A stretch of DNA of 64,000 bases from Bacteroidales bacterium (lineage in GTDB: Bacteria; Bacteroidota; Bacteroidia; Bacteroidales; UBA10428): positions 1 to 64,000 of the forward strand of contig JAFGKY010000046.1 of NCBI GenBank assembly GCA_016928305.1. Direction: 5' to 3'. The notes beneath the pieces are model-generated. The model did no database searches and was not told where the DNA came from. It saw nothing but the letters and a program-made list of their open reading frames with translations. Below are positions 1 through 64,000 of this stretch, piece after piece. Position numbers and translations under genes: made by a program. Every line of letters starts with the position of its first letter. Within the stretch, counting starts at the first letter, position 1.

Positions 1-49
1 CTAACTTCTAACTTCTAACTTCTAACTTCTAACTACTAGCTACTTATTA
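1..49. repeat. Heptad tandem repeat (unit CTAACTT) abutting a stop codon
   Basis: Four exact copies of the 7-mer CTAACTT are followed by three degenerate heptads. The array runs into the stop codon of the TonB receptor (TAA on the minus strand at 47-49), so it forms that gene's immediate 3' flank. It may continue to the left of the window. Its reverse complement resembles the AGTAGTT array at 11664, which also begins directly after a stop codon. Confidence 0.9.
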
Positions 50-2416
50 AAAAGTAATCCTGTACTGCATCATCGGATAAAATCCTAATTGATTAATCGT
101 TGTAATCTCATCTTTACTTTTCTTGTAATATTGCATCAATGCATTTTTGTGGTTGGTGATGTTTTCAATGAAGAACAGGAATTCATGGGTCAGGCGTTTA
201 CCATTTAATTTATAACCAAACTTAATATCAGCCTTGAAATAATCGGGGTATTTGTTTTCGTATGGATCGCTGATATCGAGAACGGTAGCCTGAATGCTGA
301 GTGAAGAATCGACATCAATCGGTATGTATCGTATACCTCCGGCCCAGGTAACTTTCAGATCCAGGGTGAGGGTCGATTTCTTCCTTATGGGAAATTCTTT
401 TCCTGCCAGTGCATTGAAGACATAGTTACCGTTAAATGCAGTATTCCTTTCTATTCCGTCGCTTCCCTTATACTTGGAATCGAACAGAGAAGCTGTGACC
501 AGATAATAATAGCCTTTGCTCAGGAATTTTTCCAATGTTATTTCGAGACCGTAATTCCGTCCGGTACCCTTGTTAACGAGACTGTCTTCAGCACCTACAC
601 CCCACCCGGCTCCGGTATTTAACAGGCTGAAATAAGTTGGACGTTGTTCAACGGGAACGTTATACAGGTACTGATAATACAATTCTGTTTTCAACCGCAT
701 ATTTTGTGTGATATTCCAATCATGACCAAGCACTATCTGCTGTGATTTTGTATATCCGATTCCGGTATTGGTTTCAACGAACCTGCCGTCAGGCAGATAG
801 GTTCCAAGGAAATAAGTGCCCAGCGAATGTGTTTTGGCATGCGTGCCATAGCCCAGATTGATGCTGCGATTTTCTCCGTATCTCCAGGATATTCCCATTC
901 GGGGTTCGATGGATGGTTTACCGGTAAGTGTATAATAAAGCGCGTGGATTCCGGGTGTGAATAACCACTTATCGGTTAATTTATAGTTAAGTTCAAAAAA
1001 TGCCCTAAACAGGTAACCACCATCACCCAGGTTTTTATTTTCCTCAATTCTTCTGATCATTCTTAAGGAATCCTGGTCATACTGGGTGGTATGCATATCA
1101 TAACCCATCTGATCGATGATTAAACCTGCTTTGGATGACAGTCCGGCATTGAATTTTGTTCCGGTAAAAGCCGAAAAAGTCAGCCTGTATTCCGAAATAC
1201 TATGATCGTAATATCGTGTTTTGTTTTTTTCAGCATCAAGGGTATCGATCTTTGTCCCACCGTTCTGATAAAAACCTGAAAGAATAACTTTTGCATACGT
1301 CTTTGAGCTTAGGTAACGCAACCAGGAAAGACCTGCAGAACCCATTGTAGAACCATTATACAAGTCCTGGCCCTCGTTGGTATACATGGCCTCATCATCA
1401 ATCTTGCTGTCCAACATGGCAACGCTGCTGATACCCCCTATCCCGAAGAATGTGACAACACCCTTTTTTACCGGGAAATTGAATTTGAATGACAGGTCCT
1501 GGTAATGCGGTACGCCCGTTGTTCCGAAATTTATTCCCAGCAAACTGACAAAGTCCATAACCGAGAACCGGTAATTTAAAAGGTACGAGCTTCGGTGTTT
1601 TTTTGACAAGGGACCTTCGGAACCCAGCTCAAGTCCGTTAAAGCCAATCTGGAAAAGATGCTCGTATTGTTCATTATTCCCGTTTCGCAATTTCAGATCA
1701 AACACACCCGACAAAGCATTGCCGTATTCAGCCGGAAATGCGCTTGTGATAAAGTCAGAATTCCGCAATACGTTATTGTTAAGCATGCTGACCGGGCCGC
1801 CGGTTGTACCATTCTCAGCAAAATGATTGGGATTGGGGAGGTCGATGTCATCAAGCCTCCACAGCAGTCCGGAGGGAGAATTACCGCGAATAACGATATC
1901 ATTGCGTGAATCGTTTGCGAACGATACGCCTGCATAGCCTGATGCCATCCGGGCAACATCACCGCGGCTTCCGGCATATTTTTCCGTTTCTTCAATGGTA
2001 AAGGAACGTGCACTGATTACTGCCATTTCATTTGCAGGCAAGCTTTTCTGGCGATCATATTGAACGACAACCTCCTCCACGCGTTGCACCATTTCTTCCA
2101 TCTCAACATTCAATACCGTTTCCTTTCCGGATATCAGGAAAAGGTTATGGAACGTTATATGCTGATATCCGAGGAACGAAATATCAAGACTCACACGCCC
2201 CAGCAGAACGCTGTCGAGTTTAAACCAGCCGTCGGAATTGGTTGTAGCACCTTTTACCGGTTTGGTGTTCAACACCACAACATTGGCACCCGGCAGCGGC
2301 TGTTGGGTGGCTTTGTCGATCACTCTTCCGCGGATGGTTTGGGAATATGGCTGGGCAAAGAGAACGGAATGAAAAATAAATAAGCTGGTTACCAGCAAGA
2401 GTACATTTTTCTTCAT
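47..2416 (-). CDS. TonB-dependent outer-membrane receptor
   Basis: A 789-residue outer-membrane receptor predicted to import a ligand across the outer membrane using TonB energy. A signal peptide (about residues 1-21, ending LFAQ) is followed by a carboxypeptidase-regulatory-like beta-sandwich (about 27-115, with GRVIDKATQQPLPGANV), a plug domain (about 125-245, with RGNSPSGLLWRLDDID) and a long beta-barrel ending in an aromatic residue (ITF). It is shorter than SusC-type receptors and no SusD partner is adjacent, so a glycan substrate cannot be inferred; a siderophore, cofactor or peptide is equally possible. It is divergent from the PAS kinase operon across about 234 bp, which could place it under that system's control, but this is inference. 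The family is clear; the substrate is unknown. Confidence 0.93.
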   Translation of the reverse strand: MKKNVLLLVTSLFIFHSVLFAQPYSQTIRGRVIDKATQQPLPGANVVVLNTKPVKGATTNSDGWFKLDSVLLGRVSLDISFLGYQHITFHNLFLISGKETVLNVEMEEMVQRVEEVVVQYDRQKSLPANEMAVISARSFTIEETEKYAGSRGDVARMASGYAGVSFANDSRNDIVIRGNSPSGLLWRLDDIDLPNPNHFAENGTTGGPVSMLNNNVLRNSDFITSAFPAEYGNALSGVFDLKLRNGNNEQYEHLFQIGFNGLELGSEGPLSKKHRSSYLLNYRFSVMDFVSLLGINFGTTGVPHYQDLSFKFNFPVKKGVVTFFGIGGISSVAMLDSKIDDEAMYTNEGQDLYNGSTMGSAGLSWLRYLSSKTYAKVILSGFYQNGGTKIDTLDAEKNKTRYYDHSISEYRLTFSAFTGTKFNAGLSSKAGLIIDQMGYDMHTTQYDQDSLRMIRRIEENKNLGDGGYLFRAFFELNYKLTDKWLFTPGIHALYYTLTGKPSIEPRMGISWRYGENRSINLGYGTHAKTHSLGTYFLGTYLPDGRFVETNTGIGYTKSQQIVLGHDWNITQNMRLKTELYYQYLYNVPVEQRPTYFSLLNTGAGWGVGAEDSLVNKGTGRNYGLEITLEKFLSKGYYYLVTASLFDSKYKGSDGIERNTAFNGNYVFNALAGKEFPIRKKSTLTLDLKVTWAGGIRYIPIDVDSSLSIQATVLDISDPYENKYPDYFKADIKFGYKLNGKRLTHEFLFFIENITNHKNALMQYYKKSKDEITTINQLGFYPMMQYRITF

Positions 2417-2442
2417 GGAGTAAGGCTAATTTTTATTAATGA

Positions 2443-2450
2443 CAAATATA
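2443..2450 (-). promoter_or_regulatory. Bacteroidetes-type -7 box for the TonB receptor
   Basis: On the minus strand this reads TATATTTG, a perfect match to the Bacteroidetes -7 consensus TAnnTTTG. It lies about 27 bp upstream of the receptor's ATG. No convincing TTTG -33 box was found at the usual spacing, so the assignment rests on the -7 element and its position. Confidence 0.45.
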
Positions 2451-2650
2451 AAATTAACAGGTTGCATTGAAGAGAAAAAGGTAAGAATAGTTTAATGACG
2501 GGCACCGGATAGTTTTTTTGCAAGCCTTCTATGCTAATTCCGCACACCCTCTATTTTTTCCTGTATTTTGAAAATACATTCCGATCAGCATGACGATGAA
2601 AAAAAAATAAACTATATTTAATTTATCAAACCAACTGTTAATTGCGAAAT

Positions 2651-4867
2651 ATGAAGGCTAACGAGAAAAGCAGGCAAAAGAAACATGCAATCAAACGCCT
2701 TTCGGCCCCCGATAAATCACAACGTAACGGATTTGCCTCAGTTGTTCAGTCAGGAGATGAATACTATAAACAAATTGTTGATTTCGCCAACGTGGCCATA
2801 GTGAAATTCGACCGGAATTTAATATTGACTGATTTTACAGGTAATTCCGAGAGTATTTTTGGTTTCAGTAAGGAAGAAGTAATTGGGAAAAGCCTTGAAG
2901 AAACCATCGTGCCCAAAGTGGAAAGTACCGGAAAAGACCTGGGAAAATTTATCAAAAGCCTGGCAAGAAAGCCCGAAGCATTTGAATATAATATCAATGA
3001 GAATATCACAAAAGACGGCAGAAGAATATGGATGCAATGGCATAACAGTGCGATAAAAGATTCCGGGAACAGGGTAACCGGTATCTTATCCATCGGCATC
3101 GATATTACCGATCTTATCAATACCGAGTTAGCCCTCAAGGAAAGCGAAGAACGTTTTAAGACCTTGTCCGATCTTACCTTTGAAGGCATTCTGATTCACG
3201 ATAATGGCATAATTCTCGATTGCAACCTGTCGTTTGAAAGACAAATTGGGTACAGCAGGGAAGAACTTATCGGTACAAATATGTTGGAAAAACTGATCCC
3301 CCAGGAGTATCATCATACGGTGCAAAATAACTTCAGGAAGGAAACGTCTCAATATGAAATAGAGGCTGTCCACAGAAACGGTACCCGTATCCCCGTTTCC
3401 ATTGAAGCCAGGCGGGCAAAGATCGGGGAAAAATCTGTCCGTGTCGCTGCCATCAGGAATATCAGTGACCTGAAGAGGACCATTAAAGAACTGGATAATT
3501 ATAAAAACCATCTGGAAGAGCTGGTCGCAAAAAGAACGGCAGAAATAAAGCTTCAATCCGAAAAACTGGCAAAACAAAACGAGTTACTCCAGTTTGAAAG
3601 GAATCAACTAAGGATCATCATCGACAATATCCCTGACTTAATTTATATTAAAGACAAGAAGAGCAGGTTCTTAAATGCCAACAGGAAACAGATAAAGCAT
3701 CTGGGAGCAAAAGATTTGCAGGATGTAATCGGAAAAACTGATTTTGATTTTTACACAGAACAGTATGCCAGTGCATATTATTCTGATGAACAACGGATTT
3801 TTAAAACCGGTGTACCCATTTTCGACAGGGAAGAACCTACCGTTAACGAAGAGGGAAAGATACTATATCTTCTGACCACCAAAGTACCATTACACGATAC
3901 GACCGGTAAAATAACCGGCATTGTTGGCATCGGCAGGGATATTACAGAGAAAAAGCTGGCAGAGAACAAGCTTAAAGAATCGAACAAAAAGCTGGAAGAT
4001 GCCAACATAATACTGAAGGAAAAAAGCCGCGAGATAGAACTGGCGCTTGATAAGCTTAAGAATGCGCAGTCGCAGTTGATACAATCCGAGAAAATGGCCT
4101 CACTGGGAGTTTTAACAGCTGGTATTGCGCATGAGATCAATAATCCGGTTAATTTTGTATACGCCGGAGTTAACAGTTTAATGAAAGATTTCAACGATAT
4201 CAAGCCTGTGCTGGAAGCCATCAACCGATTCAGTGCAACGCCTGATATCAATCATCCGGCTTTTAGAAATATTGAAGGACTGAAAAAGCAATATGACTTT
4301 GAGACAGCATATAAAGCCATCACGGAAACACTTGACGACATAAAACTTGGTGCTGCACGGATCAGTGAAATTGTAGCCGGATTGAGCCGGTTTTCAAGAA
4401 TCGAGACCGAAAAATGGAAGCGATCCGATCTGCATGAAGAAATAGACAGCGTACTGGTGCTGCTGAAAAACAAGTACAAACATCATATTGAAATACTAAA
4501 AAAATACCATGATCCATTACCCGAAGTCGAATGTCATCCGGGCAAAATGAATCAGGTATTCCTGAACGTTATTAACAACGCGATCGATGCAATTGAAGGG
4601 AAACCCGGTGTGATTACTATTGAAACAGGGGTTGCGAAAGACAGGGTAATAATTTCTGTTAAAGATACCGGAAAAGGAATAAGCGAGGATGAAAAATTGA
4701 AAATATTTGATCCGTTTTTTACCACCAAGGAAGTCGGATATGGTTTAGGACTTGGACTTGCCATAACTTATTCGATCATCCGCGAACATAATGGTGAGAT
4801 AACAGTTGATTCGACGGTTGGGAAAGGCACAACATTTAAAATTGAAATTCCTGTGGCACGATCCTGA
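2651..4867 (+). CDS. Multi-PAS sensor histidine kinase
   Basis: A 738-residue kinase without an obvious membrane segment, so probably cytosolic. The ATG at 2651 is preferred over an in-frame TTG at 2642. Three PAS modules lie at about 40-150, 165-275 and 325-440, the first two linked to the third by a coiled coil. HisKA carries the phospho-acceptor H494 in IAHEINNP. The HATPase domain has the N box (NVINNAIDA), G1 (DTGKGI) and G2 (GLGLGL). The IAHEINNP form and long HisKA insert resemble PAS kinases of the NtrB/HWE-like broad group. It is the first gene of an operon: a receiver protein starts 25 bp downstream and overlaps a receiver-kinase hybrid. The signal is unknown; PAS domains usually sense redox state, gas or small molecules. 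Confidence 0.93.
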   Translation: MKANEKSRQKKHAIKRLSAPDKSQRNGFASVVQSGDEYYKQIVDFANVAIVKFDRNLILTDFTGNSESIFGFSKEEVIGKSLEETIVPKVESTGKDLGKFIKSLARKPEAFEYNINENITKDGRRIWMQWHNSAIKDSGNRVTGILSIGIDITDLINTELALKESEERFKTLSDLTFEGILIHDNGIILDCNLSFERQIGYSREELIGTNMLEKLIPQEYHHTVQNNFRKETSQYEIEAVHRNGTRIPVSIEARRAKIGEKSVRVAAIRNISDLKRTIKELDNYKNHLEELVAKRTAEIKLQSEKLAKQNELLQFERNQLRIIIDNIPDLIYIKDKKSRFLNANRKQIKHLGAKDLQDVIGKTDFDFYTEQYASAYYSDEQRIFKTGVPIFDREEPTVNEEGKILYLLTTKVPLHDTTGKITGIVGIGRDITEKKLAENKLKESNKKLEDANIILKEKSREIELALDKLKNAQSQLIQSEKMASLGVLTAGIAHEINNPVNFVYAGVNSLMKDFNDIKPVLEAINRFSATPDINHPAFRNIEGLKKQYDFETAYKAITETLDDIKLGAARISEIVAGLSRFSRIETEKWKRSDLHEEIDSVLVLLKNKYKHHIEILKKYHDPLPEVECHPGKMNQVFLNVINNAIDAIEGKPGVITIETGVAKDRVIISVKDTGKGISEDEKLKIFDPFFTTKEVGYGLGLGLAITYSIIREHNGEITVDSTVGKGTTFKIEIPVARS

Positions 4868-4892
4868 TGCATTAACAACAAAAATCACGAAT

Positions 4893-5279
4893 ATGCCGGA
4901 ATCAAAGTATAATATACTTTATATCGACGATGAAGAAAGCAATTTAAGGATCTTTAAGAACACTTTCCGTAGAGATTTTATAATCTATCTTGCCAACTCA
5001 GCTCAGTCAGGGATAGAAATCCTTAGGAAAAACAAGGTAGATGTCCTGATAACCGATCAGCGAATGCCGGGTATGACCGGACTGGAATTGTTAAAGTACA
5101 TCCATGAATTGTTCCCGGAAATACCGCCGCACCGGTTGATGATCTCAGGCTATGCTGAGCCGGTCGATATCAGACAGGCATATGATCATTACGGTTTATT
5201 CGGTTTTATTGCCAAACCGTGGGATGCCGAAAACCTGAAGCAGATTATTCTAAATGTAATACAAAGACATCATGAGTAA
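4893..5279 (+). CDS. Single-domain response regulator
   Basis: A 128-residue receiver domain with no output domain. The ATG at 4893 follows the kinase stop by 25 bp and gives the start MPESKYNILYIDDEE, correctly placing the acidic pair; a longer reading from 4806 would overlap the kinase and adds no domain. D55 in ITDQRMPG is the predicted phosphorylation site, with a conserved Ser/Thr position (MISGYA) and Lys (AKPWDA) after it. The KPW motif is typical of receivers related to the RpfG type. The gene overlaps the next by 8 bp, implying translational coupling. It probably relays phosphate between the two kinases or acts by protein contact. Confidence 0.92.
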   Translation: MPESKYNILYIDDEESNLRIFKNTFRRDFIIYLANSAQSGIEILRKNKVDVLITDQRMPGMTGLELLKYIHELFPEIPPHRLMISGYAEPVDIRQAYDHYGLFGFIAKPWDAENLKQIILNVIQRHHE

Positions 5280-6396
5280 GAAATACAGCATTCTGTATGT
5301 TGATGATGAAATCAGTAACCTGCATATTTTTAAAAACACTTTCCGGAGAAATTACAACATATATACTGCCGAAACGGCTCAGGAAGGTTTAAGAATATTG
5401 GATCAGGAAAAAATCGATCTTATCCTCACTGACCAGCGAATGCCGGAAATCAGCGGTGTTGAATTTCTTAAAAGTGTAATGGTCAAATATCCACAACCTT
5501 ACCGGATATTGATTACTGCCTACACCGATTTCGAGGCATTGAAAGACGCTGTTAATGAAGCCAAGATCTTTCAATACATACAAAAACCCTGGGAAGAGAA
5601 GGAGATACAACACGTCATTGATAGCGCCCTGGATATGTACCGGTTAAAGCAAAAGAATATTGAGCTTACCGAAAAACTAAAGGAAAGTAATGAAGAACTG
5701 ATACGTATAAACCAGGAATTGATTGAGCTGGACCGGCTGAAATTTCAGTTTCTGAACATCATCAGTCATGAACTCAGAACACCACTGAATGGATTGATCG
5801 GGGCTACTACTTTATTTAAAATGAAGTTCAGGGATGAAGATTTCACCAAATATGAAGAATTGTTTTATATACTCGAAACCTCTTCGAAACGGCTGGAACA
5901 TTTTCTTCTTCTTACCGAACGCATTACCGCATTCAAGGCCAAACGGTATCAGTTGCAACCGGATGTGTTTCATATTGGCGATCTTATTCATGAATCTGTT
6001 AAAGCACTTCAGGATAAAAGTCTGAAAAAGAACATCAGCTTTCTATATGATCTGAAGGATGAAGGCAACTGCTATGCTGATAAAGAACTAATTGAAGTAT
6101 GTATAAAGGAACTCATTGACAATGCCATTAAATATTCTCACCAGGGCGGAACCATCCTGATACGATCATTTTGTCGTGAGAAAAAAAGAATATTTGAAGT
6201 AATTGATCAGGGTCAGGGATTTCCGGATATTGTCCTTAAACATAAATACAAGGCCTTTATCACCAGCGATGAATTCGGCGAACTGGGCACAGGGTTGGAT
6301 CTGGCTTTGATTAATCTGATCGTTGAAGCGCATGAAGGAAATATCGACATCTGCAATAATCCCGGTGGAGGAGCTACCGTACGGATTGTTTTCTGA
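5272..6396 (+). CDS. Response regulator-histidine kinase hybrid
   Basis: A 374-residue protein with an N-terminal receiver (about 1-125, phospho-acceptor D54 in LTDQRMPE, KPWEEKE motif) joined by a coiled coil (about 125-155) to HisKA (H166 in ISHELRTP) and an HATPase domain (ELIDNAIKYS, DQGQGFP, GTGLDLALI). Receiver-first architecture suggests its kinase activity is controlled by phosphorylation, making it an intermediate in a phosphorelay begun by the PAS kinase at 2651. Its receiver closely resembles the preceding one (shared NLxIFKNTFRR, TDQRMP), implying tandem duplication. No DNA-binding output is present, so the relay must end elsewhere. One G2 glycine position reads GTGLDLAL rather than the usual GLGLAI, a mild deviation. 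Confidence 0.92.
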   Translation: MSKKYSILYVDDEISNLHIFKNTFRRNYNIYTAETAQEGLRILDQEKIDLILTDQRMPEISGVEFLKSVMVKYPQPYRILITAYTDFEALKDAVNEAKIFQYIQKPWEEKEIQHVIDSALDMYRLKQKNIELTEKLKESNEELIRINQELIELDRLKFQFLNIISHELRTPLNGLIGATTLFKMKFRDEDFTKYEELFYILETSSKRLEHFLLLTERITAFKAKRYQLQPDVFHIGDLIHESVKALQDKSLKKNISFLYDLKDEGNCYADKELIEVCIKELIDNAIKYSHQGGTILIRSFCREKKRIFEVIDQGQGFPDIVLKHKYKAFITSDEFGELGTGLDLALINLIVEAHEGNIDICNNPGGGATVRIVF

Positions 6397-6588
6397 GGCA
6401 CCGGATGAAATACCTGGTTCACGTTGTAATGCATAAAACATACATGAATTAACGGAATTACGATTGAAGAATGGTGATTAACATTTAAGAAGTGAAATGC
6501 ACGGATCTGGATAATCCATACAGCAATAACCCATATTCATTTTTAGGGATTCAAATTGGTATTCCCTTGCTAATTTAATTGCATCATT

Positions 6589-8301
6589 ATGAAAATAAGA
6601 AAAATATCTTACCGGCACCTGATGATACTGCCGGTTATTCTCGCCCTTGACGCATGCAATCCAGCAAAAGACAAGTTTGCTGAACCAAGTTTTCCTCACA
6701 TTCCCCACCTCGAAAAACAGGGCACAGCGATGAGACTTATGGTTGAAGGCAAACCTTTCCTGCTGATAAGTGGTGAACTGCATAACTCTACCTGTGGTGG
6801 CCTTTCAACCATGCGATCGGTATGGAAACAAATGGCTGCCAAGAACCTGAATTCCGTCATTGCCACGGTCTCATGGGAACTGGTTGAACCCGAAGAAGGG
6901 AAGTATAATTTTACCCTTGTCGACAGCATTATTGCCGGAGCCAGGGAAGCAGATCTCAAGCTGGTGCTGATATGGTTTGCCAGCTGGAAGAATGCAAGTT
7001 CCGTTTATATCCCGTCATGGGTTAAGAAGAATTATGAAAAATATCCACGTGCCAGGGATGAATATGGTAAGCCCCTGGAAATACTATCAACGTTCGGTGA
7101 AGCTTCCTGTGAAGCCGATGCTTTGGCATTTGCAGCACTGATGCGTCATATCAAAGAGATTGACGGCGACCAGCAGACCATTGTAATGATGCAGGTTGAA
7201 AATGAAATGGGAGTCCTGGATAACCTTGGCAAGACCCCGGGAAATGCGAGGAGGGATTTTAGTGACAGAGCCAATCGGGCTTATAACGGACCTGTTCCAA
7301 AGGAACTGATGGACTACCTGATGAAAAACAGGGATGAGCTTTTCCCTGAATTGCAGAAAGTATGGGCATTGAATGGATACCGGACTTCCGGTACATGGGA
7401 AGAGGTATTTGGGAAAAGTGAATTCAGGCCCGGTAATAATGAATGGCGGTTTTATTCGTATTACACCGAAGAACTGTTTATGGCCTGGCATTATGCGCGG
7501 TATGTTGAAAAAATCGCTGCCGCCGGAAAGGCTGAATATCCTTTACCCATGTATGTGAATGCATGGCTTAAACAACCTTTCAGTTACTGGCCGGGAAGGT
7601 ATCCGTCCGGTGGACCCCTGCCCCAGGTGCTTGACGTATGGCGTGCCGCTGCGCCATCCATTGATTTTATTGCTCCTGATATTTATACCGATGAATTTAT
7701 CTGGGTTTGCCAGGAATACACCCGTAGCGGAAATCCACTGTTCATACCCGAAACACGGGGCGGGGAGGTTGGTGCCGCAAGAGCATTTTATGTTTTCGGG
7801 GAATATAACGCCCGATGTTTCGCCCCGTTCGGCATCGATAACGACCGTTTTGCGAAAGATGACCCGCTGGATGAGAGTTATGCCGTTTTGCAGCATATGG
7901 CCCCCATAATACTCGAAAACCAGGGCAGGGGAACCATGAGAGGATTGCTGGTTGATACAGTTACTCCGGTTCAGCAATTCAAACTGGGAAAATACACGGT
8001 TGAAGCCAGGCTTGGCGGATGGAAAAAACCAGCCGTTGCAGGGGGCCTGATCATACAGTCGGGTCCCGATGAATTCATTGTTGCCGGAAGAGCGCTGGAT
8101 GTCTTCTTTATTCCCGCTTGCGATTCACTGCGCGTTGCCGTGGAAGCCGTTGATGAAGGAACGTTTGCAGACGGGATATGGATCGCTGAAAGAAGACTTA
8201 ACGGAGATGAAGTACATGCCAGCACATGGTCGGGGACCGGACTCAAACTGCCGGCAAACAGGGTAAGTATCCAACGGATATCACTTTACCTTTACAAATA
8301 A
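6589..8301 (+). CDS. GH35-like beta-galactosidase lipoprotein (DUF5597 type)
   Basis: A 570-residue predicted lipoprotein (lipobox cysteine C23 in LALDAC) with a TIM-barrel of the GH35/GH42-like group. The N-terminal barrel signature (GKPFLLISGELHNS, SVIATVSWELVEPEEGKYNF) and the acid/base region QVENEMG (E206) are clear, and E388 in FIPETRGG is the probable nucleophile. The C-terminal third matches the DUF5597-type beta domain often found on these Bacteroidetes proteins. Likely activity is release of terminal beta-galactosyl residues, for example from pectin or arabinogalactan side chains, at the cell surface or periplasm. The next gene is a DUF5703 protein, a plausible functional partner. 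Exact substrate specificity cannot be read from sequence. Confidence 0.85.
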   Translation: MKIRKISYRHLMILPVILALDACNPAKDKFAEPSFPHIPHLEKQGTAMRLMVEGKPFLLISGELHNSTCGGLSTMRSVWKQMAAKNLNSVIATVSWELVEPEEGKYNFTLVDSIIAGAREADLKLVLIWFASWKNASSVYIPSWVKKNYEKYPRARDEYGKPLEILSTFGEASCEADALAFAALMRHIKEIDGDQQTIVMMQVENEMGVLDNLGKTPGNARRDFSDRANRAYNGPVPKELMDYLMKNRDELFPELQKVWALNGYRTSGTWEEVFGKSEFRPGNNEWRFYSYYTEELFMAWHYARYVEKIAAAGKAEYPLPMYVNAWLKQPFSYWPGRYPSGGPLPQVLDVWRAAAPSIDFIAPDIYTDEFIWVCQEYTRSGNPLFIPETRGGEVGAARAFYVFGEYNARCFAPFGIDNDRFAKDDPLDESYAVLQHMAPIILENQGRGTMRGLLVDTVTPVQQFKLGKYTVEARLGGWKKPAVAGGLIIQSGPDEFIVAGRALDVFFIPACDSLRVAVEAVDEGTFADGIWIAERRLNGDEVHASTWSGTGLKLPANRVSIQRISLYLYK

Positions 8302-8379
8302 CAGGTTATCCCTCGCTAATGCTATACTGCCGAGAGACAGACCGTGGCAAATGAATATATGCAGTAAAACATCAGCATC

Positions 8380-8400
8380 TATTGCCCCTGACTTCAGGGT
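8380..8400. repeat. Dispersed CCTGACTTCAGG-type hairpin
   Basis: Contains GCCCCTGACTTCAGGGT, the inverse orientation of a motif also found near 19688, 36642 and 46005, in each case followed (on the other strand) by GGGGCAAT and an AT-rich stretch. It sits upstream of the DUF5703 gene. Confidence 0.6.
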
Positions 8401-8458
8401 GTTTCAGGAATCCATTGATTTATCCTATCCTATTTTACACTATTTTTATCGTAACGAT

Positions 8459-10795
8459 ATGAATATTAAAACCACCATGAAAACCATCACTACATTCTTT
8501 ATTGTTGCTTTCACTGCATTCCTTTCCGTCGCATACACTCAGCCTGCCTGGTTGGATCAGTGTAACGTCGTATGGACAAGCCAGAGCCGGAATTCTTCCG
8601 AATCGATGCCTTGCGGCGGTTACGATATCGGTTTGAACGTATGGGTAGAAAACGGTGAGCTGCTCTTTTACATTTGCCGGAGCGGCTCTTTCGACGAGAA
8701 CAACGGACTTCTGAAATTGGGACGGGTACGGGTGAAACTCAGCCCAAATCCGCTTGAAGGAGATGATTTCCGGCAGGAACTGGTGTTGAAAGAAGGTTGT
8801 GTTAAGATCTCAGGTTCCTCAGGCGGCTATACAGCCGAGATCACTGTCTGGGCCGATGTCTGCCGACCTGTTGTGCATGTCGATATTACCAGTAATAAAC
8901 CGCTTAAAGCCGAAGCCATATTCGAAAGCTGGCGTTACACCGACCTGGTGCAGCGCAACGGTGAACACTTCGCCAATTCCTATAAATGGGGGCCTGTGCA
9001 ACATCCGGTGACCTTCCGGGACAGCATATCCTTTCAGAACGGGGGCGTTGCTTTCTGGCACCGCAACAGGGAATATACCGTATTTGATCCGACCGTTGAA
9101 CAACAGGGTCTCGATTCAGTGAAATCACTTTTATACAATCCCCTCCCTAACCTCACCTTTGGAGGTTTTATGGCATGTCCTCGTATGGTCCCGGCAGGAA
9201 AGACTTCAGGAAGATACACCGATACCGGTTTTGAAGGATGGAAGCTTCAGAGCCAGGCGCCGGCCAAAAAACACAGTCTGACGTTATGCCTGCACACCGA
9301 TCAGACCCCATCGCTGACAGAATGGCAAAACGGGCTGAAAGAGGTTATCAGGGAAGCCCACACCGTAGACAAAAAGGCGCTTGCATCTTCCCGACTGTGG
9401 TGGAGAAGCTTCTGGAACCGGGGTTTTGTTTTTATTAATCCGGATTCGGTTAACCCTTCATCGCCAGTATGGCAGGTAGGCCGTAATTATCAGCTGTTCC
9501 GTTACATGCTGGCATGCAATGCCTATGCCGACTGGCCTACAAAATTCAACGGCGGGCTTTTCACTTATGACCCCGTTTTTGTTGATCCGCAGAAATATTT
9601 CACCCCCGATTACCGCAACTGGGGCGGAGGCATCCACACCGCCCAGAACCAGCGCCTGGTCTATTTCCCCATGCTGAAGAACGGCGACTTCGATATGATG
9701 AAGGCCCAGTTCGATTTCTATAAACGCATTGTCCGCAACGCCGAATTGCGCAGCGAGGTTTACTGGGGACACAAAGGCGCCTGTTTCACCGAACAGATGG
9801 AAAACTTTGGTCTCCCTAACAGTGCCGAATACGGATGGGACCGTCCTGCTGATTTTGATAAGGGCGTGGAATACAATTCATGGCTTGAATATGAATGGGA
9901 CACGGCCCTTGAATTCTGCCTGATGATACTGGAAACTCAACGATATAACGGCGATAACATAACATCCTACATGCCAATGATCGAAAGCTGCCTTACATTT
10001 TTTAACGAACATTATCAGTACCTGGCAAAAAAAAGGGGAAGCAAGACTTTTGACGAGCGGGGTCACCTGATCCTGTATCCGGGATCAGCGGGTGAAACTT
10101 ACAAAATGGCCTACAATGCCAGTTCCACTGTTGCCGCCCTGCATATCATACTGACACGATTGCTTGAACTACCGGATGGATATCTCTCCGAAAGCCACCG
10201 CAGCGAATGGGAGACCATGCTGCGAAGGATACCTCCTGTCAGCTTCCGCGAATGTGAAGGACATGTTACCATTGCACCAGCCAGGTTGTGGGAACGTATC
10301 AATAATACTGAGACCATGCAGCTATATCCTGTCTTTCCATGGGGCCTCTTTGGCGTGGGCAAACCGGGTCTGGATACCGCCATCAATACCTGGAAATACG
10401 ATCCCGATGCCCTTAAATTCCGGAGTCATGTGGGTTGGAAACAGGATAACATCTTTGCCGCACGGTTGGGGCTGACCGATGAGGCAGCCGACCTGGCCGT
10501 TAAAAAATATAAAGACAGCGAACGCCGATTCCCGGCTTTCTGGGGCCCGGGAATGGACTGGACCCCCGATCACAACTGGGGTGGTTCGGGCATGATCGGC
10601 CTGCAGGAAATGCTGATGCAGGTTGACGGACAAAAGATCTATTTATTCCCTGCCTGGCCCGGGGAATGGGATGTGCATTTTAAGCTGAACGCACCTTACA
10701 ATACCACTGTAGAAGCTGTTGTTAAACAAGGAAAAATAGTAAAGATTGAAGTTCTGCCGGTTTCAAGGACAAAGGATGTTGTATTCATGTATTAG
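8459..10795 (+). CDS. DUF5703-type glycosidase-like secreted protein
   Basis: About 778 residues. The ATG at 8459 (or 8477) gives a clean signal peptide (MKTITTFFIVAFTAFLSVAYTQ) and is preferred over the far upstream ATG at 8351. The N-terminal beta-sandwich (WLDQCNVVWTSQSRNS, MPCGGYDIGLNVWV) matches the DUF5703 family; the rest has the look of an (alpha/alpha)6 glycosidase such as GH95-like enzymes (NGGLFTYDP, YWGHKGACFTEQM, FWGPGMDWTPDHNWGGSGMIGLQEML). The C-terminus is a short beta domain. Probably periplasmic and acting on plant glycans with the GH35-like lipoprotein upstream. Catalytic residues are not assigned because the family is poorly characterised. Confidence 0.75.
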   Translation: MNIKTTMKTITTFFIVAFTAFLSVAYTQPAWLDQCNVVWTSQSRNSSESMPCGGYDIGLNVWVENGELLFYICRSGSFDENNGLLKLGRVRVKLSPNPLEGDDFRQELVLKEGCVKISGSSGGYTAEITVWADVCRPVVHVDITSNKPLKAEAIFESWRYTDLVQRNGEHFANSYKWGPVQHPVTFRDSISFQNGGVAFWHRNREYTVFDPTVEQQGLDSVKSLLYNPLPNLTFGGFMACPRMVPAGKTSGRYTDTGFEGWKLQSQAPAKKHSLTLCLHTDQTPSLTEWQNGLKEVIREAHTVDKKALASSRLWWRSFWNRGFVFINPDSVNPSSPVWQVGRNYQLFRYMLACNAYADWPTKFNGGLFTYDPVFVDPQKYFTPDYRNWGGGIHTAQNQRLVYFPMLKNGDFDMMKAQFDFYKRIVRNAELRSEVYWGHKGACFTEQMENFGLPNSAEYGWDRPADFDKGVEYNSWLEYEWDTALEFCLMILETQRYNGDNITSYMPMIESCLTFFNEHYQYLAKKRGSKTFDERGHLILYPGSAGETYKMAYNASSTVAALHIILTRLLELPDGYLSESHRSEWETMLRRIPPVSFRECEGHVTIAPARLWERINNTETMQLYPVFPWGLFGVGKPGLDTAINTWKYDPDALKFRSHVGWKQDNIFAARLGLTDEAADLAVKKYKDSERRFPAFWGPGMDWTPDHNWGGSGMIGLQEMLMQVDGQKIYLFPAWPGEWDVHFKLNAPYNTTVEAVVKQGKIVKIEVLPVSRTKDVVFMY

Positions 10796-10910
10796 TTTTC
10801 TGAATCGGGATTAACAGAATCTATCGGATTCTTATATTCGTAAGTCTTTTTCTCAATCCATATTTTTATATCGGGTTAATCAGTTTCGTAGTATGTGAAA
10901 GGAAATTCTA

Positions 10911-10918
10911 TATCTTTG
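10911..10918 (+). promoter_or_regulatory. Bacteroidetes -7 box TATCTTTG
   Basis: A perfect TAnnTTTG match 27 bp upstream of the DUF2007 gene start. A TTTC at 10884 could serve as a weak -33 element, though the 23-bp spacing is long. The position suits a short leader. Confidence 0.5.
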
Positions 10919-10945
10919 CAGACTTGTAATGCCAAAATATAAAGT

Positions 10946-11191
10946 ATGAACAGTGAAGATGAAATCCGATCCGTCATAGTATTCGCGGGAACAACCTGGG
11001 AAGCTTCCATCGTTAAGAGTCTGCTGGAAAATGCCGAAATACAGGCTTTCCTGAAGGATGATATCTATGGAACCGTGGAGCCATGGGTTGTGGCACCAGG
11101 GGGAGCCGGTGCAGTAAAGGTAGTGGTCTCAAGTGCCGATGCTGAGAAAGCCAGACAAGTTGTGGATGAATATGAAAAAAACACTAAATAA
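10946..11191 (+). CDS. DUF2007-family small cytosolic protein
   Basis: An 81-residue protein with the DUF2007 pattern: a short beta-alpha-beta fold with SVIVFAGTTWEASIVKSLLENAEIQAFLKDD, a central acidic/Gly stretch and VVVSSADAEKARQVVDEY. Family members are described as putative signal-transducing or PII-like small proteins, and their function is not established. No signal peptide. It is followed by an exported 134-residue protein 62 bp downstream and may share a transcript. High confidence in family membership, low in role. Confidence 0.85.
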   Translation: MNSEDEIRSVIVFAGTTWEASIVKSLLENAEIQAFLKDDIYGTVEPWVVAPGGAGAVKVVVSSADAEKARQVVDEYEKNTK

Positions 11192-11253
11192 GAATAACAA
11201 ACATATACGTTGTTACATCGAAAGGTATAGTTCAATTTCAAATCTGAAAAAGT

Positions 11254-11658
11254 ATGAGAAAAGTATTGACATTAGCACTGATTGCCGTATTGCCGGTAAT
11301 GGTTATTGGTCAGGTCAACAAACCGGTCAAAAGCAAAATTAAAAAGATGACGGTGACAAAATACACATATGATAAAGGTTCTGAAAAAGCCTTTCCCGAA
11401 CTTGAAATCCTTTATGATGCAAAGGGGAATGTGATTGAGGAAAAGGAATTTGACGAGGGAACCTTCGTCATGCATCTCCAATACGAGTATGATGCTGCCA
11501 ACAATAAAATCAAAGAAACCGAATTTGACGCTTCAGGCAAAGTAGCGAAGATCACCACATATAAGTATGATGCCAACAACCTAAGGACCGAAAAGCTGGT
11601 TTATGATGCAAAAAACAAGATGAAATCGAAAAGGGTATATAAGTACGAGAGTTATTGA
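11254..11658 (+). CDS. Small exported protein with YD-like repeats
   Basis: 134 residues with a signal peptide (about 1-19, ending VIGQ) and a repetitive Tyr/Asp/Lys-rich body in which segments such as LEILYDAKGNVIEEKEFD, YEYDAANNKIKETEFD and YKYDANNLRTEKLVYD recur about every 23 residues. This resembles the beta-strand YD/RHS-type or toxin-antitoxin MORN-like repeat style, but it is too short to be an RHS toxin. The role is unknown; a periplasmic or surface binding protein is possible. A heptad repeat array begins 6 bp after the stop. Confidence 0.8.
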   Translation: MRKVLTLALIAVLPVMVIGQVNKPVKSKIKKMTVTKYTYDKGSEKAFPELEILYDAKGNVIEEKEFDEGTFVMHLQYEYDAANNKIKETEFDASGKVAKITTYKYDANNLRTEKLVYDAKNKMKSKRVYKYESY

Positions 11659-11663
11659 GAAAT

Positions 11664-11712
11664 AGTAGTTAGTAGTTAGTAGCCAGTAGTTAGTAGTTAG
11701 GGGTTGGGGCTT
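11664..11712. repeat. Heptad tandem repeat (unit AGTAGTT)
   Basis: Seven successive heptads, four of them exactly AGTAGTT, then decaying to AGGGGTT and GGGGCTT. The array starts 5 bp after a stop codon, the same placement as the array at 1-49, which has a related unit on the opposite strand. Confidence 0.9.
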
Positions 11713-11785
11713 AGGAAATGCTCGGATTATACAGATAGAATGCACCGGAAAATAAGTCAATCCGGCCCCCACTTCCGTAAATTTC

Positions 11786-11820
11786 TTTGATTCGTAATTG
11801 AAGAATTTTAGATAGCTTTA
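11786..11820 (+). promoter_or_regulatory. Possible promoter of the pectate lyase gene
   Basis: TTTG at 11786 and TAGCTTTA at 11813 are separated by 23 bp, near the upper limit for the Bacteroidetes -33/-7 arrangement. The -7-like box ends 25 bp before the ATG at 11846. The last base differs from consensus, so the call is tentative. Confidence 0.35.
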
Positions 11821-11845
11821 TATCCGAAAACAATTCTAATTTTTT

Positions 11846-13774
11846 TTGGTGATGAAAAGAATGATTTCCATAGGGTGTATTTTTCTTTTTATACAACCGG
11901 TAATTCTTTGGGCTCAGGAGGGACTGATCATCCAGGAAGAAACCCTGGGTGTCTGCACCATGGATGGGACGGTGGATTCAGCCACAACAGCACAGGGATA
12001 TACCGGCATAGGATATGCCAATATTGACAACGGCATTGGTGTGGGAATGAGCTGGAGCTTTACGGTTGCTACGAGCGGAACCTATAAGGTAACCTGGAGG
12101 TATGCCCTGGGAGGCACCGATACAACCAGCAGGGATGCCAAACTGCTCTTGAATAATAATTTTAGCGGGGACACTGTGAGATTTCCACATACCGACAGCC
12201 TTTTGTGGAACTATTATGTAACAACCGATACAATTTTCCTGAGTTTGGAGACAGGACTGAATAAGATCCACTTATTTGCCATCACGGAGAAGGGATTACC
12301 GAACATTGACTATTTTCATATACTGGGGAGCGGACTGGAACCGGCGCAATGTATCCCTTCCTTTATCTTCGACGTTACCGCAAACGATACGAATTTCGGA
12401 ACAGTGCAATATTCCCCGGTGAAAGAATTTTATGATGCCGGCATGGAAATAACCGTATCTGCTGCAGCCAGGCCGGGGTATTTTTTTCACAGCTGGTCGG
12501 GTGAAGAATCGGATACATTAAATCCGTTTACCTTTATGATTGGGGAAAACACGAATCTGACGGCTCTTTTTTATTCCGAAGGCACAACACAGGCAGCCAA
12601 TGCAGCGGGTTATGTTACGGTTCAGCACGATAACGGCACTCCGTACCTGCTAACGGGAGGATCTGCAGGTTCAACCGTTGACGCAAACACGATCTATGAA
12701 CTGATCAAATACCTTGGTGATGACAAACCATATACGGTTCGTCTTTCGAAATTAGTAACGGGGAACAGTGCTGTTGAGATAAAAGTTAAGTCGGATAAAA
12801 CCTTCATCGGGACAAATGATACAGCCCATCTTGAAGGTCTTAAAATTTCTCTTGAAGGGGCCCGCAACGTGATCATACGGAATATAACTTTCTCCAAAGT
12901 ACTGGGAGATGATCTGATGGAGCTGAATACCGGGTCAACGAATATATGGATTGATCGTTGCGAGTTTTATACCGACCGTGACCATGATGACAACGAAGAT
13001 TATTACGACGGCATGCTGGACATAAAAAACGAATCGTCCTTTATCACCGTTTCATGGTGCCATTTCCATGATCACAACAAGGGGATACTGGTGAGCTCGG
13101 GTGACGACAGTTACCAGGACAGCATACAGCGGATGACCTTTCATCATAATTATTTTTATAACTGCAATTCCCGGCTTCCCAGCATACGATTTGGTAAGGC
13201 ACACATTTATAACAATTATTACGAGAAATGCAACACGGCCATCAATACCCGCATGAATGCATGTGTAAAAGTGGAAAATAATTATTTTAATAACGCCGGT
13301 ACAGGCATCGGAATGCTTTACAGTCCCATTCCCGGAAGCGTTGACCTGGGTGAGAATATATATGTAAACACCACATACACGACATCGCCGGTATGCACGT
13401 TATACCCGCCTTATAATTACGCATCAACTGTTGATAGTACAGAAGATCTTCCGGAGCTGATCAAAAATAATATCAGACGTTGTGCCGGTGCATCAACCAT
13501 TCTTCAAAACATCACCCATGATCCTTTTTTGTTATGTGCCTATCCTAATCCTGTTGAAGGTTTGCTGAACCTTTCGTTTCAACTGCCGGAAGACCAGGAA
13601 ATCGCAATATCGGTTTCGGATATTCTCGGGAACGACGTCCTGGTTGCCGGAGAAGGGATTTATTCAGGCTGCAGTGAGGTGCGTCTTGATGTTTCAGGTC
13701 TTAAGTCCGGACTTTATTTGCTAAAGCTGAGAGCAGGGGATGTTGTTGCAACAGAAAAACTGGTGATACCATAG
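11846..13774 (+). CDS. T9SS-secreted PL1 pectate lyase
   Basis: 642 residues; ATG at 11852 is an equally good start. Order of parts: signal peptide (ends ILWAQ), a carbohydrate-binding-like beta-sandwich (about 25-160), a divergent InlB-like repeat (about 175-245; VSAAARPGYFFHSWSG), the PL1 right-handed beta-helix (about 250-545), and a type A T9SS sorting domain (about 565-642; AYPNPVEGLLNL, ending KLVIP). PL1 hallmarks are the Ca2+-binding DGMLDI region, and RLPSIRFGKAHIYNNYY holding the likely catalytic Arg. The product should be exported across the outer membrane and cleave polygalacturonate by beta-elimination. A second PL1-like enzyme is encoded at 47407. The substrate could be pectate or a related polyuronide. 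Confidence 0.92.
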   Translation: MVMKRMISIGCIFLFIQPVILWAQEGLIIQEETLGVCTMDGTVDSATTAQGYTGIGYANIDNGIGVGMSWSFTVATSGTYKVTWRYALGGTDTTSRDAKLLLNNNFSGDTVRFPHTDSLLWNYYVTTDTIFLSLETGLNKIHLFAITEKGLPNIDYFHILGSGLEPAQCIPSFIFDVTANDTNFGTVQYSPVKEFYDAGMEITVSAAARPGYFFHSWSGEESDTLNPFTFMIGENTNLTALFYSEGTTQAANAAGYVTVQHDNGTPYLLTGGSAGSTVDANTIYELIKYLGDDKPYTVRLSKLVTGNSAVEIKVKSDKTFIGTNDTAHLEGLKISLEGARNVIIRNITFSKVLGDDLMELNTGSTNIWIDRCEFYTDRDHDDNEDYYDGMLDIKNESSFITVSWCHFHDHNKGILVSSGDDSYQDSIQRMTFHHNYFYNCNSRLPSIRFGKAHIYNNYYEKCNTAINTRMNACVKVENNYFNNAGTGIGMLYSPIPGSVDLGENIYVNTTYTTSPVCTLYPPYNYASTVDSTEDLPELIKNNIRRCAGASTILQNITHDPFLLCAYPNPVEGLLNLSFQLPEDQEIAISVSDILGNDVLVAGEGIYSGCSEVRLDVSGLKSGLYLLKLRAGDVVATEKLVIP

Positions 13775-13783
13775 GAAAATGCA

Positions 13784-13855
13784 GTGACGAGTGGCACCCG
13801 CCTTCTCCCGATAGAATCGGGATTCGGTGGGTAAAAGTGACGAGTGACAAGCAAG
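13784..13855. repeat. Composite element: heptads flanking a two-step hairpin
   Basis: Heptads of type GTGACGA/GTGACAA flank a 35-nt hairpin at 13797-13831 with outer stem CCCGCC/GGTGGG (one G-T wobble), a 4-nt internal loop, inner stem CCCGAT/ATCGGG and a 3-nt loop. It is an inverted copy of the element at 40450-40512. It begins 10 bp after the pectate lyase stop and could stop transcription, although no T tract follows the stem. The remainder of the 415-bp gap to the next gene (13856-14111) holds nothing else I recognise. Confidence 0.8.
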
Positions 13856-14111
13856 AAAGACCTTCCAGGGTCCGCAGGACATGGTAGAGTCTGGATCGGG
13901 AAGATTGATTAAGATAAGAAGATAAAGGTTTTGAAGGGAAAGAATTTGACCTCGTAAACCTACCTGCTTGTTTATTGGCATACAGGTTTTCATCAAACTA
14001 TCATTTCATTCTCTGTCCTTCTGACGCTGGAGTATGGAATCATTTATCGATTTATTTATCAGAAATGAATGATTAAATTGAATTTTCTCAAATTTTGTAG
14101 AATTTTTTACC

Positions 14112-14140
14112 TTTACGCTCTTTCCATAGCAATATTTTTG
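14112..14140 (+). promoter_or_regulatory. Promoter of the HTH/BtrH/radical SAM cluster
   Basis: TTTA at 14112 and TATTTTTG at 14133 (perfect TAnnTTTG) are separated by 17 bp. The -7 box ends 49 bp before the first gene of the cluster at 14190. The surrounding 100 bp is strongly AT-rich. Confidence 0.45.
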
Positions 14141-14189
14141 GTTAATTTCTTAAGGAGAAAAGCAGGTTCCTTTTAAAAATAAATAGGAT

Positions 14190-14702
14190 ATGAAAGAGAA
14201 AGATGCTTATATCGAAAATAAAGATCATCCGGTAATACTGTACACAGAAAAAGATGATGATACTTATGGCCCGGTTTTTTCCGGAGCTGTTTCGTCGAAG
14301 GATTATATTGACGATTTCCGCACCAAGTTTAAGCATCTGGAAGAGTCTATCCTCACTAAAGTCAGATCGGGTGATACCAGCATGATATATTACTATATGA
14401 TGTTACAGGAACTGACTCCATCCGAACTGGCACATCGGATTGGTATCAGCAAATCAAAAGTTGAAAAGCATTTTCAAACAAAATATTTCATAAGAGCCCG
14501 GCTGGAAACAGTACGCAAATATGCTGAAGTCTTTAATGTTCCGGTCGCAAATTTGTTTCAGCTCATTTTAACCAAAGAAGATAATCGATGGAAGGCTCAT
14601 TATGTTGAAAATGAGGTAATAGTTGATAATCATTGCATTTCGCAACACAAAACGGATAATCCCCTTATCGTGGTCACAACAATCGAAGAAAAAGAATCAT
14701 GA
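14190..14702 (+). CDS. XRE-like helix-turn-helix protein
   Basis: A 170-residue cytosolic protein with an XRE-type HTH at about 70-120 (QELTPSELAHRIGISKSKVEKHFQ, then RKYAEVFNVPVANLFQLI). The N-terminal 60 residues and C-terminal 45 residues match nothing I know. It overlaps the BtrH-like gene by 4 bp (ATGA), so the two are translationally coupled, which makes it the likely cluster-specific regulator. DNA target and ligand are unknown. An alternative is an antitoxin-like protein, but no toxin is adjacent. Confidence 0.85.
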   Translation: MKEKDAYIENKDHPVILYTEKDDDTYGPVFSGAVSSKDYIDDFRTKFKHLEESILTKVRSGDTSMIYYYMMLQELTPSELAHRIGISKSKVEKHFQTKYFIRARLETVRKYAEVFNVPVANLFQLILTKEDNRWKAHYVENEVIVDNHCISQHKTDNPLIVVTTIEEKES

Positions 14703-15715
14703 CGCGTATTCCCTATCAGCACAAAATGGCAGCCCATTGTGAAACCGGCACGGTTTCCGGTCTCCTCAATTATAATGGTTTGTCAATTACAGAACCCATG
14801 GTCTTTGGTATTGCCAGTGGTATCTTTTTTGGATACATGAAGATGTCAAGTTTTATTTTTCCGGTATTTTTTGTACGAACCAGACCAGGAGAGATCCGTA
14901 AAAAAATTTCCAGTCGACTTGGAATTGATTTCTTTACAAAATCTTATAAAAAACCGGAAGAAGCTCAAAGAGAGCTGGACCAGTTATTGGAGAAGAATAT
15001 TCCGGTAGCTGTGAAAGTGGATTTCTTTTATATGAATTACCTTGCGCCCTGGTTGAGGGTCCATAATAATGCACATTTCATCACGGTTGTTGGAAAAGAA
15101 GATTCAACCTATTACGTGAGCGATTGCTACCACAGGGATGTCGCGGAATTGGATGCCGAAACCTTATTAAAAGCCAGGTTTGCAGGAGGGATGGAGAGTC
15201 CCAGGGGTTTTATGTTTTACCCGACCCGTATTCCAAAAGAAATCGAATTTGAGAGAAACATCATAACCGGCATCAGAAAGGCTGCTTTCAATATGCTTAA
15301 AATTCCGGTCCCTTTTCTGGGTGTTAAGGGCATAAGCCGGTTTGCCGATAAAGTGGTTGGCTGGCCTAAGCTGGCACGAGACATGGAACATTTGTCACAT
15401 GAAGTGATGCGTATCAATGTACTGCTCGAAGATCAGGGCACCGGTGGTGGTGGTTTCCGGTTTATGTATGCTACTTTTCTGCGACAGGCGTCTGAAATGC
15501 TCAGGGATGATAAGTTGCTGGAATTCTCCAAGCGGATGATGAAAATCGGCGACGATTGGAGAGGAGTCTCTGTTTATGCAATTCGAATGAACAAGGACAA
15601 GGATTTTAGTGAAGGAAGGTTTAAAGAGCTAAGCAATCGTATCAGAAATTGCGGATTCGCCGAAAAGGAAATTTTTACAGACCTATACCTATATGCCAAA
15701 AATTACAGTAAATAA
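14699..15715 (+). CDS. BtrH-type acyltransferase-like protein (BtrH_N plus DUF4872)
   Basis: 338 residues. The N-terminal half matches the BtrH N-terminal domain, a cysteine-protease-like fold: C14 in AAHCETG, E32 in ITEPMVFGIASG, H126 in NNAHFITVVG and D142 in YYVSDCYH are the expected catalytic or structural positions. The C-terminal half (about 175-335) resembles DUF4872. In butirosin biosynthesis BtrH moves an acyl group from an acyl carrier protein to the antibiotic, so the ACP encoded three genes away at 17252 is the natural acyl donor here. The acceptor is unknown. The gene overlaps the HTH gene upstream and precedes the radical SAM gene by 32 bp, giving one likely operon. Family assignment is good; the reaction is inferred. 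Confidence 0.83.
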   Translation: MTRIPYQHKMAAHCETGTVSGLLNYNGLSITEPMVFGIASGIFFGYMKMSSFIFPVFFVRTRPGEIRKKISSRLGIDFFTKSYKKPEEAQRELDQLLEKNIPVAVKVDFFYMNYLAPWLRVHNNAHFITVVGKEDSTYYVSDCYHRDVAELDAETLLKARFAGGMESPRGFMFYPTRIPKEIEFERNIITGIRKAAFNMLKIPVPFLGVKGISRFADKVVGWPKLARDMEHLSHEVMRINVLLEDQGTGGGGFRFMYATFLRQASEMLRDDKLLEFSKRMMKIGDDWRGVSVYAIRMNKDKDFSEGRFKELSNRIRNCGFAEKEIFTDLYLYAKNYSK

Positions 15716-15747
15716 TTTTCGTATCACCCCAGATTTAACTCCATAGC

Positions 15748-17016
15748 ATGAAGTTTAAGCTTATCTATCCAAAATGGCAAAAACTGGAAAGACAAACTGT
15801 TTTTAACCTTCCTCCTCACGGACCTGTGGTGTTTGCGGCATCATTACCGGCGTATGTAAATGTTGATTTTGTTGATGAAAACGTACAACCATTGGTCATC
15901 GATGATGACGTTGATATCATTGGCATTTCGATGATGCTGACTATACAGATAAAAAGGGGCTGGGAGATTGCCACCGAATACCGGAAACTGGGGAAGAAAG
16001 TTATTTTTGGCGGAATATCGACCATGCTTCATGCCGAAGAGACTATGCTATATGCCGATTCAGTTTTTCTTGGAGAATCCGAAGGCCGGATGGAGAAGGT
16101 TTTGGATGATTTCAGGCATAACCGGTTACAAAAAGTGTATGATTACCTGACGGTTCCTTGCGATATAAGTCTGGTTGGCCCGGCAAGAAGGGATATCCTC
16201 AACCATACTTTATACAATCATAAGGGAACGCAGATGGTCGACCTGTTTCATGCATCCAGAGGATGCAGGTTCAATTGTCTGCCGTGTGCTGTTTCGTATC
16301 TTGGGGGACGGCGTTTCAGGCCCCGGCCGATAGAAAAGTCCGTTGAAGAACTGGAAAAAATTGATAATAACCGGCTTTTCATTGTCGACAATTCGCTGGC
16401 ACAAGATACCCGGTGGGAAAAAGACTTGTTTAAAGCCATGATCCCCCTCAGGAAAAAATGGTGCAGTCACCCTATTGAAGATAAGCCCGAAATTCTTGAT
16501 CTTGCGGCACAGGCCGGTGCCTGGTATGTGTACCAGGCAGTGTTTGATACATCCGATTTCATCAAAGAAAGGATTAAACGGTACCACGATTATGGCATTG
16601 CTGTTGAAGGAACAATTCTGCTGGGCTTTGATGATCATGACGAAGATTATATAAGGCGCTTAATCGACTTCCTGCTGGAAATTAACCTCGACCTTGCAGA
16701 ATTTACAGTGCTGACGCCGTTCCCGCATACCAGGATATACGAGAACTTAAAAAAAGAGAACCGCATTTTTAATTTCGATTGGAACGACTATACAGCCGGA
16801 AAAGTAGTCTATCAACCCAAACAAATGACCGCCGAGCGATTGCAGGAACTCTATTATTATGCATGGGATACGTTTTATAAAGAGGAAAGTCAGAATATTA
16901 AAATGCTGAAACTATTTCATAAGGTCGTCATGAAAGAAAAGGCTGATGGTTCTTATAAATCAAGAAAAACAGAACTGATTACCGCCAGTTTCGGAAAAGA
17001 TGTATTCAATACATAA
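15748..17016 (+). CDS. B12-binding-like radical SAM enzyme
   Basis: 422 residues. The N-terminal 140 residues have the Rossmann-like B12-binding layout (VDIIGISMMLTIQIKRGWEI, GKKVIFGGISTMLHAEE, ADSVFLGESEG), but the DxHxxG cobalt-ligand motif is absent: the region reads VDENVQPL. The radical SAM core starts at HASRGCRFNCLPC with cluster cysteines C173, C177 and C180, followed by the usual glycine-rich and beta-strand features (EGTILLGFDDHD, TPFPHTRIYENL). Similar proteins carry out methylations, ring contractions and other difficult steps. Next to an ACP and a BtrH-like acyltransferase, it may modify an ACP-bound acyl chain or the acyl acceptor. The substrate is not predictable. Confidence 0.88.
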   Translation: MKFKLIYPKWQKLERQTVFNLPPHGPVVFAASLPAYVNVDFVDENVQPLVIDDDVDIIGISMMLTIQIKRGWEIATEYRKLGKKVIFGGISTMLHAEETMLYADSVFLGESEGRMEKVLDDFRHNRLQKVYDYLTVPCDISLVGPARRDILNHTLYNHKGTQMVDLFHASRGCRFNCLPCAVSYLGGRRFRPRPIEKSVEELEKIDNNRLFIVDNSLAQDTRWEKDLFKAMIPLRKKWCSHPIEDKPEILDLAAQAGAWYVYQAVFDTSDFIKERIKRYHDYGIAVEGTILLGFDDHDEDYIRRLIDFLLEINLDLAEFTVLTPFPHTRIYENLKKENRIFNFDWNDYTAGKVVYQPKQMTAERLQELYYYAWDTFYKEESQNIKMLKLFHKVVMKEKADGSYKSRKTELITASFGKDVFNT

Positions 17017-17137
17017 CATGAAGTGCAATGTTTCTTATCCTGAATGGCATGCCGTAAAAATTTTAATACGTTGTAACATGAAATATTCTTGTAGATAAAA
17101 GAATTTCACAAAATGGATATTGTTAAAGAAAAGGTTT

Positions 17138-17145
17138 TATTTTTG
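17138..17145 (+). promoter_or_regulatory. -7 box TATTTTTG upstream of the ACP gene
   Basis: A perfect TAnnTTTG box with TTG at 17120 (15-bp spacer, short). It implies the ACP can be transcribed separately from the upstream three genes and leaves a leader of about 100 nt that contains a 19-codon reading frame. Confidence 0.4.
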
Positions 17146-17154
17146 CATCTCACC

Positions 17155-17214
17155 ATGATTCGGGTGACAGGTTGTGTAACTCAGGATATTGAAAACATTG
17201 CCGGTTACGAATGA
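17155..17214 (+). CDS. Possible 19-residue leader peptide
   Basis: A short frame, MIRVTGCVTQDIENIAGYE, begins about 10 bp after a -7 box and ends 37 bp before the ACP start. It is too short for coding statistics, has one cysteine and ends in GYE. It could be a regulatory leader, a tiny peptide substrate for the neighbouring radical SAM protein, or chance. No Shine-Dalgarno sequence is visible, as is usual in this phylum. Confidence 0.2.
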   Translation: MIRVTGCVTQDIENIAGYE

Positions 17215-17251
17215 ATGGAGGGGAAAGTATTATCATTATAATTGATTGTAA

Positions 17252-17533
17252 ATGTCAGACAGTAACGTAACGGAATTAAAACGGGAGATTAAAGTTTTAA
17301 TAATAGAGACAACAAAAATACCAGGTATAACACCCGAGACCATTGCGAATGATACGCCGCTTTTTGGAGAAGGTCTGGGTATTGATTCGATCGATGCCAT
17401 AGAGATTGTGCTGGCGCTGCAACAAAAATATGGTATCCGAATTGACGATCAGAACCTGGCCCGCTTTATTTTACAGTCTGTTGATACGATCGCCGATTTC
17501 GTGCAAAAAGAGACATCGAAGCAAGCGTGGTGA
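17252..17533 (+). CDS. Acyl carrier protein
   Basis: A 93-residue ACP with the phosphopantetheine attachment serine S46 in GLGIDSIDAIE and the usual helix pattern on either side. It is not the primary fatty-acid AcpP: the DSID form and divergent flanks resemble ACPs in secondary-metabolite, aryl-polyene or flexirubin-type clusters. No ketosynthase, adenylation enzyme or phosphopantetheinyl transferase is encoded in the window, so loading must come from elsewhere. It is separated from the radical SAM gene by 235 bp and from transketolase by 43 bp. It probably carries the acyl group used by the BtrH-like protein at 14699. Confidence 0.93.
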   Translation: MSDSNVTELKREIKVLIIETTKIPGITPETIANDTPLFGEGLGIDSIDAIEIVLALQQKYGIRIDDQNLARFILQSVDTIADFVQKETSKQAW

Positions 17534-17576
17534 AGACCCTTACCAAATTGCGATTATCCTTATTAAGTAACAACGT

Positions 17577-19628
17577 ATGAAAAAAGAAATTGTAAACAGA
17601 GCCGCTGATAACATTCGCATTCTTGCTGCCGCCATGGTGGAAAAAGCCAAATCGGGGCACCCCGGTGGTGCCATGGGTGGTGCAGATTTTATCCATATTC
17701 TTTACAGTGAATTTCTGAACTGGGATCCGGCCGATATGAGCTGGCGCAACCGTGACAGGTTCTTCCTTGATCCCGGTCATATGTCCCCTATGTTATATGC
17801 CATTCTCACGTTAACGGGCAATTATACCCTGGAAGACCTGAAAAGCTTCCGCCAATGGGGCAGTCCCACCCCGGGTCATCCCGAGCTGGATGTGAACAAG
17901 GGAGTAGAAAACACCTCGGGCCCTCTCGGTCAGGGCCATACCATGGCGGTTGGCGCTGCCATAGCCGAGCGTTTTCTGAGTGCACGTTTTGGGGAGTGGA
18001 TGGCGCATAAGACCTATGCTTTTATCTCCGACGGCGGCGTCCAGGAAGAGATATCGCAGGCGGCGGGACGGCTTTCCGGTTTTCTTGGTCTGCATAACCT
18101 CATCATGTTTTATGATTCGAATGATATCCAGCTGTCGACTGAAACCAAATCGGTTACTGCTGAAAATACGGCACAGAAATACGAGGCATGGGGCTGGCAT
18201 GTAATAACCATCAACGGTAATGATCCGGATGAGATCAGGGCATCACTGATGAAGGCCAATGAGGAAAAGTTCAGGCCAACCCTTATCATTGGCAAGACCA
18301 TCATGGGAAAGGGCGCTCTTGACGCTGACGGAAAAAGTTTCGAGCGGCAGACTTCCACGCACGGTATGCCATTGGGCGAGGCCGGCGCATCGTTTGAAAA
18401 GACCATTAAAAACCTGGGAGGGGATCCTCAGGATCCGTTTATGATATTCCCCGAAGTGGCGGAGTATTACCGGGAGGTACTGAAGAAAAAGTCGGAAGCA
18501 GCTAAAGCCCGGAAAGAAGAGGAGAAAAGATGGGCCAATGCAAATCCGCAGCTGGCTGCCAAGCTTAATCAGTTCTTTTCAGGACAGCCGCCTGTTATTG
18601 ACTACAACCAGATATCCCAGAAGGAGAATATTGCCACACGGGCAGCATCTTCCAGCGTACTTGCCTTCCTTGCCGGAAATGTTGAAAACATGATTGTCGC
18701 TTCTGCTGACCTGTCGAACAGTGATAAAACCGATGGCTTTCTGAAGAACACCAAGGCTTTCACACGCGGTGATTTCACCGGTGCTTTCCTGCAGGCAGGA
18801 GTGGCAGAACTGACGATGGGAGCAATCGCCAATGGTATTGCCCTGCATGGTGGGATCATTGTTGCCGGCGGTACCTTTTTTGTTTTCTCTGATTATATGA
18901 AACCTGCTGTGCGTCTTGCTGCCCTGATGGGATTGCCGGTAAAATATATCTGGACGCACGATGCCTTCAGGGTTGGGGAAGACGGACCCACGCATCAGCC
19001 TGTTGAACAGGAAGCCCAGATAAGGCTTATGGAACACCTGAAAAACCACCATGGGCTAAACAGCATGCTGGTGTTGCGGCCGGCCGATGTTCATGAAACA
19101 ACGGTGGCATGGAAGATGGCCCTTGAGAATACAAAAACACCTACAGCCCTTCTCCTGTCACGGCAGAACATTACCACCCTTCCGGCCAAACCCGGATCAA
19201 CCCGCTATGAGAGTGCTTTTGAGGCTACGAAAGGAGCCTATGTCATCTCCGATTGTGAAGGGAAACCTGATATCATCCTGGTGGCAAATGGTTCTGAAGT
19301 TGCAACATTGGTAGCCGGAGCTGAAAGGCTGAAAACTGAAAAAGGACTGAGGGTGCGCATTGTATCTGCACCTTCCGAAGGACTATTCAGGAATCAGGAC
19401 GAAACATACCGGAAACAGGTAATCCCCGATGCTATTCCGGTATTTGGACTGACAGCCGGGATACCGGTTACCCTGCAGGGAATGGTTGGACCCTGGGGAA
19501 AGGTCTTTGGACTGGATCATTTTGGCTATTCGGCACCCTATAAGGTTCTGGATGAGAAATTTGGATTCACGGCGGACAACGTTTTTAAACAGGTGCTGGC
19601 CTACCTTGAAGAATACAGGTCACGTTAA
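17577..19628 (+). CDS. tkt: Transketolase
   Basis: A full-length 683-residue thiamine-diphosphate enzyme of the non-oxidative pentose phosphate pathway, moving two-carbon ketol units between sugar phosphates. Visible signatures: KSGHPGGAMGGADF near the N-terminus, GPLGQGHTMAVG, the ThDP motif region SDGGVQEEISQAAG through YDSNDIQLS, the pyrimidine domain (SADLSNSDKTDGF) and the signature EDGPTHQPVEQ. It lies 43 bp after the ACP gene on the same strand, possibly co-transcribed, but it is a housekeeping gene and need not belong to that cluster. A terminator-like hairpin follows at 19758. Confidence 0.97.
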   Translation: MKKEIVNRAADNIRILAAAMVEKAKSGHPGGAMGGADFIHILYSEFLNWDPADMSWRNRDRFFLDPGHMSPMLYAILTLTGNYTLEDLKSFRQWGSPTPGHPELDVNKGVENTSGPLGQGHTMAVGAAIAERFLSARFGEWMAHKTYAFISDGGVQEEISQAAGRLSGFLGLHNLIMFYDSNDIQLSTETKSVTAENTAQKYEAWGWHVITINGNDPDEIRASLMKANEEKFRPTLIIGKTIMGKGALDADGKSFERQTSTHGMPLGEAGASFEKTIKNLGGDPQDPFMIFPEVAEYYREVLKKKSEAAKARKEEEKRWANANPQLAAKLNQFFSGQPPVIDYNQISQKENIATRAASSSVLAFLAGNVENMIVASADLSNSDKTDGFLKNTKAFTRGDFTGAFLQAGVAELTMGAIANGIALHGGIIVAGGTFFVFSDYMKPAVRLAALMGLPVKYIWTHDAFRVGEDGPTHQPVEQEAQIRLMEHLKNHHGLNSMLVLRPADVHETTVAWKMALENTKTPTALLLSRQNITTLPAKPGSTRYESAFEATKGAYVISDCEGKPDIILVANGSEVATLVAGAERLKTEKGLRVRIVSAPSEGLFRNQDETYRKQVIPDAIPVFGLTAGIPVTLQGMVGPWGKVFGLDHFGYSAPYKVLDEKFGFTADNVFKQVLAYLEEYRSR

Positions 19629-19643
19629 ACTATGCTCTATCAG

Positions 19644-19664
19644 TCGCTCGGCTCTGCCGAGTGA
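19644..19664. repeat. Dispersed hairpin TCGCTCGGC-TCT-GCCGAGTGA
   Basis: A 21-nt hairpin with 9-bp stem, containing one G-T wobble, and a TCT loop. Related copies are at 60621 and (inverted) 63540; in those the right arm is GCCGGGTGA, so changes preserve pairing through wobbles. This copy lies 16 bp after the transketolase stop. Confidence 0.8.
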
Positions 19665-19687
19665 TTGAATGTCCTGCAAGCCGGTTA

Positions 19688-19706
19688 CCCTGACTGAAGT
19701 CAGGGG
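19688..19706. repeat. Dispersed hairpin CCCTGACTGAAGTCAGGGG
   Basis: A short stem (CCCTGACT with AGTCAGGG) followed by CAATAGATAC. One of four related hairpins in the window (also 8380, 36642, 46005), each carrying GGGGCAAT or a close variant after the stem. Confidence 0.7.
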
Positions 19707-19757
19707 CAATAGATACATTTCGTATTGTGAGATATATATTTTCCCGGGCCTGGGAAA

Positions 19758-19787
19758 ACAGGGTTGTTGATAACCCCGTGTTTTTTT
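19758..19787 (+). terminator. Rho-independent terminator-like hairpin
   Basis: Stem GGGTT/AACCC extended by an outer AC/GT pair around one mismatch, 6-nt loop, then seven T residues. It follows transketolase by 130 bp and precedes the vWA gene, so it probably ends the transketolase transcript. Confidence 0.6.
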
Positions 19788-19879
19788 ATGTGATGAACCC
19801 GGTATGATTAAGTATCTTTCATTTTAAACATGACGGACATCATAAAATTATGCCATTAACCGTTTTAAAGAAAAAACAC

Positions 19880-21283
19880 ATGGAGACTTTTTACGGAAGG
19901 AAGATCATACCTTTACTGGGCGTGTTGATTATTCTTTCCCTGTTGCAAGGATATTCACAGACAGCAAAGCCCAAATACATACCACCTGAGACCCGCATTC
20001 TGTTTATCTTTGACGCTTCACAAAGCATGGCTGGCAAATGGGAAAAGGAAACCAAAATCTCGATTGCCCAGCGGGTGCTTATACATATAATTGACAGCCT
20101 TGAAGGCCTTGAGAACGTGCAGATGGGACTAAGGATTTATGGTCATCAGAGTCCGGTACCTCCGCAGGATTGTAAAGACACCCGGCTTGAAGTTCCTTTT
20201 GCCAAAGGAAATGCGCCAAAGATCCGGCAGGAACTGCGGTATATAGTACCGCGCGGAACTACTCCCATTGCCTACTCGCTTGAACAGGGAGGAGCTGATT
20301 TTCCACCGGAATGCGATAACTGCAGAAATATAATAATCCTCATTACCGATGGGATAGAGGCCTGTGATGGTGATGCCTGTGCTGTTTCCTATGAGCTGCA
20401 GCGACGGGGCATTGTCCTGAAGCCCTTTATAATAGGCATCGGAATAGACGAAGGATTCCGGCAGACATTCGACTGCATCGGCCATTATTACAATGCAATC
20501 AACGAGGAAAAATTCAGTGAGGTTATGGAAGTTGTTATTTCTCAGGCACTGAATGCCACCACCGCACAGGTGAATCTGCTGGATATCAACGGCAATCCGA
20601 CAGAAACCAATGTTAACATGACCTTTTATGATCAGTTTTCCGGTAAAGTAGTTTACAACTATATCCACACGATGAATCACAGGGGCCTTCCGGATACACT
20701 CATCCTCGACCACCTGATGACCTACCGGATGAGGGTGAATACAATACCACCGGTCGAGGTCGGCAATATCAAACTTACGGCCGGGAAACATACCGTAATT
20801 GCAGCTGACGCTCCCCAGGGTTCGCTGGTGGTGAAGGTGGCTGATCAGATCCAGTATAAAGGCCTGGAATTTATCGTAAGGAAGGCAGGTGACATGAAAA
20901 CCATTAACATGCAAAAGATGTATGAAGAAGAAAAGTACCTGGTCGGTAAATATGATATTGAAATACCAGTTTTACCACGCATTAACCTTTACAATGTGGA
21001 TATTAAACAAAGTCATACCACAACGCTGGATGTACCGCGGCCCGGACTGGTAACCTTTCTGAAATCATCAACGGGATACGGGAGCATCTACCTTCGCAAA
21101 AGTGCAACCCATGAAGAATGGGTGTATAACCTGGACAACCGGGTGAGAAATGAAACCATCCTGTTGCAACCGGGTACCTACAGGATTGTCTACAGGGCAC
21201 AAAATGCCAAACAGACACTATATACGGTGAATAAAACCTTTGAGGTAAAGGAAGGCTCTTCGGTGCCGGTGCAGTTGTATTAA
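19880..21283 (+). CDS. Exported von Willebrand factor A domain protein
   Basis: 467 residues from the ATG at 19880 (an upstream in-frame ATG at 19850 gives a poorer signal sequence). The signal peptide ends about GYSQ. A vWA domain at about 40-225 carries a MIDAS-type metal site: DASQSM, the Thr in RGTTPIAYSL, and ITDGIEACDGD. The remaining 240 residues are beta-rich and may form carboxypeptidase-like or Ig-like sandwiches. Six cysteines in the vWA domain suggest disulfides in the periplasm or at the surface. The likely role is metal-dependent protein binding. There is no T9SS domain and no AAA+ ATPase partner, unlike MoxR-linked vWA proteins. Confidence 0.88.
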   Translation: METFYGRKIIPLLGVLIILSLLQGYSQTAKPKYIPPETRILFIFDASQSMAGKWEKETKISIAQRVLIHIIDSLEGLENVQMGLRIYGHQSPVPPQDCKDTRLEVPFAKGNAPKIRQELRYIVPRGTTPIAYSLEQGGADFPPECDNCRNIIILITDGIEACDGDACAVSYELQRRGIVLKPFIIGIGIDEGFRQTFDCIGHYYNAINEEKFSEVMEVVISQALNATTAQVNLLDINGNPTETNVNMTFYDQFSGKVVYNYIHTMNHRGLPDTLILDHLMTYRMRVNTIPPVEVGNIKLTAGKHTVIAADAPQGSLVVKVADQIQYKGLEFIVRKAGDMKTINMQKMYEEEKYLVGKYDIEIPVLPRINLYNVDIKQSHTTTLDVPRPGLVTFLKSSTGYGSIYLRKSATHEEWVYNLDNRVRNETILLQPGTYRIVYRAQNAKQTLYTVNKTFEVKEGSSVPVQLY

Positions 21284-21316
21284 AGAGTCGTGCAGTCTGA
21301 AAGTCTCATCTTTGCC

Positions 21317-21516
21317 GTCATTACGAGGAGGCGACTATGCTGATTCTGCTTTGATGATTTTAATTGCCGACGAAGTAATCGAATCGCAAAAGCAGAAGAT
21401 CATTACGAGCAATTTGAGTTCATGTATAACTATTTGCCTGTTCGATCCGATTGCCGCGCCATGCAAAATCATCCGATTTCACAACCAATTATTTCCGTCG
21501 CATGGCTCGCAATGAC
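21317..21516. mobile_element. MITE-like element with GTCATTACGAG termini
   Basis: A 200-bp non-coding element bounded by GTCATTACGAG (21317-21327) and CTCGCAATGAC (21506-21516), inverted repeats differing at one base. It has internal near-palindromic segments such as GAAGTAATCGAATCGC and no transposase. Shorter or partial relatives occur at 55394, 60327, 60513 and 60597. It fills the gap between two convergent genes. Reading frames through it are incidental. Confidence 0.7.
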
Positions 21517-21558
21517 TCACTTTTCACTGTTCACTTTTCGTTTTTCACTTTTCACTGG
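21517..21558. repeat. Heptad tandem repeat (unit TCACTTT)
   Basis: Six consecutive heptads (TCACTTT, TCACTGT, TCACTTT, TCGTTTT, TCACTTT, TCACTGG), directly adjoining the right end of the MITE-like element and ending 12 bp from the proline dehydrogenase stop codon. Confidence 0.85.
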
Positions 21559-21570
21559 TTATCGGTTCTT

Positions 21571-22482
21571 CTAATTCCTCACCACCAGGGCCTTCAGAAG
21601 GTCCCACATCATATAGGGATTTTCTTTTAAACGCCGGGTGCAATAGTTGTACCAGTCTTCGCCATAAGGAACGTACACTCTCATGGCATATCCCTTTTTT
21701 ACAATCGAATTCCTGAGTTTTGGCGTTACCCCGTAAAGCATCTGAAATTCGAATTTGTCAGAAGGCACCCTGTATTTCTCTATCAGCCGGTAGGTTCCTT
21801 CAACCACCTTTTTGTCATGGGTGGCTATGGCAGTGTTGATGTTGCGCTGAAACATATATTCCACGGCTTCCAGGAAACGATCCCTGATCTCCTGCTTGTC
21901 TTTGTAAGCGATTTCTTTGGGCTCAACGTAGATACCTTTGCATATGCGTATGCTGCCCAGGTCCTTCTGGGGATGCCGTACAGCAAGAGCTTTAATATCG
22001 TTCAGGGTTCGGCGCATATAGGCCTGGAATACAAATCCCACATGACGGGGAAACTCATTGTACAGGCGGTTGAAGATCTCAATTTCCGCATCCGTGCATT
22101 GTGAATCTTCCATGTCAATCTGAACAAAATAATTGCAGGAGACAGCTTCCAGGATGATCTCCCTGATGTTTTTGTAACACAATTCCCTGTCGAGCAGTAA
22201 TCCAAACATCGTTGGCTTGACAGAAACGGAAATATCAAGTTTTTTGTAAGCGGCATCCAGGATTGTTTTAATATATTCCGCTTTATAATAATCGATTTTT
22301 TCGCTTCGGGTTTGAAATTCACCCAGCAGGTCAAGACTTACTTTGATCCCCTGACTGTTCAGATCGCCAGTCACCCTGAAAGCATCCTCGCGTTTTTTCC
22401 CGGCAATGTAGCGTTTTGAGAAAATCCATACAAGCCCCTCCGGCATATACTGAAGGATCCCAACAATGAACCTGTTAAACAT
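21571..22482 (-). CDS. Proline dehydrogenase
   Basis: 303 residues from the ATG at 22482 (a further upstream start adds 22 unlikely residues). It is a monofunctional FAD-dependent PRODH, converting proline to 1-pyrroline-5-carboxylate in the first step of proline catabolism. Signatures: VSVKPTMFG, VQIDMEDS, GFVFQAYMRRT, IRICKGIYVEP, IATHDKKV, FEFQMLYGV, RVYVPYGEDWYNYCTRRLKENP. The last segment is the conserved substrate-binding RRLxEN motif. No P5C dehydrogenase gene is adjacent. It is convergent with the vWA gene; the intervening space is full of repeats. Confidence 0.95.
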   Translation of the reverse strand: MFNRFIVGILQYMPEGLVWIFSKRYIAGKKREDAFRVTGDLNSQGIKVSLDLLGEFQTRSEKIDYYKAEYIKTILDAAYKKLDISVSVKPTMFGLLLDRELCYKNIREIILEAVSCNYFVQIDMEDSQCTDAEIEIFNRLYNEFPRHVGFVFQAYMRRTLNDIKALAVRHPQKDLGSIRICKGIYVEPKEIAYKDKQEIRDRFLEAVEYMFQRNINTAIATHDKKVVEGTYRLIEKYRVPSDKFEFQMLYGVTPKLRNSIVKKGYAMRVYVPYGEDWYNYCTRRLKENPYMMWDLLKALVVRN

Positions 22483-22640
22483 GAGGCAAAATAGTATATA
22501 GATATCGGAACCAGAATTACCGGAACGAAAATTACCGTCAATTTGCACCCAAAAAAAGGATAATTGTCATAAATATCTCATCGTGGAAGCAACGCCTTCA
22601 AAGGGATATATGATTTTTGTCAGGATTTTGATATATTCCG

Positions 22641-22670
22641 CGTAGAGATGTAAGATCTTACGTCTCTACG
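22641..22670. repeat. 30-bp near-perfect palindrome
   Basis: Arms CGTAGAGA and TCTCTACG enclose the perfect inner palindrome GTAAGATCTTAC; the only imperfection is a T/G pair that can wobble in RNA. It begins 19 bp beyond the stop of the 1642-residue gene (minus strand), so it could serve as its terminator or be a REP-like element. Similar GTAGAGACG palindromes are widespread in bacterial genomes. Confidence 0.85.
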
Positions 22671-22688
22671 CTGTATGTATCAAATGGT

Positions 22689-25600
22689 TTAATATACAAT
22701 AATCTTCGCCTTATACACAACCTTATCGCCGGTAATGAGAATCTGGTACATTCCCCTGGGATAACCGGTAAGATCAACCGGATAACGGATTTTTTCCTGC
22801 ACCGTCACCTGTTGGTTCAGTACAACCTGTCCGTTGATATTAACCATGGTTATTATCAGATCCTGGGGACTTTCCATGGTTATATCCAGGTTGAATAAAC
22901 CGTTGCTTGGATTGGGATATACGGTAACGGCCATACCGTTTGCCAGCATGTCTTCCAGTGCAGTTATATTGATATAGACCACTTTCGTTGTCTGGCAATC
23001 ATTCTGCCCGGTCACCGTAACGCTGTATACTCCGTTTGCCGTGACATTGAGTGTTTGAGCTGTTGAACCGTTATTCCACAGGTATGACTTATGCCCGCTT
23101 CCGGCATCAAGTGTGTGTGGCAACGGGGTCATCAGAACGCCGTTGACATCACCAAAATCGACCACCGGGCTTGGCAATACCGAGGGATAACTGGTAAGTG
23201 TGTCATTTTCAGGTCTCATATCTACATCCAACAGGGTGTAAAAGTCAACAGCCGGACTGGTTCCCGCATTAATGGTGATGGGTTTTTGCAATGTCACAAT
23301 ACGGGAATCCTGGGTCGAAAAAACACGGTCCAGCGCAATGGTATCAACATGAATCCGGGATCCATCCACATCATAGCCCAGGTAAATTTTCTCACCCACA
23401 CCGATGTTGGTTGTTCCCAGGTTCTTTATGGTGACCTGCACATCTTCTGTAGGACCAGAGCACACCTGGCTTCCGAGCGTGGTTGAAACAACCCCCAGGT
23501 CATCAATGATAAGGAATAATACTACAGTATCTCCTCCGTAGCATGCAGTACGGGTATCCGTTACTTTAGCCCATTTGATACCGCTGGTGGTGGCCACGTA
23601 TTCATAATTTGTTGAATTATCCTGCCACAGGTAACTGCAATAAGGCTGGTAGCCGGCATCGATGGTAAATTCTGTAGCACGTACCTGATACGATTCACCC
23701 AGGCCGAAATCAACAACCGGTTCCGGATAGCGGTAAACAGTATCATAAAGGGTATCATTGGCCATCCTTATATCGGTTGTCGTTTTGGCCACGAGGGTAA
23801 ACAGGTAATCATCGGGAGTGCTGAGGTTCACGCTTCCTGGAAAAGTATGGATCACACTTGCAGCCGGGATCATCTGACCCGACAGCACAAACGATTCTGT
23901 TACCCATCCTCCGGTGTTCATTTTATACCGGACATTGATGGTTTCTCCCGAAGGTACGGTATCGGTACCGGTATTCACTACTCTCATCTGAACGGTCTCG
24001 GAAGAACTGAAAGTACAGGCGGATAGAGGACTTACCAGCTGGGGGCTTATATCCCTTATTTTAAGTCTGACATACACCGTATCGAAGTCGGAACAGTTGT
24101 TGCCATCAAGTATCCAAACCCAGTAATTGCCCGATTCGGTTATTTCACGTGTCTGCGAGGTAGTGGCATTATCCCACAAATAATCGATATAGCCTGAACC
24201 GGCATCAAGGACATAGGAAAGAGCCTCGATCGTCCTGTCGGGACCAAGATCGGCTGTGGGATTCCCGAATATAACGATGCTCCGGTTGATGGTATCATTG
24301 TAATATACGGTATCTCCGGCATAATCGGCATAAAGCTTAAAAGGATAGGTTCCCGCGGAGTTCAGATCCACGGCACCTTTATCAAAGGTGTATTGCAGTG
24401 TTTGTTTGGAATACAGTGTATTGGCCAGTGTAAGTGTATCGATCACCGTTGTAGTACCGTTGAAGACAAAGGCCGTCTTGATATTTTCACCGGCAGGGAT
24501 GCTGTCGGTTCCGTAATTCCTGATTCTGAATGTAACATATTCGTGGGTTGACAGCAGACATGCATCAACCGGGTAGATCAGACTGTCGACACCAACATCG
24601 TAGAAAAGCAGTTCCACATAGGTAGAGTCTTTTGCTGAACATCCGTTGCCGCGGGTTGCTGTGACCGTAACACTGTGCACTCCGCCTTTATCAACATCAT
24701 AGGTGCTGGTTGTTTTTCCATCGAACCACAGGTAATCGTAATCGGCATGATAATACGGCCTCAGGATAACGGTATCGGGTTCTTTGGTCTGTATGGTATC
24801 CAGCAATCCAATCGTAGGATTGGGCAAAACTGTAAAAACCAATGAAAGGGTATCATTGTTCGTTCCGTAATAATAGGGATCATCTTCCGTCAGGGTGTAA
24901 GCCTTCAGGGTGTATGTGGCCGGTGTCAGGACATCGATCTTTTCAGCAAAGGTGTGTTTGATGGTCTGACCCGGTAACAAAGCCTGTGTCAGCTGAAAGG
25001 TATCCACGGCCACCGGTGAACTGTTCAATCCAAAGCCAACAATAATGGTATCGCTGATCTTCATGGAATTGATACCATGGTTTTTGATGGTCACCGTAAC
25101 CTGATCGGGGTTCAAGCCCTCGCAACGTGTGGCGAAGGAGTCGATTGCTGAAACGCCAATATCATAAGGGGCCGGACATATTTTGAAATCATCGAATGCC
25201 AGCCCCCTGTTGCTCGTATCGGCATCTGACTGCCAGAGGACACGGAATTTGACCCTTGGCTGGGAATGCAATGATTCCGGTAACAGCGTTCTTGCGGTTT
25301 GCCAGCTATCACTGCTGCCCGACCATCCGATGTTCTTCAGTGCCGTTACATAGTTCTCATACCATTGCCAGGGGTAACCGTATGTGTTTTTCGTTAATAC
25401 ATTCCAGGTAGCGCCGTCGTTGATCGTATACTGAATATTGGCCCCGTCATTGCCATCTTCCGACAATATCCAGTATTTGTTTTCCAGCACAAGCTTATCA
25501 GAACTGATAAGGTTATAACATGAGCTGACAATAAATGAACTGTCGTTACTCAAATAATTACCGTATGGAGAAAGTATCCAGGCATTGGGACTGCCTTCGA

Positions 25601-27617
25601 TCTGTCCGATACTGGCATCGGGAATTTTGCATTCCCATGTTTTGTATATTCCCCCGGGAATCCAGTAACCATTACCGGTTTCGAAATCAACCAATCGCGG
25701 CGGATCAATGTTTTCCTGTATATGGATGGTTATCTTCATCGTATCGTTTGTCCGGTCCTGGTCGCCTATAGCGTCTGTACTGACCAAAAAATCATAGGCG
25801 CCTGCAGCCGGGAAATTGGCAGGCGGGGTAAAAGTAAAGGTAACGGAGTCATCTACCGGAATGGGAGAGACAATGGTGTCGTAGGTTTTTGGCCCCTGTG
25901 ATCCGTAGAGCGAAAAGAAAATACGCGTGTTGGCCGGAGAAGGAATTGCAGCATAGTTTCTGACGACAACTTGAATATCGTCTTCACCGGTTTTGATGCA
26001 GTCATCACACGGAAGGATCACCCGTGTAATCCCTACATCGTTGGTAAGGTATTCACCCGTTATGGCGAAATTGTCAATATTCCATCCCGCATACGCATTG
26101 TTATTATCCGAATAATTCATGGCCACGCGGAACTTAACATTGGCCTGTCTTTTTGCCAGGTTATTAACTTCATTGTACAGGTAAAGATTGTTCCATAGGA
26201 ATTCGGGTTGCTGACCGCTTGCCTGCGATAACCAGATCCGTGTCCATGAGGTTCCTCCGTCGGTACTGATATCTATGCTGCCATTATCCTGTGGTTCAAT
26301 ATAGTTCCACTTCCACAGGGAGAGCTTTATTTTATCAAAGTACTTCAGGTTCATAAGCGGGGTGGTGGCAAAATAAGCATTGGCCGAATCAATGTTAAGC
26401 GGGTAGGCACCATCGTCGTTCAGGTCTGTCCCAAGCACCTTTTCACCTGAATAGGCATAATCGGGGTCGTAACTCTTAATTACGAACTTACCCTTGGGAA
26501 CATCACGCTCAAAATCGTTTTCAAGAGTCCATCCCCGATCGGTTTCGAAATCGTCAAAGAAGATCGATTCATCAACGGTATTGGACCCGGAAGGCGAGAT
26601 AGAAGTGGTGGGGTAAGAATTACCACTGACGCTGACACTGTTGGCATCAAGCATAAAATCAAGGTTGGCACCGGGTGTTGCATCGGACTTAATATCGGCT
26701 ACAAGCCACAGGCAGTGTTTTCCTGTTTTAAGTATGGTGGCCAGGTTGGAAAATTTAATAATTCCGTTGGAAATATTTTGTGCTGTTCCTATTCTGGTGG
26801 ATACGCCTTTGTTTTCATTCCTGAATATTTCATCACGTGTATGGAATAATTCGAAGCCGTTGTTCTTAAAAACATCGTTATCACTACACAACGATTTGAT
26901 CTTAAGGGAATCGAGGGTCAAGGTTTCATTGTTCCCAACCACGTCAATGTCCACCCTGAACATGGGCAGGTCCATTACGCCTGATGGCACAACCGAATGT
27001 GCGACATGCAAAGCATTTACCGAATATACATAACGGTTTATTATTTCCTTTTCTTCAATTTTAACATCATCGATGCACACACCGTGCCCGCCGATAACTG
27101 TCCCTGAAAATGCGATATAAAATTCATTTGTAAGGTATTTTGAACCATATTCATCAATATTGAAAGTGCGTTGCGGAAACCATTGTGTTGAAGGCACAGA
27201 GGGTGAATAATATTCCATGATGGTATCCCAGGTACCGGTAACTCCGGCACGGAACATCAGTACCAGGTGGTCAATGCCGTCACTTGACTCAGCCTGGGCG
27301 TGATAGAAAGTCAGCTGCGGTTTCACCGATGTGCTGAGATTGATGACCGGTGATACAAGATCGGAGGTGTAGGCCTCAAATCCGTTCCAGTAAAGAAAAG
27401 CATTGTAACTACCTTCCTTAGCGCCCGTGGGCAGATTGTTGTTCCCGCCACTGCGATATTCCCATTTCAGCTGTTCGAGATAGGGAACAGATGGCTGGCT
27501 GATCCACTGACGCGGTGTGGTTTCGAAGCCATCGTTTATATAATATATGGTTGTGTCCTGTGAGAGAGTTATCCTTGCCAATAAGCATATGGATCCCAGT
27601 AGCAATAAGCGTTTCAT
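22689..27617 (-). CDS. Giant T9SS-secreted protein with CARDB repeats
   Basis: 1642 residues. After the signal peptide (to about TLSQ) come a MAM/jelly-roll-like domain (about 25-195), a second beta region with CSDNDVFKNNGFELFHTR (about 200-345), a second jelly roll (about 350-525), CARDB-type repeats beginning DVGITRVILP, a third jelly roll (about 645-810; VKFRVLWQSD), and four alternating modules: a CARDB Ig-like domain followed by a short unit with LDAGSGY-YLW and VTVT (about 820-1560). The end is a type A T9SS sorting domain (VYPNPSNGLFNL to KAKIIVY). It has no catalytic signature and is probably a large surface or matrix adhesin. It is divergent from the PKD giant at 27776, and the two may be co-regulated. 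Confidence 0.88.
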   Translation of the reverse strand: MKRLLLLGSICLLARITLSQDTTIYYINDGFETTPRQWISQPSVPYLEQLKWEYRSGGNNNLPTGAKEGSYNAFLYWNGFEAYTSDLVSPVINLSTSVKPQLTFYHAQAESSDGIDHLVLMFRAGVTGTWDTIMEYYSPSVPSTQWFPQRTFNIDEYGSKYLTNEFYIAFSGTVIGGHGVCIDDVKIEEKEIINRYVYSVNALHVAHSVVPSGVMDLPMFRVDIDVVGNNETLTLDSLKIKSLCSDNDVFKNNGFELFHTRDEIFRNENKGVSTRIGTAQNISNGIIKFSNLATILKTGKHCLWLVADIKSDATPGANLDFMLDANSVSVSGNSYPTTSISPSGSNTVDESIFFDDFETDRGWTLENDFERDVPKGKFVIKSYDPDYAYSGEKVLGTDLNDDGAYPLNIDSANAYFATTPLMNLKYFDKIKLSLWKWNYIEPQDNGSIDISTDGGTSWTRIWLSQASGQQPEFLWNNLYLYNEVNNLAKRQANVKFRVAMNYSDNNNAYAGWNIDNFAITGEYLTNDVGITRVILPCDDCIKTGEDDIQVVVRNYAAIPSPANTRIFFSLYGSQGPKTYDTIVSPIPVDDSVTFTFTPPANFPAAGAYDFLVSTDAIGDQDRTNDTMKITIHIQENIDPPRLVDFETGNGYWIPGGIYKTWECKIPDASIGQIEGSPNAWILSPYGNYLSNDSSFIVSSCYNLISSDKLVLENKYWILSEDGNDGANIQYTINDGATWNVLTKNTYGYPWQWYENYVTALKNIGWSGSSDSWQTARTLLPESLHSQPRVKFRVLWQSDADTSNRGLAFDDFKICPAPYDIGVSAIDSFATRCEGLNPDQVTVTIKNHGINSMKISDTIIVGFGLNSSPVAVDTFQLTQALLPGQTIKHTFAEKIDVLTPATYTLKAYTLTEDDPYYYGTNNDTLSLVFTVLPNPTIGLLDTIQTKEPDTVILRPYYHADYDYLWFDGKTTSTYDVDKGGVHSVTVTATRGNGCSAKDSTYVELLFYDVGVDSLIYPVDACLLSTHEYVTFRIRNYGTDSIPAGENIKTAFVFNGTTTVIDTLTLANTLYSKQTLQYTFDKGAVDLNSAGTYPFKLYADYAGDTVYYNDTINRSIVIFGNPTADLGPDRTIEALSYVLDAGSGYIDYLWDNATTSQTREITESGNYWVWILDGNNCSDFDTVYVRLKIRDISPQLVSPLSACTFSSSETVQMRVVNTGTDTVPSGETINVRYKMNTGGWVTESFVLSGQMIPAASVIHTFPGSVNLSTPDDYLFTLVAKTTTDIRMANDTLYDTVYRYPEPVVDFGLGESYQVRATEFTIDAGYQPYCSYLWQDNSTNYEYVATTSGIKWAKVTDTRTACYGGDTVVLFLIIDDLGVVSTTLGSQVCSGPTEDVQVTIKNLGTTNIGVGEKIYLGYDVDGSRIHVDTIALDRVFSTQDSRIVTLQKPITINAGTSPAVDFYTLLDVDMRPENDTLTSYPSVLPSPVVDFGDVNGVLMTPLPHTLDAGSGHKSYLWNNGSTAQTLNVTANGVYSVTVTGQNDCQTTKVVYINITALEDMLANGMAVTVYPNPSNGLFNLDITMESPQDLIITMVNINGQVVLNQQVTVQEKIRYPVDLTGYPRGMYQILITGDKVVYKAKIIVY

Positions 27618-27698
27618 AACCTGATTGATTTTTTCCGAAAAGGAACTTTTTACTAGTTTTTACGTATAGTATGTTAAAAAGTTTTATATTATATTTAC

Positions 27699-27728
27699 TT
27701 GATTTATAAGGCTGAATCGTTATTTTTA
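27699..27728 (+). promoter_or_regulatory. Promoter of the giant PKD protein
   Basis: TTG at 27699 and TATTTTTA at 27721 are separated by 19 bp, the expected Bacteroidetes -33/-7 spacing; the last -7 base deviates from consensus. The leader would be about 45 nt. No equally good box was found for the divergent gene at 27617. Confidence 0.45.
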
Positions 27729-27775
27729 TTGATAATAGTTAAAGATAGTAAGAATAGTTGTTATAATCCAACCTG

Positions 27776-30700
27776 ATGAAAAAAAGAATTCTCCTTTTAT
27801 CGTTGGTTTTCCTATCGTTAATCGTTGAGGCCCAAATTGACAATGAGTTTTGGTTCGCCGCTCCCGATGTATCTTCCGCACACGACTGCAATCCTTCTCC
27901 GCCATACGGTGAAGGCAGGCCCATAAATCTTTATGTAACTGCAGAACAGGCTACCAATGTAAAAATTGAAATGCCAGCCACCCCGGCTTTCACGCCCATT
28001 GAATTTTCGCTTGTTGCCGGTGAACACCGCATGGTCCCTTTATCGCCTCCTTATTCTCCTGACGTATTTGAGAATTACTCACAGCCGTGGCCTTTACCTC
28101 CTGCCCAGACAATTCAGACTAAAGGGATCAGGATTACCTCCGATCAGGGTAACATTACTGCCTATTACGAGCTTAATAACCGATGCAACCGCGATATTTT
28201 TGCCCTGAAAGGGAAGAATGCACTGGGTAAGAATTTTTATGTTTCCACACAGAATTATCTTCCAAACGGTACATACAGCAATACTGCCTATAGTGGCTTT
28301 GTTATTGTTGCCACCGAGGATAATACAAACGTAACCATTTACCGTAACGGGGTATGGCAGAATTTCCTGTCGGCCCCGCCGCAGGTTATCACCCTGACCT
28401 TAAACCGCGGAGAGACATTTGCATTTGTTGCCAGCAGCACTGCACCTGCCAATCACATAAACGGAGTACACGTGACATCCGACAGGGATATTGCTATTAC
28501 ATGGTACGATGACTCCATACGAAAAAGAAATAACCCAAGCAGTTATAGTTATGATATCTGCGGTGACCAGCTTATTCCGACAGGCCTGATCGGAATGAAT
28601 TATCTTGTCATGAAAGGCAATATTTTTGTAGGTGATGACGGCGGTGAAAAGTTTTTTGTGACAGCCATCGTCAACAATACGAAAGTATTTGTAAACGGAG
28701 TTGAAATGGCTACTCTCAATGCAGGACAGGTATATGGTCAGAATGTTCCCACCCCTACCACACGCATATCCTGTACGCAGCCTGTTTACGTTAACCATAT
28801 GAGCGGAACAGGCGGAGGCGGTGAATTAGGAGGGGCAACATTGCCAACCATTGACGGGTGTACCGGTTCACATACGGTGACTTTTACACGGAATAATTAC
28901 AGTGGCGATCAGTTGCAGATAAACCTGATGCTCAGAAATATAACAAATCCTGCCAGTCCGTTAAAAAATAAATGCGTTGAAAACTGCTTATTGATTATCG
29001 GAGCAAATACCTATTCTGTTCCGAAAAGCTATTTTGATTTCATCCCCGACAGCTCATGGGCTGTATTGAGGTGGTCGGATCCTGTTGTGGCTAATTTTTT
29101 TACCAGCCGTATCGGCGCAGGTACCACTGCAACCATCTATAACCCGGTTGCCTTATTCCACCTGGGTATTCAGAATGGTGCCGCTGCCACCGGCGGAAAA
29201 TACGGTTACTTTTCTGACTACAGTTCTTACAGGGGCAGTGCAGGTATTGGCGGACCGAAAGCTCCTGCCAAGAAGACCTATTGCAGTCTCGATCCGATAA
29301 TGTTCGCAGTGGAGGGCGGAATATCCTATAAATGGGAAGGCGCTGACTTTCCGGATGATACCATTTACCTGAGCAGCACGACATCCAACGAAGTATATTT
29401 CTATCCTCCTGGTCCAACTACGCCTGCCCATCCTTACAAATTCAAAGTCACCATTGAAAGGGATTGCTTTGGTGACACTATCATATTTGTTTCTCCCAGG
29501 GTTTATATTGCACCTGTGGCGAATTTCAGCATATCCAATCCGATTGCCTGTTCGCCCTATAATCCTTTGATTACAAATCAAACTGATTTTGCTCTGGCTG
29601 ACAATATGTTATGGGACTTTGATTTTGAACATAAAAACACGGATACCATTAACCAGGTGCTGCTTCCCAATCCGTTTCATCATCTGTTCCCTGAAAATAT
29701 TACCGACACACCGCAGGTCTTCAGGATTAAACTGTATGCATGGGCGCCTTTTGGCGAATGCCCCAGTGAACGCGAAAAAACAGTAACGATACTACCCAAC
29801 GTTATAGCCGGTTTTCTGGCGGATACCAATATGGGCTGCAATCCGCTCACCGTAACTTTTACGGATACAACCATCGGTTACCTTGATACGCTCAACTCTT
29901 ATTGGGATTTTGACACCTACCTGCAAACTTACACTTCAAATCCTACCCATACCTTTATCAATGGAAGTCAAAATAACTACACCCATAATGTAAGACTTAT
30001 TGCTTTTTCGATTGAAGGCTGTACCGATACGGCCTATTACCCGGTAACCGTGCATCCATACATTAAGGCTAATTTCGGAATCGATAACCTCATCGGTTGT
30101 TCTCCTTTTACTTCACAGGTAAATCCGAGCGGCTCGGTGGGTGTGAGCACCTATCACTGGTCTGTTTATGACGAAAACCATTCGTATTATGACAGCGCGT
30201 TTGTTAAAAACAATAAATTTATCTTTCCATTCACCCATAACGATACCACGCAACCGAATCCCGATACCCTGTACATCAGTATGTACGGATTGAATGCATA
30301 CAATTGTCCCGATACTGCCATACCCAAGCGAATGGTCATTTTCCCCGAAGTACAGGCCGGTTTTTTAAAATCAGAAACAGCCATCTGTGATTCCGTTGAT
30401 GTTGATTTCATCAATAATTCAGTCGGATACAAGCTGGTGCATGACTGGGACCTCGGCGACGGGACATCCTTTGTAGACACCCTGGGTATCGGGTTTACGC
30501 ATCGTTATTTTAACCGGACTCTGGTGGATCAGAATTATGACATAACCCTGGTGACTACTTCGGATTATTTCTGTACCGATTCATTTACCGGTGTGATCAC
30601 CGTGCATCCTTTCGTAAGAGCCAATTTCTCAATTGATTTTCAGAATAATTGTACTCCGGTGGACGTTGACCTTTCGAATGTTTCGCTCGGTGGCAGCCAG

Positions 30701-33700
30701 TTTGACTGGGATTTTGGTGACGGCACTGCAGATGTAACCTATGCTACAGGAACTATATCTCATACCTTTGAAAACAACACCGATAACGATACGACCTATT
30801 ATATCAACATGCGGGCTACCAACACATATGGTTGTGCCGACTCCATGCAACGGTCCATCTTCCTTTTCCCGCAGGTAGCTGCCAACTTTGATTTCGGCAC
30901 TTCGAACGTTGGATGTAATCCGCTTCCGGTATCGTTTATCAACGATTCCAAGGGCAAGAATGTAAATTACAACTGGGATTTCGGAGATAAGACATCTTCA
31001 ACCAGTCAGGATCCTCCGCCCAAATTGTATCAGAATAATACAGCCTTCGATACCACCTATTATGTGACTCTTACAGTAACCAATCCGGTTGGCTGTGACA
31101 GCGCCATGACAAAGCCCGTGCAGGTATATTCGAAGGTAACCGCTGATTTCGCGATAAGCCGGCTCGACAGCTGTTCGCCTTTTAAAATAAGGGTTGATAA
31201 TTACTCGAGCGGTGGTATCGTGGATTTTATCTGGAAATATACACCCACCGATTCAATGACCCTGCATACATTCAGTGATCCGGACATCCCCGTTTACCAT
31301 AATACAACAATGTTGCCCCAGGAATATGAGTTTAAGCTGAGAACACTCAACAGCCATGGTTGTGAGGCTGTTAAGCGCGATACGGTCACCGTATTTCCCG
31401 AAGTATTTGCACGGTTCACCCCTGATAAGCTGGCCGGCTGCGAGCCCCTGCTGGTTAGTTTTAACAACCAGACCAACATAATTCCGGGTACTACGTTTTT
31501 ATGGGATTACGGAGATGGCAAGTATTCCAACAAGGCGTATCCCGATCCGCATTCCTATTCCAATACCAATTCCACCAGCCTGTTCCGCAACATATACATG
31601 TCGGCCATGACACAGTACGGATGTTTTGACGATACTACCATACAGGTGGAGATCTATCCATACATATATGCCAATTTTACCATCGACAGGCCCTCGATAT
31701 GTTCCGGTGAACCCTTTGAAATCAACCGCATCAACACAAGGGGAGGCATTAACCACTATTACTGGGATTATGAAAACGACGGATCAACCGATGAGGAAAA
31801 GACCGATGTGAGCTTTTTCCATACCTATTCCAATACCACTGCTTCCAGTTTTAACCGACAGATTAATTTAACCGTTACCAATGCACAGGGTTGTGACACA
31901 TCATGGGTGGAAGGCATCATTGTTAATCCCGAGGTCAGGGCTGCTTTCACAATCGATGACCAGGAAATCTGCTATCCCCATACCACCGTGTTTACCAACA
32001 ATTCCCAACCGGCTGTGCCGTTAACCTATCAATGGACCTTCGGCGACGGCTCTGCTTCAACCGATAAAAATCCGACTCATGCCTATAAAAATTACAGCCA
32101 TACAAATGACCTTACCTTTACGGTGAATCTTACAGCTACATCAGCATTTGGCTGTGACAGTTCGGTGAGCCGTACGCTGACCGTGCATCCCAAGCCCGTT
32201 GCCGATTTCACTTATCCTTTGACGGCAGCGTGTCCGCCGTTTACAGTACCTTTAACCAACAAATCAATAGGGAACAACCTGTCGTATGCATGGGATTTTG
32301 ATAATGGCAATACAAGTACATTCCCCAATCCTTCGGAAACATATACCAATGATGGCTCAACCATTATTGAAAAACAGATCCGGCTTATTGTAACCACGGA
32401 ATTTCTGTGTGGCGACACCATTATCAGACCCATACAGGTTTATCCCGACGTATCAGCCGATTTTACTGCCTCGCTGTGGAATGGATGCAATCCCATTGAA
32501 GTTGATTTTAACGGAACGGCAACCAATGAGAATGAATATTACTGGTATGTCGATGACATCCTGTTCAGTAATTATGAGGATGCCTATTACCGGTTTGTCA
32601 ATGAAACGTCGTCCGATAAGATCTTTAATGTTCGCTTCATGGCACAATCGGGTTATGGTTGTTACGATGATACCGTAAAACAGGTGACGGTTTATCCGAA
32701 ACCTACCGGTGAATTCCTGCCTGTTCCGATCGTTCAGGATTTTGACACGATCAATGAAAATACCTCGGTTACCTTTGTAAATAACACCCTGAACCAGGCT
32801 GCCTGGAGCTACACCTGGAATTTCGGTGATGGCACTGAATCCAGTGAGTCAGCTCCATCCTTTGTGAAAGCATATTCCGTTTGGGGTGATATCCACAACG
32901 GCAACCGGATCCCGGTTTCGATGATCGTGAACAACGCTGCAAATCCGCAATGCAGTGATACGGTCGATCGTTATATTGTCATCAATCCGCCCTTGCCTCA
33001 GGTTAACCTGGGGCCGGACGTGTCAGGATGTATGCCCCTCGAAGTTGAATTTCCGTCTACGACGAAATACATATATGAGGACAGTTACCAGTGGGATTTT
33101 GGTTATCAGGGTATGACCTCGACGGAAACATTGCCCGGCAGTATCGTTTTTGATACGGCTGGTGTTTACATGATAAGGCTTGCAGTGGCAGGGGACGGAG
33201 GTACCAACTGGGACTATAAGCAGGTCATTGTGTATCCCAAACCTGTTGTCGACTTCACTTTTTCACCCGAGCTGGTGCTGGAAGAAAGTCAGAATGAACC
33301 GGCAACTCCGATAGTGTTCTTCAATACTACTGTAAACGGAGTCAACTACTGGTGGGATTTCGGTGATGAGAATACTTCGACCCTCTTTGAGCCTACTCAT
33401 ATTTATGCCGATACAGGACATTACTTTATTACCCTGGTCGCTGAATCAGGCGATGGATGTTATGATACGCTTACACATCACAAGCCTGCAATTGTTGAAG
33501 GAGCACGTCTGATGGAATTTCCGAATGCCTTTGTCATTGATCCGGGTGGACCAGCCAGTGAATATTATGATCCGAACCGGCCGGATTACCGTGTTTTCCG
33601 ACCCGTTACCCGGGGTGTGGAGAAATACAGGCTTGAGATCTACAATCGGTGGGGTGAGCTGATATTCGTAAGTGAGGATGTTCATAAGGGCTGGAATGGT

Positions 33701-33829
33701 TATATTAAAGGAGAACCGGCAAAACAGGATGTTTATGTGTGGAAGGTGAATGTGACCTTTACCGACGGGAAACCTTATGTGGCTGCCGGTGATGTAACGT
33801 TGCTGATAAACGAACGGAAAAAACAATAA
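27776..33829 (+). CDS. Giant PKD-repeat surface protein with type B T9SS domain
   Basis: 2017 residues. A signal peptide (to about IVEA) is followed by an IgGFc-binding-like N-terminal domain (about 20-500; NEFWFAAPDVSS, ITVTSDRDIAITWYDD-like strands). Then come about 15 PKD-like Ig repeats of 85-100 residues, each opening with a pattern such as VxANFxIDxxxGCxPxxVxFxNxS and many containing the WDFGDG core. The C-terminal 90 residues are the gliding-motility-associated type B sorting domain (YRLEIYNRWGELIF, GWNGYIKGEPAKQDVYVWKV). It should be exported by the T9SS and held at the cell surface, where adhesion to protein or glycan is likely. Length and architecture are usual for such adhesins; the ligand is unknown. 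Confidence 0.93.
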   Translation: MKKRILLLSLVFLSLIVEAQIDNEFWFAAPDVSSAHDCNPSPPYGEGRPINLYVTAEQATNVKIEMPATPAFTPIEFSLVAGEHRMVPLSPPYSPDVFENYSQPWPLPPAQTIQTKGIRITSDQGNITAYYELNNRCNRDIFALKGKNALGKNFYVSTQNYLPNGTYSNTAYSGFVIVATEDNTNVTIYRNGVWQNFLSAPPQVITLTLNRGETFAFVASSTAPANHINGVHVTSDRDIAITWYDDSIRKRNNPSSYSYDICGDQLIPTGLIGMNYLVMKGNIFVGDDGGEKFFVTAIVNNTKVFVNGVEMATLNAGQVYGQNVPTPTTRISCTQPVYVNHMSGTGGGGELGGATLPTIDGCTGSHTVTFTRNNYSGDQLQINLMLRNITNPASPLKNKCVENCLLIIGANTYSVPKSYFDFIPDSSWAVLRWSDPVVANFFTSRIGAGTTATIYNPVALFHLGIQNGAAATGGKYGYFSDYSSYRGSAGIGGPKAPAKKTYCSLDPIMFAVEGGISYKWEGADFPDDTIYLSSTTSNEVYFYPPGPTTPAHPYKFKVTIERDCFGDTIIFVSPRVYIAPVANFSISNPIACSPYNPLITNQTDFALADNMLWDFDFEHKNTDTINQVLLPNPFHHLFPENITDTPQVFRIKLYAWAPFGECPSEREKTVTILPNVIAGFLADTNMGCNPLTVTFTDTTIGYLDTLNSYWDFDTYLQTYTSNPTHTFINGSQNNYTHNVRLIAFSIEGCTDTAYYPVTVHPYIKANFGIDNLIGCSPFTSQVNPSGSVGVSTYHWSVYDENHSYYDSAFVKNNKFIFPFTHNDTTQPNPDTLYISMYGLNAYNCPDTAIPKRMVIFPEVQAGFLKSETAICDSVDVDFINNSVGYKLVHDWDLGDGTSFVDTLGIGFTHRYFNRTLVDQNYDITLVTTSDYFCTDSFTGVITVHPFVRANFSIDFQNNCTPVDVDLSNVSLGGSQFDWDFGDGTADVTYATGTISHTFENNTDNDTTYYINMRATNTYGCADSMQRSIFLFPQVAANFDFGTSNVGCNPLPVSFINDSKGKNVNYNWDFGDKTSSTSQDPPPKLYQNNTAFDTTYYVTLTVTNPVGCDSAMTKPVQVYSKVTADFAISRLDSCSPFKIRVDNYSSGGIVDFIWKYTPTDSMTLHTFSDPDIPVYHNTTMLPQEYEFKLRTLNSHGCEAVKRDTVTVFPEVFARFTPDKLAGCEPLLVSFNNQTNIIPGTTFLWDYGDGKYSNKAYPDPHSYSNTNSTSLFRNIYMSAMTQYGCFDDTTIQVEIYPYIYANFTIDRPSICSGEPFEINRINTRGGINHYYWDYENDGSTDEEKTDVSFFHTYSNTTASSFNRQINLTVTNAQGCDTSWVEGIIVNPEVRAAFTIDDQEICYPHTTVFTNNSQPAVPLTYQWTFGDGSASTDKNPTHAYKNYSHTNDLTFTVNLTATSAFGCDSSVSRTLTVHPKPVADFTYPLTAACPPFTVPLTNKSIGNNLSYAWDFDNGNTSTFPNPSETYTNDGSTIIEKQIRLIVTTEFLCGDTIIRPIQVYPDVSADFTASLWNGCNPIEVDFNGTATNENEYYWYVDDILFSNYEDAYYRFVNETSSDKIFNVRFMAQSGYGCYDDTVKQVTVYPKPTGEFLPVPIVQDFDTINENTSVTFVNNTLNQAAWSYTWNFGDGTESSESAPSFVKAYSVWGDIHNGNRIPVSMIVNNAANPQCSDTVDRYIVINPPLPQVNLGPDVSGCMPLEVEFPSTTKYIYEDSYQWDFGYQGMTSTETLPGSIVFDTAGVYMIRLAVAGDGGTNWDYKQVIVYPKPVVDFTFSPELVLEESQNEPATPIVFFNTTVNGVNYWWDFGDENTSTLFEPTHIYADTGHYFITLVAESGDGCYDTLTHHKPAIVEGARLMEFPNAFVIDPGGPASEYYDPNRPDYRVFRPVTRGVEKYRLEIYNRWGELIFVSEDVHKGWNGYIKGEPAKQDVYVWKVNVTFTDGKPYVAAGDVTLLINERKKQ

Positions 33830-33928
33830 CATCAGCATAAGCGGTTTATACCTGAAACATTGATTTTCACCGGTTAACTGGTCTTCCTGTCAACCGGTCG
33901 ACACTGCCAGACCTGTTTACAGAGAACC

Positions 33929-34005
33929 AAGATCAAAGATCCAAGATCAAAGATCCAAGATCAATTCAAAATTTCTTTGGTCTTCCTTCTTTGATCTTCC
34001 TTCTT
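33929..34005. repeat. GATC-bearing heptads with inverted arm
   Basis: Five exact heptads alternating AAGATCA and AAGATCC (33929-33963) are followed after about 10 bp by TTTGGTC, TTCCTTC and TTTGATC heptads, which complement them. The two arms could form a long imperfect hairpin. It starts the 529-bp gap after the PKD giant; the rest of that gap holds the repeats at 34044 and 34230 and a promoter-like box. Confidence 0.85.
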
Positions 34006-34043
34006 CCATATCAAGATCCTGCCAGTTCTATTTATAGAGAACC

Positions 34044-34092
34044 AAGAGTCAAGATTCAAGATCAAAGATTAAAGAAGAAAGATCAAAGAAGA
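34044..34092. repeat. Heptad tandem repeat (AAGATCA family)
   Basis: Seven heptads of AAGAxxx type (AAGAGTC, AAGATTC, AAGATCA, AAGATTA, AAGAAGA, AAGATCA, AAGAAGA). The following 34095-34210 is similar to 46165-46270 upstream of the 46491 gene, so this flank was copied together with neighbouring sequence. Confidence 0.85.
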
Positions 34093-34229
34093 AACAGCAA
34101 AGACTTCGAAAATCATTCATCGTATATCTAAAATTAAAATACAGCAAAGAACACCGGCTACTGATTACCGATTACCTCTTCACCCTACCTGCTGCCACTC
34201 CCTCCATTTCCCACTCACATACTCTTGCA

Positions 34230-34250
34230 ACTCGTCACTAGTCACTTGTC
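34230..34250. repeat. ACTTGTC-family heptads upstream of regulator 1
   Basis: Three heptads, ACTCGTC, ACTAGTC, ACTTGTC, preceded by TTGCA and followed by CCTGTCT. The same block, with six units, precedes the paralogous regulator at 38071 and, with three units, the target genes at 37092, 40728 and 46491. Confidence 0.85.
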
Positions 34251-34283
34251 CCTGTCTTCCCCCTTCTTTTCCCAATTATTTTG

Positions 34284-34291
34284 TATCTTTA
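34284..34291 (+). promoter_or_regulatory. -7-like box TATCTTTA of regulator 1
   Basis: TATCTTTA, one base off TAnnTTTG, 75 bp before the start codon. It is preserved, with the surrounding 60 bp, at 37996-38003 upstream of the paralogue at 38071, which supports it as the promoter of both. Confidence 0.4.
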
Positions 34292-34358
34292 CCTTAAGTG
34301 AAAGCATATTGGCGTTCCTGCCAAACCGTGATGGAATTACCGTTAATACTGATCAACA

Positions 34359-36248
34359 ATGGAAAACGGACTTTCAATGGGTGATCAGTTTCTTGCAATG
34401 GTAAACCAGATTATCGAAGAGAATCTCGCGGATGAAAGTTTTTCAGTGGAAGATCTGGCTCAACGTGCAGGATTAAGCCGGTCTATGCTGCACAGGAGAC
34501 TCATCAGGCTTACCGGGAAATCGGCTACCGACCTTATCATGGAAAAGCGTCTGACTCGGGCTAAAGAGTTATTGGTAAACGATGCTGCTACCACCTCAGA
34601 AATTGCCTACAAGGTAGGTTTTGGCAGTCCCAGTTACTTCCACAAAGTATTTAAAAAGCATTTCAAGGTATCACCCGGTGATATCAGAAAGGGCACAGCC
34701 ATTCATTCCCAACAGCCTCAACCATACAAAAAGCAAAAAATTCAGTTTTTATCAGGATTAAAGATCTCACCTTTCCTTACATATGCCTTATTAATTTTAT
34801 TCGCCACAGCAATTATAACCGGGGCAATACTCTTTTTATCAAAAGACAAAAAACCCACTGAAAAATCAATTGCCATATTACCTTTTGACAATTTAAGTCC
34901 GGATGAAGAAAACCGTTATTTTGCCGATGGTATCGTTGAAGACCTGCTTAACCGTCTTTCCATAATAAGGGATTTAAAAGTCATATCGCGAACATCTTCC
35001 GAAATGTTCCGGGAAAAAGGGAACAAATCAATACCGGAAATCGCCCGTATATTGGATGTCAGTTATATTCTCGAAGGCAGTGTGCGAAGAGAGACAGACA
35101 ACATCAGAATATCGGTTCAACTGATCGATGCAAAAAAAGATGATCATATTTTTTCAAAACAATACAACAGTAATATTGGTGAGGTCTTTAAAATACAGGG
35201 CGAAATTGCCGGTCAGATTGTACAAGAATTATCCGTTTATTTGTCCGATCGTCAGCTGACAGAGATTAAAAGAAACCAGACTGATAACCTGGAAGCTTTT
35301 AATTATTATCAAATGGGGAAGTACTTTTATCGCATTGGCAGAATAAATGATGCTTATGCAAGTGCTGATTATTTCAGAAAAGCAATCAAGGCAGACAGTA
35401 ATTATTCCCTGGCTTATGCAGGTCTTGCCGGTGTATATCTTGAAATGATAAATATGGGCCATGGCTGGATTATGGATATCGAAAGTGGAAAAGATTCTGT
35501 AGTTAAGCTAACATTAAAGGCCCTTGAAATTGATAAAAATCTACCTGAAGCACATGTAATATTAGGAGGATATTATATATTTGATCATAATTACGAGGCA
35601 GCAGAAAGTGAATACATGAAAGCCATTGAGCTGAATCCAAATAATTATATGGGTTATCAATGGTATGCCCAGCTATTAAACATTACGGGTAGGCCTGAAA
35701 AAGCCAGGGAATACATAAATAAAGCCATTGTACTTGACCCCGTATCATTTAGTACCCGTTTTACTAGCGTAATACTTTATATGACTGAGCAAAATTATGG
35801 CAAAGCACTTGAAGAAACCAAAATATGTCTCGGGCTTGTTCCGGATCAGTACTGGGCACTAGAGATGAATTTCTATTGTAATTTTAAATTAGGCAATGAT
35901 AAGGCAGCCTATGAAAGTTTAAGGAAAGTTGGACCTATATACAAAGCTCAGATGCAGGATAGAGATCCGGAAGCCGGTTATTTGCTAAATCAGGCAGACA
36001 GCGCTTATAAAGCTTCAGGGATGAAAGGATTAATAAGATTTCATATGCAAAAAATGCGAGCGTATAGTAGAAATGCTGTGTTTTATGCTGCTTTGGGAGA
36101 GAATGAAAAGGCTATTGACATGTTAGAAATATTATATAAAAATGGTGATTTGCGTCCTCATCAATTAGTTAGTTTTTATACTAAAGACCTGGAATCCTAT
36201 CCCCGGTTTCAAGCCTTAAAAAAGAAATTCGGGCTGGATAAATATTAA
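34359..36248 (+). CDS. Membrane-spanning AraC-type regulator with TolB-N/FlgO-like and TPR domains
   Basis: 629 residues. The N-terminus is a complete AraC/XylS HTH domain (about 12-110; SVEDLAQRAGLSRSMLHRRLIRLTG, TSEIAYKVGFGSPSYFHKVFKKHF). One transmembrane helix follows (about 137-160), then a TolB-N/FlgO-like domain (about 168-290; EKSIAILPFDNLSPDEENRYFADGI, VISRTSSEMF) and TPR repeats to the end. The layout implies DNA binding in the cytosol and sensing outside, like ToxR/CadC-type one-component regulators but built on an AraC domain. It is 50-60% identical by eye to the protein at 38071, with near-identical upstream DNA and first 30 codons. The TGCAAC-box gene at 37092 downstream is a likely target. 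Confidence 0.9.
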   Translation: MENGLSMGDQFLAMVNQIIEENLADESFSVEDLAQRAGLSRSMLHRRLIRLTGKSATDLIMEKRLTRAKELLVNDAATTSEIAYKVGFGSPSYFHKVFKKHFKVSPGDIRKGTAIHSQQPQPYKKQKIQFLSGLKISPFLTYALLILFATAIITGAILFLSKDKKPTEKSIAILPFDNLSPDEENRYFADGIVEDLLNRLSIIRDLKVISRTSSEMFREKGNKSIPEIARILDVSYILEGSVRRETDNIRISVQLIDAKKDDHIFSKQYNSNIGEVFKIQGEIAGQIVQELSVYLSDRQLTEIKRNQTDNLEAFNYYQMGKYFYRIGRINDAYASADYFRKAIKADSNYSLAYAGLAGVYLEMINMGHGWIMDIESGKDSVVKLTLKALEIDKNLPEAHVILGGYYIFDHNYEAAESEYMKAIELNPNNYMGYQWYAQLLNITGRPEKAREYINKAIVLDPVSFSTRFTSVILYMTEQNYGKALEETKICLGLVPDQYWALEMNFYCNFKLGNDKAAYESLRKVGPIYKAQMQDRDPEAGYLLNQADSAYKASGMKGLIRFHMQKMRAYSRNAVFYAALGENEKAIDMLEILYKNGDLRPHQLVSFYTKDLESYPRFQALKKKFGLDKY

Positions 36249-36280
36249 ACTCTTTACTGGACCGGAGCAAATCTGATCTA

Positions 36281-36418
36281 AGATCAAAGATCAAAGATCA
36301 AAGATCAAAGAATAAAGAGCTAAGACTTCGGTCTTTCTTCAATGATCAAAGATCTAAGATCTAAGATCCAAGATCAATTAAAAATTTCTTTGATCTTCCT
36401 TCTTTGATCTTCCTTCTT
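36281..36418. repeat. Dense GATC heptad arrays with inverted arm
   Basis: Four exact AGATCAA heptads plus two variants (36281-36322), then five GATCxAA heptads (36344-36378), then TTTGATC/TTCCTTC heptads in the reverse sense (about 36390-36418). About a dozen GATC sites fall within 145 bp. The paired arms can fold on each other. Part of the 843-bp gap between regulator 1 and its neighbour. Confidence 0.85.
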
Positions 36419-36509
36419 CAATATCCAAACACCTCGCTGATCGGGGGTTGTACCCCCGATCTTTCCCGCACGGGGTGTGGTTTTATTCCCTTCGCTTATA
36501 ATCTCCCTT

Positions 36510-36637
36510 CGGTCGGTTTCATAACTTCATCCAGATATTTGCTCTATCTGCCATCACACAAAATATCGTTATCTCGGGTTACGCTGCAAGTGAGGTTATA
36601 CCTTTTGGTTGCGCCGTGCTTGCAGCGTTTTTGCACT
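36510..36637. repeat. 128-bp direct repeat, copy A
   Basis: Nearly identical to 37673-37800 (a handful of substitutions and a one-base indel). It contains TTACGCTGCAAGTGAGG and TTGCGCCGTGCTTGCAGCG. No reading frame is conserved. A more divergent third copy covers about 40151-40300. It follows CGGTCGGTTTC and belongs to a longer repeat of which copy B carries an extra hairpin. Confidence 0.9.
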
Positions 36638-36641
36638 TTAT

Positions 36642-36661
36642 CCCCTGGCTAAAGCCAGGGG
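36642..36661. repeat. Dispersed hairpin CCCCTGGCTAAAGCCAGGGG
   Basis: Perfect 8-bp stem around a short loop, followed by CAATTGAATCTG. The next 90 bp, ending CATAACAGATATTGCCAGG, is similar to 46005-46110. Both copies lie upstream of a TGCAAC-box gene. Confidence 0.8.
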
Positions 36662-36799
36662 CAATTGAATCTGTACCTATAATTCATTGTTTAATGCTTA
36701 CGCAACAATTATAATAAACATAACAGATATTGCCAGGCTCTGCCAGGTCTGTAGTTTTTTAATTACAGGCTTAACAAATCCTGGAAGGTCTTCAGGTTG

Positions 36800-36834
36800 C
36801 CGAATACCGAATACCGAATACCGAATACCGAATA
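36800..36834. repeat. Heptad tandem repeat (CCGAATA x5)
   Basis: Five perfect copies of CCGAATA, the cleanest array in the window. Perfect copies suggest recent expansion by slippage. Confidence 0.95.
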
Positions 36835-36870
36835 CTCTCCCTCTACTTTTCCTACTATAACATCCATGTA

Positions 36871-36891
36871 ACTTGTCACTAGTCACTTGTC
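36871..36891. repeat. ACTTGTC-family heptads before the iterons
   Basis: ACTTGTC, ACTAGTC, ACTTGTC, then ACTGTTT. It sits 15 bp before the first TGCAAC box of the leader of the 37092 gene. Equivalent arrays precede the iterons at 40545 and 46307. Confidence 0.85.
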
Positions 36892-36906
36892 ACTGTTTTT
36901 CTAAGA

Positions 36907-36984
36907 TGCAACAAAAATACACTTCATGCAACCAAACAGCATTAATGCAACAAAAGGATACAGAAACCAACACAAGATTGCAAC
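36907..36984 (+). promoter_or_regulatory. Four TGCAAC boxes upstream of the 164-residue gene
   Basis: Exact TGCAAC at 36907, 36927, 36946 and 36979 (start-to-start 20, 19, 33 bp). The last box starts 113 bp before the ATG at 37092. A conserved block, TTACTTTACACTA, lies about 33 bp after it and may hold the promoter. The same arrangement occurs at 40545 and 46307. It looks like a multi-site operator for an activator. Confidence 0.75.
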
Positions 36985-37091
36985 TCCTGTTATATGCACC
37001 AGGCCTCAGATTGCCGTTACTTTACACTAAGATTTTTTCAGCCAGGTAAAGTCTCCTGACAAATTTATTAACCAACCAAAATTATACTATT

Positions 37092-37586
37092 ATGAAAACA
37101 ATCATTATGTCATTGGCGCTTGCTGCAGTATTATCTTTTACTGCCCAGGCAGGAAAAAACGGTCTGAATTATGTTATCACCAAGAGTGATACATTGATCT
37201 GTGCAAACCTCAGGTTTGGATTTGCAAATACTAAGTGCAAATTAAACACCGGGGAAAAAAAGGTTATTCCTAACGAAGAAATTGTTACCATAGGCAAAAA
37301 TTCCAGTATTAAAGAGCGGAAACCGGTGTACCTGGATAATGCTGTAACCGGCCAAGATGCATTAATGGAACTTATTGATTGTGACAAGAATATCAGAATT
37401 TTTAAATATGAGTATTTCAACAATTCTGCTGACAGACTGGATGTTATTATCAGTTTTTACGAAGATGGCAAATGCATAAACACGCTTACAAATGCAGACA
37501 TCGGGCAGGTATATGATTTTGTTGATCATTACACGGATAATGAAAATGAATTGTTCCTTACAAACAGTCCCCGTTCTGAACAATAG
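37092..37586 (+). CDS. Small exported protein of unknown function (paralogue 1)
   Basis: 164 residues with a signal peptide (cleavage about AQAG, residue 20). No lipobox and no known domain. It is about two-thirds identical by eye to the protein at 46491; both contain YVITKSDTLIC, LRFGF, KCKLNTGEK, IKERKPV, ALMELID and the late DIGQVYDFVDHYTDN. Two or three conserved cysteines (C38, C49) suggest a disulfide in the periplasm. Its start and upstream 110 bp are shared with its paralogue and partly with the hydrolase lipoprotein at 40728, implying common regulation, possibly by the AraC/TPR regulator encoded just upstream. No function is proposed. Confidence 0.85.
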   Translation: MKTIIMSLALAAVLSFTAQAGKNGLNYVITKSDTLICANLRFGFANTKCKLNTGEKKVIPNEEIVTIGKNSSIKERKPVYLDNAVTGQDALMELIDCDKNIRIFKYEYFNNSADRLDVIISFYEDGKCINTLTNADIGQVYDFVDHYTDNENELFLTNSPRSEQ

Positions 37587-37644
37587 TTTCAGTAGTTAGT
37601 ATTTTTCAGGGATGCCTAATAACCGGGTGTAGTTTATTCGCTTC

Positions 37645-37666
37645 GCTTCCCGAAGATTCGGGAAGC
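37645..37666. repeat. 22-nt hairpin absent from the paralogous repeat
   Basis: A 10-bp stem, GCTTCCCGAA/TTCGGGAAGC, around GA. Copy A of the surrounding direct repeat has only CTTATAATCTCCC at this place, so this copy has gained a palindrome or the other lost it. Confidence 0.8.
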
Positions 37667-37672
37667 TCCCCT

Positions 37673-37800
37673 CGGTCGGTTTCATAACTTCATCCAGATA
37701 TTTGCTCTATCTGCCATCACACAAAATATCGTTATCTCGGGTTACGCTGTAAGTGAGGTTATAACTTTTGGTTGCGCCGTGCTTGCAGCGTTTCTTGCAC
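37673..37800. repeat. 128-bp direct repeat, copy B
   Basis: Near-identical partner of 36510-36637. Beyond its end the sequence (CATACGTTACCCGG, then CGCCCCTCCGGGGCT) matches the third copy near 40210-40290, so the full repeat is longer than the A/B overlap. Confidence 0.9.
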
Positions 37801-37920
37801 ATCATACGTTACCCGGAGTTGACACCCCAGGACTACCAACATTTCGCCCCTCCGGGGCTATTTTTCTTCATTTTCATTCTCATTCGTACTTTACCTTTTT
37901 CCCACTCACATACTCTTGCA

Positions 37921-37962
37921 ACTCGTCACTTGTCATTTGTCACTTGTCACTTGTCACTTGTC
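37921..37962. repeat. ACTTGTC-family heptads upstream of regulator 2
   Basis: Six heptads, four of them exactly ACTTGTC, followed by CCTGTCT. The equivalent array before regulator 1 has three units, so copy number differs within an otherwise near-identical flank, which points to slippage. Confidence 0.9.
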
Positions 37963-37995
37963 CCTGTCTTCCCCCTTCCTTTCCCAATTATTTTG

Positions 37996-38003
37996 TATCT
38001 TTA
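37996..38003 (+). promoter_or_regulatory. -7-like box TATCTTTA of regulator 2
   Basis: Same box and context as 34284-34291, 68 bp before the start of regulator 2. Confidence 0.4.
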
Positions 38004-38070
38004 CCCTGAGTGAAAGCATATTGGCGTTCCTGCCAGACCGTGATGGAATTACCGTTAATACTGGTCAGCA

Positions 38071-39945
38071 ATGGAAAACGGACTTTCAATGGGTGATCAG
38101 TTTCTTGCAATTGTCAACCGGATTATTGAAGAGAATCTTACCGATGAGAATTTTTCTGTGGAAGACCTGGCTCAGCATGCAGGATTAAGCCGATCCATGT
38201 TGCATAGAAAACTTATCAAGCTGTCCGGTAAATCGGCCACCGACCTCATAATGGAAAAGCGGCTGACCCGGGCTAAGGAGCTACTGGACAATGATGCCGG
38301 TACGGTTTCTGAGATTGCCTATAAAGTTGGATTTAACAGTGTAAGTTATTTCCACCGGGTTTTCAAGAAACGTTTCGGGGTTCCCCCGGGAGATATCAAA
38401 AAAGATGCTGCTGCCGGCCTTTATCGACAACCGGATGAAAAAAGCCAGGAAATCCAGATTCCTAAGAAATCAAATTTACTTCGTCTGCGTATGCCAGCTT
38501 TGATAACTCTTCTGGTAATTATCATCGCCGGTATTGGAATATATTTTTACATATCAGGGGAGAAAAAAACTCAGGAAAAATCAATTGCCATACTGCCTTT
38601 TGACAATTTAAGTCCGGATGAAGAAAACCGGTATTTTGCGGATGGTATTGTAGAGGACCTGTTGTTTCGTATCTCTCAGATCGAAGAATTGAAAGTGATC
38701 TCACGCACTTCTTCCGAAATGTTTCGTGATAAGGGAAATAAAACCGTACCCGAAATCGCTAAAATACTGGGTGTTCAATATATATTGGAAGGAAGCATAC
38801 AAAGGAGAGCTGATAATATTCGCATAAGCATCCAATTGATCGATGCACATAAGGATGATCGTATCTTTTCTAAGCAATACTACAGAAATATTAATGAAGT
38901 CTTTAAAATACAGGGCGAAGTGGCCAACCAGATTGCTTCGGAATTATCACTAGTATTAACAGACAAGCAGTTAAATAAGCTTACACAAAGCAATACTGAA
39001 AATCTGAAAGCCTTTGAATATTACCAGCTGGGGCGTTTTCACTCAAGTAAGCTGTCAAATGAAGGTTATTCCAAAGGCATTGAGTATTATGAAAAAGCCA
39101 TTGAAGAAGACCCGAATTATGCGCTGGCTTACGCGGGAATTGCCACTATTTACCTTTATAATCCCGACTGGGGTAATATTATGACTATGACAGAGGGGGA
39201 AAAAAAAGGGATTGAGTTTGCCAGAAAAGCCCTGGAACTCGATCCGGATCTGGCTGAAGCACATACCGCATTAGGTCATCTCTATATATTAAAATGGAAC
39301 TGGGAAAGGGCAGAAAAAGAACTCATAATGGCTATAAAGCAAAATCCAAGCTATTCCACAGCTCATTTTTTTTATGCTATGCTTTTAATGTACACCAACC
39401 GGCCTGATAAAGCAAGAGAGCAAATCGATAAGGCAATTGAACTTGATCCGTTATCCTTTCATATAAGGCATAAAAGTTCTGAATTTTATTACCACCAGGG
39501 AAAATTCAGAGAAGCATTGGAAGAAAACAGAGTAAGTCTGGAATTGATTAAAGATCACTGGAGTGCTAGAAGTCTTGCATTTTTGATTTTTTATAGGCTC
39601 GGTATGGAAGAGGAAGCGGTTGAAGCTGAAAAGCTCTCTGGAGGACTCTGTGACTGTTACGATTCAGCTCAAGTTGATAGTGCATATGCCAAAGAAGGAC
39701 TGGTTGGATTAGTATGGCTCAGAATAAAGAAAAAGCCTGCTGATGATGCAACAAAAGCTATTTGGTATGCCATGGCTGGTGAATATGATATTGCTATAGA
39801 TTTGTTAGAAAAGGCATATTCAGAAGGAAAGTTAAAAATGTCTGAACCTTATAATATTACATTCAGAGAATTGCATGATAATCCAAGGTTTATTGCCATT
39901 TATAAAAATATGGGATTGCAGCCGTATTATCCGTGGATCAAGTAA
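38071..39945 (+). CDS. Membrane-spanning AraC-type regulator (paralogue 2)
   Basis: 624 residues with the same architecture as the protein at 34359: AraC HTH (about 12-110; SVEDLAQHAGLSRSMLHRKL, VSEIAYKVGFNSVSYFHRVF), one TM helix (about 137-160), TolB-N/FlgO-like domain (KSIAILPFDNLSPDEENRYF) and TPRs (about 305-600; EDPNYALAYAGIATIYL, DPDLAEAHTALGHLY). The TolB-N half is the most conserved after the HTH; the TPR half has diverged, consistent with the same DNA target and a different sensed partner. The upstream 170 bp and the first 30 codons are almost the same as in paralogue 1, suggesting recent duplication or gene conversion. The hydrolase lipoprotein at 40728, with TGCAAC boxes, lies downstream. 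Confidence 0.9.
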   Translation: MENGLSMGDQFLAIVNRIIEENLTDENFSVEDLAQHAGLSRSMLHRKLIKLSGKSATDLIMEKRLTRAKELLDNDAGTVSEIAYKVGFNSVSYFHRVFKKRFGVPPGDIKKDAAAGLYRQPDEKSQEIQIPKKSNLLRLRMPALITLLVIIIAGIGIYFYISGEKKTQEKSIAILPFDNLSPDEENRYFADGIVEDLLFRISQIEELKVISRTSSEMFRDKGNKTVPEIAKILGVQYILEGSIQRRADNIRISIQLIDAHKDDRIFSKQYYRNINEVFKIQGEVANQIASELSLVLTDKQLNKLTQSNTENLKAFEYYQLGRFHSSKLSNEGYSKGIEYYEKAIEEDPNYALAYAGIATIYLYNPDWGNIMTMTEGEKKGIEFARKALELDPDLAEAHTALGHLYILKWNWERAEKELIMAIKQNPSYSTAHFFYAMLLMYTNRPDKAREQIDKAIELDPLSFHIRHKSSEFYYHQGKFREALEENRVSLELIKDHWSARSLAFLIFYRLGMEEEAVEAEKLSGGLCDCYDSAQVDSAYAKEGLVGLVWLRIKKKPADDATKAIWYAMAGEYDIAIDLLEKAYSEGKLKMSEPYNITFRELHDNPRFIAIYKNMGLQPYYPWIK

Positions 39946-40150
39946 ATTTTTTCACTAGATTTATTTTGTTCTCTCAAGATGTATTTATAAAAGTTATATA
40001 TACTCTATACCATAGACGGGATTGATACCTGCCTGACTCCAGCCTACCTGGTGACAGACAGACCTTCGTGGTTTTATTTCCTTTTATGTTTCTCCTTTAA
40101 ACTGTAGCCTGCATTCTGATTATTAACATTCTTTTTTTCTTCACTCTATT

Positions 40151-40300
40151 TATCGTTGTTTCAGGTTACGCTGCAAACATTGTTAACGCTTTTTGCTATG
40201 TTATGGTTGCAGCGTTTTCTACGCACCATACGTTACCCCGAATTTCACCCGGGGCTACCAACATATCGCCCCTGTGGGGGCTTCTTTTCCTCATTCTCAT
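40151..40300. repeat. Divergent third copy of the A/B repeat
   Basis: Shares TATCGTTRTYTC, GGTTACGCTGCAA, GGTTGCAGCGTTTTCT and CATACGTTACCCC with copies A and B but with a rearranged middle, then continues with CACCCGGGGCTACCAACAT and CGCCCCTGTGGGGGC, short palindromic motifs common in Bacteroidetes intergenic DNA. Part of the 782-bp gap between regulator 2 and the lipoprotein gene. Confidence 0.75.
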
Positions 40301-40360
40301 TCTCATTCACGCTCTGAAATTTTTCTTCTCTTTGCACTACCTTCCTGCCGTCCAGGCAGG

Positions 40361-40381
40361 TCTGCGCAATCAGCGAGAAAT
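40361..40381. repeat. 21-bp inverted repeat partner of 47155-47175
   Basis: TCTGCGCAATCAGCGAGAAA is the exact reverse complement of sequence at 47155-47175. Both lie in non-coding DNA, about 6.8 kb apart, bracketing the hydrolase, GH3 and 46491 genes. Confidence 0.7.
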
Positions 40382-40449
40382 CTTTCTTCCTCATTTTCAT
40401 TTTCATGTTCATTTAGTCTCTCCCCAATCCCTACTCCCCTGCCCCTACA

Positions 40450-40512
40450 ACTTGTCACTTGTCACTTGTCACTTTTACCCACCGAATCCCGATTCTATCG
40501 GGAGAAGGTGGG
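40450..40512. repeat. Composite element: heptads plus two-step hairpin
   Basis: Three ACTTGTC heptads lead into a 35-nt hairpin at 40478-40512: outer stem CCCACC/GGTGGG, 4-nt internal loop, inner stem CCCGAT/ATCGGG, TCT loop; CGTCACTTGTTAC follows. It is the inverted counterpart of 13784-13855, where the outer stem keeps pairing by a G-T wobble. Confidence 0.85.
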
Positions 40513-40544
40513 CGTCACTTGTTACTACTCACTTTCTTTAACGA

Positions 40545-40621
40545 TGCAACCAGATTACATAAATGCAACCAAACTCCACAAATGCAACATTTGTATACTC
40601 TAATATACACAAAATTGCAAC
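40545..40621 (+). promoter_or_regulatory. Four TGCAAC boxes upstream of the hydrolase lipoprotein
   Basis: Exact TGCAAC at 40545, 40564, 40583 and 40616 (spacing 19, 19, 33 bp). The last starts 112 bp before the ATG at 40728. TTTTTACTTTATACTATGG follows, comparable to the block in the other two leaders. The coding genes downstream are unrelated, so conservation of this leader is not due to gene duplication of the targets alone. Confidence 0.75.
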
Positions 40622-40727
40622 CAGCTTTCTATGCTTCAGGGCTTCGTTTGTTTTTACTTTATACTATGGTTTCTTTCTCAGGAAAGGACTACTGTTATTC
40701 ATTCAATAAACCTAAATCAAACAGATT

Positions 40728-42395
40728 ATGAAAACATGTAAATCATTCTGCAAAAATTACCGGGCAATCATGTGTTGTCTGATATTATTTTCCTTATCAG
40801 CCTGTAACGAATCTTACCTGGATGAAACTGCTTCCACCGGTTCCGTTAATCTGGGATTCGCGAAACCAAATGATGTATTAAGTCATCTCGATTCTGGATC
40901 GGACATCCTTATTGTAGAAAACGGCAGTTCTGTCCAGGAAGCAATCAATGTTGCCCGGGAGGGCGATGTGATCTTTATTGAACCCGGTATCTACAAAGAA
41001 GCGATTACCATCAATAAACCGCGTCTTAAATTGATCGGGGCATGCAGTACTTCTGATGAGCCTGTTATTCTGGAAAATCCCGGAAATGCCCGGAAAGCTA
41101 TCAGCGTTTCAAAGGATGAGTTCCAGGTTGAGATCCTGAATATTCAATTTAAAAACTTCAGGGAAGAAAATACCCGGGTTTCGCGCTTTAAATGTTCCGG
41201 AACAGGAAGCCAAAAATTGATCCGGAACATGCAACGTGAAGAACTCGGAAATGGAATTGCACATTATACCTACGACCTGCAACTTGGATCCGGTGAGTTT
41301 GATGCCGTATGCATTCACCGGGTGGTCCGCGAACATTGTCCCTGGCATCCTGTACTTACAACAGGGGAAGTCTTCAATGTTCCCGGAGGGATCAACACCT
41401 TTGAAGCCATCTTTTTAACTGCAGGTGCCGAAATGATAAATGAAGAAACTTCAACAGCCTATTTTTTGGCAAGTAAAAATATTGATGTATGGGGTATAGA
41501 TCTGGGCTGGACTAAAGTCCCGATGGAAACCAGCGACTTTTCATTTATGAAAGACTGGGGAATTGAGCGGGATGTTACACACACGTTGAAAGCACTGGCC
41601 ATTGTTCGTTTGATGCGGGGGTTCAGCATGCAGGGATTTCAGCGCGTGAATCTGCTGGGTTATTGTTACGGAGCCCAGGTTGCTTATGGCGCTGCAGGCA
41701 GAGAAACTCAACTGCATCCTTTTTGGCGTCAGGTAAAGGCAATAATTCCAGTCGACCATTTGATGAAATATGAACCTATTCCTGAGCTGGAAGAATTCAG
41801 GCAGAACCAGTGCAGCTGGGCAGCTGTCTATAAAGCGAAAATAGAATCGGGAAATTACATGATTGATGACGGTGCCGGATTTATATATATGGCCACCCTG
41901 GCTTTCAGTGCACCCGGTGAAGATTCACCTGTAATTCCCGGATTGACAAATTATCAGGCTCTGCTGGCAGTGGGGAGCAATCCGCCTGATGATCCGGATA
42001 CGCCATTCTGGCATTTCTTCGGGGGTGACATGAATGATTTTCTCTACTCCGACCCTGATCGGTTTATCCGTTTTGGAATGACACTGCCTCCTTACATGCC
42101 CGCGAAAACATTTTATGACCTGTATGCGTGCGGATGCAATGAAGAGAATGTAAGCTTCGATGACCATATCGCACAGATCTCGCTGCCCATTCTTTATATA
42201 GGTGCAGGCGGCGGAATGGGCACGGTCGGATATTACACGGGCAACCTAACCTCGAGTAATGACATTACGAACTTTACGGTAACCATTCCCGGAGTTGAAC
42301 CTCTTTATGACTTTGGTCATGCCGATCTCTGGATAGGGTATAACGCGAATGAACTGGTCTGGGAAGTGCTGTATAAATGGCTTTTGGTTCATTGA
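40728..42395 (+). CDS. Lipoprotein: beta-helix fragment fused to alpha/beta hydrolase with Cys nucleophile
   Basis: 555 residues. Lipobox at C26 (FSLSAC). Residues about 60-140 resemble the first turns of a pectin-esterase/DUF1565-like beta-helix (SVQEAINVAREGDVIFIEPGIYKEAITI, then LKLIGA). Residues about 145-555 form an alpha/beta hydrolase: strand-nucleophile elbow NLLGYCYGAQVAYG with C313 in place of serine, and H531 in YDFGHADLWIG as the likely catalytic histidine. The GxCxG elbow is seen in dienelactone hydrolases and in PhaC-like polyester synthases; the size and VWGIDLGW context recall PhaC/depolymerase-like folds. Probably periplasmic or surface-anchored, acting on an ester. The helix is too short to be an enzyme. 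Shares its iteron leader with 37092 and 46491. Confidence 0.75.
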   Translation: MKTCKSFCKNYRAIMCCLILFSLSACNESYLDETASTGSVNLGFAKPNDVLSHLDSGSDILIVENGSSVQEAINVAREGDVIFIEPGIYKEAITINKPRLKLIGACSTSDEPVILENPGNARKAISVSKDEFQVEILNIQFKNFREENTRVSRFKCSGTGSQKLIRNMQREELGNGIAHYTYDLQLGSGEFDAVCIHRVVREHCPWHPVLTTGEVFNVPGGINTFEAIFLTAGAEMINEETSTAYFLASKNIDVWGIDLGWTKVPMETSDFSFMKDWGIERDVTHTLKALAIVRLMRGFSMQGFQRVNLLGYCYGAQVAYGAAGRETQLHPFWRQVKAIIPVDHLMKYEPIPELEEFRQNQCSWAAVYKAKIESGNYMIDDGAGFIYMATLAFSAPGEDSPVIPGLTNYQALLAVGSNPPDDPDTPFWHFFGGDMNDFLYSDPDRFIRFGMTLPPYMPAKTFYDLYACGCNEENVSFDDHIAQISLPILYIGAGGGMGTVGYYTGNLTSSNDITNFTVTIPGVEPLYDFGHADLWIGYNANELVWEVLYKWLLVH

Positions 42396-42443
42396 ACACA
42401 TTCATTACCAGACTGAACCATTCTTCAGGATATTCGAGTGAGT

Positions 42444-42489
42444 GGAGTCCATGAGGGTACGGGATGACTGCCCGTACCCGGTTGACTCC
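42444..42489. repeat. Two-step hairpin after the lipoprotein gene
   Basis: Outer stem GGAGTC/GACTCC, internal loop, then a perfect 9-bp inner stem GGGTACGGG/CCCGTACCC with a 7-nt loop. The layout resembles the CCCACC hairpin though the sequence differs. It starts 49 bp after the stop and may end the transcript. The remaining 450 bp to the next gene hold a T9SS remnant. Confidence 0.75.
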
Positions 42490-42591
42490 TCCGGTCTAGA
42501 ATTGATTAATTCTTAATCCAGTACTCCTTTATGAAGTCATGCTGAATTTATTTCAGCATTGGCTGTCAGATAAATCCGGAGGTTACTTGCC

Positions 42592-42702
42592 GATGCCGGT
42601 TTGGCGGATACCTTACTTGATGGAGGGCATTATCTTGTACAGATCAAAAATGAGACATTCACTTTAGTCGAAAAGGTGTTTAAAAACAGGCCTGTACCTT
42701 AA
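42592..42702 (+). pseudogene. Remnant of a T9SS C-terminal sorting domain
   Basis: A 36-codon frame without a start, closed upstream by a stop at 42571 and ending TAA. It translates to DAGLADTLLDGGHYLVQIKN and continues to LVEKVFKN, which has the LxxGxYLVxI and KVF pattern of type A T9SS sorting domains. No ORF precedes it that could supply a passenger. It is the 3' scar of a lost secreted protein gene. Confidence 0.6.
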
Positions 42703-42845
42703 CGAAGGAACAACTATGCACATTGTGGTTTCATATGGATCATCAGGATTCCGGTATAATACGGGTAAGTATAATTCCAGTGAAAAATAGAATTTCAATA
42801 TTTCCTGAAGAATTGTTAATTTTAGATTAACCAAACATAACCAAT

Positions 42846-43394
42846 ATGAAAAAACTCCGGCATACCCTTATTTTAACAGCAGCCTGATGCCTCCGCCTGC
42901 TTATGATAAACTGCAACAGGCAAAATACGCCCAAAACAGTCGATTTACCTTTTACAGCCGAAGCCCTGGGTGAGTATAAATATGCAGGGCCCGATACCCT
43001 GCCCGATCAAAAATGCACCGATTCCCTGTCAGCCTGGCGAGCTATTGTTGATGCAACCGGAACCGGTACACCTATGGGCAGGTTTTCGGCGCATTTCGAT
43101 TTCTGTGGTGATAGTGTAAGCCATTATGGAAATGGCTATGCATTTCTGGAGGATGAAAACGGAGATACAATCTTTTTTGATGTCTCGGGACAGGTGCTGG
43201 ATGGCAGGCTGGAGGAGCATCCGGAATTTGTTGTCTCGTACTGGAAAGATTCTTTTAAGATCACCGGCGGAACAGGTCAATACAAAGGGGCCACCGGTAC
43301 TATTTTGAGTAATGATTATAACAGTTCCGAGGATCAATATTCGCATCATAACTGGACAGGAACGCTGACCCTGATCAAGGGGAATAAAAAATAA
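42846..43394 (+). pseudogene. Exported AOC/dirigent-like barrel protein with stop in its signal sequence
   Basis: An ATG at 42846 opens a typical signal sequence (MKKLRHTLILTAA) that hits an in-frame TGA at 42885; the same frame then runs on without interruption (CLRLLMINCNRQ) through a 163-residue protein (ATG at 42903) to 43394. The mature part has the pattern of an allene-oxide-cyclase/dirigent-like barrel (GRFSAHFDFCGD, GNGYAFLEDENGDTIFF, FKITGGTGQYKGATG). Without the first 13 codons, export is doubtful. Either the gene is recently broken, or there is a sequencing error at the TGA, or translation restarts at 42903. I record it as interrupted. Confidence 0.6.
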
Positions 43395-43468
43395 AGTCAC
43401 CTTCGGAATATAACGTTTTATTCTTAGGGCAAATTCAATCCCGGAGGTCTGTATAATAAAATACCATC

Positions 43469-45874
43469 ATGTTTTGCCGTATCCTTTTCCCGATGCTGAT
43501 CCTTCTGTTCAGTTTCAACAGTTATGGTCAGCTTTACAAGGACCCGAACGCTTCAATTGACGAGCGTGTGGAGGATCTGCTTTCACAGATGACGCTGGCG
43601 GAAAAGATCGGTCAGATGACGCAGGCGGAAAGAAGCCAGGTATCTTCAAACAATAACGTGACAACCTACTTCTTCGGCTCTGTCCTCAGCGGCGGCGGCT
43701 CGGTGCCCTCCACCAACACACCGCAGGGATGGGCTGATCTGTATGATATGCTGCAGGGACAGGCACTGGCAACCCGTCTGGGCATACCGCTGCTGTATGG
43801 TATCGATGCTGTTCACGGACACAACAATCTATATGGGGCAGTTATCTTTCCTCATAATATCGGTATGGGCTGCACCCGTGATACTGCCCTGGTAAAACAG
43901 GCTGCCCGCATTACAGCTACAGAAGTGGCCGCGACCGGCCTCGACTGGACTTTTTCACCCTGTATAGCCGTCCCCCGTGACGAACGCTGGGGAAGAACCT
44001 ATGAAGGATTCAGCGAGGATCCTGCATTGGTGGCAGCCATGGCCGCTGCAACTGTGGAAGGATACCAGGGCGACACGCTGGCTGACAGCGTGTCCATTAT
44101 CGCCTGTGTAAAGCATTACCTTGGCGACGGAGGTACTACAAACGGCGTGAATACCGGCAATACCGAGGTGGATGAAGCCACGCTCAGAGCCATACACCTG
44201 CCCGGATATATTAACGCTGTGAACAGTCATGTCGCCACAGTGATGGCCTCATACAGCAGCTGGAACGGTGAAAAAATGCACGGGAACAAATACCTGATCA
44301 CCGACGTGCTGAAGGGAGAGCTGGGATTTAAAGGATTCGTGGTCTCCGACTGGCATGCCATTGAGCAGATGCCCGGTACCCTGACTGAACAGATAAAAAA
44401 GGCTATCAATGCAGGTATTGATATGTCAATGGAACCTTATTCGCCGCTATCATTCATCAGCACACTGACAGCACTTGTTAATGCAGGTGAGGTACCGATA
44501 GAGCGAATTGATAACGCGGTGAGAAGAATCCTCCGGGTTAAGTTTGAAATGGGCCTGTTTGAAAGACCTTATGCAAACCGGACACTGCTCGACAGCACAG
44601 GAACAAAATCACACCGCAATATAGCCCGGCAATGCGTAAGGGAGTCACTGGTATTGCTGAAGAAGAGAGATGACCTGCTGCCGTTGGCAAAGGCAAACAT
44701 GCATATCCTTGTAGCCGGCGGCCATGCTGATAACGTGGGCTATCAATGCGGGGGCTGGACCCTGACACACCAGGGCGTATTCGGGGATGCCATTCCCGGA
44801 ACCTCAATTTATGATGGCCTTTTACAGGTTGCTCCGGGAAACACGTATACTTATTCACCTGATGGTTCAGAAGGAAGCACAGCCGATGCCGGTATTATTG
44901 TGATCGGGGAGGGTCCGTATGCCGAAGGTCCCGGCGACCGAAGCTCCATCGATAATATTATTTCCACTCAGCAAATCGAGTTGGTAAAAAAAGTAAAATC
45001 CTATGGCATGCCTGTGATCGTCATTTTGGTAACAGGACGACCTGTTAATATCATGGGATTTTTTCACTATGCTGATGCCATTATCGCTGCATGGCTGCCT
45101 GGTACGGAAGGACAAGGCATTGCCGATGTCCTATTTGGTGATTATATTCCTACAGGGCGTTTGAGTTATTCCTGGCCCGTTGATAATGCGCAGCTTCCGA
45201 TCAATGTTGGCGATACACCCTATGATCCCTTCTATCCGTACGATTACGGAATAACTTCATTCGATAATGCCACCCCGGGTTCGCTGCCCGAATTTTATTC
45301 AGCAGCCGTGAGTGCTTCCGGCGATTATATCGAGCTCTCCTTCAATAAAAAAATGCTCCTTCCTCAGGATCCGGGAACCTCTTTCACGGTTACAGCGGCA
45401 GGGACTGCCTGCCAGATCATCACAAGCTCATATGCTCCGGGTGATTCCTTCAGGGTGAGACTTGAAATCGATCCCCTGATTTATCAAAATGATCCGGTTT
45501 ATCTTTCATACTCACCCGGTACTTTTACTTCGGCTGATCTTGGCCTTGTAGGTGAAATAGTTGACTATAAAGTGTTAAACAACTCGGAGATCGCAGATAA
45601 TTCATTTCCTGAACTATTGACAAACGGTAGTACCGTTGTCTGGCCGAACCCTGCCGGAAATTTCTGCTATTTGTATCTGCAAGATTTTGATTGTTCAGCG
45701 GTGCATATTGAAATCTTTGACTTATCGGGACAACAATATAAGGTTTTATTAATGCCTGTCCCCGGGAAGGGTCTTGTGGAAATCGGACTGGAGGAACTGT
45801 CTGCAGGATTTTATTTAATACGGGTATTGGATAACGGAAAAACAAAAACCTTAAAATTACGGGTGGTAAAGTAG
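43469..45874 (+). CDS. T9SS-secreted GH3 beta-glucosidase
   Basis: 801 residues with a signal peptide (to about NSYGQ), the GH3 N-terminal barrel (about 25-375) and C-terminal domain (about 400-615). The nucleophile is D294 in GFVVSDWHA; other hallmarks are GIDAVHGHNN, FSPCIAVPRDERWGRTYEGFSEDP, CVKHYLGDG and ILVAGGHADNVGYQCGGWT. A type A sorting domain follows (about 725-801; VWPNPAGNFCYLY to KLRVVK). It hydrolyses terminal beta-linked glucose (or xylose) from oligosaccharides released by other enzymes, here at the cell surface or in the medium. It follows the interrupted barrel gene by 75 bp. Confidence 0.95.
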   Translation: MFCRILFPMLILLFSFNSYGQLYKDPNASIDERVEDLLSQMTLAEKIGQMTQAERSQVSSNNNVTTYFFGSVLSGGGSVPSTNTPQGWADLYDMLQGQALATRLGIPLLYGIDAVHGHNNLYGAVIFPHNIGMGCTRDTALVKQAARITATEVAATGLDWTFSPCIAVPRDERWGRTYEGFSEDPALVAAMAAATVEGYQGDTLADSVSIIACVKHYLGDGGTTNGVNTGNTEVDEATLRAIHLPGYINAVNSHVATVMASYSSWNGEKMHGNKYLITDVLKGELGFKGFVVSDWHAIEQMPGTLTEQIKKAINAGIDMSMEPYSPLSFISTLTALVNAGEVPIERIDNAVRRILRVKFEMGLFERPYANRTLLDSTGTKSHRNIARQCVRESLVLLKKRDDLLPLAKANMHILVAGGHADNVGYQCGGWTLTHQGVFGDAIPGTSIYDGLLQVAPGNTYTYSPDGSEGSTADAGIIVIGEGPYAEGPGDRSSIDNIISTQQIELVKKVKSYGMPVIVILVTGRPVNIMGFFHYADAIIAAWLPGTEGQGIADVLFGDYIPTGRLSYSWPVDNAQLPINVGDTPYDPFYPYDYGITSFDNATPGSLPEFYSAAVSASGDYIELSFNKKMLLPQDPGTSFTVTAAGTACQIITSSYAPGDSFRVRLEIDPLIYQNDPVYLSYSPGTFTSADLGLVGEIVDYKVLNNSEIADNSFPELLTNGSTVVWPNPAGNFCYLYLQDFDCSAVHIEIFDLSGQQYKVLLMPVPGKGLVEIGLEELSAGFYLIRVLDNGKTKTLKLRVVK

Positions 45875-46004
45875 ACTAAATAACTTAAATTGTTGCTTAT
45901 AAAGATTATAATCAATACTGTATAAACACAGACATACCCTTCTTAAATCAAAAATCGTCATTCTTAGTTCCTAAATCGCGATGTTTTCTGAACATTTCTT
46001 TAAT

Positions 46005-46110
46005 CCCCGGCTAAAGCTAGGGGAAATAGATTATGTACCTACAGTTCATCACTTATGCTCACACAACAATAACCCCAATCACAACAATCATAACAGATAT
46101 TGCCAGGTCT
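46005..46110. repeat. Second copy of the AGCCAGGGG-linked repeat
   Basis: Begins with an imperfect hairpin, CCCCGGCTAAAGCTAGGGG (46005-46023), and continues to CATAACAGATATTGCCAGG, matching 36642-36745 with substitutions. The region 45875-46004 shows nothing recognisable. Confidence 0.75.
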
Positions 46111-46123
46111 TTTTTATAGAACC

Positions 46124-46165
46124 AAGATCCAATAGTCAGGACCAAAGACCAAAGAATTAGAGAGT
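46124..46165. repeat. Degenerate AAGATCA-family heptads
   Basis: Six heptads (AAGATCC, AATAGTC, AGGACCA, AAGACCA, AAGAATT, AGAGAGT), an eroded relative of the arrays at 33929, 34044 and 36281. The 46165-46270 stretch matches 34095-34210. Confidence 0.65.
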
Positions 46166-46270
46166 AAAGACTTCTAAAATCATATATCGTATATCTTAAA
46201 TCAAAATACAGCAAATACCACCGGCTACTGATTACTGAATACCCTCTCCACCTAACTTACTGCCCCTGCA

Positions 46271-46291
46271 ACTAGTTACTTGTCACTAGTC
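46271..46291. repeat. ACTTGTC-family heptads before the iterons
   Basis: ACTAGTT, ACTTGTC, ACTAGTC followed by ACTTTCT, ending 16 bp before the first TGCAAC box of the 46491 leader. An additional TGCAAC overlaps the array at 46267. Confidence 0.8.
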
Positions 46292-46306
46292 ACTTTCTTA
46301 AAAAAA

Positions 46307-46383
46307 TGCAACCAGAATTCACGTCTGCAACACTGGTTCATTTTTTCAACCTCAGTACACTCAATCAGACATAAGTTTGCAAC
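46307..46383 (+). promoter_or_regulatory. TGCAAC boxes upstream of the 163-residue gene
   Basis: TGCAAC at 46307, 46326 and 46378 and the degenerate TTCAAC at 46345: spacing 19, 19, 33 bp, identical to the 40545 leader. The last box starts 113 bp before the ATG at 46491. The one degenerate box sits exactly where a box is expected, showing the spacing is not a coincidence. Confidence 0.75.
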
Positions 46384-46490
46384 CACTCTTCTTATTACCT
46401 GGCCTCGGTTTGCCGTTACTTTACACTATGATTTTTTCAGTCAGGAAATGTCTTCTGACAAATTTAATAACCAACCAAAATTATACTATT

Positions 46491-46979
46491 ATGAAAACAA
46501 TCATCATGTCATTGGTACTTGCGGCAGTTTGCTTTACTGCCCAGGCAGGGAAAAACAGTCTGAAATATGTCATCACCAAAAGTGATACATTGATCTGTGC
46601 AAGCCTCAGGTTTGGATTTGTGAATACCAAGTGTAGATTAAACACCGGAGAAAAAATGGTTATACCTTATGAAGACATTGTTGTCATAAGCAAGAATAGC
46701 CGCGTTAAAGAAAGAAAACCGGTGGTTGTGAATAACATGTTATCCGACAAAAGCGCGTTAATGGAACTTGTTGATTATAAAAATCATATACGGATCTTTA
46801 AATATGAGCAAGTCAACAATTCTACTGAAAAAAAGGATGTTATAATCAGTTTTTATAAAGATGGCAATTGCATAAACACACAAACAAATCCGGATATCGG
46901 GCAGATATATGATTTTGTTGATCATTACACGGATAATGACAATAAATTGGTAGGTATAGACAGTTCCGGTTCTGAATAA
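46491..46979 (+). CDS. Small exported protein of unknown function (paralogue 2)
   Basis: 162 residues. The ATG at 46491 gives MKTIIMSLVLAAVCFTAQAG, the same signal peptide as the 37092 protein; longer readings to 46377 run into the shared leader DNA. Conserved with the paralogue: LKYVITKSDTLICASLRFGF, KCRLNTGEK, IVVISKN, VKERKPV, FYKDGNCINTQTN and DIGQIYDFVDHYTDN. Mature protein about 142 residues, predicted mostly beta, soluble and periplasmic. No domain recognised. A rho-independent terminator at 47041 ends its transcript, so it is monocistronic. Shares the TGCAAC leader with 37092 and 40728. Confidence 0.85.
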   Translation: MKTIIMSLVLAAVCFTAQAGKNSLKYVITKSDTLICASLRFGFVNTKCRLNTGEKMVIPYEDIVVISKNSRVKERKPVVVNNMLSDKSALMELVDYKNHIRIFKYEQVNNSTEKKDVIISFYKDGNCINTQTNPDIGQIYDFVDHYTDNDNKLVGIDSSGSE

Positions 46980-47040
46980 GAGATTCAACAGTTTATGTTA
47001 TTCAGGAATGTCTGAAAATAAATTCAATGCATAGATCCTT

Positions 47041-47070
47041 AAACCTCTGCCCCGGCAGAGGTTTTTGTTT
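47041..47070 (+). terminator. Rho-independent terminator
   Basis: Perfect 10-bp stem AAACCTCTGC/GCAGAGGTTT around CCCG, then TTGTTT. It lies 61 bp after the stop of the 46491 gene. The rest of the 427-bp gap (47071-47406) holds the 21-bp inverted repeat partner at 47155 and nothing else recognised. Confidence 0.85.
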
Positions 47071-47154
47071 ATCGATATCATTCAGATAAATATTTTAAAA
47101 CCATTTACTCCTCTGGTGTGTGTTTCCAAACGCATACCTGATCTTTATGATACT

Positions 47155-47175
47155 ATTTCTCGCTGATTGCGCAGA
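47155..47175. repeat. 21-bp inverted repeat partner of 40361-40381
   Basis: ATTTCTCGCTGATTGCGCAG, exact reverse complement of 40361-40381. Followed by ATAAACGCCGATAACG. Confidence 0.7.
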
Positions 47176-47406
47176 TAAACGCCGATAACGTATTTTTCTG
47201 CCTCAATATGAGCAACCTGCTGCCCTTCGTATTTCAATGGCCATGTCTGCCAGAACATCTTTCTCATGATTTGATATGGACTTGCATGCTGACATGTTAC
47301 GCTGGCAAAGAAATAATCCCTTACCGTACAAACAACCGGTAAAATATATTGTATCTTGCGTAAGAAATAATTTTTATGTTACCGGAATTTTCATGGTTGA
47401 TCTATA

Positions 47407-48999
47407 TTGTCTGATATCATGCCATCCATAAATAAATACCTTACTATTTTGTTCACTGCAATTATTCATTATACGATAGTTATAACGATATATGCCGGAG
47501 ACATTCCTTACCACGAATCCCATGGATTCGGCACACAAACCGAGGGGGGATTATCAGGTACCGTGATCCGGGTGACCAACCTGAACAAAAGCGGCCCGGG
47601 CTCTTTGAAGGCGGCCTGTGAAGATTCGGGCATAAGGGTAGTGGTATTCGATGTGGGTGGGGTGATCGATCTCGACACAGGTACAATTGCCATAACACAT
47701 CCATACCTGACGGTTGCAGGTCAAACGGCTCCCTTTCCGGGCATTACCCTGATCAGGGGATCGTTATCGGTCAGGACCCACGATGTGGTAATACAGCACA
47801 TTGCTGTTCGTCCCGGGGATATGACCATAGAAACAGATGCAATTTCAGCCGGTGATGAGAATTCGGAGGTGCATCATGTTGTATTTGATCATTGTTCCGC
47901 TTCCTGGGCGACTGATGAAAACCTGAGCCTGAGAAACGCTTCCAACAATCATGATATCACCCTTTACAAATGCCTGATCGCCGAAGGACTGAATTTCCTT
48001 GATCATTCCTGTGGCTCACTGATCTATGGAGGGATCGATAACCTCAGCATCATCGGCTGCCTGTATGCGCATAATGTCCGCCGTAATCCCAGGATTAACA
48101 ACGGCACGGCGTTCGTGATAGCCAACAATATCTTTTATAACTGGGGCATTTTTACCGACAACAGCGGCAGTTATGCAAATTGTGTGCATCTCAGGAATGC
48201 CGGCGGATCTTTTGTAGGAAACCTGGCACTGGGCGGAAACAATACACAGGATCCCGGCACTGGTCTTTATTTTGTCAGGGGTCACGACGGTATGTATACC
48301 GGGGAAGGTTATTTTGAAGGCAATCTGCTTCGTCATGCTTACGGGCAGTCCGTTATCGGAGAGAACGATCATCTGATCACGAAGCTGGACAGCAAGCCTG
48401 TATGGCCGGAGGGATTTGTTGCAAAACCGGTATCCGAATCCATACACGATGTATTGCGGACCGTGGGCGCCCGGGCCGCGGATAGGGACCCGACGGACGA
48501 CAGGATCGTCAGATCGGTCATACATTGTTCCGGAAATATTATTGACCGGCAAAGTGATGTGGAAGGGTACCCTCAATATGAAATGACCAGCCGGTCGCTG
48601 ATAGTGCCCGATGATACAACGGAAAGGAGGAAATGGCTGGACAGCCTCTCAGCTGCCATTGATACGGATGATTCCCTGGATACCTCACCATTGGATCCGG
48701 TTATTACCAATACCGGGGAACAACAAACGTTTCAGGATCATAACCTCAACCTGACCTGTTACCCGAATCCTCACGAGTCAGGTACATTAATAAAATATGT
48801 TTTGAGTAAATCTGACAGGATAGTATTGAAAATTTACGATCTTACCGGCCGCGAAATCGCAACACCGGTGAATGGTTATTATACGACCGGGGAATATGAA
48901 GTAAACTGGAATTCAGCGGTCTGTCCGGCAGGAATTTACCTTTGCCGGATCGAGGCAGGCAATTATTCCGTATCACAAAAGATCATTTCCCGGCCATAG
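47407..48999 (+). CDS. T9SS-secreted pectate lyase-like protein
   Basis: 530 residues; the ATG at 47419 is an alternative start. Signal sequence to about IYAGD, then a parallel beta-helix of the PL1 family variant common in Bacteroidetes (about 30-400): GFGTQTEGGLSGTVIRVTNL, GSLKAACEDSGIRVVVFDVGG, TVAGQTAPFPGITL, VHHVVFDHCSASWATDENLSL, VRRNPRINNGTAFVIANNIFYNW. The type A sorting domain is at about 450-530 (CYPNPHESGTLI to SQKIISRP). Likely a secreted endo-pectate lyase cleaving de-esterified homogalacturonan. It differs from the 11846 enzyme in lacking extra binding modules. Confidence 0.9.
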   Translation: MSDIMPSINKYLTILFTAIIHYTIVITIYAGDIPYHESHGFGTQTEGGLSGTVIRVTNLNKSGPGSLKAACEDSGIRVVVFDVGGVIDLDTGTIAITHPYLTVAGQTAPFPGITLIRGSLSVRTHDVVIQHIAVRPGDMTIETDAISAGDENSEVHHVVFDHCSASWATDENLSLRNASNNHDITLYKCLIAEGLNFLDHSCGSLIYGGIDNLSIIGCLYAHNVRRNPRINNGTAFVIANNIFYNWGIFTDNSGSYANCVHLRNAGGSFVGNLALGGNNTQDPGTGLYFVRGHDGMYTGEGYFEGNLLRHAYGQSVIGENDHLITKLDSKPVWPEGFVAKPVSESIHDVLRTVGARAADRDPTDDRIVRSVIHCSGNIIDRQSDVEGYPQYEMTSRSLIVPDDTTERRKWLDSLSAAIDTDDSLDTSPLDPVITNTGEQQTFQDHNLNLTCYPNPHESGTLIKYVLSKSDRIVLKIYDLTGREIATPVNGYYTTGEYEVNWNSAVCPAGIYLCRIEAGNYSVSQKIISRP

Positions 49000-49052
49000 T
49001 ATCAATGTCGGATGCATAAGAATGCGAATTATGAGTTTGACCGTATTTTGTA

Positions 49053-49231
49053 TTGCCCGGAGGGCATAAGGTTTTGAAGTTAAGATAACCTTGATGATGG
49101 CTTCCCCGGAGGGAATTAGCAATATATTTGAATATAAAATGAATTAATCCTTTCTGATATTCCATAACACCCTCCGGGGTAAATCTGCTACCTCTTCCAT
49201 TTATTCTATAATACCTGATGCCCTCCGGGCA
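49053..49231. repeat. Nested inverted repeats between convergent genes
   Basis: Outer pair GCCCGGAGGGC (49055) and GCCCTCCGGGC (49220), inner pair CCCCGGAGGG (49104) and CCCTCCGGGG (49170), all exact. Flanks of the outer arms also pair (CATAAGG with CCTGATG-like). The 180-bp unit lies in the gap between the convergent genes at 47407 and 49327 and could act as a bidirectional terminator or be a mobile remnant. Confidence 0.75.
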
Positions 49232-49326
49232 GTCTAATATTAAATTCCACTCGTAATTCACATTAATAAGTATAAAATAATACGGCATAAAATCCATTAT
49301 CAGTTCATGAGGCTAACGGTAGCCCG

Positions 49327-51231
49327 TTATTTATCCATATCAACGGCCAGAAACAGCAAAATAAAACTTGTTCCCTTTCCGACTGTACTAGTTACTTTTA
49401 TTGTCCCCTTATTGAGTTTAACAAACTCATTAACCAGACTTAACCCTAATCCTATCCCCTTTTCTTTTTCCGTTCCATAGGTGCTTTTGTCCTCCCTGAA
49501 ATCAAATAGCAGGGGAATTTTCTCCTCCGGTATACCCATTCCGTTATCAGCGACGATAATTTCTGCTTTGCCTTCAGGAGTCAGACTGGTGGATATGTTT
49601 ATCCGGCCTCCCTTATAGGTGAATTTAATAGCATTGCTCAAAAGATTCCGGATGATCATCATCATGCTGTTCCGGTCTCCCGAAATGATAAGCTTGGTCT
49701 TAAGCTTCAGATCAATCCGGATATCCTTCAGCAATGCGATGGTGGAAAATAATTTAACTACCTCCTGTATGGCTGCTTTGGTATCTATTTTTTCTTCGAC
49801 ACAAGGAAACTTACCCTGTTGGTTCTGAGCCCAGTTGAGCAGGTTTTCCAAAAGACCGGTAAGGGAAAAAACGGTTTGATCAATATAATCGGTAATTTCG
49901 TGTAAGAGAGCCGGGGTATTATTTTCCAGACTTTCTTTGATCATATATGAAATACCGCCTATGGAGCCAATGGGTCCTCTGAGATCATGAGATATGACGG
50001 AAAAGAACTTGTCCTTTATACGGTTTAGTTCCATCAGCTCCCTGCTCTGTTTTTCCAGTAAGCTTCGACGTTCATCAAGGATAGCGGTGAGCTTTCGCAA
50101 CCGTTTGACACTGTAATAATACAGCATGATAAGACCTCCGGCCAGCAACAATATGAGTATCAGACTGCCAATAACAATACGCTGTATTATCCTGTTCTTT
50201 TCCAGTACATCAACCTCGGCCTGCTTTTTGGCCACTTCGAATTCCGTCCTCAGATCAGCCATTTTCTGAATGTTCTCATAGTTTTTGATACTGTCGTTGT
50301 AATTGATATACAACGACTGATAATAGCAGGCGCTGTCATACGCACCCAATACTATATATAACTGGGCCAGGCGATAGGCAGCGTCACGTTCCAGCTCAAT
50401 GATATTATTTTTTCTTGCATTATTGAAACTCTGCGTAGCACATACTACAGCTTGTTTTATTTCTCCTTTATGCTGAAGGATTCCGGCATATTCTATCATA
50501 TATTCGGTCACGGCATATGCATCGCCTTGTTCTTCGAGTATTTCAATAGCTCTGAGAAGATAATCCTCTGCCTTTATAAATTCTGACTTTCTGGAATATA
50601 CCAGTCCCGAATTTCCCAGGCAATAAGCATATTCAGTAAGGTAACCCAGCTTTTTGTATAGTTCGCTGGTGGTTGAAAACAGTACCAATGCCGTATCGTA
50701 GAGTCCGATACGATAATTTGCATATCCCAGATTGTGCAGAGCCGAAGCAAGTTTTATCGAATCCTTTTCCTTCCGGAAGATTTCTATTGCATCCTTCAGA
50801 TAGATCTTTTCATTATCGTGGTTCTCTTGTAAACTATAGGTTTCTGATATGTATACATAAACTGTGGCCAGACCAATGTTATTGTTTCCCTCCTTATAGC
50901 ATTTAGCTGCCTTCATGAAATTCTCCATTGCCAGGGCAAGTTTACCCGAATTAAGGTGCCCTACTCCCTTGTATACATAAGCAGGTGCAGGATTTATTCC
51001 TAGTTCTTCCGCCAGCCTGATCGCCTGTTCGCTGTATTTCAGAATGATGTCCGCATCGGATGAACCGGAGGCTATTTCACAGAGTATATTGTATTTTTGA
51101 ACATCGTCCTTTACCAGATCATGGGTGATCAGGTACAATAAACTGTCTGCTATATGCCCGTTTGACGCATATAACGAATTGACTGCTACAAAAAAAGCAA
51201 TGCATAAGCAGGATATATGACGGTAATGCAT
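49327..51231 (-). CDS. TPR-containing membrane sensor histidine kinase
   Basis: 634 residues: signal sequence (to about SLYAS), about six TPR-like helical pairs in the periplasm (about 40-330; ALHNLGYANYRIGLYDTAL, AYCLGNSGLVYSRKSEF), one TM helix (about 350-373), a coiled coil, HisKA with H415 in SVISHDLRGP, and HATPase (LLSNAIKFTYKGG, DNGMGIP, GIGLGLSL). This is the Bacteroidetes TPR-kinase layout, in which the periplasmic TPRs bind protein or peptide ligands. No response regulator lies next to it. It starts 2 bp after the stop of the 121-residue gene, so the two form an operon; that small protein could be a partner or modulator. Confidence 0.93.
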   Translation of the reverse strand: MHYRHISCLCIAFFVAVNSLYASNGHIADSLLYLITHDLVKDDVQKYNILCEIASGSSDADIILKYSEQAIRLAEELGINPAPAYVYKGVGHLNSGKLALAMENFMKAAKCYKEGNNNIGLATVYVYISETYSLQENHDNEKIYLKDAIEIFRKEKDSIKLASALHNLGYANYRIGLYDTALVLFSTTSELYKKLGYLTEYAYCLGNSGLVYSRKSEFIKAEDYLLRAIEILEEQGDAYAVTEYMIEYAGILQHKGEIKQAVVCATQSFNNARKNNIIELERDAAYRLAQLYIVLGAYDSACYYQSLYINYNDSIKNYENIQKMADLRTEFEVAKKQAEVDVLEKNRIIQRIVIGSLILILLLAGGLIMLYYYSVKRLRKLTAILDERRSLLEKQSRELMELNRIKDKFFSVISHDLRGPIGSIGGISYMIKESLENNTPALLHEITDYIDQTVFSLTGLLENLLNWAQNQQGKFPCVEEKIDTKAAIQEVVKLFSTIALLKDIRIDLKLKTKLIISGDRNSMMMIIRNLLSNAIKFTYKGGRINISTSLTPEGKAEIIVADNGMGIPEEKIPLLFDFREDKSTYGTEKEKGIGLGLSLVNEFVKLNKGTIKVTSTVGKGTSFILLFLAVDMDK

Positions 51232-51233
51232 GC

Positions 51234-51599
51234 TTATGGCTGCGGGGGTTTGATCCGGATATACGGATCGACGGTCATCTTTTCACCATTGCACAGTATG
51301 TAATCGATGGTATATGCTTCTTCTCCTTTTGCCTCTTTTGATAGCTGAAGCACCAGTCCTTTGCAAAACAGTCTTTTTCCCGGATCACGGGTAAAAACAT
51401 TTCGTTCTCCTGTTTTGGAATATATTTTGGTAATGCTGCGGATTCCGCTGAGGAAGTCCGGTTTCCAGACAACAGCCGCTCCCGGGGGAACCTCGGTGAT
51501 AAGATCGTCAATTCCTCCGCTGCGGTTTGAATCAAAAAGGGCAAGCCGTGTTTTCCCTTTATCTTCAATAGATCTAAGGTAAATTGATACGGTTTTCAT
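51234..51599 (-). CDS. Small protein of unknown function, operon partner of the TPR kinase
   Basis: 121 residues, no signal peptide and no TM segment. It has no cysteine cluster or recognisable domain; features are an N-terminal beta strand (MKTVSIYLRS), LALFDSNRSGGIDDLITEVPPG and the C-terminal Pro-rich IRIKPPQP. The stop lies 2 bp from the kinase start, so co-translation is likely. An adaptor or regulator of the kinase is possible; I make no functional call. Confidence 0.7.
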   Translation of the reverse strand: MKTVSIYLRSIEDKGKTRLALFDSNRSGGIDDLITEVPPGAAVVWKPDFLSGIRSITKIYSKTGERNVFTRDPGKRLFCKGLVLQLSKEAKGEEAYTIDYILCNGEKMTVDPYIRIKPPQP

Positions 51600-51831
51600 A
51601 GGTAAGGATTTGATTAATAAGTTTTTTAAAATAAACGATTTTTTCCCGTGAAACTAAATTACGCAAAGAATCATTACAATCAAAGCGTGATAATACATTT
51701 TATTGACCGGCATTGTTTATTAATTCTGGGTTTGCCTGATATTTTTGCAACAAGTTACTTCCGACGACCCGGGATAAATCTATGATAGCTATGTGCAGAC
51801 AGGATTGAAATAGTACGTAACGAGCCTGATA

Positions 51832-53436
51832 TTATTTCAAACTGTTCTGAACATCCGCATTGATTTTTTCTCTCTGACCGGATAAATATATCTGATGTTT
51901 CTTCAGATATTTGTTGTAGAACCTGTCTCCCACAGTGCCTGTTTCCCGTGGGAGAGTCCCCACATAAAAACCCAGGCATGCTACTGCTATACCTCCGATA
52001 ATCATAGGAATGCCAATGTAATGGCTGTATACGATCAGGACTATTCCATACCCTATTAACGATGCTCCGTCTAGTTCTATTTCATAACCTATAATACTAT
52101 TGATCCAATCCCTGATGTGTATATCCGCATTCATTTTTTTGTAATACGGTGAATTTATCAGTGTCATATATATTGAATTGTACAGAACCGTGTCCAATAT
52201 CAGGTATTGAAGATTGATCTTATTGTAAACATCCTGATCAACCGTGGGATCATTATATACATCAATTATTACCCGGGCGACATCTTCACGTTGAATATAG
52301 GTATCAATGGTTTGATGTTTCTTGTTTTGATAGGTCAGTTTTAATTTTGTATCATCAATTCCGAGATGTTCTATTTTCCTAATACATATCGTGTCACCCA
52401 TGGTTCTGATAATCATATCACTGGCTGTTTTGTAATTATAAGAGTTATATTCAAGGCTGTTTTCTACTTTGCTTTTCACATCCTGAGATGCCATATAATC
52501 ATCTTCTTTGCTCTTTTCCTGCTGAAACGCCAAATAATCATCTTCACTGGCAACTATATAAGCAAATGGATGAGAAATATTTTCTTCCAGGTAAACGGAA
52601 TTGTCATCGTTTAAATCACTGATCTTCCATTTTTCCCTGTGCGATGCTGTCATATTCACCCCTTCCTCCTTATCAAGCAGGGTGATAGCACCTTTTTTTT
52701 TCGGGCTTTGAAAATCTATTTTTATGTAATTGCTGTCACAGTTGCTGATATTAATTTCTGTTTCTGTTTTTGTCTGGGGAAATTCACCCAATTGAGCGGA
52801 TATTTTGATTTTGCCTTCTGTAAATAATCTGCAAAAAACTGTACTGTAAGCTAGACAGTCTTTAAAGATCATTGGCTGATCGTTGACCCGGATTATTATC
52901 GGAGCAAATTTCATGGTGCTATTCTCCAGCAGAAAATGGTTTACTGAAAAGCCATGATGAGCCTTTTCCGCGACAGCCCTGTTGTCGTCAAAAACAGAAT
53001 CCATATTAAGGTATACTGGCTGAATTACTGTTTCCTCACAATAAGCCTCCAAATTTGTTCCGTCTGTTTTCCGGACATTATATATTGCACCGGGATTTTT
53101 AACATTTTCGAATTTTATAATGACATTATAGCAGCTATCATCTCTTACCATAAGTGTATATTCGGTCCTGCTTATGCTGTAATCCCTGATCTGAGCGGAA
53201 ATTTTTAAAACACCTTTGGAAAACAACCTGTACCTTATGTTATAATAATTAACTATTGCTTCACTTATTACCAGCGAATCATTGAACCGGATTTCAATGG
53301 GAGAATTCATTTTAAACGTTTGATTTATAATATAGATATTGATCAATGAACCGGGATTGCTTTCGCATTTCCCATGAATTGTTGTTCCGTAAAGGATAAA
53401 TTGTACAATGGACAGGCAGTAAATAAGATTTTTCAT
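51832..53436 (-). CDS. Exported membrane protein with internal duplication
   Basis: 534 residues. Signal sequence (to about IHGKC), then two related beta domains of about 90 residues (about 30-125 and 165-260) that share PIEIRFNDSLVI/PIIIRVNDQPMIF, RLFSKGVLKISAQ/RLFTEGKIKISAQ and the IKF/IKIDF strand, then a region with a short repeat (EDDYLAFQQEKSK/EDDYMASQDVKSK), a further beta domain, and near the C-terminus a membrane hairpin (about 450-495; GYGIVLIVYSHYIGIPMIIGG). The C-terminal tail is basic. No family recognised. The 232-bp gap to the gene on its left and the 319-bp gap to its right hold no recognisable element. Confidence 0.8.
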   Translation of the reverse strand: MKNLIYCLSIVQFILYGTTIHGKCESNPGSLINIYIINQTFKMNSPIEIRFNDSLVISEAIVNYYNIRYRLFSKGVLKISAQIRDYSISRTEYTLMVRDDSCYNVIIKFENVKNPGAIYNVRKTDGTNLEAYCEETVIQPVYLNMDSVFDDNRAVAEKAHHGFSVNHFLLENSTMKFAPIIIRVNDQPMIFKDCLAYSTVFCRLFTEGKIKISAQLGEFPQTKTETEINISNCDSNYIKIDFQSPKKKGAITLLDKEEGVNMTASHREKWKISDLNDDNSVYLEENISHPFAYIVASEDDYLAFQQEKSKEDDYMASQDVKSKVENSLEYNSYNYKTASDMIIRTMGDTICIRKIEHLGIDDTKLKLTYQNKKHQTIDTYIQREDVARVIIDVYNDPTVDQDVYNKINLQYLILDTVLYNSIYMTLINSPYYKKMNADIHIRDWINSIIGYEIELDGASLIGYGIVLIVYSHYIGIPMIIGGIAVACLGFYVGTLPRETGTVGDRFYNKYLKKHQIYLSGQREKINADVQNSLK

Positions 53437-53755
53437 GGTTATGGTCTTTTGAAATTTGATTCGTCTTACATTGAATGGATGCAGGTAATATCGTTGGCTT
53501 CTGTGCGAGAAGCTTTTGCTTCAGGAAATACAGTTATTATGCTCACTCATCATGTTAAATGGGCATACGTCATGAATATTATATACCGCCCTGTTTATTG
53601 CCCATACCTCCCATCAAAATCAAATATATTTAAAACTCCATTAAAAGTCAATAATTTACACATACAGTTTTGTCGGAATCATGCAAACATAAGGAAATCC
53701 CGCATGTTAAATTACTTTACCCTATATCAACATCTTTTCTTAATACATAATACAT
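53437..53755. other. Divergent intergenic region, nothing identified
   Basis: 319 bp, AT-rich, between the membrane protein (minus) and the lactonase-like gene (plus). I see no clear -33/-7 pair, repeat or conserved reading frame; a plus-strand ORF across it overlaps the minus-strand gene and looks incidental. Confidence 0.6.
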
Positions 53756-53791
53756 TTGTATGAAATAGACTTGCTGTTAAAAATATTACTT

Positions 53792-55207
53792 ATGTGTATT
53801 ACCCAATCATTGAACCCGGTTGTTGCCTTTCTGTTGTTATCATTTTCAGCCTGTTCACTTATACAGGCTGCAGATTCGGATACGACTTATTATATTTATG
53901 TTTCACTTCGAGGCGATGATGCTGTTGCCGTGTATAAAATGAATCCCCAGGCTGGTTTCCCTGAAAAGATATACATTGAGCCTGTCAGCGGTGGCCCTGC
54001 ATCCCTGGCAACGGATCCTTCAAAGAACTGTTTATTTGTAGCCCGCCGGTCGTCCAACGCAATATCTGCCTATAAAATTAATCCGGCAACCGGCAGGCTT
54101 ACCTTCATCAATGCAATACCGGCCGTTGATAATCCGGTCTATATTTCCACGGATAAAAGCGGCCGCTTCCTGTTGTCTGCCTATTACGGTGCCAGCAAAG
54201 CCGCTGTTTATCCGATCGGCACAAGTGGGGAATTACTGGGCACTGCCACCACAACAATTACCACCGAACTCAATCCTCACGCCATAGTAACCGATCCTGA
54301 AAACCGGTTCTTGTATATTACCAACATGACCGGCAACGCAATTCTTCAATATCAGTTTGATTCCGTTTCCGGGACAATCACAGCCCTTGAACAACCTGAA
54401 GTTATACCTCCTGATGGAATGGGACCCCGTCATATTGTATTTCACAGTTCAAAGAATATCGCATATGTGATCAATGAAACAGGTAACAGCGTAACAGTTT
54501 ACAGGTTGAATAACACTACCGGTACCCTGACTGAGGTTCAAACAATTTCAACCTTGCCGGCAGGTTATTCTGGCACGAACAAATGTGCCGACATCCATAT
54601 TACTCCGGATAACGGGTTTCTGTATGCCTCCAACCGCGGTCATGAAAGCATAGCCGCTTTTAAAATCAATCCCGATAACGATTCACTCATGGCTATCGGC
54701 AATTATGCCACGGTAAGCACGCCCCGTGAATTTGATATCGATCCTTCGGGTACTTTTTTATACGCTGCCGGAGAAACATCGGACGACCTGGCCTGGTACC
54801 GCATCGATAAAACAACCGGCGTCCTTGATTCCATCGGATGTATTGATGTGGGTACAACACCTTCATGGGTGCTGACCATAGGATTTGATAATTCTACCAC
54901 ACATACCAATGCTTTTTTGCTGCCAGATGAAAATTCAAGCTGTAAACTGATCAATGCTCCCAATCCTTTTAGTGGTAGCACATCGATAAGTTACTTTATT
55001 GATAAGCCATCCCGAGTAAAAATCAATATTTATAATGTTACAGGACAACGGATATCTAATCTGATGGACGAAAAGCTGGCAAGCGGATTTTATACAGTTG
55101 ACTGGAATACAGCAGGCATACCGGCTGATAACGCTGTATACTTCTGCAGGCTGGAGACCAGTTATGGATGGGATATAATAAAACTTGTGTGTTTACCTGG
55201 TGAATGA
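53792..55207 (+). CDS. T9SS-secreted lactonase-like beta-propeller
   Basis: 471 residues from the ATG at 53792, which places a proper signal peptide (MCITQSLNPVVAFLLLSFSA); the 53756 start adds 12 hydrophobic residues. Residues about 30-385 form a seven-bladed propeller of the lactonase/6-phosphogluconolactonase-like family (SLRGDDAVAVYKMNPQAG, VSLATDPSKN-like strands, GPRHIVFHSSKNIAYV, YASNRGHESIAAFKI). The end is a type A sorting domain (about 395-471; NAPNPFSGSTSISYF, ending LPGE). A secreted copy is unlikely to act in the pentose pathway, so ligand binding or hydrolysis of an extracellular lactone is more plausible. Confidence 0.85.
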   Translation: MCITQSLNPVVAFLLLSFSACSLIQAADSDTTYYIYVSLRGDDAVAVYKMNPQAGFPEKIYIEPVSGGPASLATDPSKNCLFVARRSSNAISAYKINPATGRLTFINAIPAVDNPVYISTDKSGRFLLSAYYGASKAAVYPIGTSGELLGTATTTITTELNPHAIVTDPENRFLYITNMTGNAILQYQFDSVSGTITALEQPEVIPPDGMGPRHIVFHSSKNIAYVINETGNSVTVYRLNNTTGTLTEVQTISTLPAGYSGTNKCADIHITPDNGFLYASNRGHESIAAFKINPDNDSLMAIGNYATVSTPREFDIDPSGTFLYAAGETSDDLAWYRIDKTTGVLDSIGCIDVGTTPSWVLTIGFDNSTTHTNAFLLPDENSSCKLINAPNPFSGSTSISYFIDKPSRVKINIYNVTGQRISNLMDEKLASGFYTVDWNTAGIPADNAVYFCRLETSYGWDIIKLVCLPGE

Positions 55208-55393
55208 TATCTGTGAGAACTTGCTTTTTAATACAGTGTGTTGATATTCTTTTTTGTATCAAGACAAGAAAGGGAGTGGGGCCCGGGGCTAGGCCTTTGA
55301 GTATTCAAAACATGTATTTGTGACTCTTTGAATGAATAAGTTCTGCCAATTCGAACCGATTACTCGCTACCCGCTTGCAGGTCCGCCAAAGCG

Positions 55394-55404
55394 GTCATTA
55401 CGAG
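55394..55404. repeat. Left end of a MITE-like element
   Basis: GTCATTACGAG followed by GAGCGCTGC, the same left terminus as the 200-bp element at 21317. No matching right end is present within the 336-bp gap (55208-55543), so the copy is truncated. The rest of the gap holds CGGTAAAGCGG-type debris and nothing I can name. Confidence 0.6.
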
Positions 55405-55543
55405 GAGCGCTGCTGGAACGATTGAGATTAAGTATGCATAACTGAGCGCGACGTGGCAACTGTTCTCATGAACGGCCATGTGTGCCTGCATGTGCGTAGT
55501 GAATAACCGATTAGCACTACCCTGATACCTTATATGGTCAGGG

Positions 55544-56086
55544 TTACATGCTCATACTGATCTCGGTACCCAATAATTTTTCAATCGGTAGGTTGAATGT
55601 GAGTTTTCTTCCGATGACAGCGGCTTCGTTGAGCGTATATCCTTGTGTTTTTACAAGCCAGGCCATAAAGAAATAAGTGACCCTGACTGCTCCTGCGCAA
55701 TGGATCAGTGTTTTTCCGCCTCCTTCCAGCAAACCTGTAAATTCATCCAGTTTCTCCGGCGTATAGTCTTTTAATCCATCTACAGGTAATGAATAATAGA
55801 CAAATCCCAGTTGACGGGAAACGGATTCCTCGTTGAATGAACCTGCTGCATATTCATTGTTTTCTTTTTCGGAGCGTAGGTTGATAATTTTGCTTACACC
55901 CTGGGATTTCAACCACTGCAGAGCTTCATAGGTCGGCTGGCCGCTCAGGTAAAAGTCCTGGTACCGGAACGTGTTCCTGAATTCCGCTATGGTCTCAACC
56001 GTATCGGTTTTTACAGATTCTTCCTGTGCATGCAGAAAAACAGATGATAACAGAACGGAGGTAAACAGAATGGTTATTGATTTCAT
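55544..56086 (-). CDS. Exported DUF442-like protein tyrosine phosphatase
   Basis: 180 residues from the ATG at 56086 (longer readings begin in non-signal sequence). Signal peptide to about FLHAQ. The fold matches the DUF442/beta-lactamase-hydrolase-like phosphatase family: YLSGQPTYEALQWLKSQGVSKIINLR, then YYSLPVDGLKDYTPEKLDEF, and the phosphate loop HCAGAVRVTY with the catalytic Cys and Arg four residues apart, as in DUF442 members. It should act in the periplasm on a phosphoprotein or other phosphate ester. Neighbours give no clue to the substrate. Confidence 0.85.
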   Translation of the reverse strand: MKSITILFTSVLLSSVFLHAQEESVKTDTVETIAEFRNTFRYQDFYLSGQPTYEALQWLKSQGVSKIINLRSEKENNEYAAGSFNEESVSRQLGFVYYSLPVDGLKDYTPEKLDEFTGLLEGGGKTLIHCAGAVRVTYFFMAWLVKTQGYTLNEAAVIGRKLTFNLPIEKLLGTEISMSM

Positions 56087-56371
56087 GGTTACTGGTTTTT
56101 TTGCGTTAATTGAAAGGCAATTTACAATTTGATGGATAAAAATGAAAGCCAATTTCATTGATTCTTTAAAAATATATCTGTTATCAATAACTTAACAAGT
56201 TCTGGAGTCTTGATGAGTAATTGTACCATTATTAGAATATACACAACGGAAACCTTTGCCGGGTGACTAAAAACATGAACTGTGATGACGAAGATCATCA
56301 TGACTAGGATATCTACATAGGATTCCTTTACATAACTTACTGCCCTTAAAATAACCGATAAATTATTCTGT

Positions 56372-59300
56372 ATGAAAAAAATAACGTTCGTGCTGTTATT
56401 AGCAGTAATGGCAGGTATGACCCGGGCCCAGAGTGAGACCGAACCCAACAATCTTGCCGGGATGGGCGATGTCGTTGCCGTTAATACAACCCTGAATGCC
56501 AGTATGACCTCGGGTGATGTCGACTGGTTTATTGTTACCCTGCCCGATGATGGGAAACTTACGGTGAACCTTGCAGCAAGTGGGGGACTGACCTTCGGTT
56601 ATGTGCAGATTTATGAGGACACGCTAAAATCATACCTTGTGCAGAGTTCATGGGGATACGCCAGTCTCGATGTTGTGCACAACAGCCTTGCACAGGGTAC
56701 GTATTATGTTAAGGTGCCCCATGCATCGAACTCGGGAACGTATACCATCAGTCCTCAATTTGTTGCAGCCGGCAGACCAAAGGATGCCGAACCCAATGAT
56801 CTGGCAAAGTATGCCTCGGTGATCGCGGCAAACGATTCACTAACGGGACGTCTGAACTATGTTAAAAACCACGTTTCCGATCAGGTCGACTGGTATAAAG
56901 TTACCCTGCCATCCGACGGGAAACTCGAGGTATCCCTTCAGGGTGAAGCTTCCATGGCTTTCGGTTATGCCCAGCTCTATGGCGATACCGCTCAGTCGTA
57001 TATATATCAGAGTCCCTGGGGATACGCCAATACCAGCGTATACTACAATGCCCTGGCTCAGGATGTTTATTACATTAAAGTCCCGGTTGCGAATGTAAAT
57101 TACTACGGTTCCTACTCGATAGTGACTCGATTCACACCTGCATCACTCTCCAATGATGCCGAGCCTAACAATTATGCGAAAAATGCAGTTTCTCTTACGC
57201 CAAACGACAGCCTGTCGGGACGCCTTAATTATTACTATCGGGGCAGTACCGATCAGGTTGACTGGTTCAAAATAACGCTGCCTTCCGACGGCAGGCTGGA
57301 GGTGTTGCTGAAAGGGGAATCCTCGTTAACCTTTGGGTATGCTCAGCTTTACAATGACACTGCAGCCGCGTATTTATACCAGAGCACCTGGGGATACTCG
57401 AGCAATAAAGTATATTATGATGCACTGTCACAGGACGACTATTATGTCAAGGTGCCCATATCCACCACCGGATATTACGGTTCATACTGGATTGTGGCAA
57501 ACTTCATACCCTGCACTTATCCTAACGATGCGGAACCGAACGATTCGGCCAAATATGCCGTAACATTAAATCTGAACGATTCACTGACCGGCCATTTGAA
57601 TGCCTACACAAAAGGGGTCAGGGATCTGGTCGACTGGTATAAAATATCCATTCCGGAGGCCGGGAACCTGAGGATTGATCTGGAGGGTATAAATATGACC
57701 TTCGGCTATATTGATATTTATGACAATCCCCTCGGATCTTATCTGGCCCGGAGTTTATGGGGTTATTCAAATATCTATGTGGAAGCATCAAAGATCCCGG
57801 CAGGTACCTATTATGTGAAAGTGCCCGTGGCAAACGGTTACGACTCATATACGATAAAATCTTCCCTGACACCGGCACCTAAGGCCGATTTTACTTTCGA
57901 TCAGGGATTGTACAATTTTAGCTTTACAAACCAGACTATCTTGGGTAAAACCTATTTATGGGATTTTGGCGACGGACAGACAAGCACACAGGTCAATCCT
58001 TCACACACTTATAATCAGGCCGGTGTATATGATGTTTGTCTGATAGCACGAAGTAATGCCGGAGAGGACACAGTTTGCAAAGCCGTAACGATAAAAGGCT
58101 TTCAGTCGGTTAAGGCAGATCACGCAGGAAATGCCGGAGAGGCCACCATATATGTTTTCGGAGGAGGATTCACCAGCTCATCGACCTTCAGGTTCACCCG
58201 CGATGGGTATGCCGATATAGTGGGTGATACGGTGATACTGGAAACCAAAGGCTCCCTGAGAAGTACATTCGATTTATACGGCAAAGAGACAGGGAAGTGG
58301 AATGTTGTTGTAACAGTTCCAGGAGATACCGTAATGACGATACCTGGCGGATTTACCATAGAAGACGCCAGGCCCGCAGATCCGTGGGTCGACATCGTGG
58401 GACGCGACAGGATCCTGTTCAACCGCTGGCAGACCTATACGCTTACCTATGGCAACAACGGAAATGAGGATGCCAAAGGAGTGCCCCTGTGGTTTGTAAT
58501 ATCCGATGTTCCGGGGCTGGAAATCCAGTTTGCGGATTTTACGATCGGCTTGCCTGAAATGGCTGAGGACAGCGGCTGGACCATACTCAAAGAAGTCCCT
58601 GTTTATTATACAACCGACCATATTTCAGGTGAGTCTTTTACTGCCAGGGTATATCCTTTTTATATACCAAGAGTACCTGCAGGCATAAGTAAAAGTGTAA
58701 AAATAAGGATCAAAACGCCGGAAAGCATACGTGTCATGGCCTGGGTGAACAAACCGTTGTATCATTCACCCATGAACAGCAAGTTATCGGAATGCCTTTA
58801 CTGGGCCAATGCCAAAGCTGTGGCAAATGCAGCCACCAGCTATATACCGGGGGTAAATTGCGCCTACTCGGTACTGAACCATTTTTATGATCCGTTTGAA
58901 TATCCCATGCCCGAAGAAAATAAGACAAAGCCGACCTGGGGTAGCATGTTATGGGGATGGGCAAGCACCGGCCTTACCTGTATCTCCAATATTGTTCCGG
59001 GATCAGCAGCACTCACCAACCTGGCCGTATCAACGGTAAGCACCACCATGGACTTTATGGATGGAAAAGCCTCTGTTGATGCCTGTTATGAGGCATTTGG
59101 AGAGAAATCAAAGAAAGACAAACCCGTACGGGCCGTGTCTTCTTTTGACCCCAACGAAATAGTGGGCCCCAAAGGGTATAATGCGGATAACTACATACTG
59201 AAGAATAATGCCCTTCCGTATACGATTTATTTCGAAAACAAAAATACCGCTACGGCGCCGGCGCATGAAGTGATAGTGACTGATACACTAGACAATTCGG

Positions 59301-60268
59301 TATATGACCTTCCCTCGTTTGTCTTCGGGCCCTTCGGATTTGGTGATACAACAGTCTATCCCGAGGCAGGTACCTGGGAGTTCACCCGGGATATTAATAT
59401 GCAGGCTACGCTGAATGTCACCGCCCGCCTGGTAGCCCGGTTCGATACAGCAACGGGCGTGGCGGAATGGCGCTTCGTTTCACTTGATCCGGTGACCGGT
59501 GATACCATAGAGGATCCGATGACAGGCTTCTTACCTCCCAATGTGACCTCTCCCGAAGGGGAAGGCTTTGTTTCCTTTACTGTCGGATTGAGAGCCGATG
59601 TTCCGGATGATGCAAAATTCTCCAATCATGCCCTGATATTTTTTGATGCCAATCCTGCCATACGGACTAACGATTATATAAACGCCATTGATATGAATAA
59701 ACCGCAGAGTATGATTGATCCGTTGGAATTAACGGACATCACAAACTCAACCATAAACCTTAGCTGGAGCGGCAGTGATGAGCAGTCGGGAATAAGGAAT
59801 TACACCCTTTTTGTGGCTAAGAATGACTCCGCTTTTCAGCCCTGGCTGGTCAATACCGGTCAGACCAGCGCCGATTATGAAGGCACACCCGGAGTTACAT
59901 ATAAGTTCTACACCGTGGCTGCAGACAGCCTGGGTAATACCGAAGATGCCCCGGAAGCAGAGGATCTTCTGGTTGAAATACCTCATACTGCCATAGGTAA
60001 AACCATGGTCTCCGCACAGTTTGATATTTTCCCGAATGTCATTCATACTACTGCTGTTATAACTGTCACTCCACGGGCAAATCAGCAGATCTCTCTCAGC
60101 ATGACCGATATTACCGGTAAGCCCGTTATTATGCTGGCCGACGGCCAATGGATTGATGCTGTGTACCGGGTAATGATTGATGCCTCGCAATATGAACCGG
60201 GGATATATTTTATCACCTTGCAAACGAATGAGGGTTTTGTGACTAAGAAGGTGATTATTGCAAGGTAG
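56372..60268 (+). CDS. T9SS-secreted protein with PPC, PKD and FN3 domains
   Basis: 1298 residues. Signal peptide to about MTRAQ. Four tandem PPC-type (pre-peptidase C-terminal) beta domains of about 120 residues (about 22-500) with repeated VDWYKVTLPSDGKLEV, SPWGYAN and YYVKVPV. A PKD domain follows (about 505-580; TYLWDFGDGQTSTQVNP), an IPT-like region (about 590-660), a large beta domain (about 665-820), a conserved-repeat domain starting SFDPNEIVGPKGY (about 925-1105), FN3 (about 1120-1210) and a type A sorting domain (about 1220-1298; IFPNVIHTTAVITV to KKVIIAR). PPC domains usually accompany peptidases, but no catalytic domain is present. Probably an adhesin or matrix protein. Confidence 0.9.
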   Translation: MKKITFVLLLAVMAGMTRAQSETEPNNLAGMGDVVAVNTTLNASMTSGDVDWFIVTLPDDGKLTVNLAASGGLTFGYVQIYEDTLKSYLVQSSWGYASLDVVHNSLAQGTYYVKVPHASNSGTYTISPQFVAAGRPKDAEPNDLAKYASVIAANDSLTGRLNYVKNHVSDQVDWYKVTLPSDGKLEVSLQGEASMAFGYAQLYGDTAQSYIYQSPWGYANTSVYYNALAQDVYYIKVPVANVNYYGSYSIVTRFTPASLSNDAEPNNYAKNAVSLTPNDSLSGRLNYYYRGSTDQVDWFKITLPSDGRLEVLLKGESSLTFGYAQLYNDTAAAYLYQSTWGYSSNKVYYDALSQDDYYVKVPISTTGYYGSYWIVANFIPCTYPNDAEPNDSAKYAVTLNLNDSLTGHLNAYTKGVRDLVDWYKISIPEAGNLRIDLEGINMTFGYIDIYDNPLGSYLARSLWGYSNIYVEASKIPAGTYYVKVPVANGYDSYTIKSSLTPAPKADFTFDQGLYNFSFTNQTILGKTYLWDFGDGQTSTQVNPSHTYNQAGVYDVCLIARSNAGEDTVCKAVTIKGFQSVKADHAGNAGEATIYVFGGGFTSSSTFRFTRDGYADIVGDTVILETKGSLRSTFDLYGKETGKWNVVVTVPGDTVMTIPGGFTIEDARPADPWVDIVGRDRILFNRWQTYTLTYGNNGNEDAKGVPLWFVISDVPGLEIQFADFTIGLPEMAEDSGWTILKEVPVYYTTDHISGESFTARVYPFYIPRVPAGISKSVKIRIKTPESIRVMAWVNKPLYHSPMNSKLSECLYWANAKAVANAATSYIPGVNCAYSVLNHFYDPFEYPMPEENKTKPTWGSMLWGWASTGLTCISNIVPGSAALTNLAVSTVSTTMDFMDGKASVDACYEAFGEKSKKDKPVRAVSSFDPNEIVGPKGYNADNYILKNNALPYTIYFENKNTATAPAHEVIVTDTLDNSVYDLPSFVFGPFGFGDTTVYPEAGTWEFTRDINMQATLNVTARLVARFDTATGVAEWRFVSLDPVTGDTIEDPMTGFLPPNVTSPEGEGFVSFTVGLRADVPDDAKFSNHALIFFDANPAIRTNDYINAIDMNKPQSMIDPLELTDITNSTINLSWSGSDEQSGIRNYTLFVAKNDSAFQPWLVNTGQTSADYEGTPGVTYKFYTVAADSLGNTEDAPEAEDLLVEIPHTAIGKTMVSAQFDIFPNVIHTTAVITVTPRANQQISLSMTDITGKPVIMLADGQWIDAVYRVMIDASQYEPGIYFITLQTNEGFVTKKVIIAR

Positions 60269-60378
60269 TATTGTAGTTTGACGATATTGTACCTGCACCC
60301 AATGAAGTGTTCATAAGCCGAAGTGTCATTGCGAGTCCTCATCCTGTATACAAGAAAAACAATCCCAATGACGAATTT

Positions 60379-60480
60379 GAATATCGAACAAGGAACACTG
60401 AATGTCGTATACCGAAGATAATGCATTCTTTGTCTTAACTTCAGCGTTCGGTGTTCGATGTTCCTTGTTCGTAATTCATA
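60379..60480. repeat. Heptad arrays facing each other, with MITE-like ends nearby
   Basis: Six heptads of GAAxxxx type (60379-60420) and five of GTTCxxx type (60439-60480). The exact 13-mers CGAACAAGGAACA (60385) and TGTTCCTTGTTCG (60459) are reverse complements, so the two arrays form one long hairpin. GTCATTGCGAG at 60327 is a partial MITE-like end. Confidence 0.8.
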
Positions 60481-60512
60481 TTATATTAACATTCATTTAG
60501 TTAACAATGAAC

Positions 60513-60578
60513 GTCATTGCAAGGACTCCAACCATGCAACTGTGGAATGCTCGGAATGATTCAGGAGTTCGCAATGAC
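60513..60578. repeat. Short MITE-like element with GTCATTGC ends
   Basis: A 66-bp element starting GTCATTGCAAGGACTC and ending GAGTTCGCAATGAC, close inverted repeats. Another GTCATTGCGAA begins at 60597, so at least three such elements cluster in the 394-bp gap between two convergent genes. Confidence 0.7.
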
Positions 60579-60620
60579 GCATTGAATGGGCAAAGCGTCA
60601 TTGCGAACCACTTCTTTCAG

Positions 60621-60641
60621 TCGCTCGGCTCTGCCGGGTGA
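60621..60641. repeat. Dispersed hairpin TCGCTCGGC, right flank of the ATPase gene
   Basis: 21-nt hairpin TCGCTCGGC-TCT-GCCGGGTGA. Its exact inverted copy is at 63540-63560 on the other side of the ATPase gene; identity extends to about 27 nt with flanking bases. It ends 21 bp from the ATPase stop. Confidence 0.85.
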
Positions 60642-60662
60642 CTGTTTCTCTCACAGAAGTTT

Positions 60663-63440
60663 TCAGGGCTCTTTATTAAAAAACTTGAACACTTCCATAA
60701 CCAGTATCATTGGTACACCCAAAGCCAGAACATACAGCCATTCGTTTAACGTAACGGGTTCAATCCTCAGCATGTTCTGCATGAACGGGATCTGCATGCT
60801 GAGGATGTGTATTCCCTGAGCTGCCAGCACTCCAAAGGCCAGGATAGTATTTCTTTTCAGCGACACTCTAAAAGCCGATACCCTTTCAGACCGGCAGTTG
60901 AAAACGTGGAAATTCTGCATGAACACCATCAGCAAAAGAGCAAGGTTGCGGGAATGGGTTTCATCCAATTGTGTATATTTATTAAGCCAGTACCACAAAC
61001 CAAAAACAATGGCCCCCATCGTTATACTTGATGTAAGGGTTTGTTTAAGCATCAGCGGATTAAAGATTTTTTCAGAAGGTTTGCGGGGCCGGCGTTTCAT
61101 AGCACCGGGTTCGCCTCCTTCAAAGGCGAGTGCCACATCCTGGATGCCATTGGTTACCAGGTTCAGCCAAAGTAACTGAACGGCAAGCAACGGAAGGGGC
61201 AGGCCAGCAGCTATGGAAGCCAGAAACAGAATTATTTCGGCTGCACCGGTTGAGATCAGGAGGTAAATTACCTTACGCACGTTATCATAAGCAAACCGGC
61301 CCTCTTCAACACCTGCAACGATGGAAGAAAAATTATCGTCCACCACAATCATAGAACCCACCTCTTTTGCCACGTCTGTTCCGGAGCCCATGGCTACGCC
61401 GATATTGGCCCGTTTTAAGGCGGGGGCATCGTTAACTCCGTCGCCGGTTACCGCAACAAATTCACCCTGTCGTATTAACACATCTACAATCTCCAGTTTT
61501 TGTGCCGGCGAAACCCTTGCAAAGACAGCTGTTAATGCAACAAGCTCTTCATAAGCAGGGCTGTCGTGTGCACCCACTTCGGCCAGCATATTACCGGTAA
61601 CCACGGGTGAGTTTACATCGGCAATACCGAGTTCGCGTGCTATCGTTCCGGCTGTTTCGGGGTGGTCGCCGGTGATCATAAGCACTTTAATACCGGCTTT
61701 GCGGCACTGTTCAACTGACTTTACAGCCTCAGGCCTTAACGGATCGATAAAACCAACCAGACCGTAGAAGGTCAGAGACGGAATGTCTTCATCTTCGTAA
61801 ACCTCTTTCTTCCTGAAATCGGAATATTCACCGCTGGCAAAGGCCAATACGCGGTATCCCTCTTTTGCCAGGCTTTCGGCATCATTTAATATCCTGTTTT
61901 TATCTATTTTTTCGGGTTTACCGTTAACCGACATAGCATTGCTGAAGTTGAGGATGGTTTCTACGGCCCCCTTTGCGCCAATGAAGACGGTATCCTTTGT
62001 TTTACAGAACGCAGCGGAGAATTTTCGCTCCGACTCATAGGGAATTTTTCCGACAGATGATTTTTCGATATGCCATTCTTCAGGCTTTATTCCCAGCTTG
62101 TAGCTCATACCCAGCAACGCCACATCCATAGTATCGCCATGATGTATCCAACGATTGTTTTCCTGAACCAACGCGGCTTCATTGGCAAAAACAGCAATAC
62201 GGCTTATCTTGTGCAGCTCATCGGAATCGCTGAAGGCTATTTCTTTGCCGGGATGCCGGCTGTCGGATACTTTTCCGCTGCCGTTGTATCCTTCACCTGA
62301 TATTTCAAACCGGCTCCTGTCGGGGAGCATTATTATTTTGGCTGTTTGCTCGTTTACGGTGAGGGTCCCGGTTTTATCACTGGCTATCACCGTGCAGCTG
62401 CCCAGGCTTTCAACCGATGTAAGCTTCCGGACGATCACATTGCGTTTGGCCATACGTTTGGTGGCGATGGACAGAGCTACGGTTAATGCAACAGGCAACC
62501 CTTCGGGAATAGCCGAAACAGCCAGTGCCACCACGAAGAAGAAGATGGCCGTAAGATCCATACCCTGAAAACGAAGCACAATTGCAAGGATAACACTCAG
62601 TGCAACAATAAATATGCTGATCTGCCGGATGAATTTCTCCATACGCTGGACCAGTGGCGGTTTTGCCGACGCCGATTCCGTGACATCCTGCGAAATTTTT
62701 CCTACCTGGGTATCAACACCTGTACAAACCACAACACCCCATCCTCTGCCTTTCATTACGGTAGAGCCGGCAAATGCCATATTCGTTCTTTCTGCAATGC
62801 CCAGGTTTTCCTGCAGGGTGCCGGTCTGTTTTCTGGCAGCAATAGACTCACCGGTTAGAAAGCTTTCATCTATATCAAGACCCGAAACTTCCATCAGGCG
62901 GATGTCGGCCGGAACCTTGACGCCCGATTCAAGCAATACGATATCGCCCGGCACAATCTCTTCGGAGGGTATTTCAATTACTTTACCCGCTCTTTTTACC
63001 CGTGCCTTTATTCTCATCAGCTTTTGTAATCCTGTCGCGCTTTTTTCGGCATTGTATTCCTGATATGAGCCTAAGGCGCTATTGATAAAAATTACAAGGA
63101 AGATGAACAGGGCATCTTTCCCTTCGCCGATAACCACCGAGGCAACGGCGGCAGCAACAAGGATAAAGATCAACGGATTCATCAGCTGACGAAAAATGAT
63201 CTGGAGAAGTGTGACCTTTTTACCTTCCGGCAATTTGTTCTCTCCGTAGAACTGCAGTCTTCTCTTTACCTCTTCCACGGTCAATCCGTTTTCCGGCGTT
63301 TTTAACTCCGTGAAAATCGTTGCGTCTTCAAATGAGTGCCAATGTTCTTTGGCTAAGCTTTCCTGGTGTTTCACTTGGTTTCGGATAATGATTAAGAATT
63401 CTGTTTTGCTGATCGGTAATCTTTTCTGATGGCTCTGCAA
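60663..63440 (-). CDS. P-type cation ATPase, Ca2+-like
   Basis: 925 residues, about ten TM helices. Signatures: actuator TGES (SFLTGESIAARKQ), phosphorylation site D355 in SDKTGTLT, P loop GDGVNDAPALKRA, and TM4 PEGLP in AIPEGLPVALTVAL, which favours Ca2+ over Na+/K+ or heavy metals. TM5/TM6 read LLWLNLVTNGIQDVALAFE, as in bacterial P2A pumps. The N-terminal cation-ATPase domain (HWHSFEDATIFTELKT, NKLPEGKK) is present. It exports a cation, probably Ca2+, from the cytosol. Inverted copies of a 21-nt hairpin flank the gene. Alternative substrates such as Mn2+ cannot be excluded. Confidence 0.93.
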   Translation of the reverse strand: MQSHQKRLPISKTEFLIIIRNQVKHQESLAKEHWHSFEDATIFTELKTPENGLTVEEVKRRLQFYGENKLPEGKKVTLLQIIFRQLMNPLIFILVAAAVASVVIGEGKDALFIFLVIFINSALGSYQEYNAEKSATGLQKLMRIKARVKRAGKVIEIPSEEIVPGDIVLLESGVKVPADIRLMEVSGLDIDESFLTGESIAARKQTGTLQENLGIAERTNMAFAGSTVMKGRGWGVVVCTGVDTQVGKISQDVTESASAKPPLVQRMEKFIRQISIFIVALSVILAIVLRFQGMDLTAIFFFVVALAVSAIPEGLPVALTVALSIATKRMAKRNVIVRKLTSVESLGSCTVIASDKTGTLTVNEQTAKIIMLPDRSRFEISGEGYNGSGKVSDSRHPGKEIAFSDSDELHKISRIAVFANEAALVQENNRWIHHGDTMDVALLGMSYKLGIKPEEWHIEKSSVGKIPYESERKFSAAFCKTKDTVFIGAKGAVETILNFSNAMSVNGKPEKIDKNRILNDAESLAKEGYRVLAFASGEYSDFRKKEVYEDEDIPSLTFYGLVGFIDPLRPEAVKSVEQCRKAGIKVLMITGDHPETAGTIARELGIADVNSPVVTGNMLAEVGAHDSPAYEELVALTAVFARVSPAQKLEIVDVLIRQGEFVAVTGDGVNDAPALKRANIGVAMGSGTDVAKEVGSMIVVDDNFSSIVAGVEEGRFAYDNVRKVIYLLISTGAAEIILFLASIAAGLPLPLLAVQLLWLNLVTNGIQDVALAFEGGEPGAMKRRPRKPSEKIFNPLMLKQTLTSSITMGAIVFGLWYWLNKYTQLDETHSRNLALLLMVFMQNFHVFNCRSERVSAFRVSLKRNTILAFGVLAAQGIHILSMQIPFMQNMLRIEPVTLNEWLYVLALGVPMILVMEVFKFFNKEP

Positions 63441-63539
63441 AGGCTAAGATATTCTTTCCGGCTAAAAATTGCAAAAACATTCAGCAAACATATCCGGAAC
63501 CTGCTTATTATCAAAAGTTTGAAGTAAGCGTTTCAACAG

Positions 63540-63560
63540 TCACCCGGCAGAGCCGAGCGA
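63540..63560. repeat. Inverted copy of the TCGCTCGGC hairpin
   Basis: TCACCCGGCAGAGCCGAGCGA, exact reverse complement of 60621-60641, 100 bp upstream of the ATPase start. Confidence 0.85.
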
Positions 63561-63586
63561 CAGTGTGGGGCTATCTTATATTTTCT

Positions 63587-63641
63587 GTGGACCGTGGACC
63601 TGCCTGCCGGCAGGCAGGCCGTCGACTGTGGACGCTGAATC
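63587..63641. repeat. Heptads interrupted by a 20-bp palindrome
   Basis: Two GTGGACC heptads (63587-63600), then the perfect palindrome CCTGCCTGCCGGCAGGCAGG (63599-63618), then GTCGACT and GTGGACG heptads (63621-63634). The palindrome appears to interrupt an array whose units are related on both sides. It lies 5 bp beyond the stop codon of the partial gene at 63646. Confidence 0.8.
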
Positions 63642-63645
63642 TACC

Positions 63646-64000
63646 TTACTTAATATACAATATCGCTGAAAGGGTTATGAAATGGTATACTTTTTTTTCC
63701 TGATAATAATAGGAATCCCTTCTCTTATACCAGTATGCTTCATAGGCCAGGTCGATAGAAAATCGCTTTGCTATATATCCTGTCCCGAAATTCACTGAGT
63801 AGGCGATGACCTGTTTATCCGGTTCGTAAACTTCATCATTTGCTTCCCTGTATGTATTCAATGTTGTAGGGTTATTCTTCCATCCTGCCCGGATGGGAAT
63901 GAGAGCGAATTTCGGATGCAGGATATATTCAAGGCCGATCCTGAACTGATTCAGGTTCTTATTGGACTCAAACAAAGTTCTGGTTCTGAGATATTCTTTA
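63646..64000 (-). CDS. C-terminal part of an outer-membrane beta-barrel protein
   Basis: The frame is open to the window edge, giving 117 residues of the C-terminus; an apparent start at 63975 is a TTG inside the frame. Alternating strands (NQFRIGLEYILHPKFALIPIRAGW, VNFGTGYIAKRFSIDLAYEAYWY, HFITLSAILYI) match the last beta-strands of an OmpP1/FadL-like or similar barrel. The 5' part lies outside the window, so the ligand and length are unknown. Confidence 0.65.
   Translation of the reverse strand, partial: KEYLRTRTLFESNKNLNQFRIGLEYILHPKFALIPIRAGWKNNPTTLNTYREANDEVYEPDKQVIAYSVNFGTGYIAKRFSIDLAYEAYWYKRRDSYYYQEKKVYHFITLSAILYIK

Follow-up and report, generated by a model that had tools for sequence, protein, structure and literature searches.

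BtrH delivers its acyl group to an aminoglycoside, and the proposed acceptor of CtaG is a carrier-bound beta-alanine; CcbD/LmbD act on an amino sugar, and in each case the acceptor is an amine. As described in excerpts of the literature, these enzymes have in common a catalytic cysteine and histidine and an acyl donor carried on a carrier protein. Excerpts of PMC12945683 and PMC6772006 provide mechanistic precedents, CcbD among them, for cysteine ping-pong transfer of acyl groups from carrier proteins. In gene order the nearest described systems are the DarG-DarH pairs of classical flexirubin loci (NF053550; for example L088 and L089), which usually follow DarB, precede ABC genes and have no ACP2-type gene right after DarH. 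A third point of reference is the set of proposed ladderane or polyunsaturated hydrocarbon clusters of anammox bacteria and Desulfotalea, in whose partial accounts (PMC2649909, PMC4790861) DarH is not named.

The locus described here lies in a 64-kb stretch of a Bacteroidales draft genome (the window). It and its relatives share with the classical pairs the protein family, the coupled order and, in many loci, adjacent ABC genes. They differ from them in having no DarA or DarB nearby, in an ACP2 gene after DarH and, often, in a radical SAM gene and one that resembles sulfotransferases. Neither ABC nor sulfotransferase genes, as known from other DarH2 loci, occur in the window.

The DarG2-DarH2 cassette and its products

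The original prediction placed four genes here on the plus strand, and all of the open reading frames were confirmed as intact (Table 1).

Table 1. Features of the cassette, in window coordinates
Feature	Position	Strand	Length	Description
DarG2	14190..14702	+	170 aa	ORF; Cro/C1-type HTH core; DarG-like
DarH2	14699..15715	+	338 aa	BtrH_N + DUF4872 cysteine acyltransferase
B12-type radical SAM protein	15748..17016	+	422 aa	CX3CX2C at residues 173-180
Gap, radical SAM gene to ACP gene	17017..17251		235 nt	Intergenic
ACP2	17252..17533	+	93 aa	Acyl carrier protein; phosphopantetheine site S46

The second gene had been read as a BtrH-type acyltransferase with residues C14, E32, H126 and D142, and both the assignment and the residues proved right. 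DarH2 scores 130 bits against BtrH_N (PF14399; cut-off 29.7) and 148 against DUF4872 (cut-off 28), and at 304.0 bits it passes the NCBIfam equivalog model for DarH (NF053550, cut-off 300). Seven of its relatives score 302-330 on the latter model, and seven genus-mate loci 450-466. The four residues are invariant in 31/31 DarH2 proteins. In an 88-row set that includes classical DarH, H126 is present in 88/88 and D142 in 86/88, and C14 and E32 are conserved in all 80 rows that reach them (the other eight were truncated by the choice of start). The predicted model (pLDDT 91.8) matches CtaG, AziU3 and CcbD over nearly full length with Z-scores of 22-24; the fold is papain-like, with only 12-14% identity to CtaG and CcbD. 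Predicted fold and residues thus agree with a carrier-protein acyltransferase of BtrH type.

In the DarH tree, 37 classical rows separate at 99/97 and 47 DarH2 rows at 90/89, the latter value being moderate and below the tool's mark for firm support; the tree carries a long-branch warning, two of its rows (L047 and L105) are one gene, and four distant rows from G001 and G002 fall outside both groups. By this tree the DarH2 subfamily is sister to the DarH of classical flexirubin loci.

The predicted coupling of an HTH-fold protein to DarH2 was also borne out: the DarG2 and DarH2 frames share 4 nt, and the DarG2 model, confident over residues 50-125, has an HTH-like core. By sequence the HTH is weak (HTH_26, 21.7 against a cut-off of 22), and the structural matches are mostly Cro/C1-type HTH proteins, every one with E > 0.001. 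HEPD/MPnS enzymes also appear among these matches, again with weak E-values. DarG2 falls below both DarG models (50.3 bits against 170 for flexirubin DarG, NF053545, and 48.4 against 70 for the DarG family, NF053536) and is no member by them; homology and position agree with its being a DarG-type protein. It is a candidate transcription regulator.

The radical SAM gene starts 32 nt after DarH2. Its product scores just below the Pfam cut-offs for B12-binding (28.7 against 32.1) and Radical_SAM (26.2 against 29.5), and the predicted pairing of the two domains held up in an orthologue alignment, where each matches all 17 members, the window protein included, at E<=0.01, with C173, C177 and C180 invariant throughout. 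Against TIGR04072, a ladderane-type model, it lies far below the cut-off (40.8 against 360). The carrier protein and its site S46 were likewise correctly called: ACP2 scores 43 bits against PP-binding (cut-off 20.8), and the serine motif [DN]S[ILV][DE] is found in 45/45 ACP2 rows, with D in 44.

Reference KS, FlxY and ABC proteins gave no match in the 64-kb window at E<=1e-8, and reference polyene, ABC and lipid proteins found no biosynthetic neighbours within it. One simple Bacteroidota promoter pattern, a weak test, had no match near DarG2 or in the gap before the ACP2 gene. Contamination as the source of the contig was set aside on two grounds. The transketolase adjoining the cassette has 84-87% identity to genus mates G021, G019 (a partial match) and G020 (in two pieces, of 86% and 77%), 74-79% to the remaining six genus mates and, in a different genus, 80% to G003; and the composition of the cassette is inside the spread of window chunks. 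We judge the contig to be native, which falls short of proof.

DarH2 loci in relatives

A search by two peptide motifs, taken from three DarH proteins and so over-representing the subfamily by design, yielded 46 related loci (one of them, L105, shares its contig with L087 of G020). A DarG homologue lies immediately 5' of DarH in all 46, and an ACP gene is next after DarH in 40 of the 43 that are readable. The original prediction had held that unlinked genes in relatives would speak against a cluster; DarG, DarH and ACP are linked, and an orthologue of the radical SAM gene (64-73% identity) occurs in only 21 of the 46. These orthologues surfaced only through the DarH search, sampled searches with the window protein finding at most 37% identity outside its own genome. 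All 21 loci that carry one also have DarG-DarH and one same small gene, and most have further cluster genes. The exact order in the window, with radical SAM before ACP and no sulfotransferase or ABC gene, is absent from the 46 loci; in L138, too, a radical SAM gene lies 3' of DarH, although a different one.

Such a compact unit had been taken for a minimal pathway of its own, in which ACP2 would be loaded by primary metabolism, the radical SAM enzyme would modify the acyl group and DarH2 would transfer it without any ketosynthase. The lack of matches to the reference proteins in the window suits this reading, as do three loci (L136, L137 and L139) where DarG, DarH, ACP2 and radical SAM genes are consecutive. 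However, KSIII and malonyltransferase-like genes are present as well in L136 and L139, a further radical SAM gene is found in L137, and the other cluster genes that accompany most radical SAM orthologues argue the same way. Given these clusters in relatives, together with a paralogous cassette and flexirubin-type genes on other contigs of the same genome (below), we regard a stand-alone pathway as very unlikely.

FlxY-like genes occur in 18 of the 46 loci, KS genes in 10 and an FlxA-type lyase in five, with any of the three in 28; the other 18 have none within 9 kb, partly because their contigs are short. FlxY passes its cut-off in L121, FlxA and FlxB are both present in L107, and ABC transporter genes are found in DarH2 loci of relatives. 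The original prediction had named membership of a known flexirubin or aryl-polyene locus as an outcome that would refute it; this outcome largely holds, but not in full, since these are not classical flexirubin loci and no DarA or DarB is nearby.

The missing DarA/DarB pair bears directly on whether DarH2 could simply esterify a polyene to a dialkylresorcinol, as in an ordinary flexirubin pathway whose DarA and DarB happen to be missing from the draft. DarH2 does pass the DarH model, a true DarB is encoded in nine of the 46 DarH2 genomes, and in seven genus-mate loci (L040-L046) DarB adjoins a classical DarH. Nevertheless, none of the 46 DarH2 loci contains DarA or DarB at >=40% identity, 37 of the 46 genomes have no true DarB, and the L133 genome retains a classical DarG-DarH pair alongside DarG2-DarH2. 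In classical loci, by comparison, DarB lies inside 19 of the 23 stretches read. We give the ordinary flexirubin reading little credence.

A sulfotransferase-like gene is present in 30 of the 46 loci, and we considered whether sulfate might serve as a leaving group, with the sulfotransferase activating a hydroxyl and DarH2 closing a ring, as implicated for AziU3/U2 in the excerpt of PMC12559475. The DarH2 model does match AziU3 over almost the whole length (Z 23-24), and the paralogous cassette on contig C3 has such a gene too. Yet DarH2 keeps the Cys-His-Asp set of acyl transfer, the window cassette lacks a sulfotransferase, and the precedent requires an amine nucleophile, whereas no amine-forming gene was recognised by eye. 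Sulfate displacement is accordingly the reading to which we attach least weight, as a highly improbable one.

Candidate pathway genes elsewhere in the genome

The original prediction had found no ketosynthase, adenylation domain or transporter; for KS, FlxY and ABC this stands for the window but not for the genome, which is itself a draft (93.75% complete, 6.77% contamination). The flexirubin-type polyene genes FlxA, FlxB and FlxY pass their cut-offs on contigs other than that of the window: C26 carries FlxY (700 against 520) and three KS matches, and C158 carries FlxA (799 against 700) and FlxB (409 against 340). Contig C3 holds a paralogous cassette in the order ABC-DarG-DarH-ACP-sulfotransferase, with a methyltransferase-like gene upstream on the opposite strand. 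No DarB was found in the draft, the best match having 28% identity; as the genome is a draft, the absent gene may lie in unsequenced DNA.

On balance we favour, with moderate confidence, a reading of the window cassette as a second, dispersed copy of an ACP-offloading module from a variant flexirubin-type aryl-polyene pathway. The module would consist of DarG2, DarH2 and ACP2, accompanied by the pathway's B12-type radical SAM enzyme, of which the genome has no other close copy. An acyl chain, most likely an aryl polyene, would move from the ACP thioester to Cys14 of DarH2 and then be handed to an acceptor, by analogy with the ping-pong described for CcbD. That acceptor is probably something other than a dialkylresorcinol, because FlxA, FlxB, FlxY and ketosynthases are in the draft genome but DarB was not found. 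The genes, their residues, the predicted fold, the relatives with their linkage and the places of the other parts in the genome are observed. Since no polyene gene was found in the 64-kb window, we infer joint action of these contigs in one pathway from genome content, and likewise the donor ACP, the acyl chain, the acceptor and the part played by the radical SAM enzyme. The assignment of polyene-resorcinol joining to FlxW (PMC3992019) counts against this view of DarH2, as do the gene order peculiar to the window, the 18 loci without FlxY, FlxA-type lyase or KS, the moderate support for the DarH2 branch and the draft state of the genome.

The cassette could instead be a remnant, a duplicated or horizontally gained fragment with intact frames whose role is only redundant with that of C3. 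It is without the ABC transporter and sulfotransferase, and without the small gene found alongside the radical SAM orthologue in other loci, and its ACP2 gene is set apart by the 235-nt gap; in L097, the closest relative, the ACP gene is displaced by ~1.9 kb. Against this, none of the four frames is truncated, the catalytic residues are conserved, and the radical SAM gene has no other close copy in the genome (the second-best has 30% identity). We consider a remnant unlikely. In the tree the window DarH2 and the C3 copy belong to different sub-lineages, and the window enzyme may act on another substrate than its paralogue, a point that speaks against the offloading reading preferred above.

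Linkage to a ladderane-like gene set

A radical-SAM lipid gene set, here called lad, lies upstream in seven of ten DarB-less genomes read past the first 9 kb, all seven in one subclade. Two or more lad genes are found in L146, L150-L154 and L160. L128 has one (L156, ~1 kb more), and none were seen in L098 (L159, downstream only) or L140 (L155, no new sequence). The wider-context set comprises 12 contigs whose length agreed with the known one and omits ten whose length did not, G759:C12, G766:C49, G789:C41, G763:C30, G754:C48, G767:C44, G756:C35, G758:C12, G770:C170 and G761:C84; its two DarB-bearing members, L110 (L161, L162) and L107 (L163, L164), have no lad genes. In the classical control, which covers ~10 kb per side and 40 more stretches, the lad set occurs in 0/23 loci, the reading extending farther for 22 of these.

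The lad rSAM2 proteins score 319-335 against TIGR04072, just below the cut-off of 360. A lad KSIII in the window's genome has its best score against the StlD/DarB family, though far below the cut-off. The labels deacetylase, LolA-like, C45, LPLAT, flavodoxin, lad ACP and lad thioesterase were given by eye. Likened by description, and from excerpts, the lad set and the proposed ladderane clusters share divergent FabF-type, radical SAM, phytoene-desaturase-like and phenylacetyl-CoA-ligase-like genes.

A bolder reading is an undescribed hybrid pathway in which DarG2-DarH2-ACP2 would join an aryl polyene or other acyl chain to the product of the lad set rather than to a dialkylresorcinol. The lad set would then take the place of DarA/DarB, DarG2/DarH2 with their dedicated ACP that of DarG/DarH, and sulfation would come later; beyond the Bacteroidota, in other phyla, the lad set and DarH2-ACP2 might by themselves offload a radical-SAM-modified lipid. 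We consider this reading less likely than not.

DarH2, with an ACP of its own, forms a branch sister to the flexirubin acyltransferase, and there are Bacteroidales clusters in which FlxY and several radical SAM genes occur together with an enzyme dedicated to offloading. From their gene content these loci look like a so far unstudied variant of the flexirubin pathway, in which the usual resorcinol partner is often missing in relatives and a lad set is sometimes adjacent. Where DarB is absent, DarH or FlxY alone may mispredict flexirubin. Should the partner prove to be a lipid modified by radical SAM chemistry, DarH2 would give a handle on ladderane-like chemistry through a product that can be captured and weighed; the enzymes of that chemistry are unproven in the partial accounts of PMC2649909 and PMC4790861.

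A DarH variant with its own ACP

The four genes picked out in the original prediction are all intact and run consecutively at 14190-17533 of the window (see table). The residues it had assigned were also correct: C14, E32, H126 and D142 of DarH2, the BtrH-like protein, are invariant in 31 of 31 DarH2 proteins, and S46 is the ACP site. DarH2 passes the NCBIfam DarH model (304 bits against a cut-off of 300), and the DarG-like protein lies below both DarG models (50.3/170 and 48.4/70 bits). The radical SAM and B12 domains of the third protein each score slightly under their Pfam cut-offs; both were matched in 17/17 aligned orthologues at E<=0.01.

Features of the window, its genome and related loci
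Feature	Stretch	Position	Observation
DarG2	window	14190-14702 (+)	model weakly like parts of HEPD/MPnS phosphonate enzymes and many Xre-type regulators
DarH2	window	14699-15715 (+)	
B12-type radical SAM	window	15748-17016 (+)	
ACP2	window	17252-17533 (+)	
Gene upstream of C3 cassette	L003	7083-8351	nickel-dependent putative hexonate epimerase (NF052594, 639 vs 500 bits)
lad set	L085 (contig C82)	7134-19809	KSIII, KS, ACP-like, malonyltransferase-like, hydratases, three radical SAM genes
Small gene	L107	12647-13036	protein of about 117-129 aa across loci
DarH-ACP interval	L097 (closest relative)	1814-3560	289-aa protein and two small ORFs, where the window has its radical SAM gene

Searched for BtrH_N, the window's own genome yielded another such gene on contig C3; its product is 57% identical to the window DarH. 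In the DarH tree, 37 classical rows separate at 99/97 and 47 DarH2 rows at a moderate 90/89, with four distant rows outside both groups. The window DarH groups with that of L097 (99/96), apart from the C3 copy, and is therefore no recent duplicate of the latter.

The two branches also differ in their association with DarB, which occurs in 19 of the 23 classical DarH neighbourhoods, each read over 18-20 kb. Scanning GTDB species genomes with three DarH proteins gave 46 DarH2 loci, none with DarA or DarB at >=40% identity. When the 46 genomes themselves were searched for DarB, 12 matched at E<=1e-20; nine of these are true DarB (49-54% identity), and the other three are remote matches (25-27%). 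The genomes are of unstated completeness, so DarB may in some cases be missing through gaps. Loci with the radical SAM orthologue occur in 8/9 DarB genomes versus 13/37 others. No DarB was found in the window's own draft genome, the best match being the KSIII of the lad set (28% identity).

Flexirubin-type genes in relatives and in the same genome

The 46 loci come mostly from Bacteroidales draft genomes, plus one each from genomes labelled delta proteobacterium, Kiritimatiellia, Calditrichaceae, Victivallales and Hydrogenedentota. A DarG homologue precedes DarH in all 46. Where the contig extends 400 nt or more past DarH (43 loci), ACP2 comes next in 40, that is, in all but L097, L138 and L141. 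Because many contigs are short, the remaining counts are lower bounds: a sulfotransferase-like gene in at least 30 loci, FlxY-like in at least 18, ketosynthase in at least 10 and a FlxA-type lyase in at least 5, with any of the last three in at least 28. FlxA (822/700 bits) and FlxB (388/340) exceed their cut-offs in L107, as does FlxY in L121 (702/520), and in L100 ketosynthase genes of the C26 type form a single cluster with ABC-DarG-DarH-ACP. The radical SAM orthologue (64-73% identity) is found in at least 21 loci, in all 21 with the same small gene alongside, which is not beside the window's copy; its protein had no Pfam or NCBIfam match in the one copy checked (L110). In the L133 genome a classical DarG-DarH pair coexists with a DarG2-DarH2-ACP2-sulfotransferase-radical SAM cluster; the two lie on opposite strands, separated by FlxA/FlxB-type genes.

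Similar genes are scattered over the window's own genome. The C3 cassette reads ABC ATPase, ABC permease, DarG, DarH, ACP, sulfotransferase, with a methyltransferase-like gene upstream on the opposite strand. Contig C26 encodes FlxY (700 bits, cut-off 520) and three ketosynthase matches, together with ACP, deacetylase, phytoene-desaturase-like and C45-type genes recognised by eye or by low-scoring matches. On contig C158, FlxA and FlxB exceed their cut-offs and adjoin a ketosynthase. The window contig looks native to this draft genome, which has 6.77% contamination. Since relatives carry flx or ketosynthase genes in many of these loci, the window's genes belong to flexirubin-like clusters elsewhere, whereas here parts of this kind are split over contigs. 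The cassette had been proposed as a new minimal pathway; with flexirubin-like loci in relatives and flx genes in its own genome, it most probably forms one part of a larger one.

Linkage to a radical-SAM lipid gene set

We named the C82 set lad for its rSAM2, whose nearest model is TIGR04072 even though it scores below the cut-off (334.6 vs 360). Clusters of comparable make-up are described from anammox bacteria and Desulfotalea, where divergent FabF and radical SAM genes occur together with phytoene-desaturase-like and phenylacetyl-CoA-ligase-like ones in a pathway that is unproven (PMC2649909 and PMC4790861).

Twelve DarH2 genomes, ten without DarB and two with it, were read beyond the first locus, on contigs that agreed in length. 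In 7/10 DarB-less genomes the radical SAM gene has at least two lad genes (>=40% identity) upstream of it: five to ten in L146, L150, L151, L152, L153 and L160, and two in L154. These seven belong to a single subclade of the DarH tree and are not independent. L128, also DarB-less, has one lad gene; none was seen in L098 (downstream side only), in L140 (no sequence beyond the first locus) or in the DarB-bearing L107 and L110. Among the original 46 loci, at least two lad genes occur in L133, L136, L137 and L139, from other parts of the tree. In the last three, from outside Bacteroidota, a TIGR04072-like radical SAM gene (319-327 bits vs 360) lies directly 3' of DarG-DarH-ACP2. As a control, no lad gene at >=40% was found in 23 classical DarH windows, nor in 40 further stretches, mostly of 20 kb, that flank 22 of these loci on one side or both, which fits either no linkage or absence of the set from those genomes.

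Probable acyl transfer and the place of the variant

Along almost its whole length the DarH2 model (pLDDT 91.8) matches three solved structures, CtaG and AziU3 (each Z 23-24) as well as CcbD (Z 22-23), with sequence identities of 12-17%. In a weak profile match (E 0.024), H126 and D142 fall opposite a His and an Asp in CtaG, by our count H128 and D144 if the chain has six extra residues in front; C11, H128 and D144 of CtaG are mutated in deposited structures. CcbD is described as working by a Cys-His-Glu ping-pong mechanism in which a carrier protein is the donor (PMC12945683), and CtaG is proposed to move 4-hydroxybenzoyl off its carrier protein and onto a chain borne by a second one (PMC6772006). 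By analogy, Cys14 of DarH2 would take an acyl chain from an ACP and then hand it on, possibly between two carriers.

A profile of the sulfotransferase matched solved enzymes of this type, CurM among them, so the product may be sulfated; in the window's genome the gene lies on C3. At E<=0.001 the radical SAM profile matched only one solved structure, the apramycin biosynthesis enzyme 6fd2, which we take to be AprD4.

FlxW is credited with joining polyene to resorcinol in PMC3992019, and in PMC3949708 the resorcinol cluster of Azoarcus has its BtrH-like protein under the name darE. Among the open-access titles and abstracts listed by our searches, none dealt with the DarH2 variant. The novelty lies in this variant, a sister branch of DarH with its own ACP, mostly without DarB and linked to radical-SAM lipid genes in several lineages.
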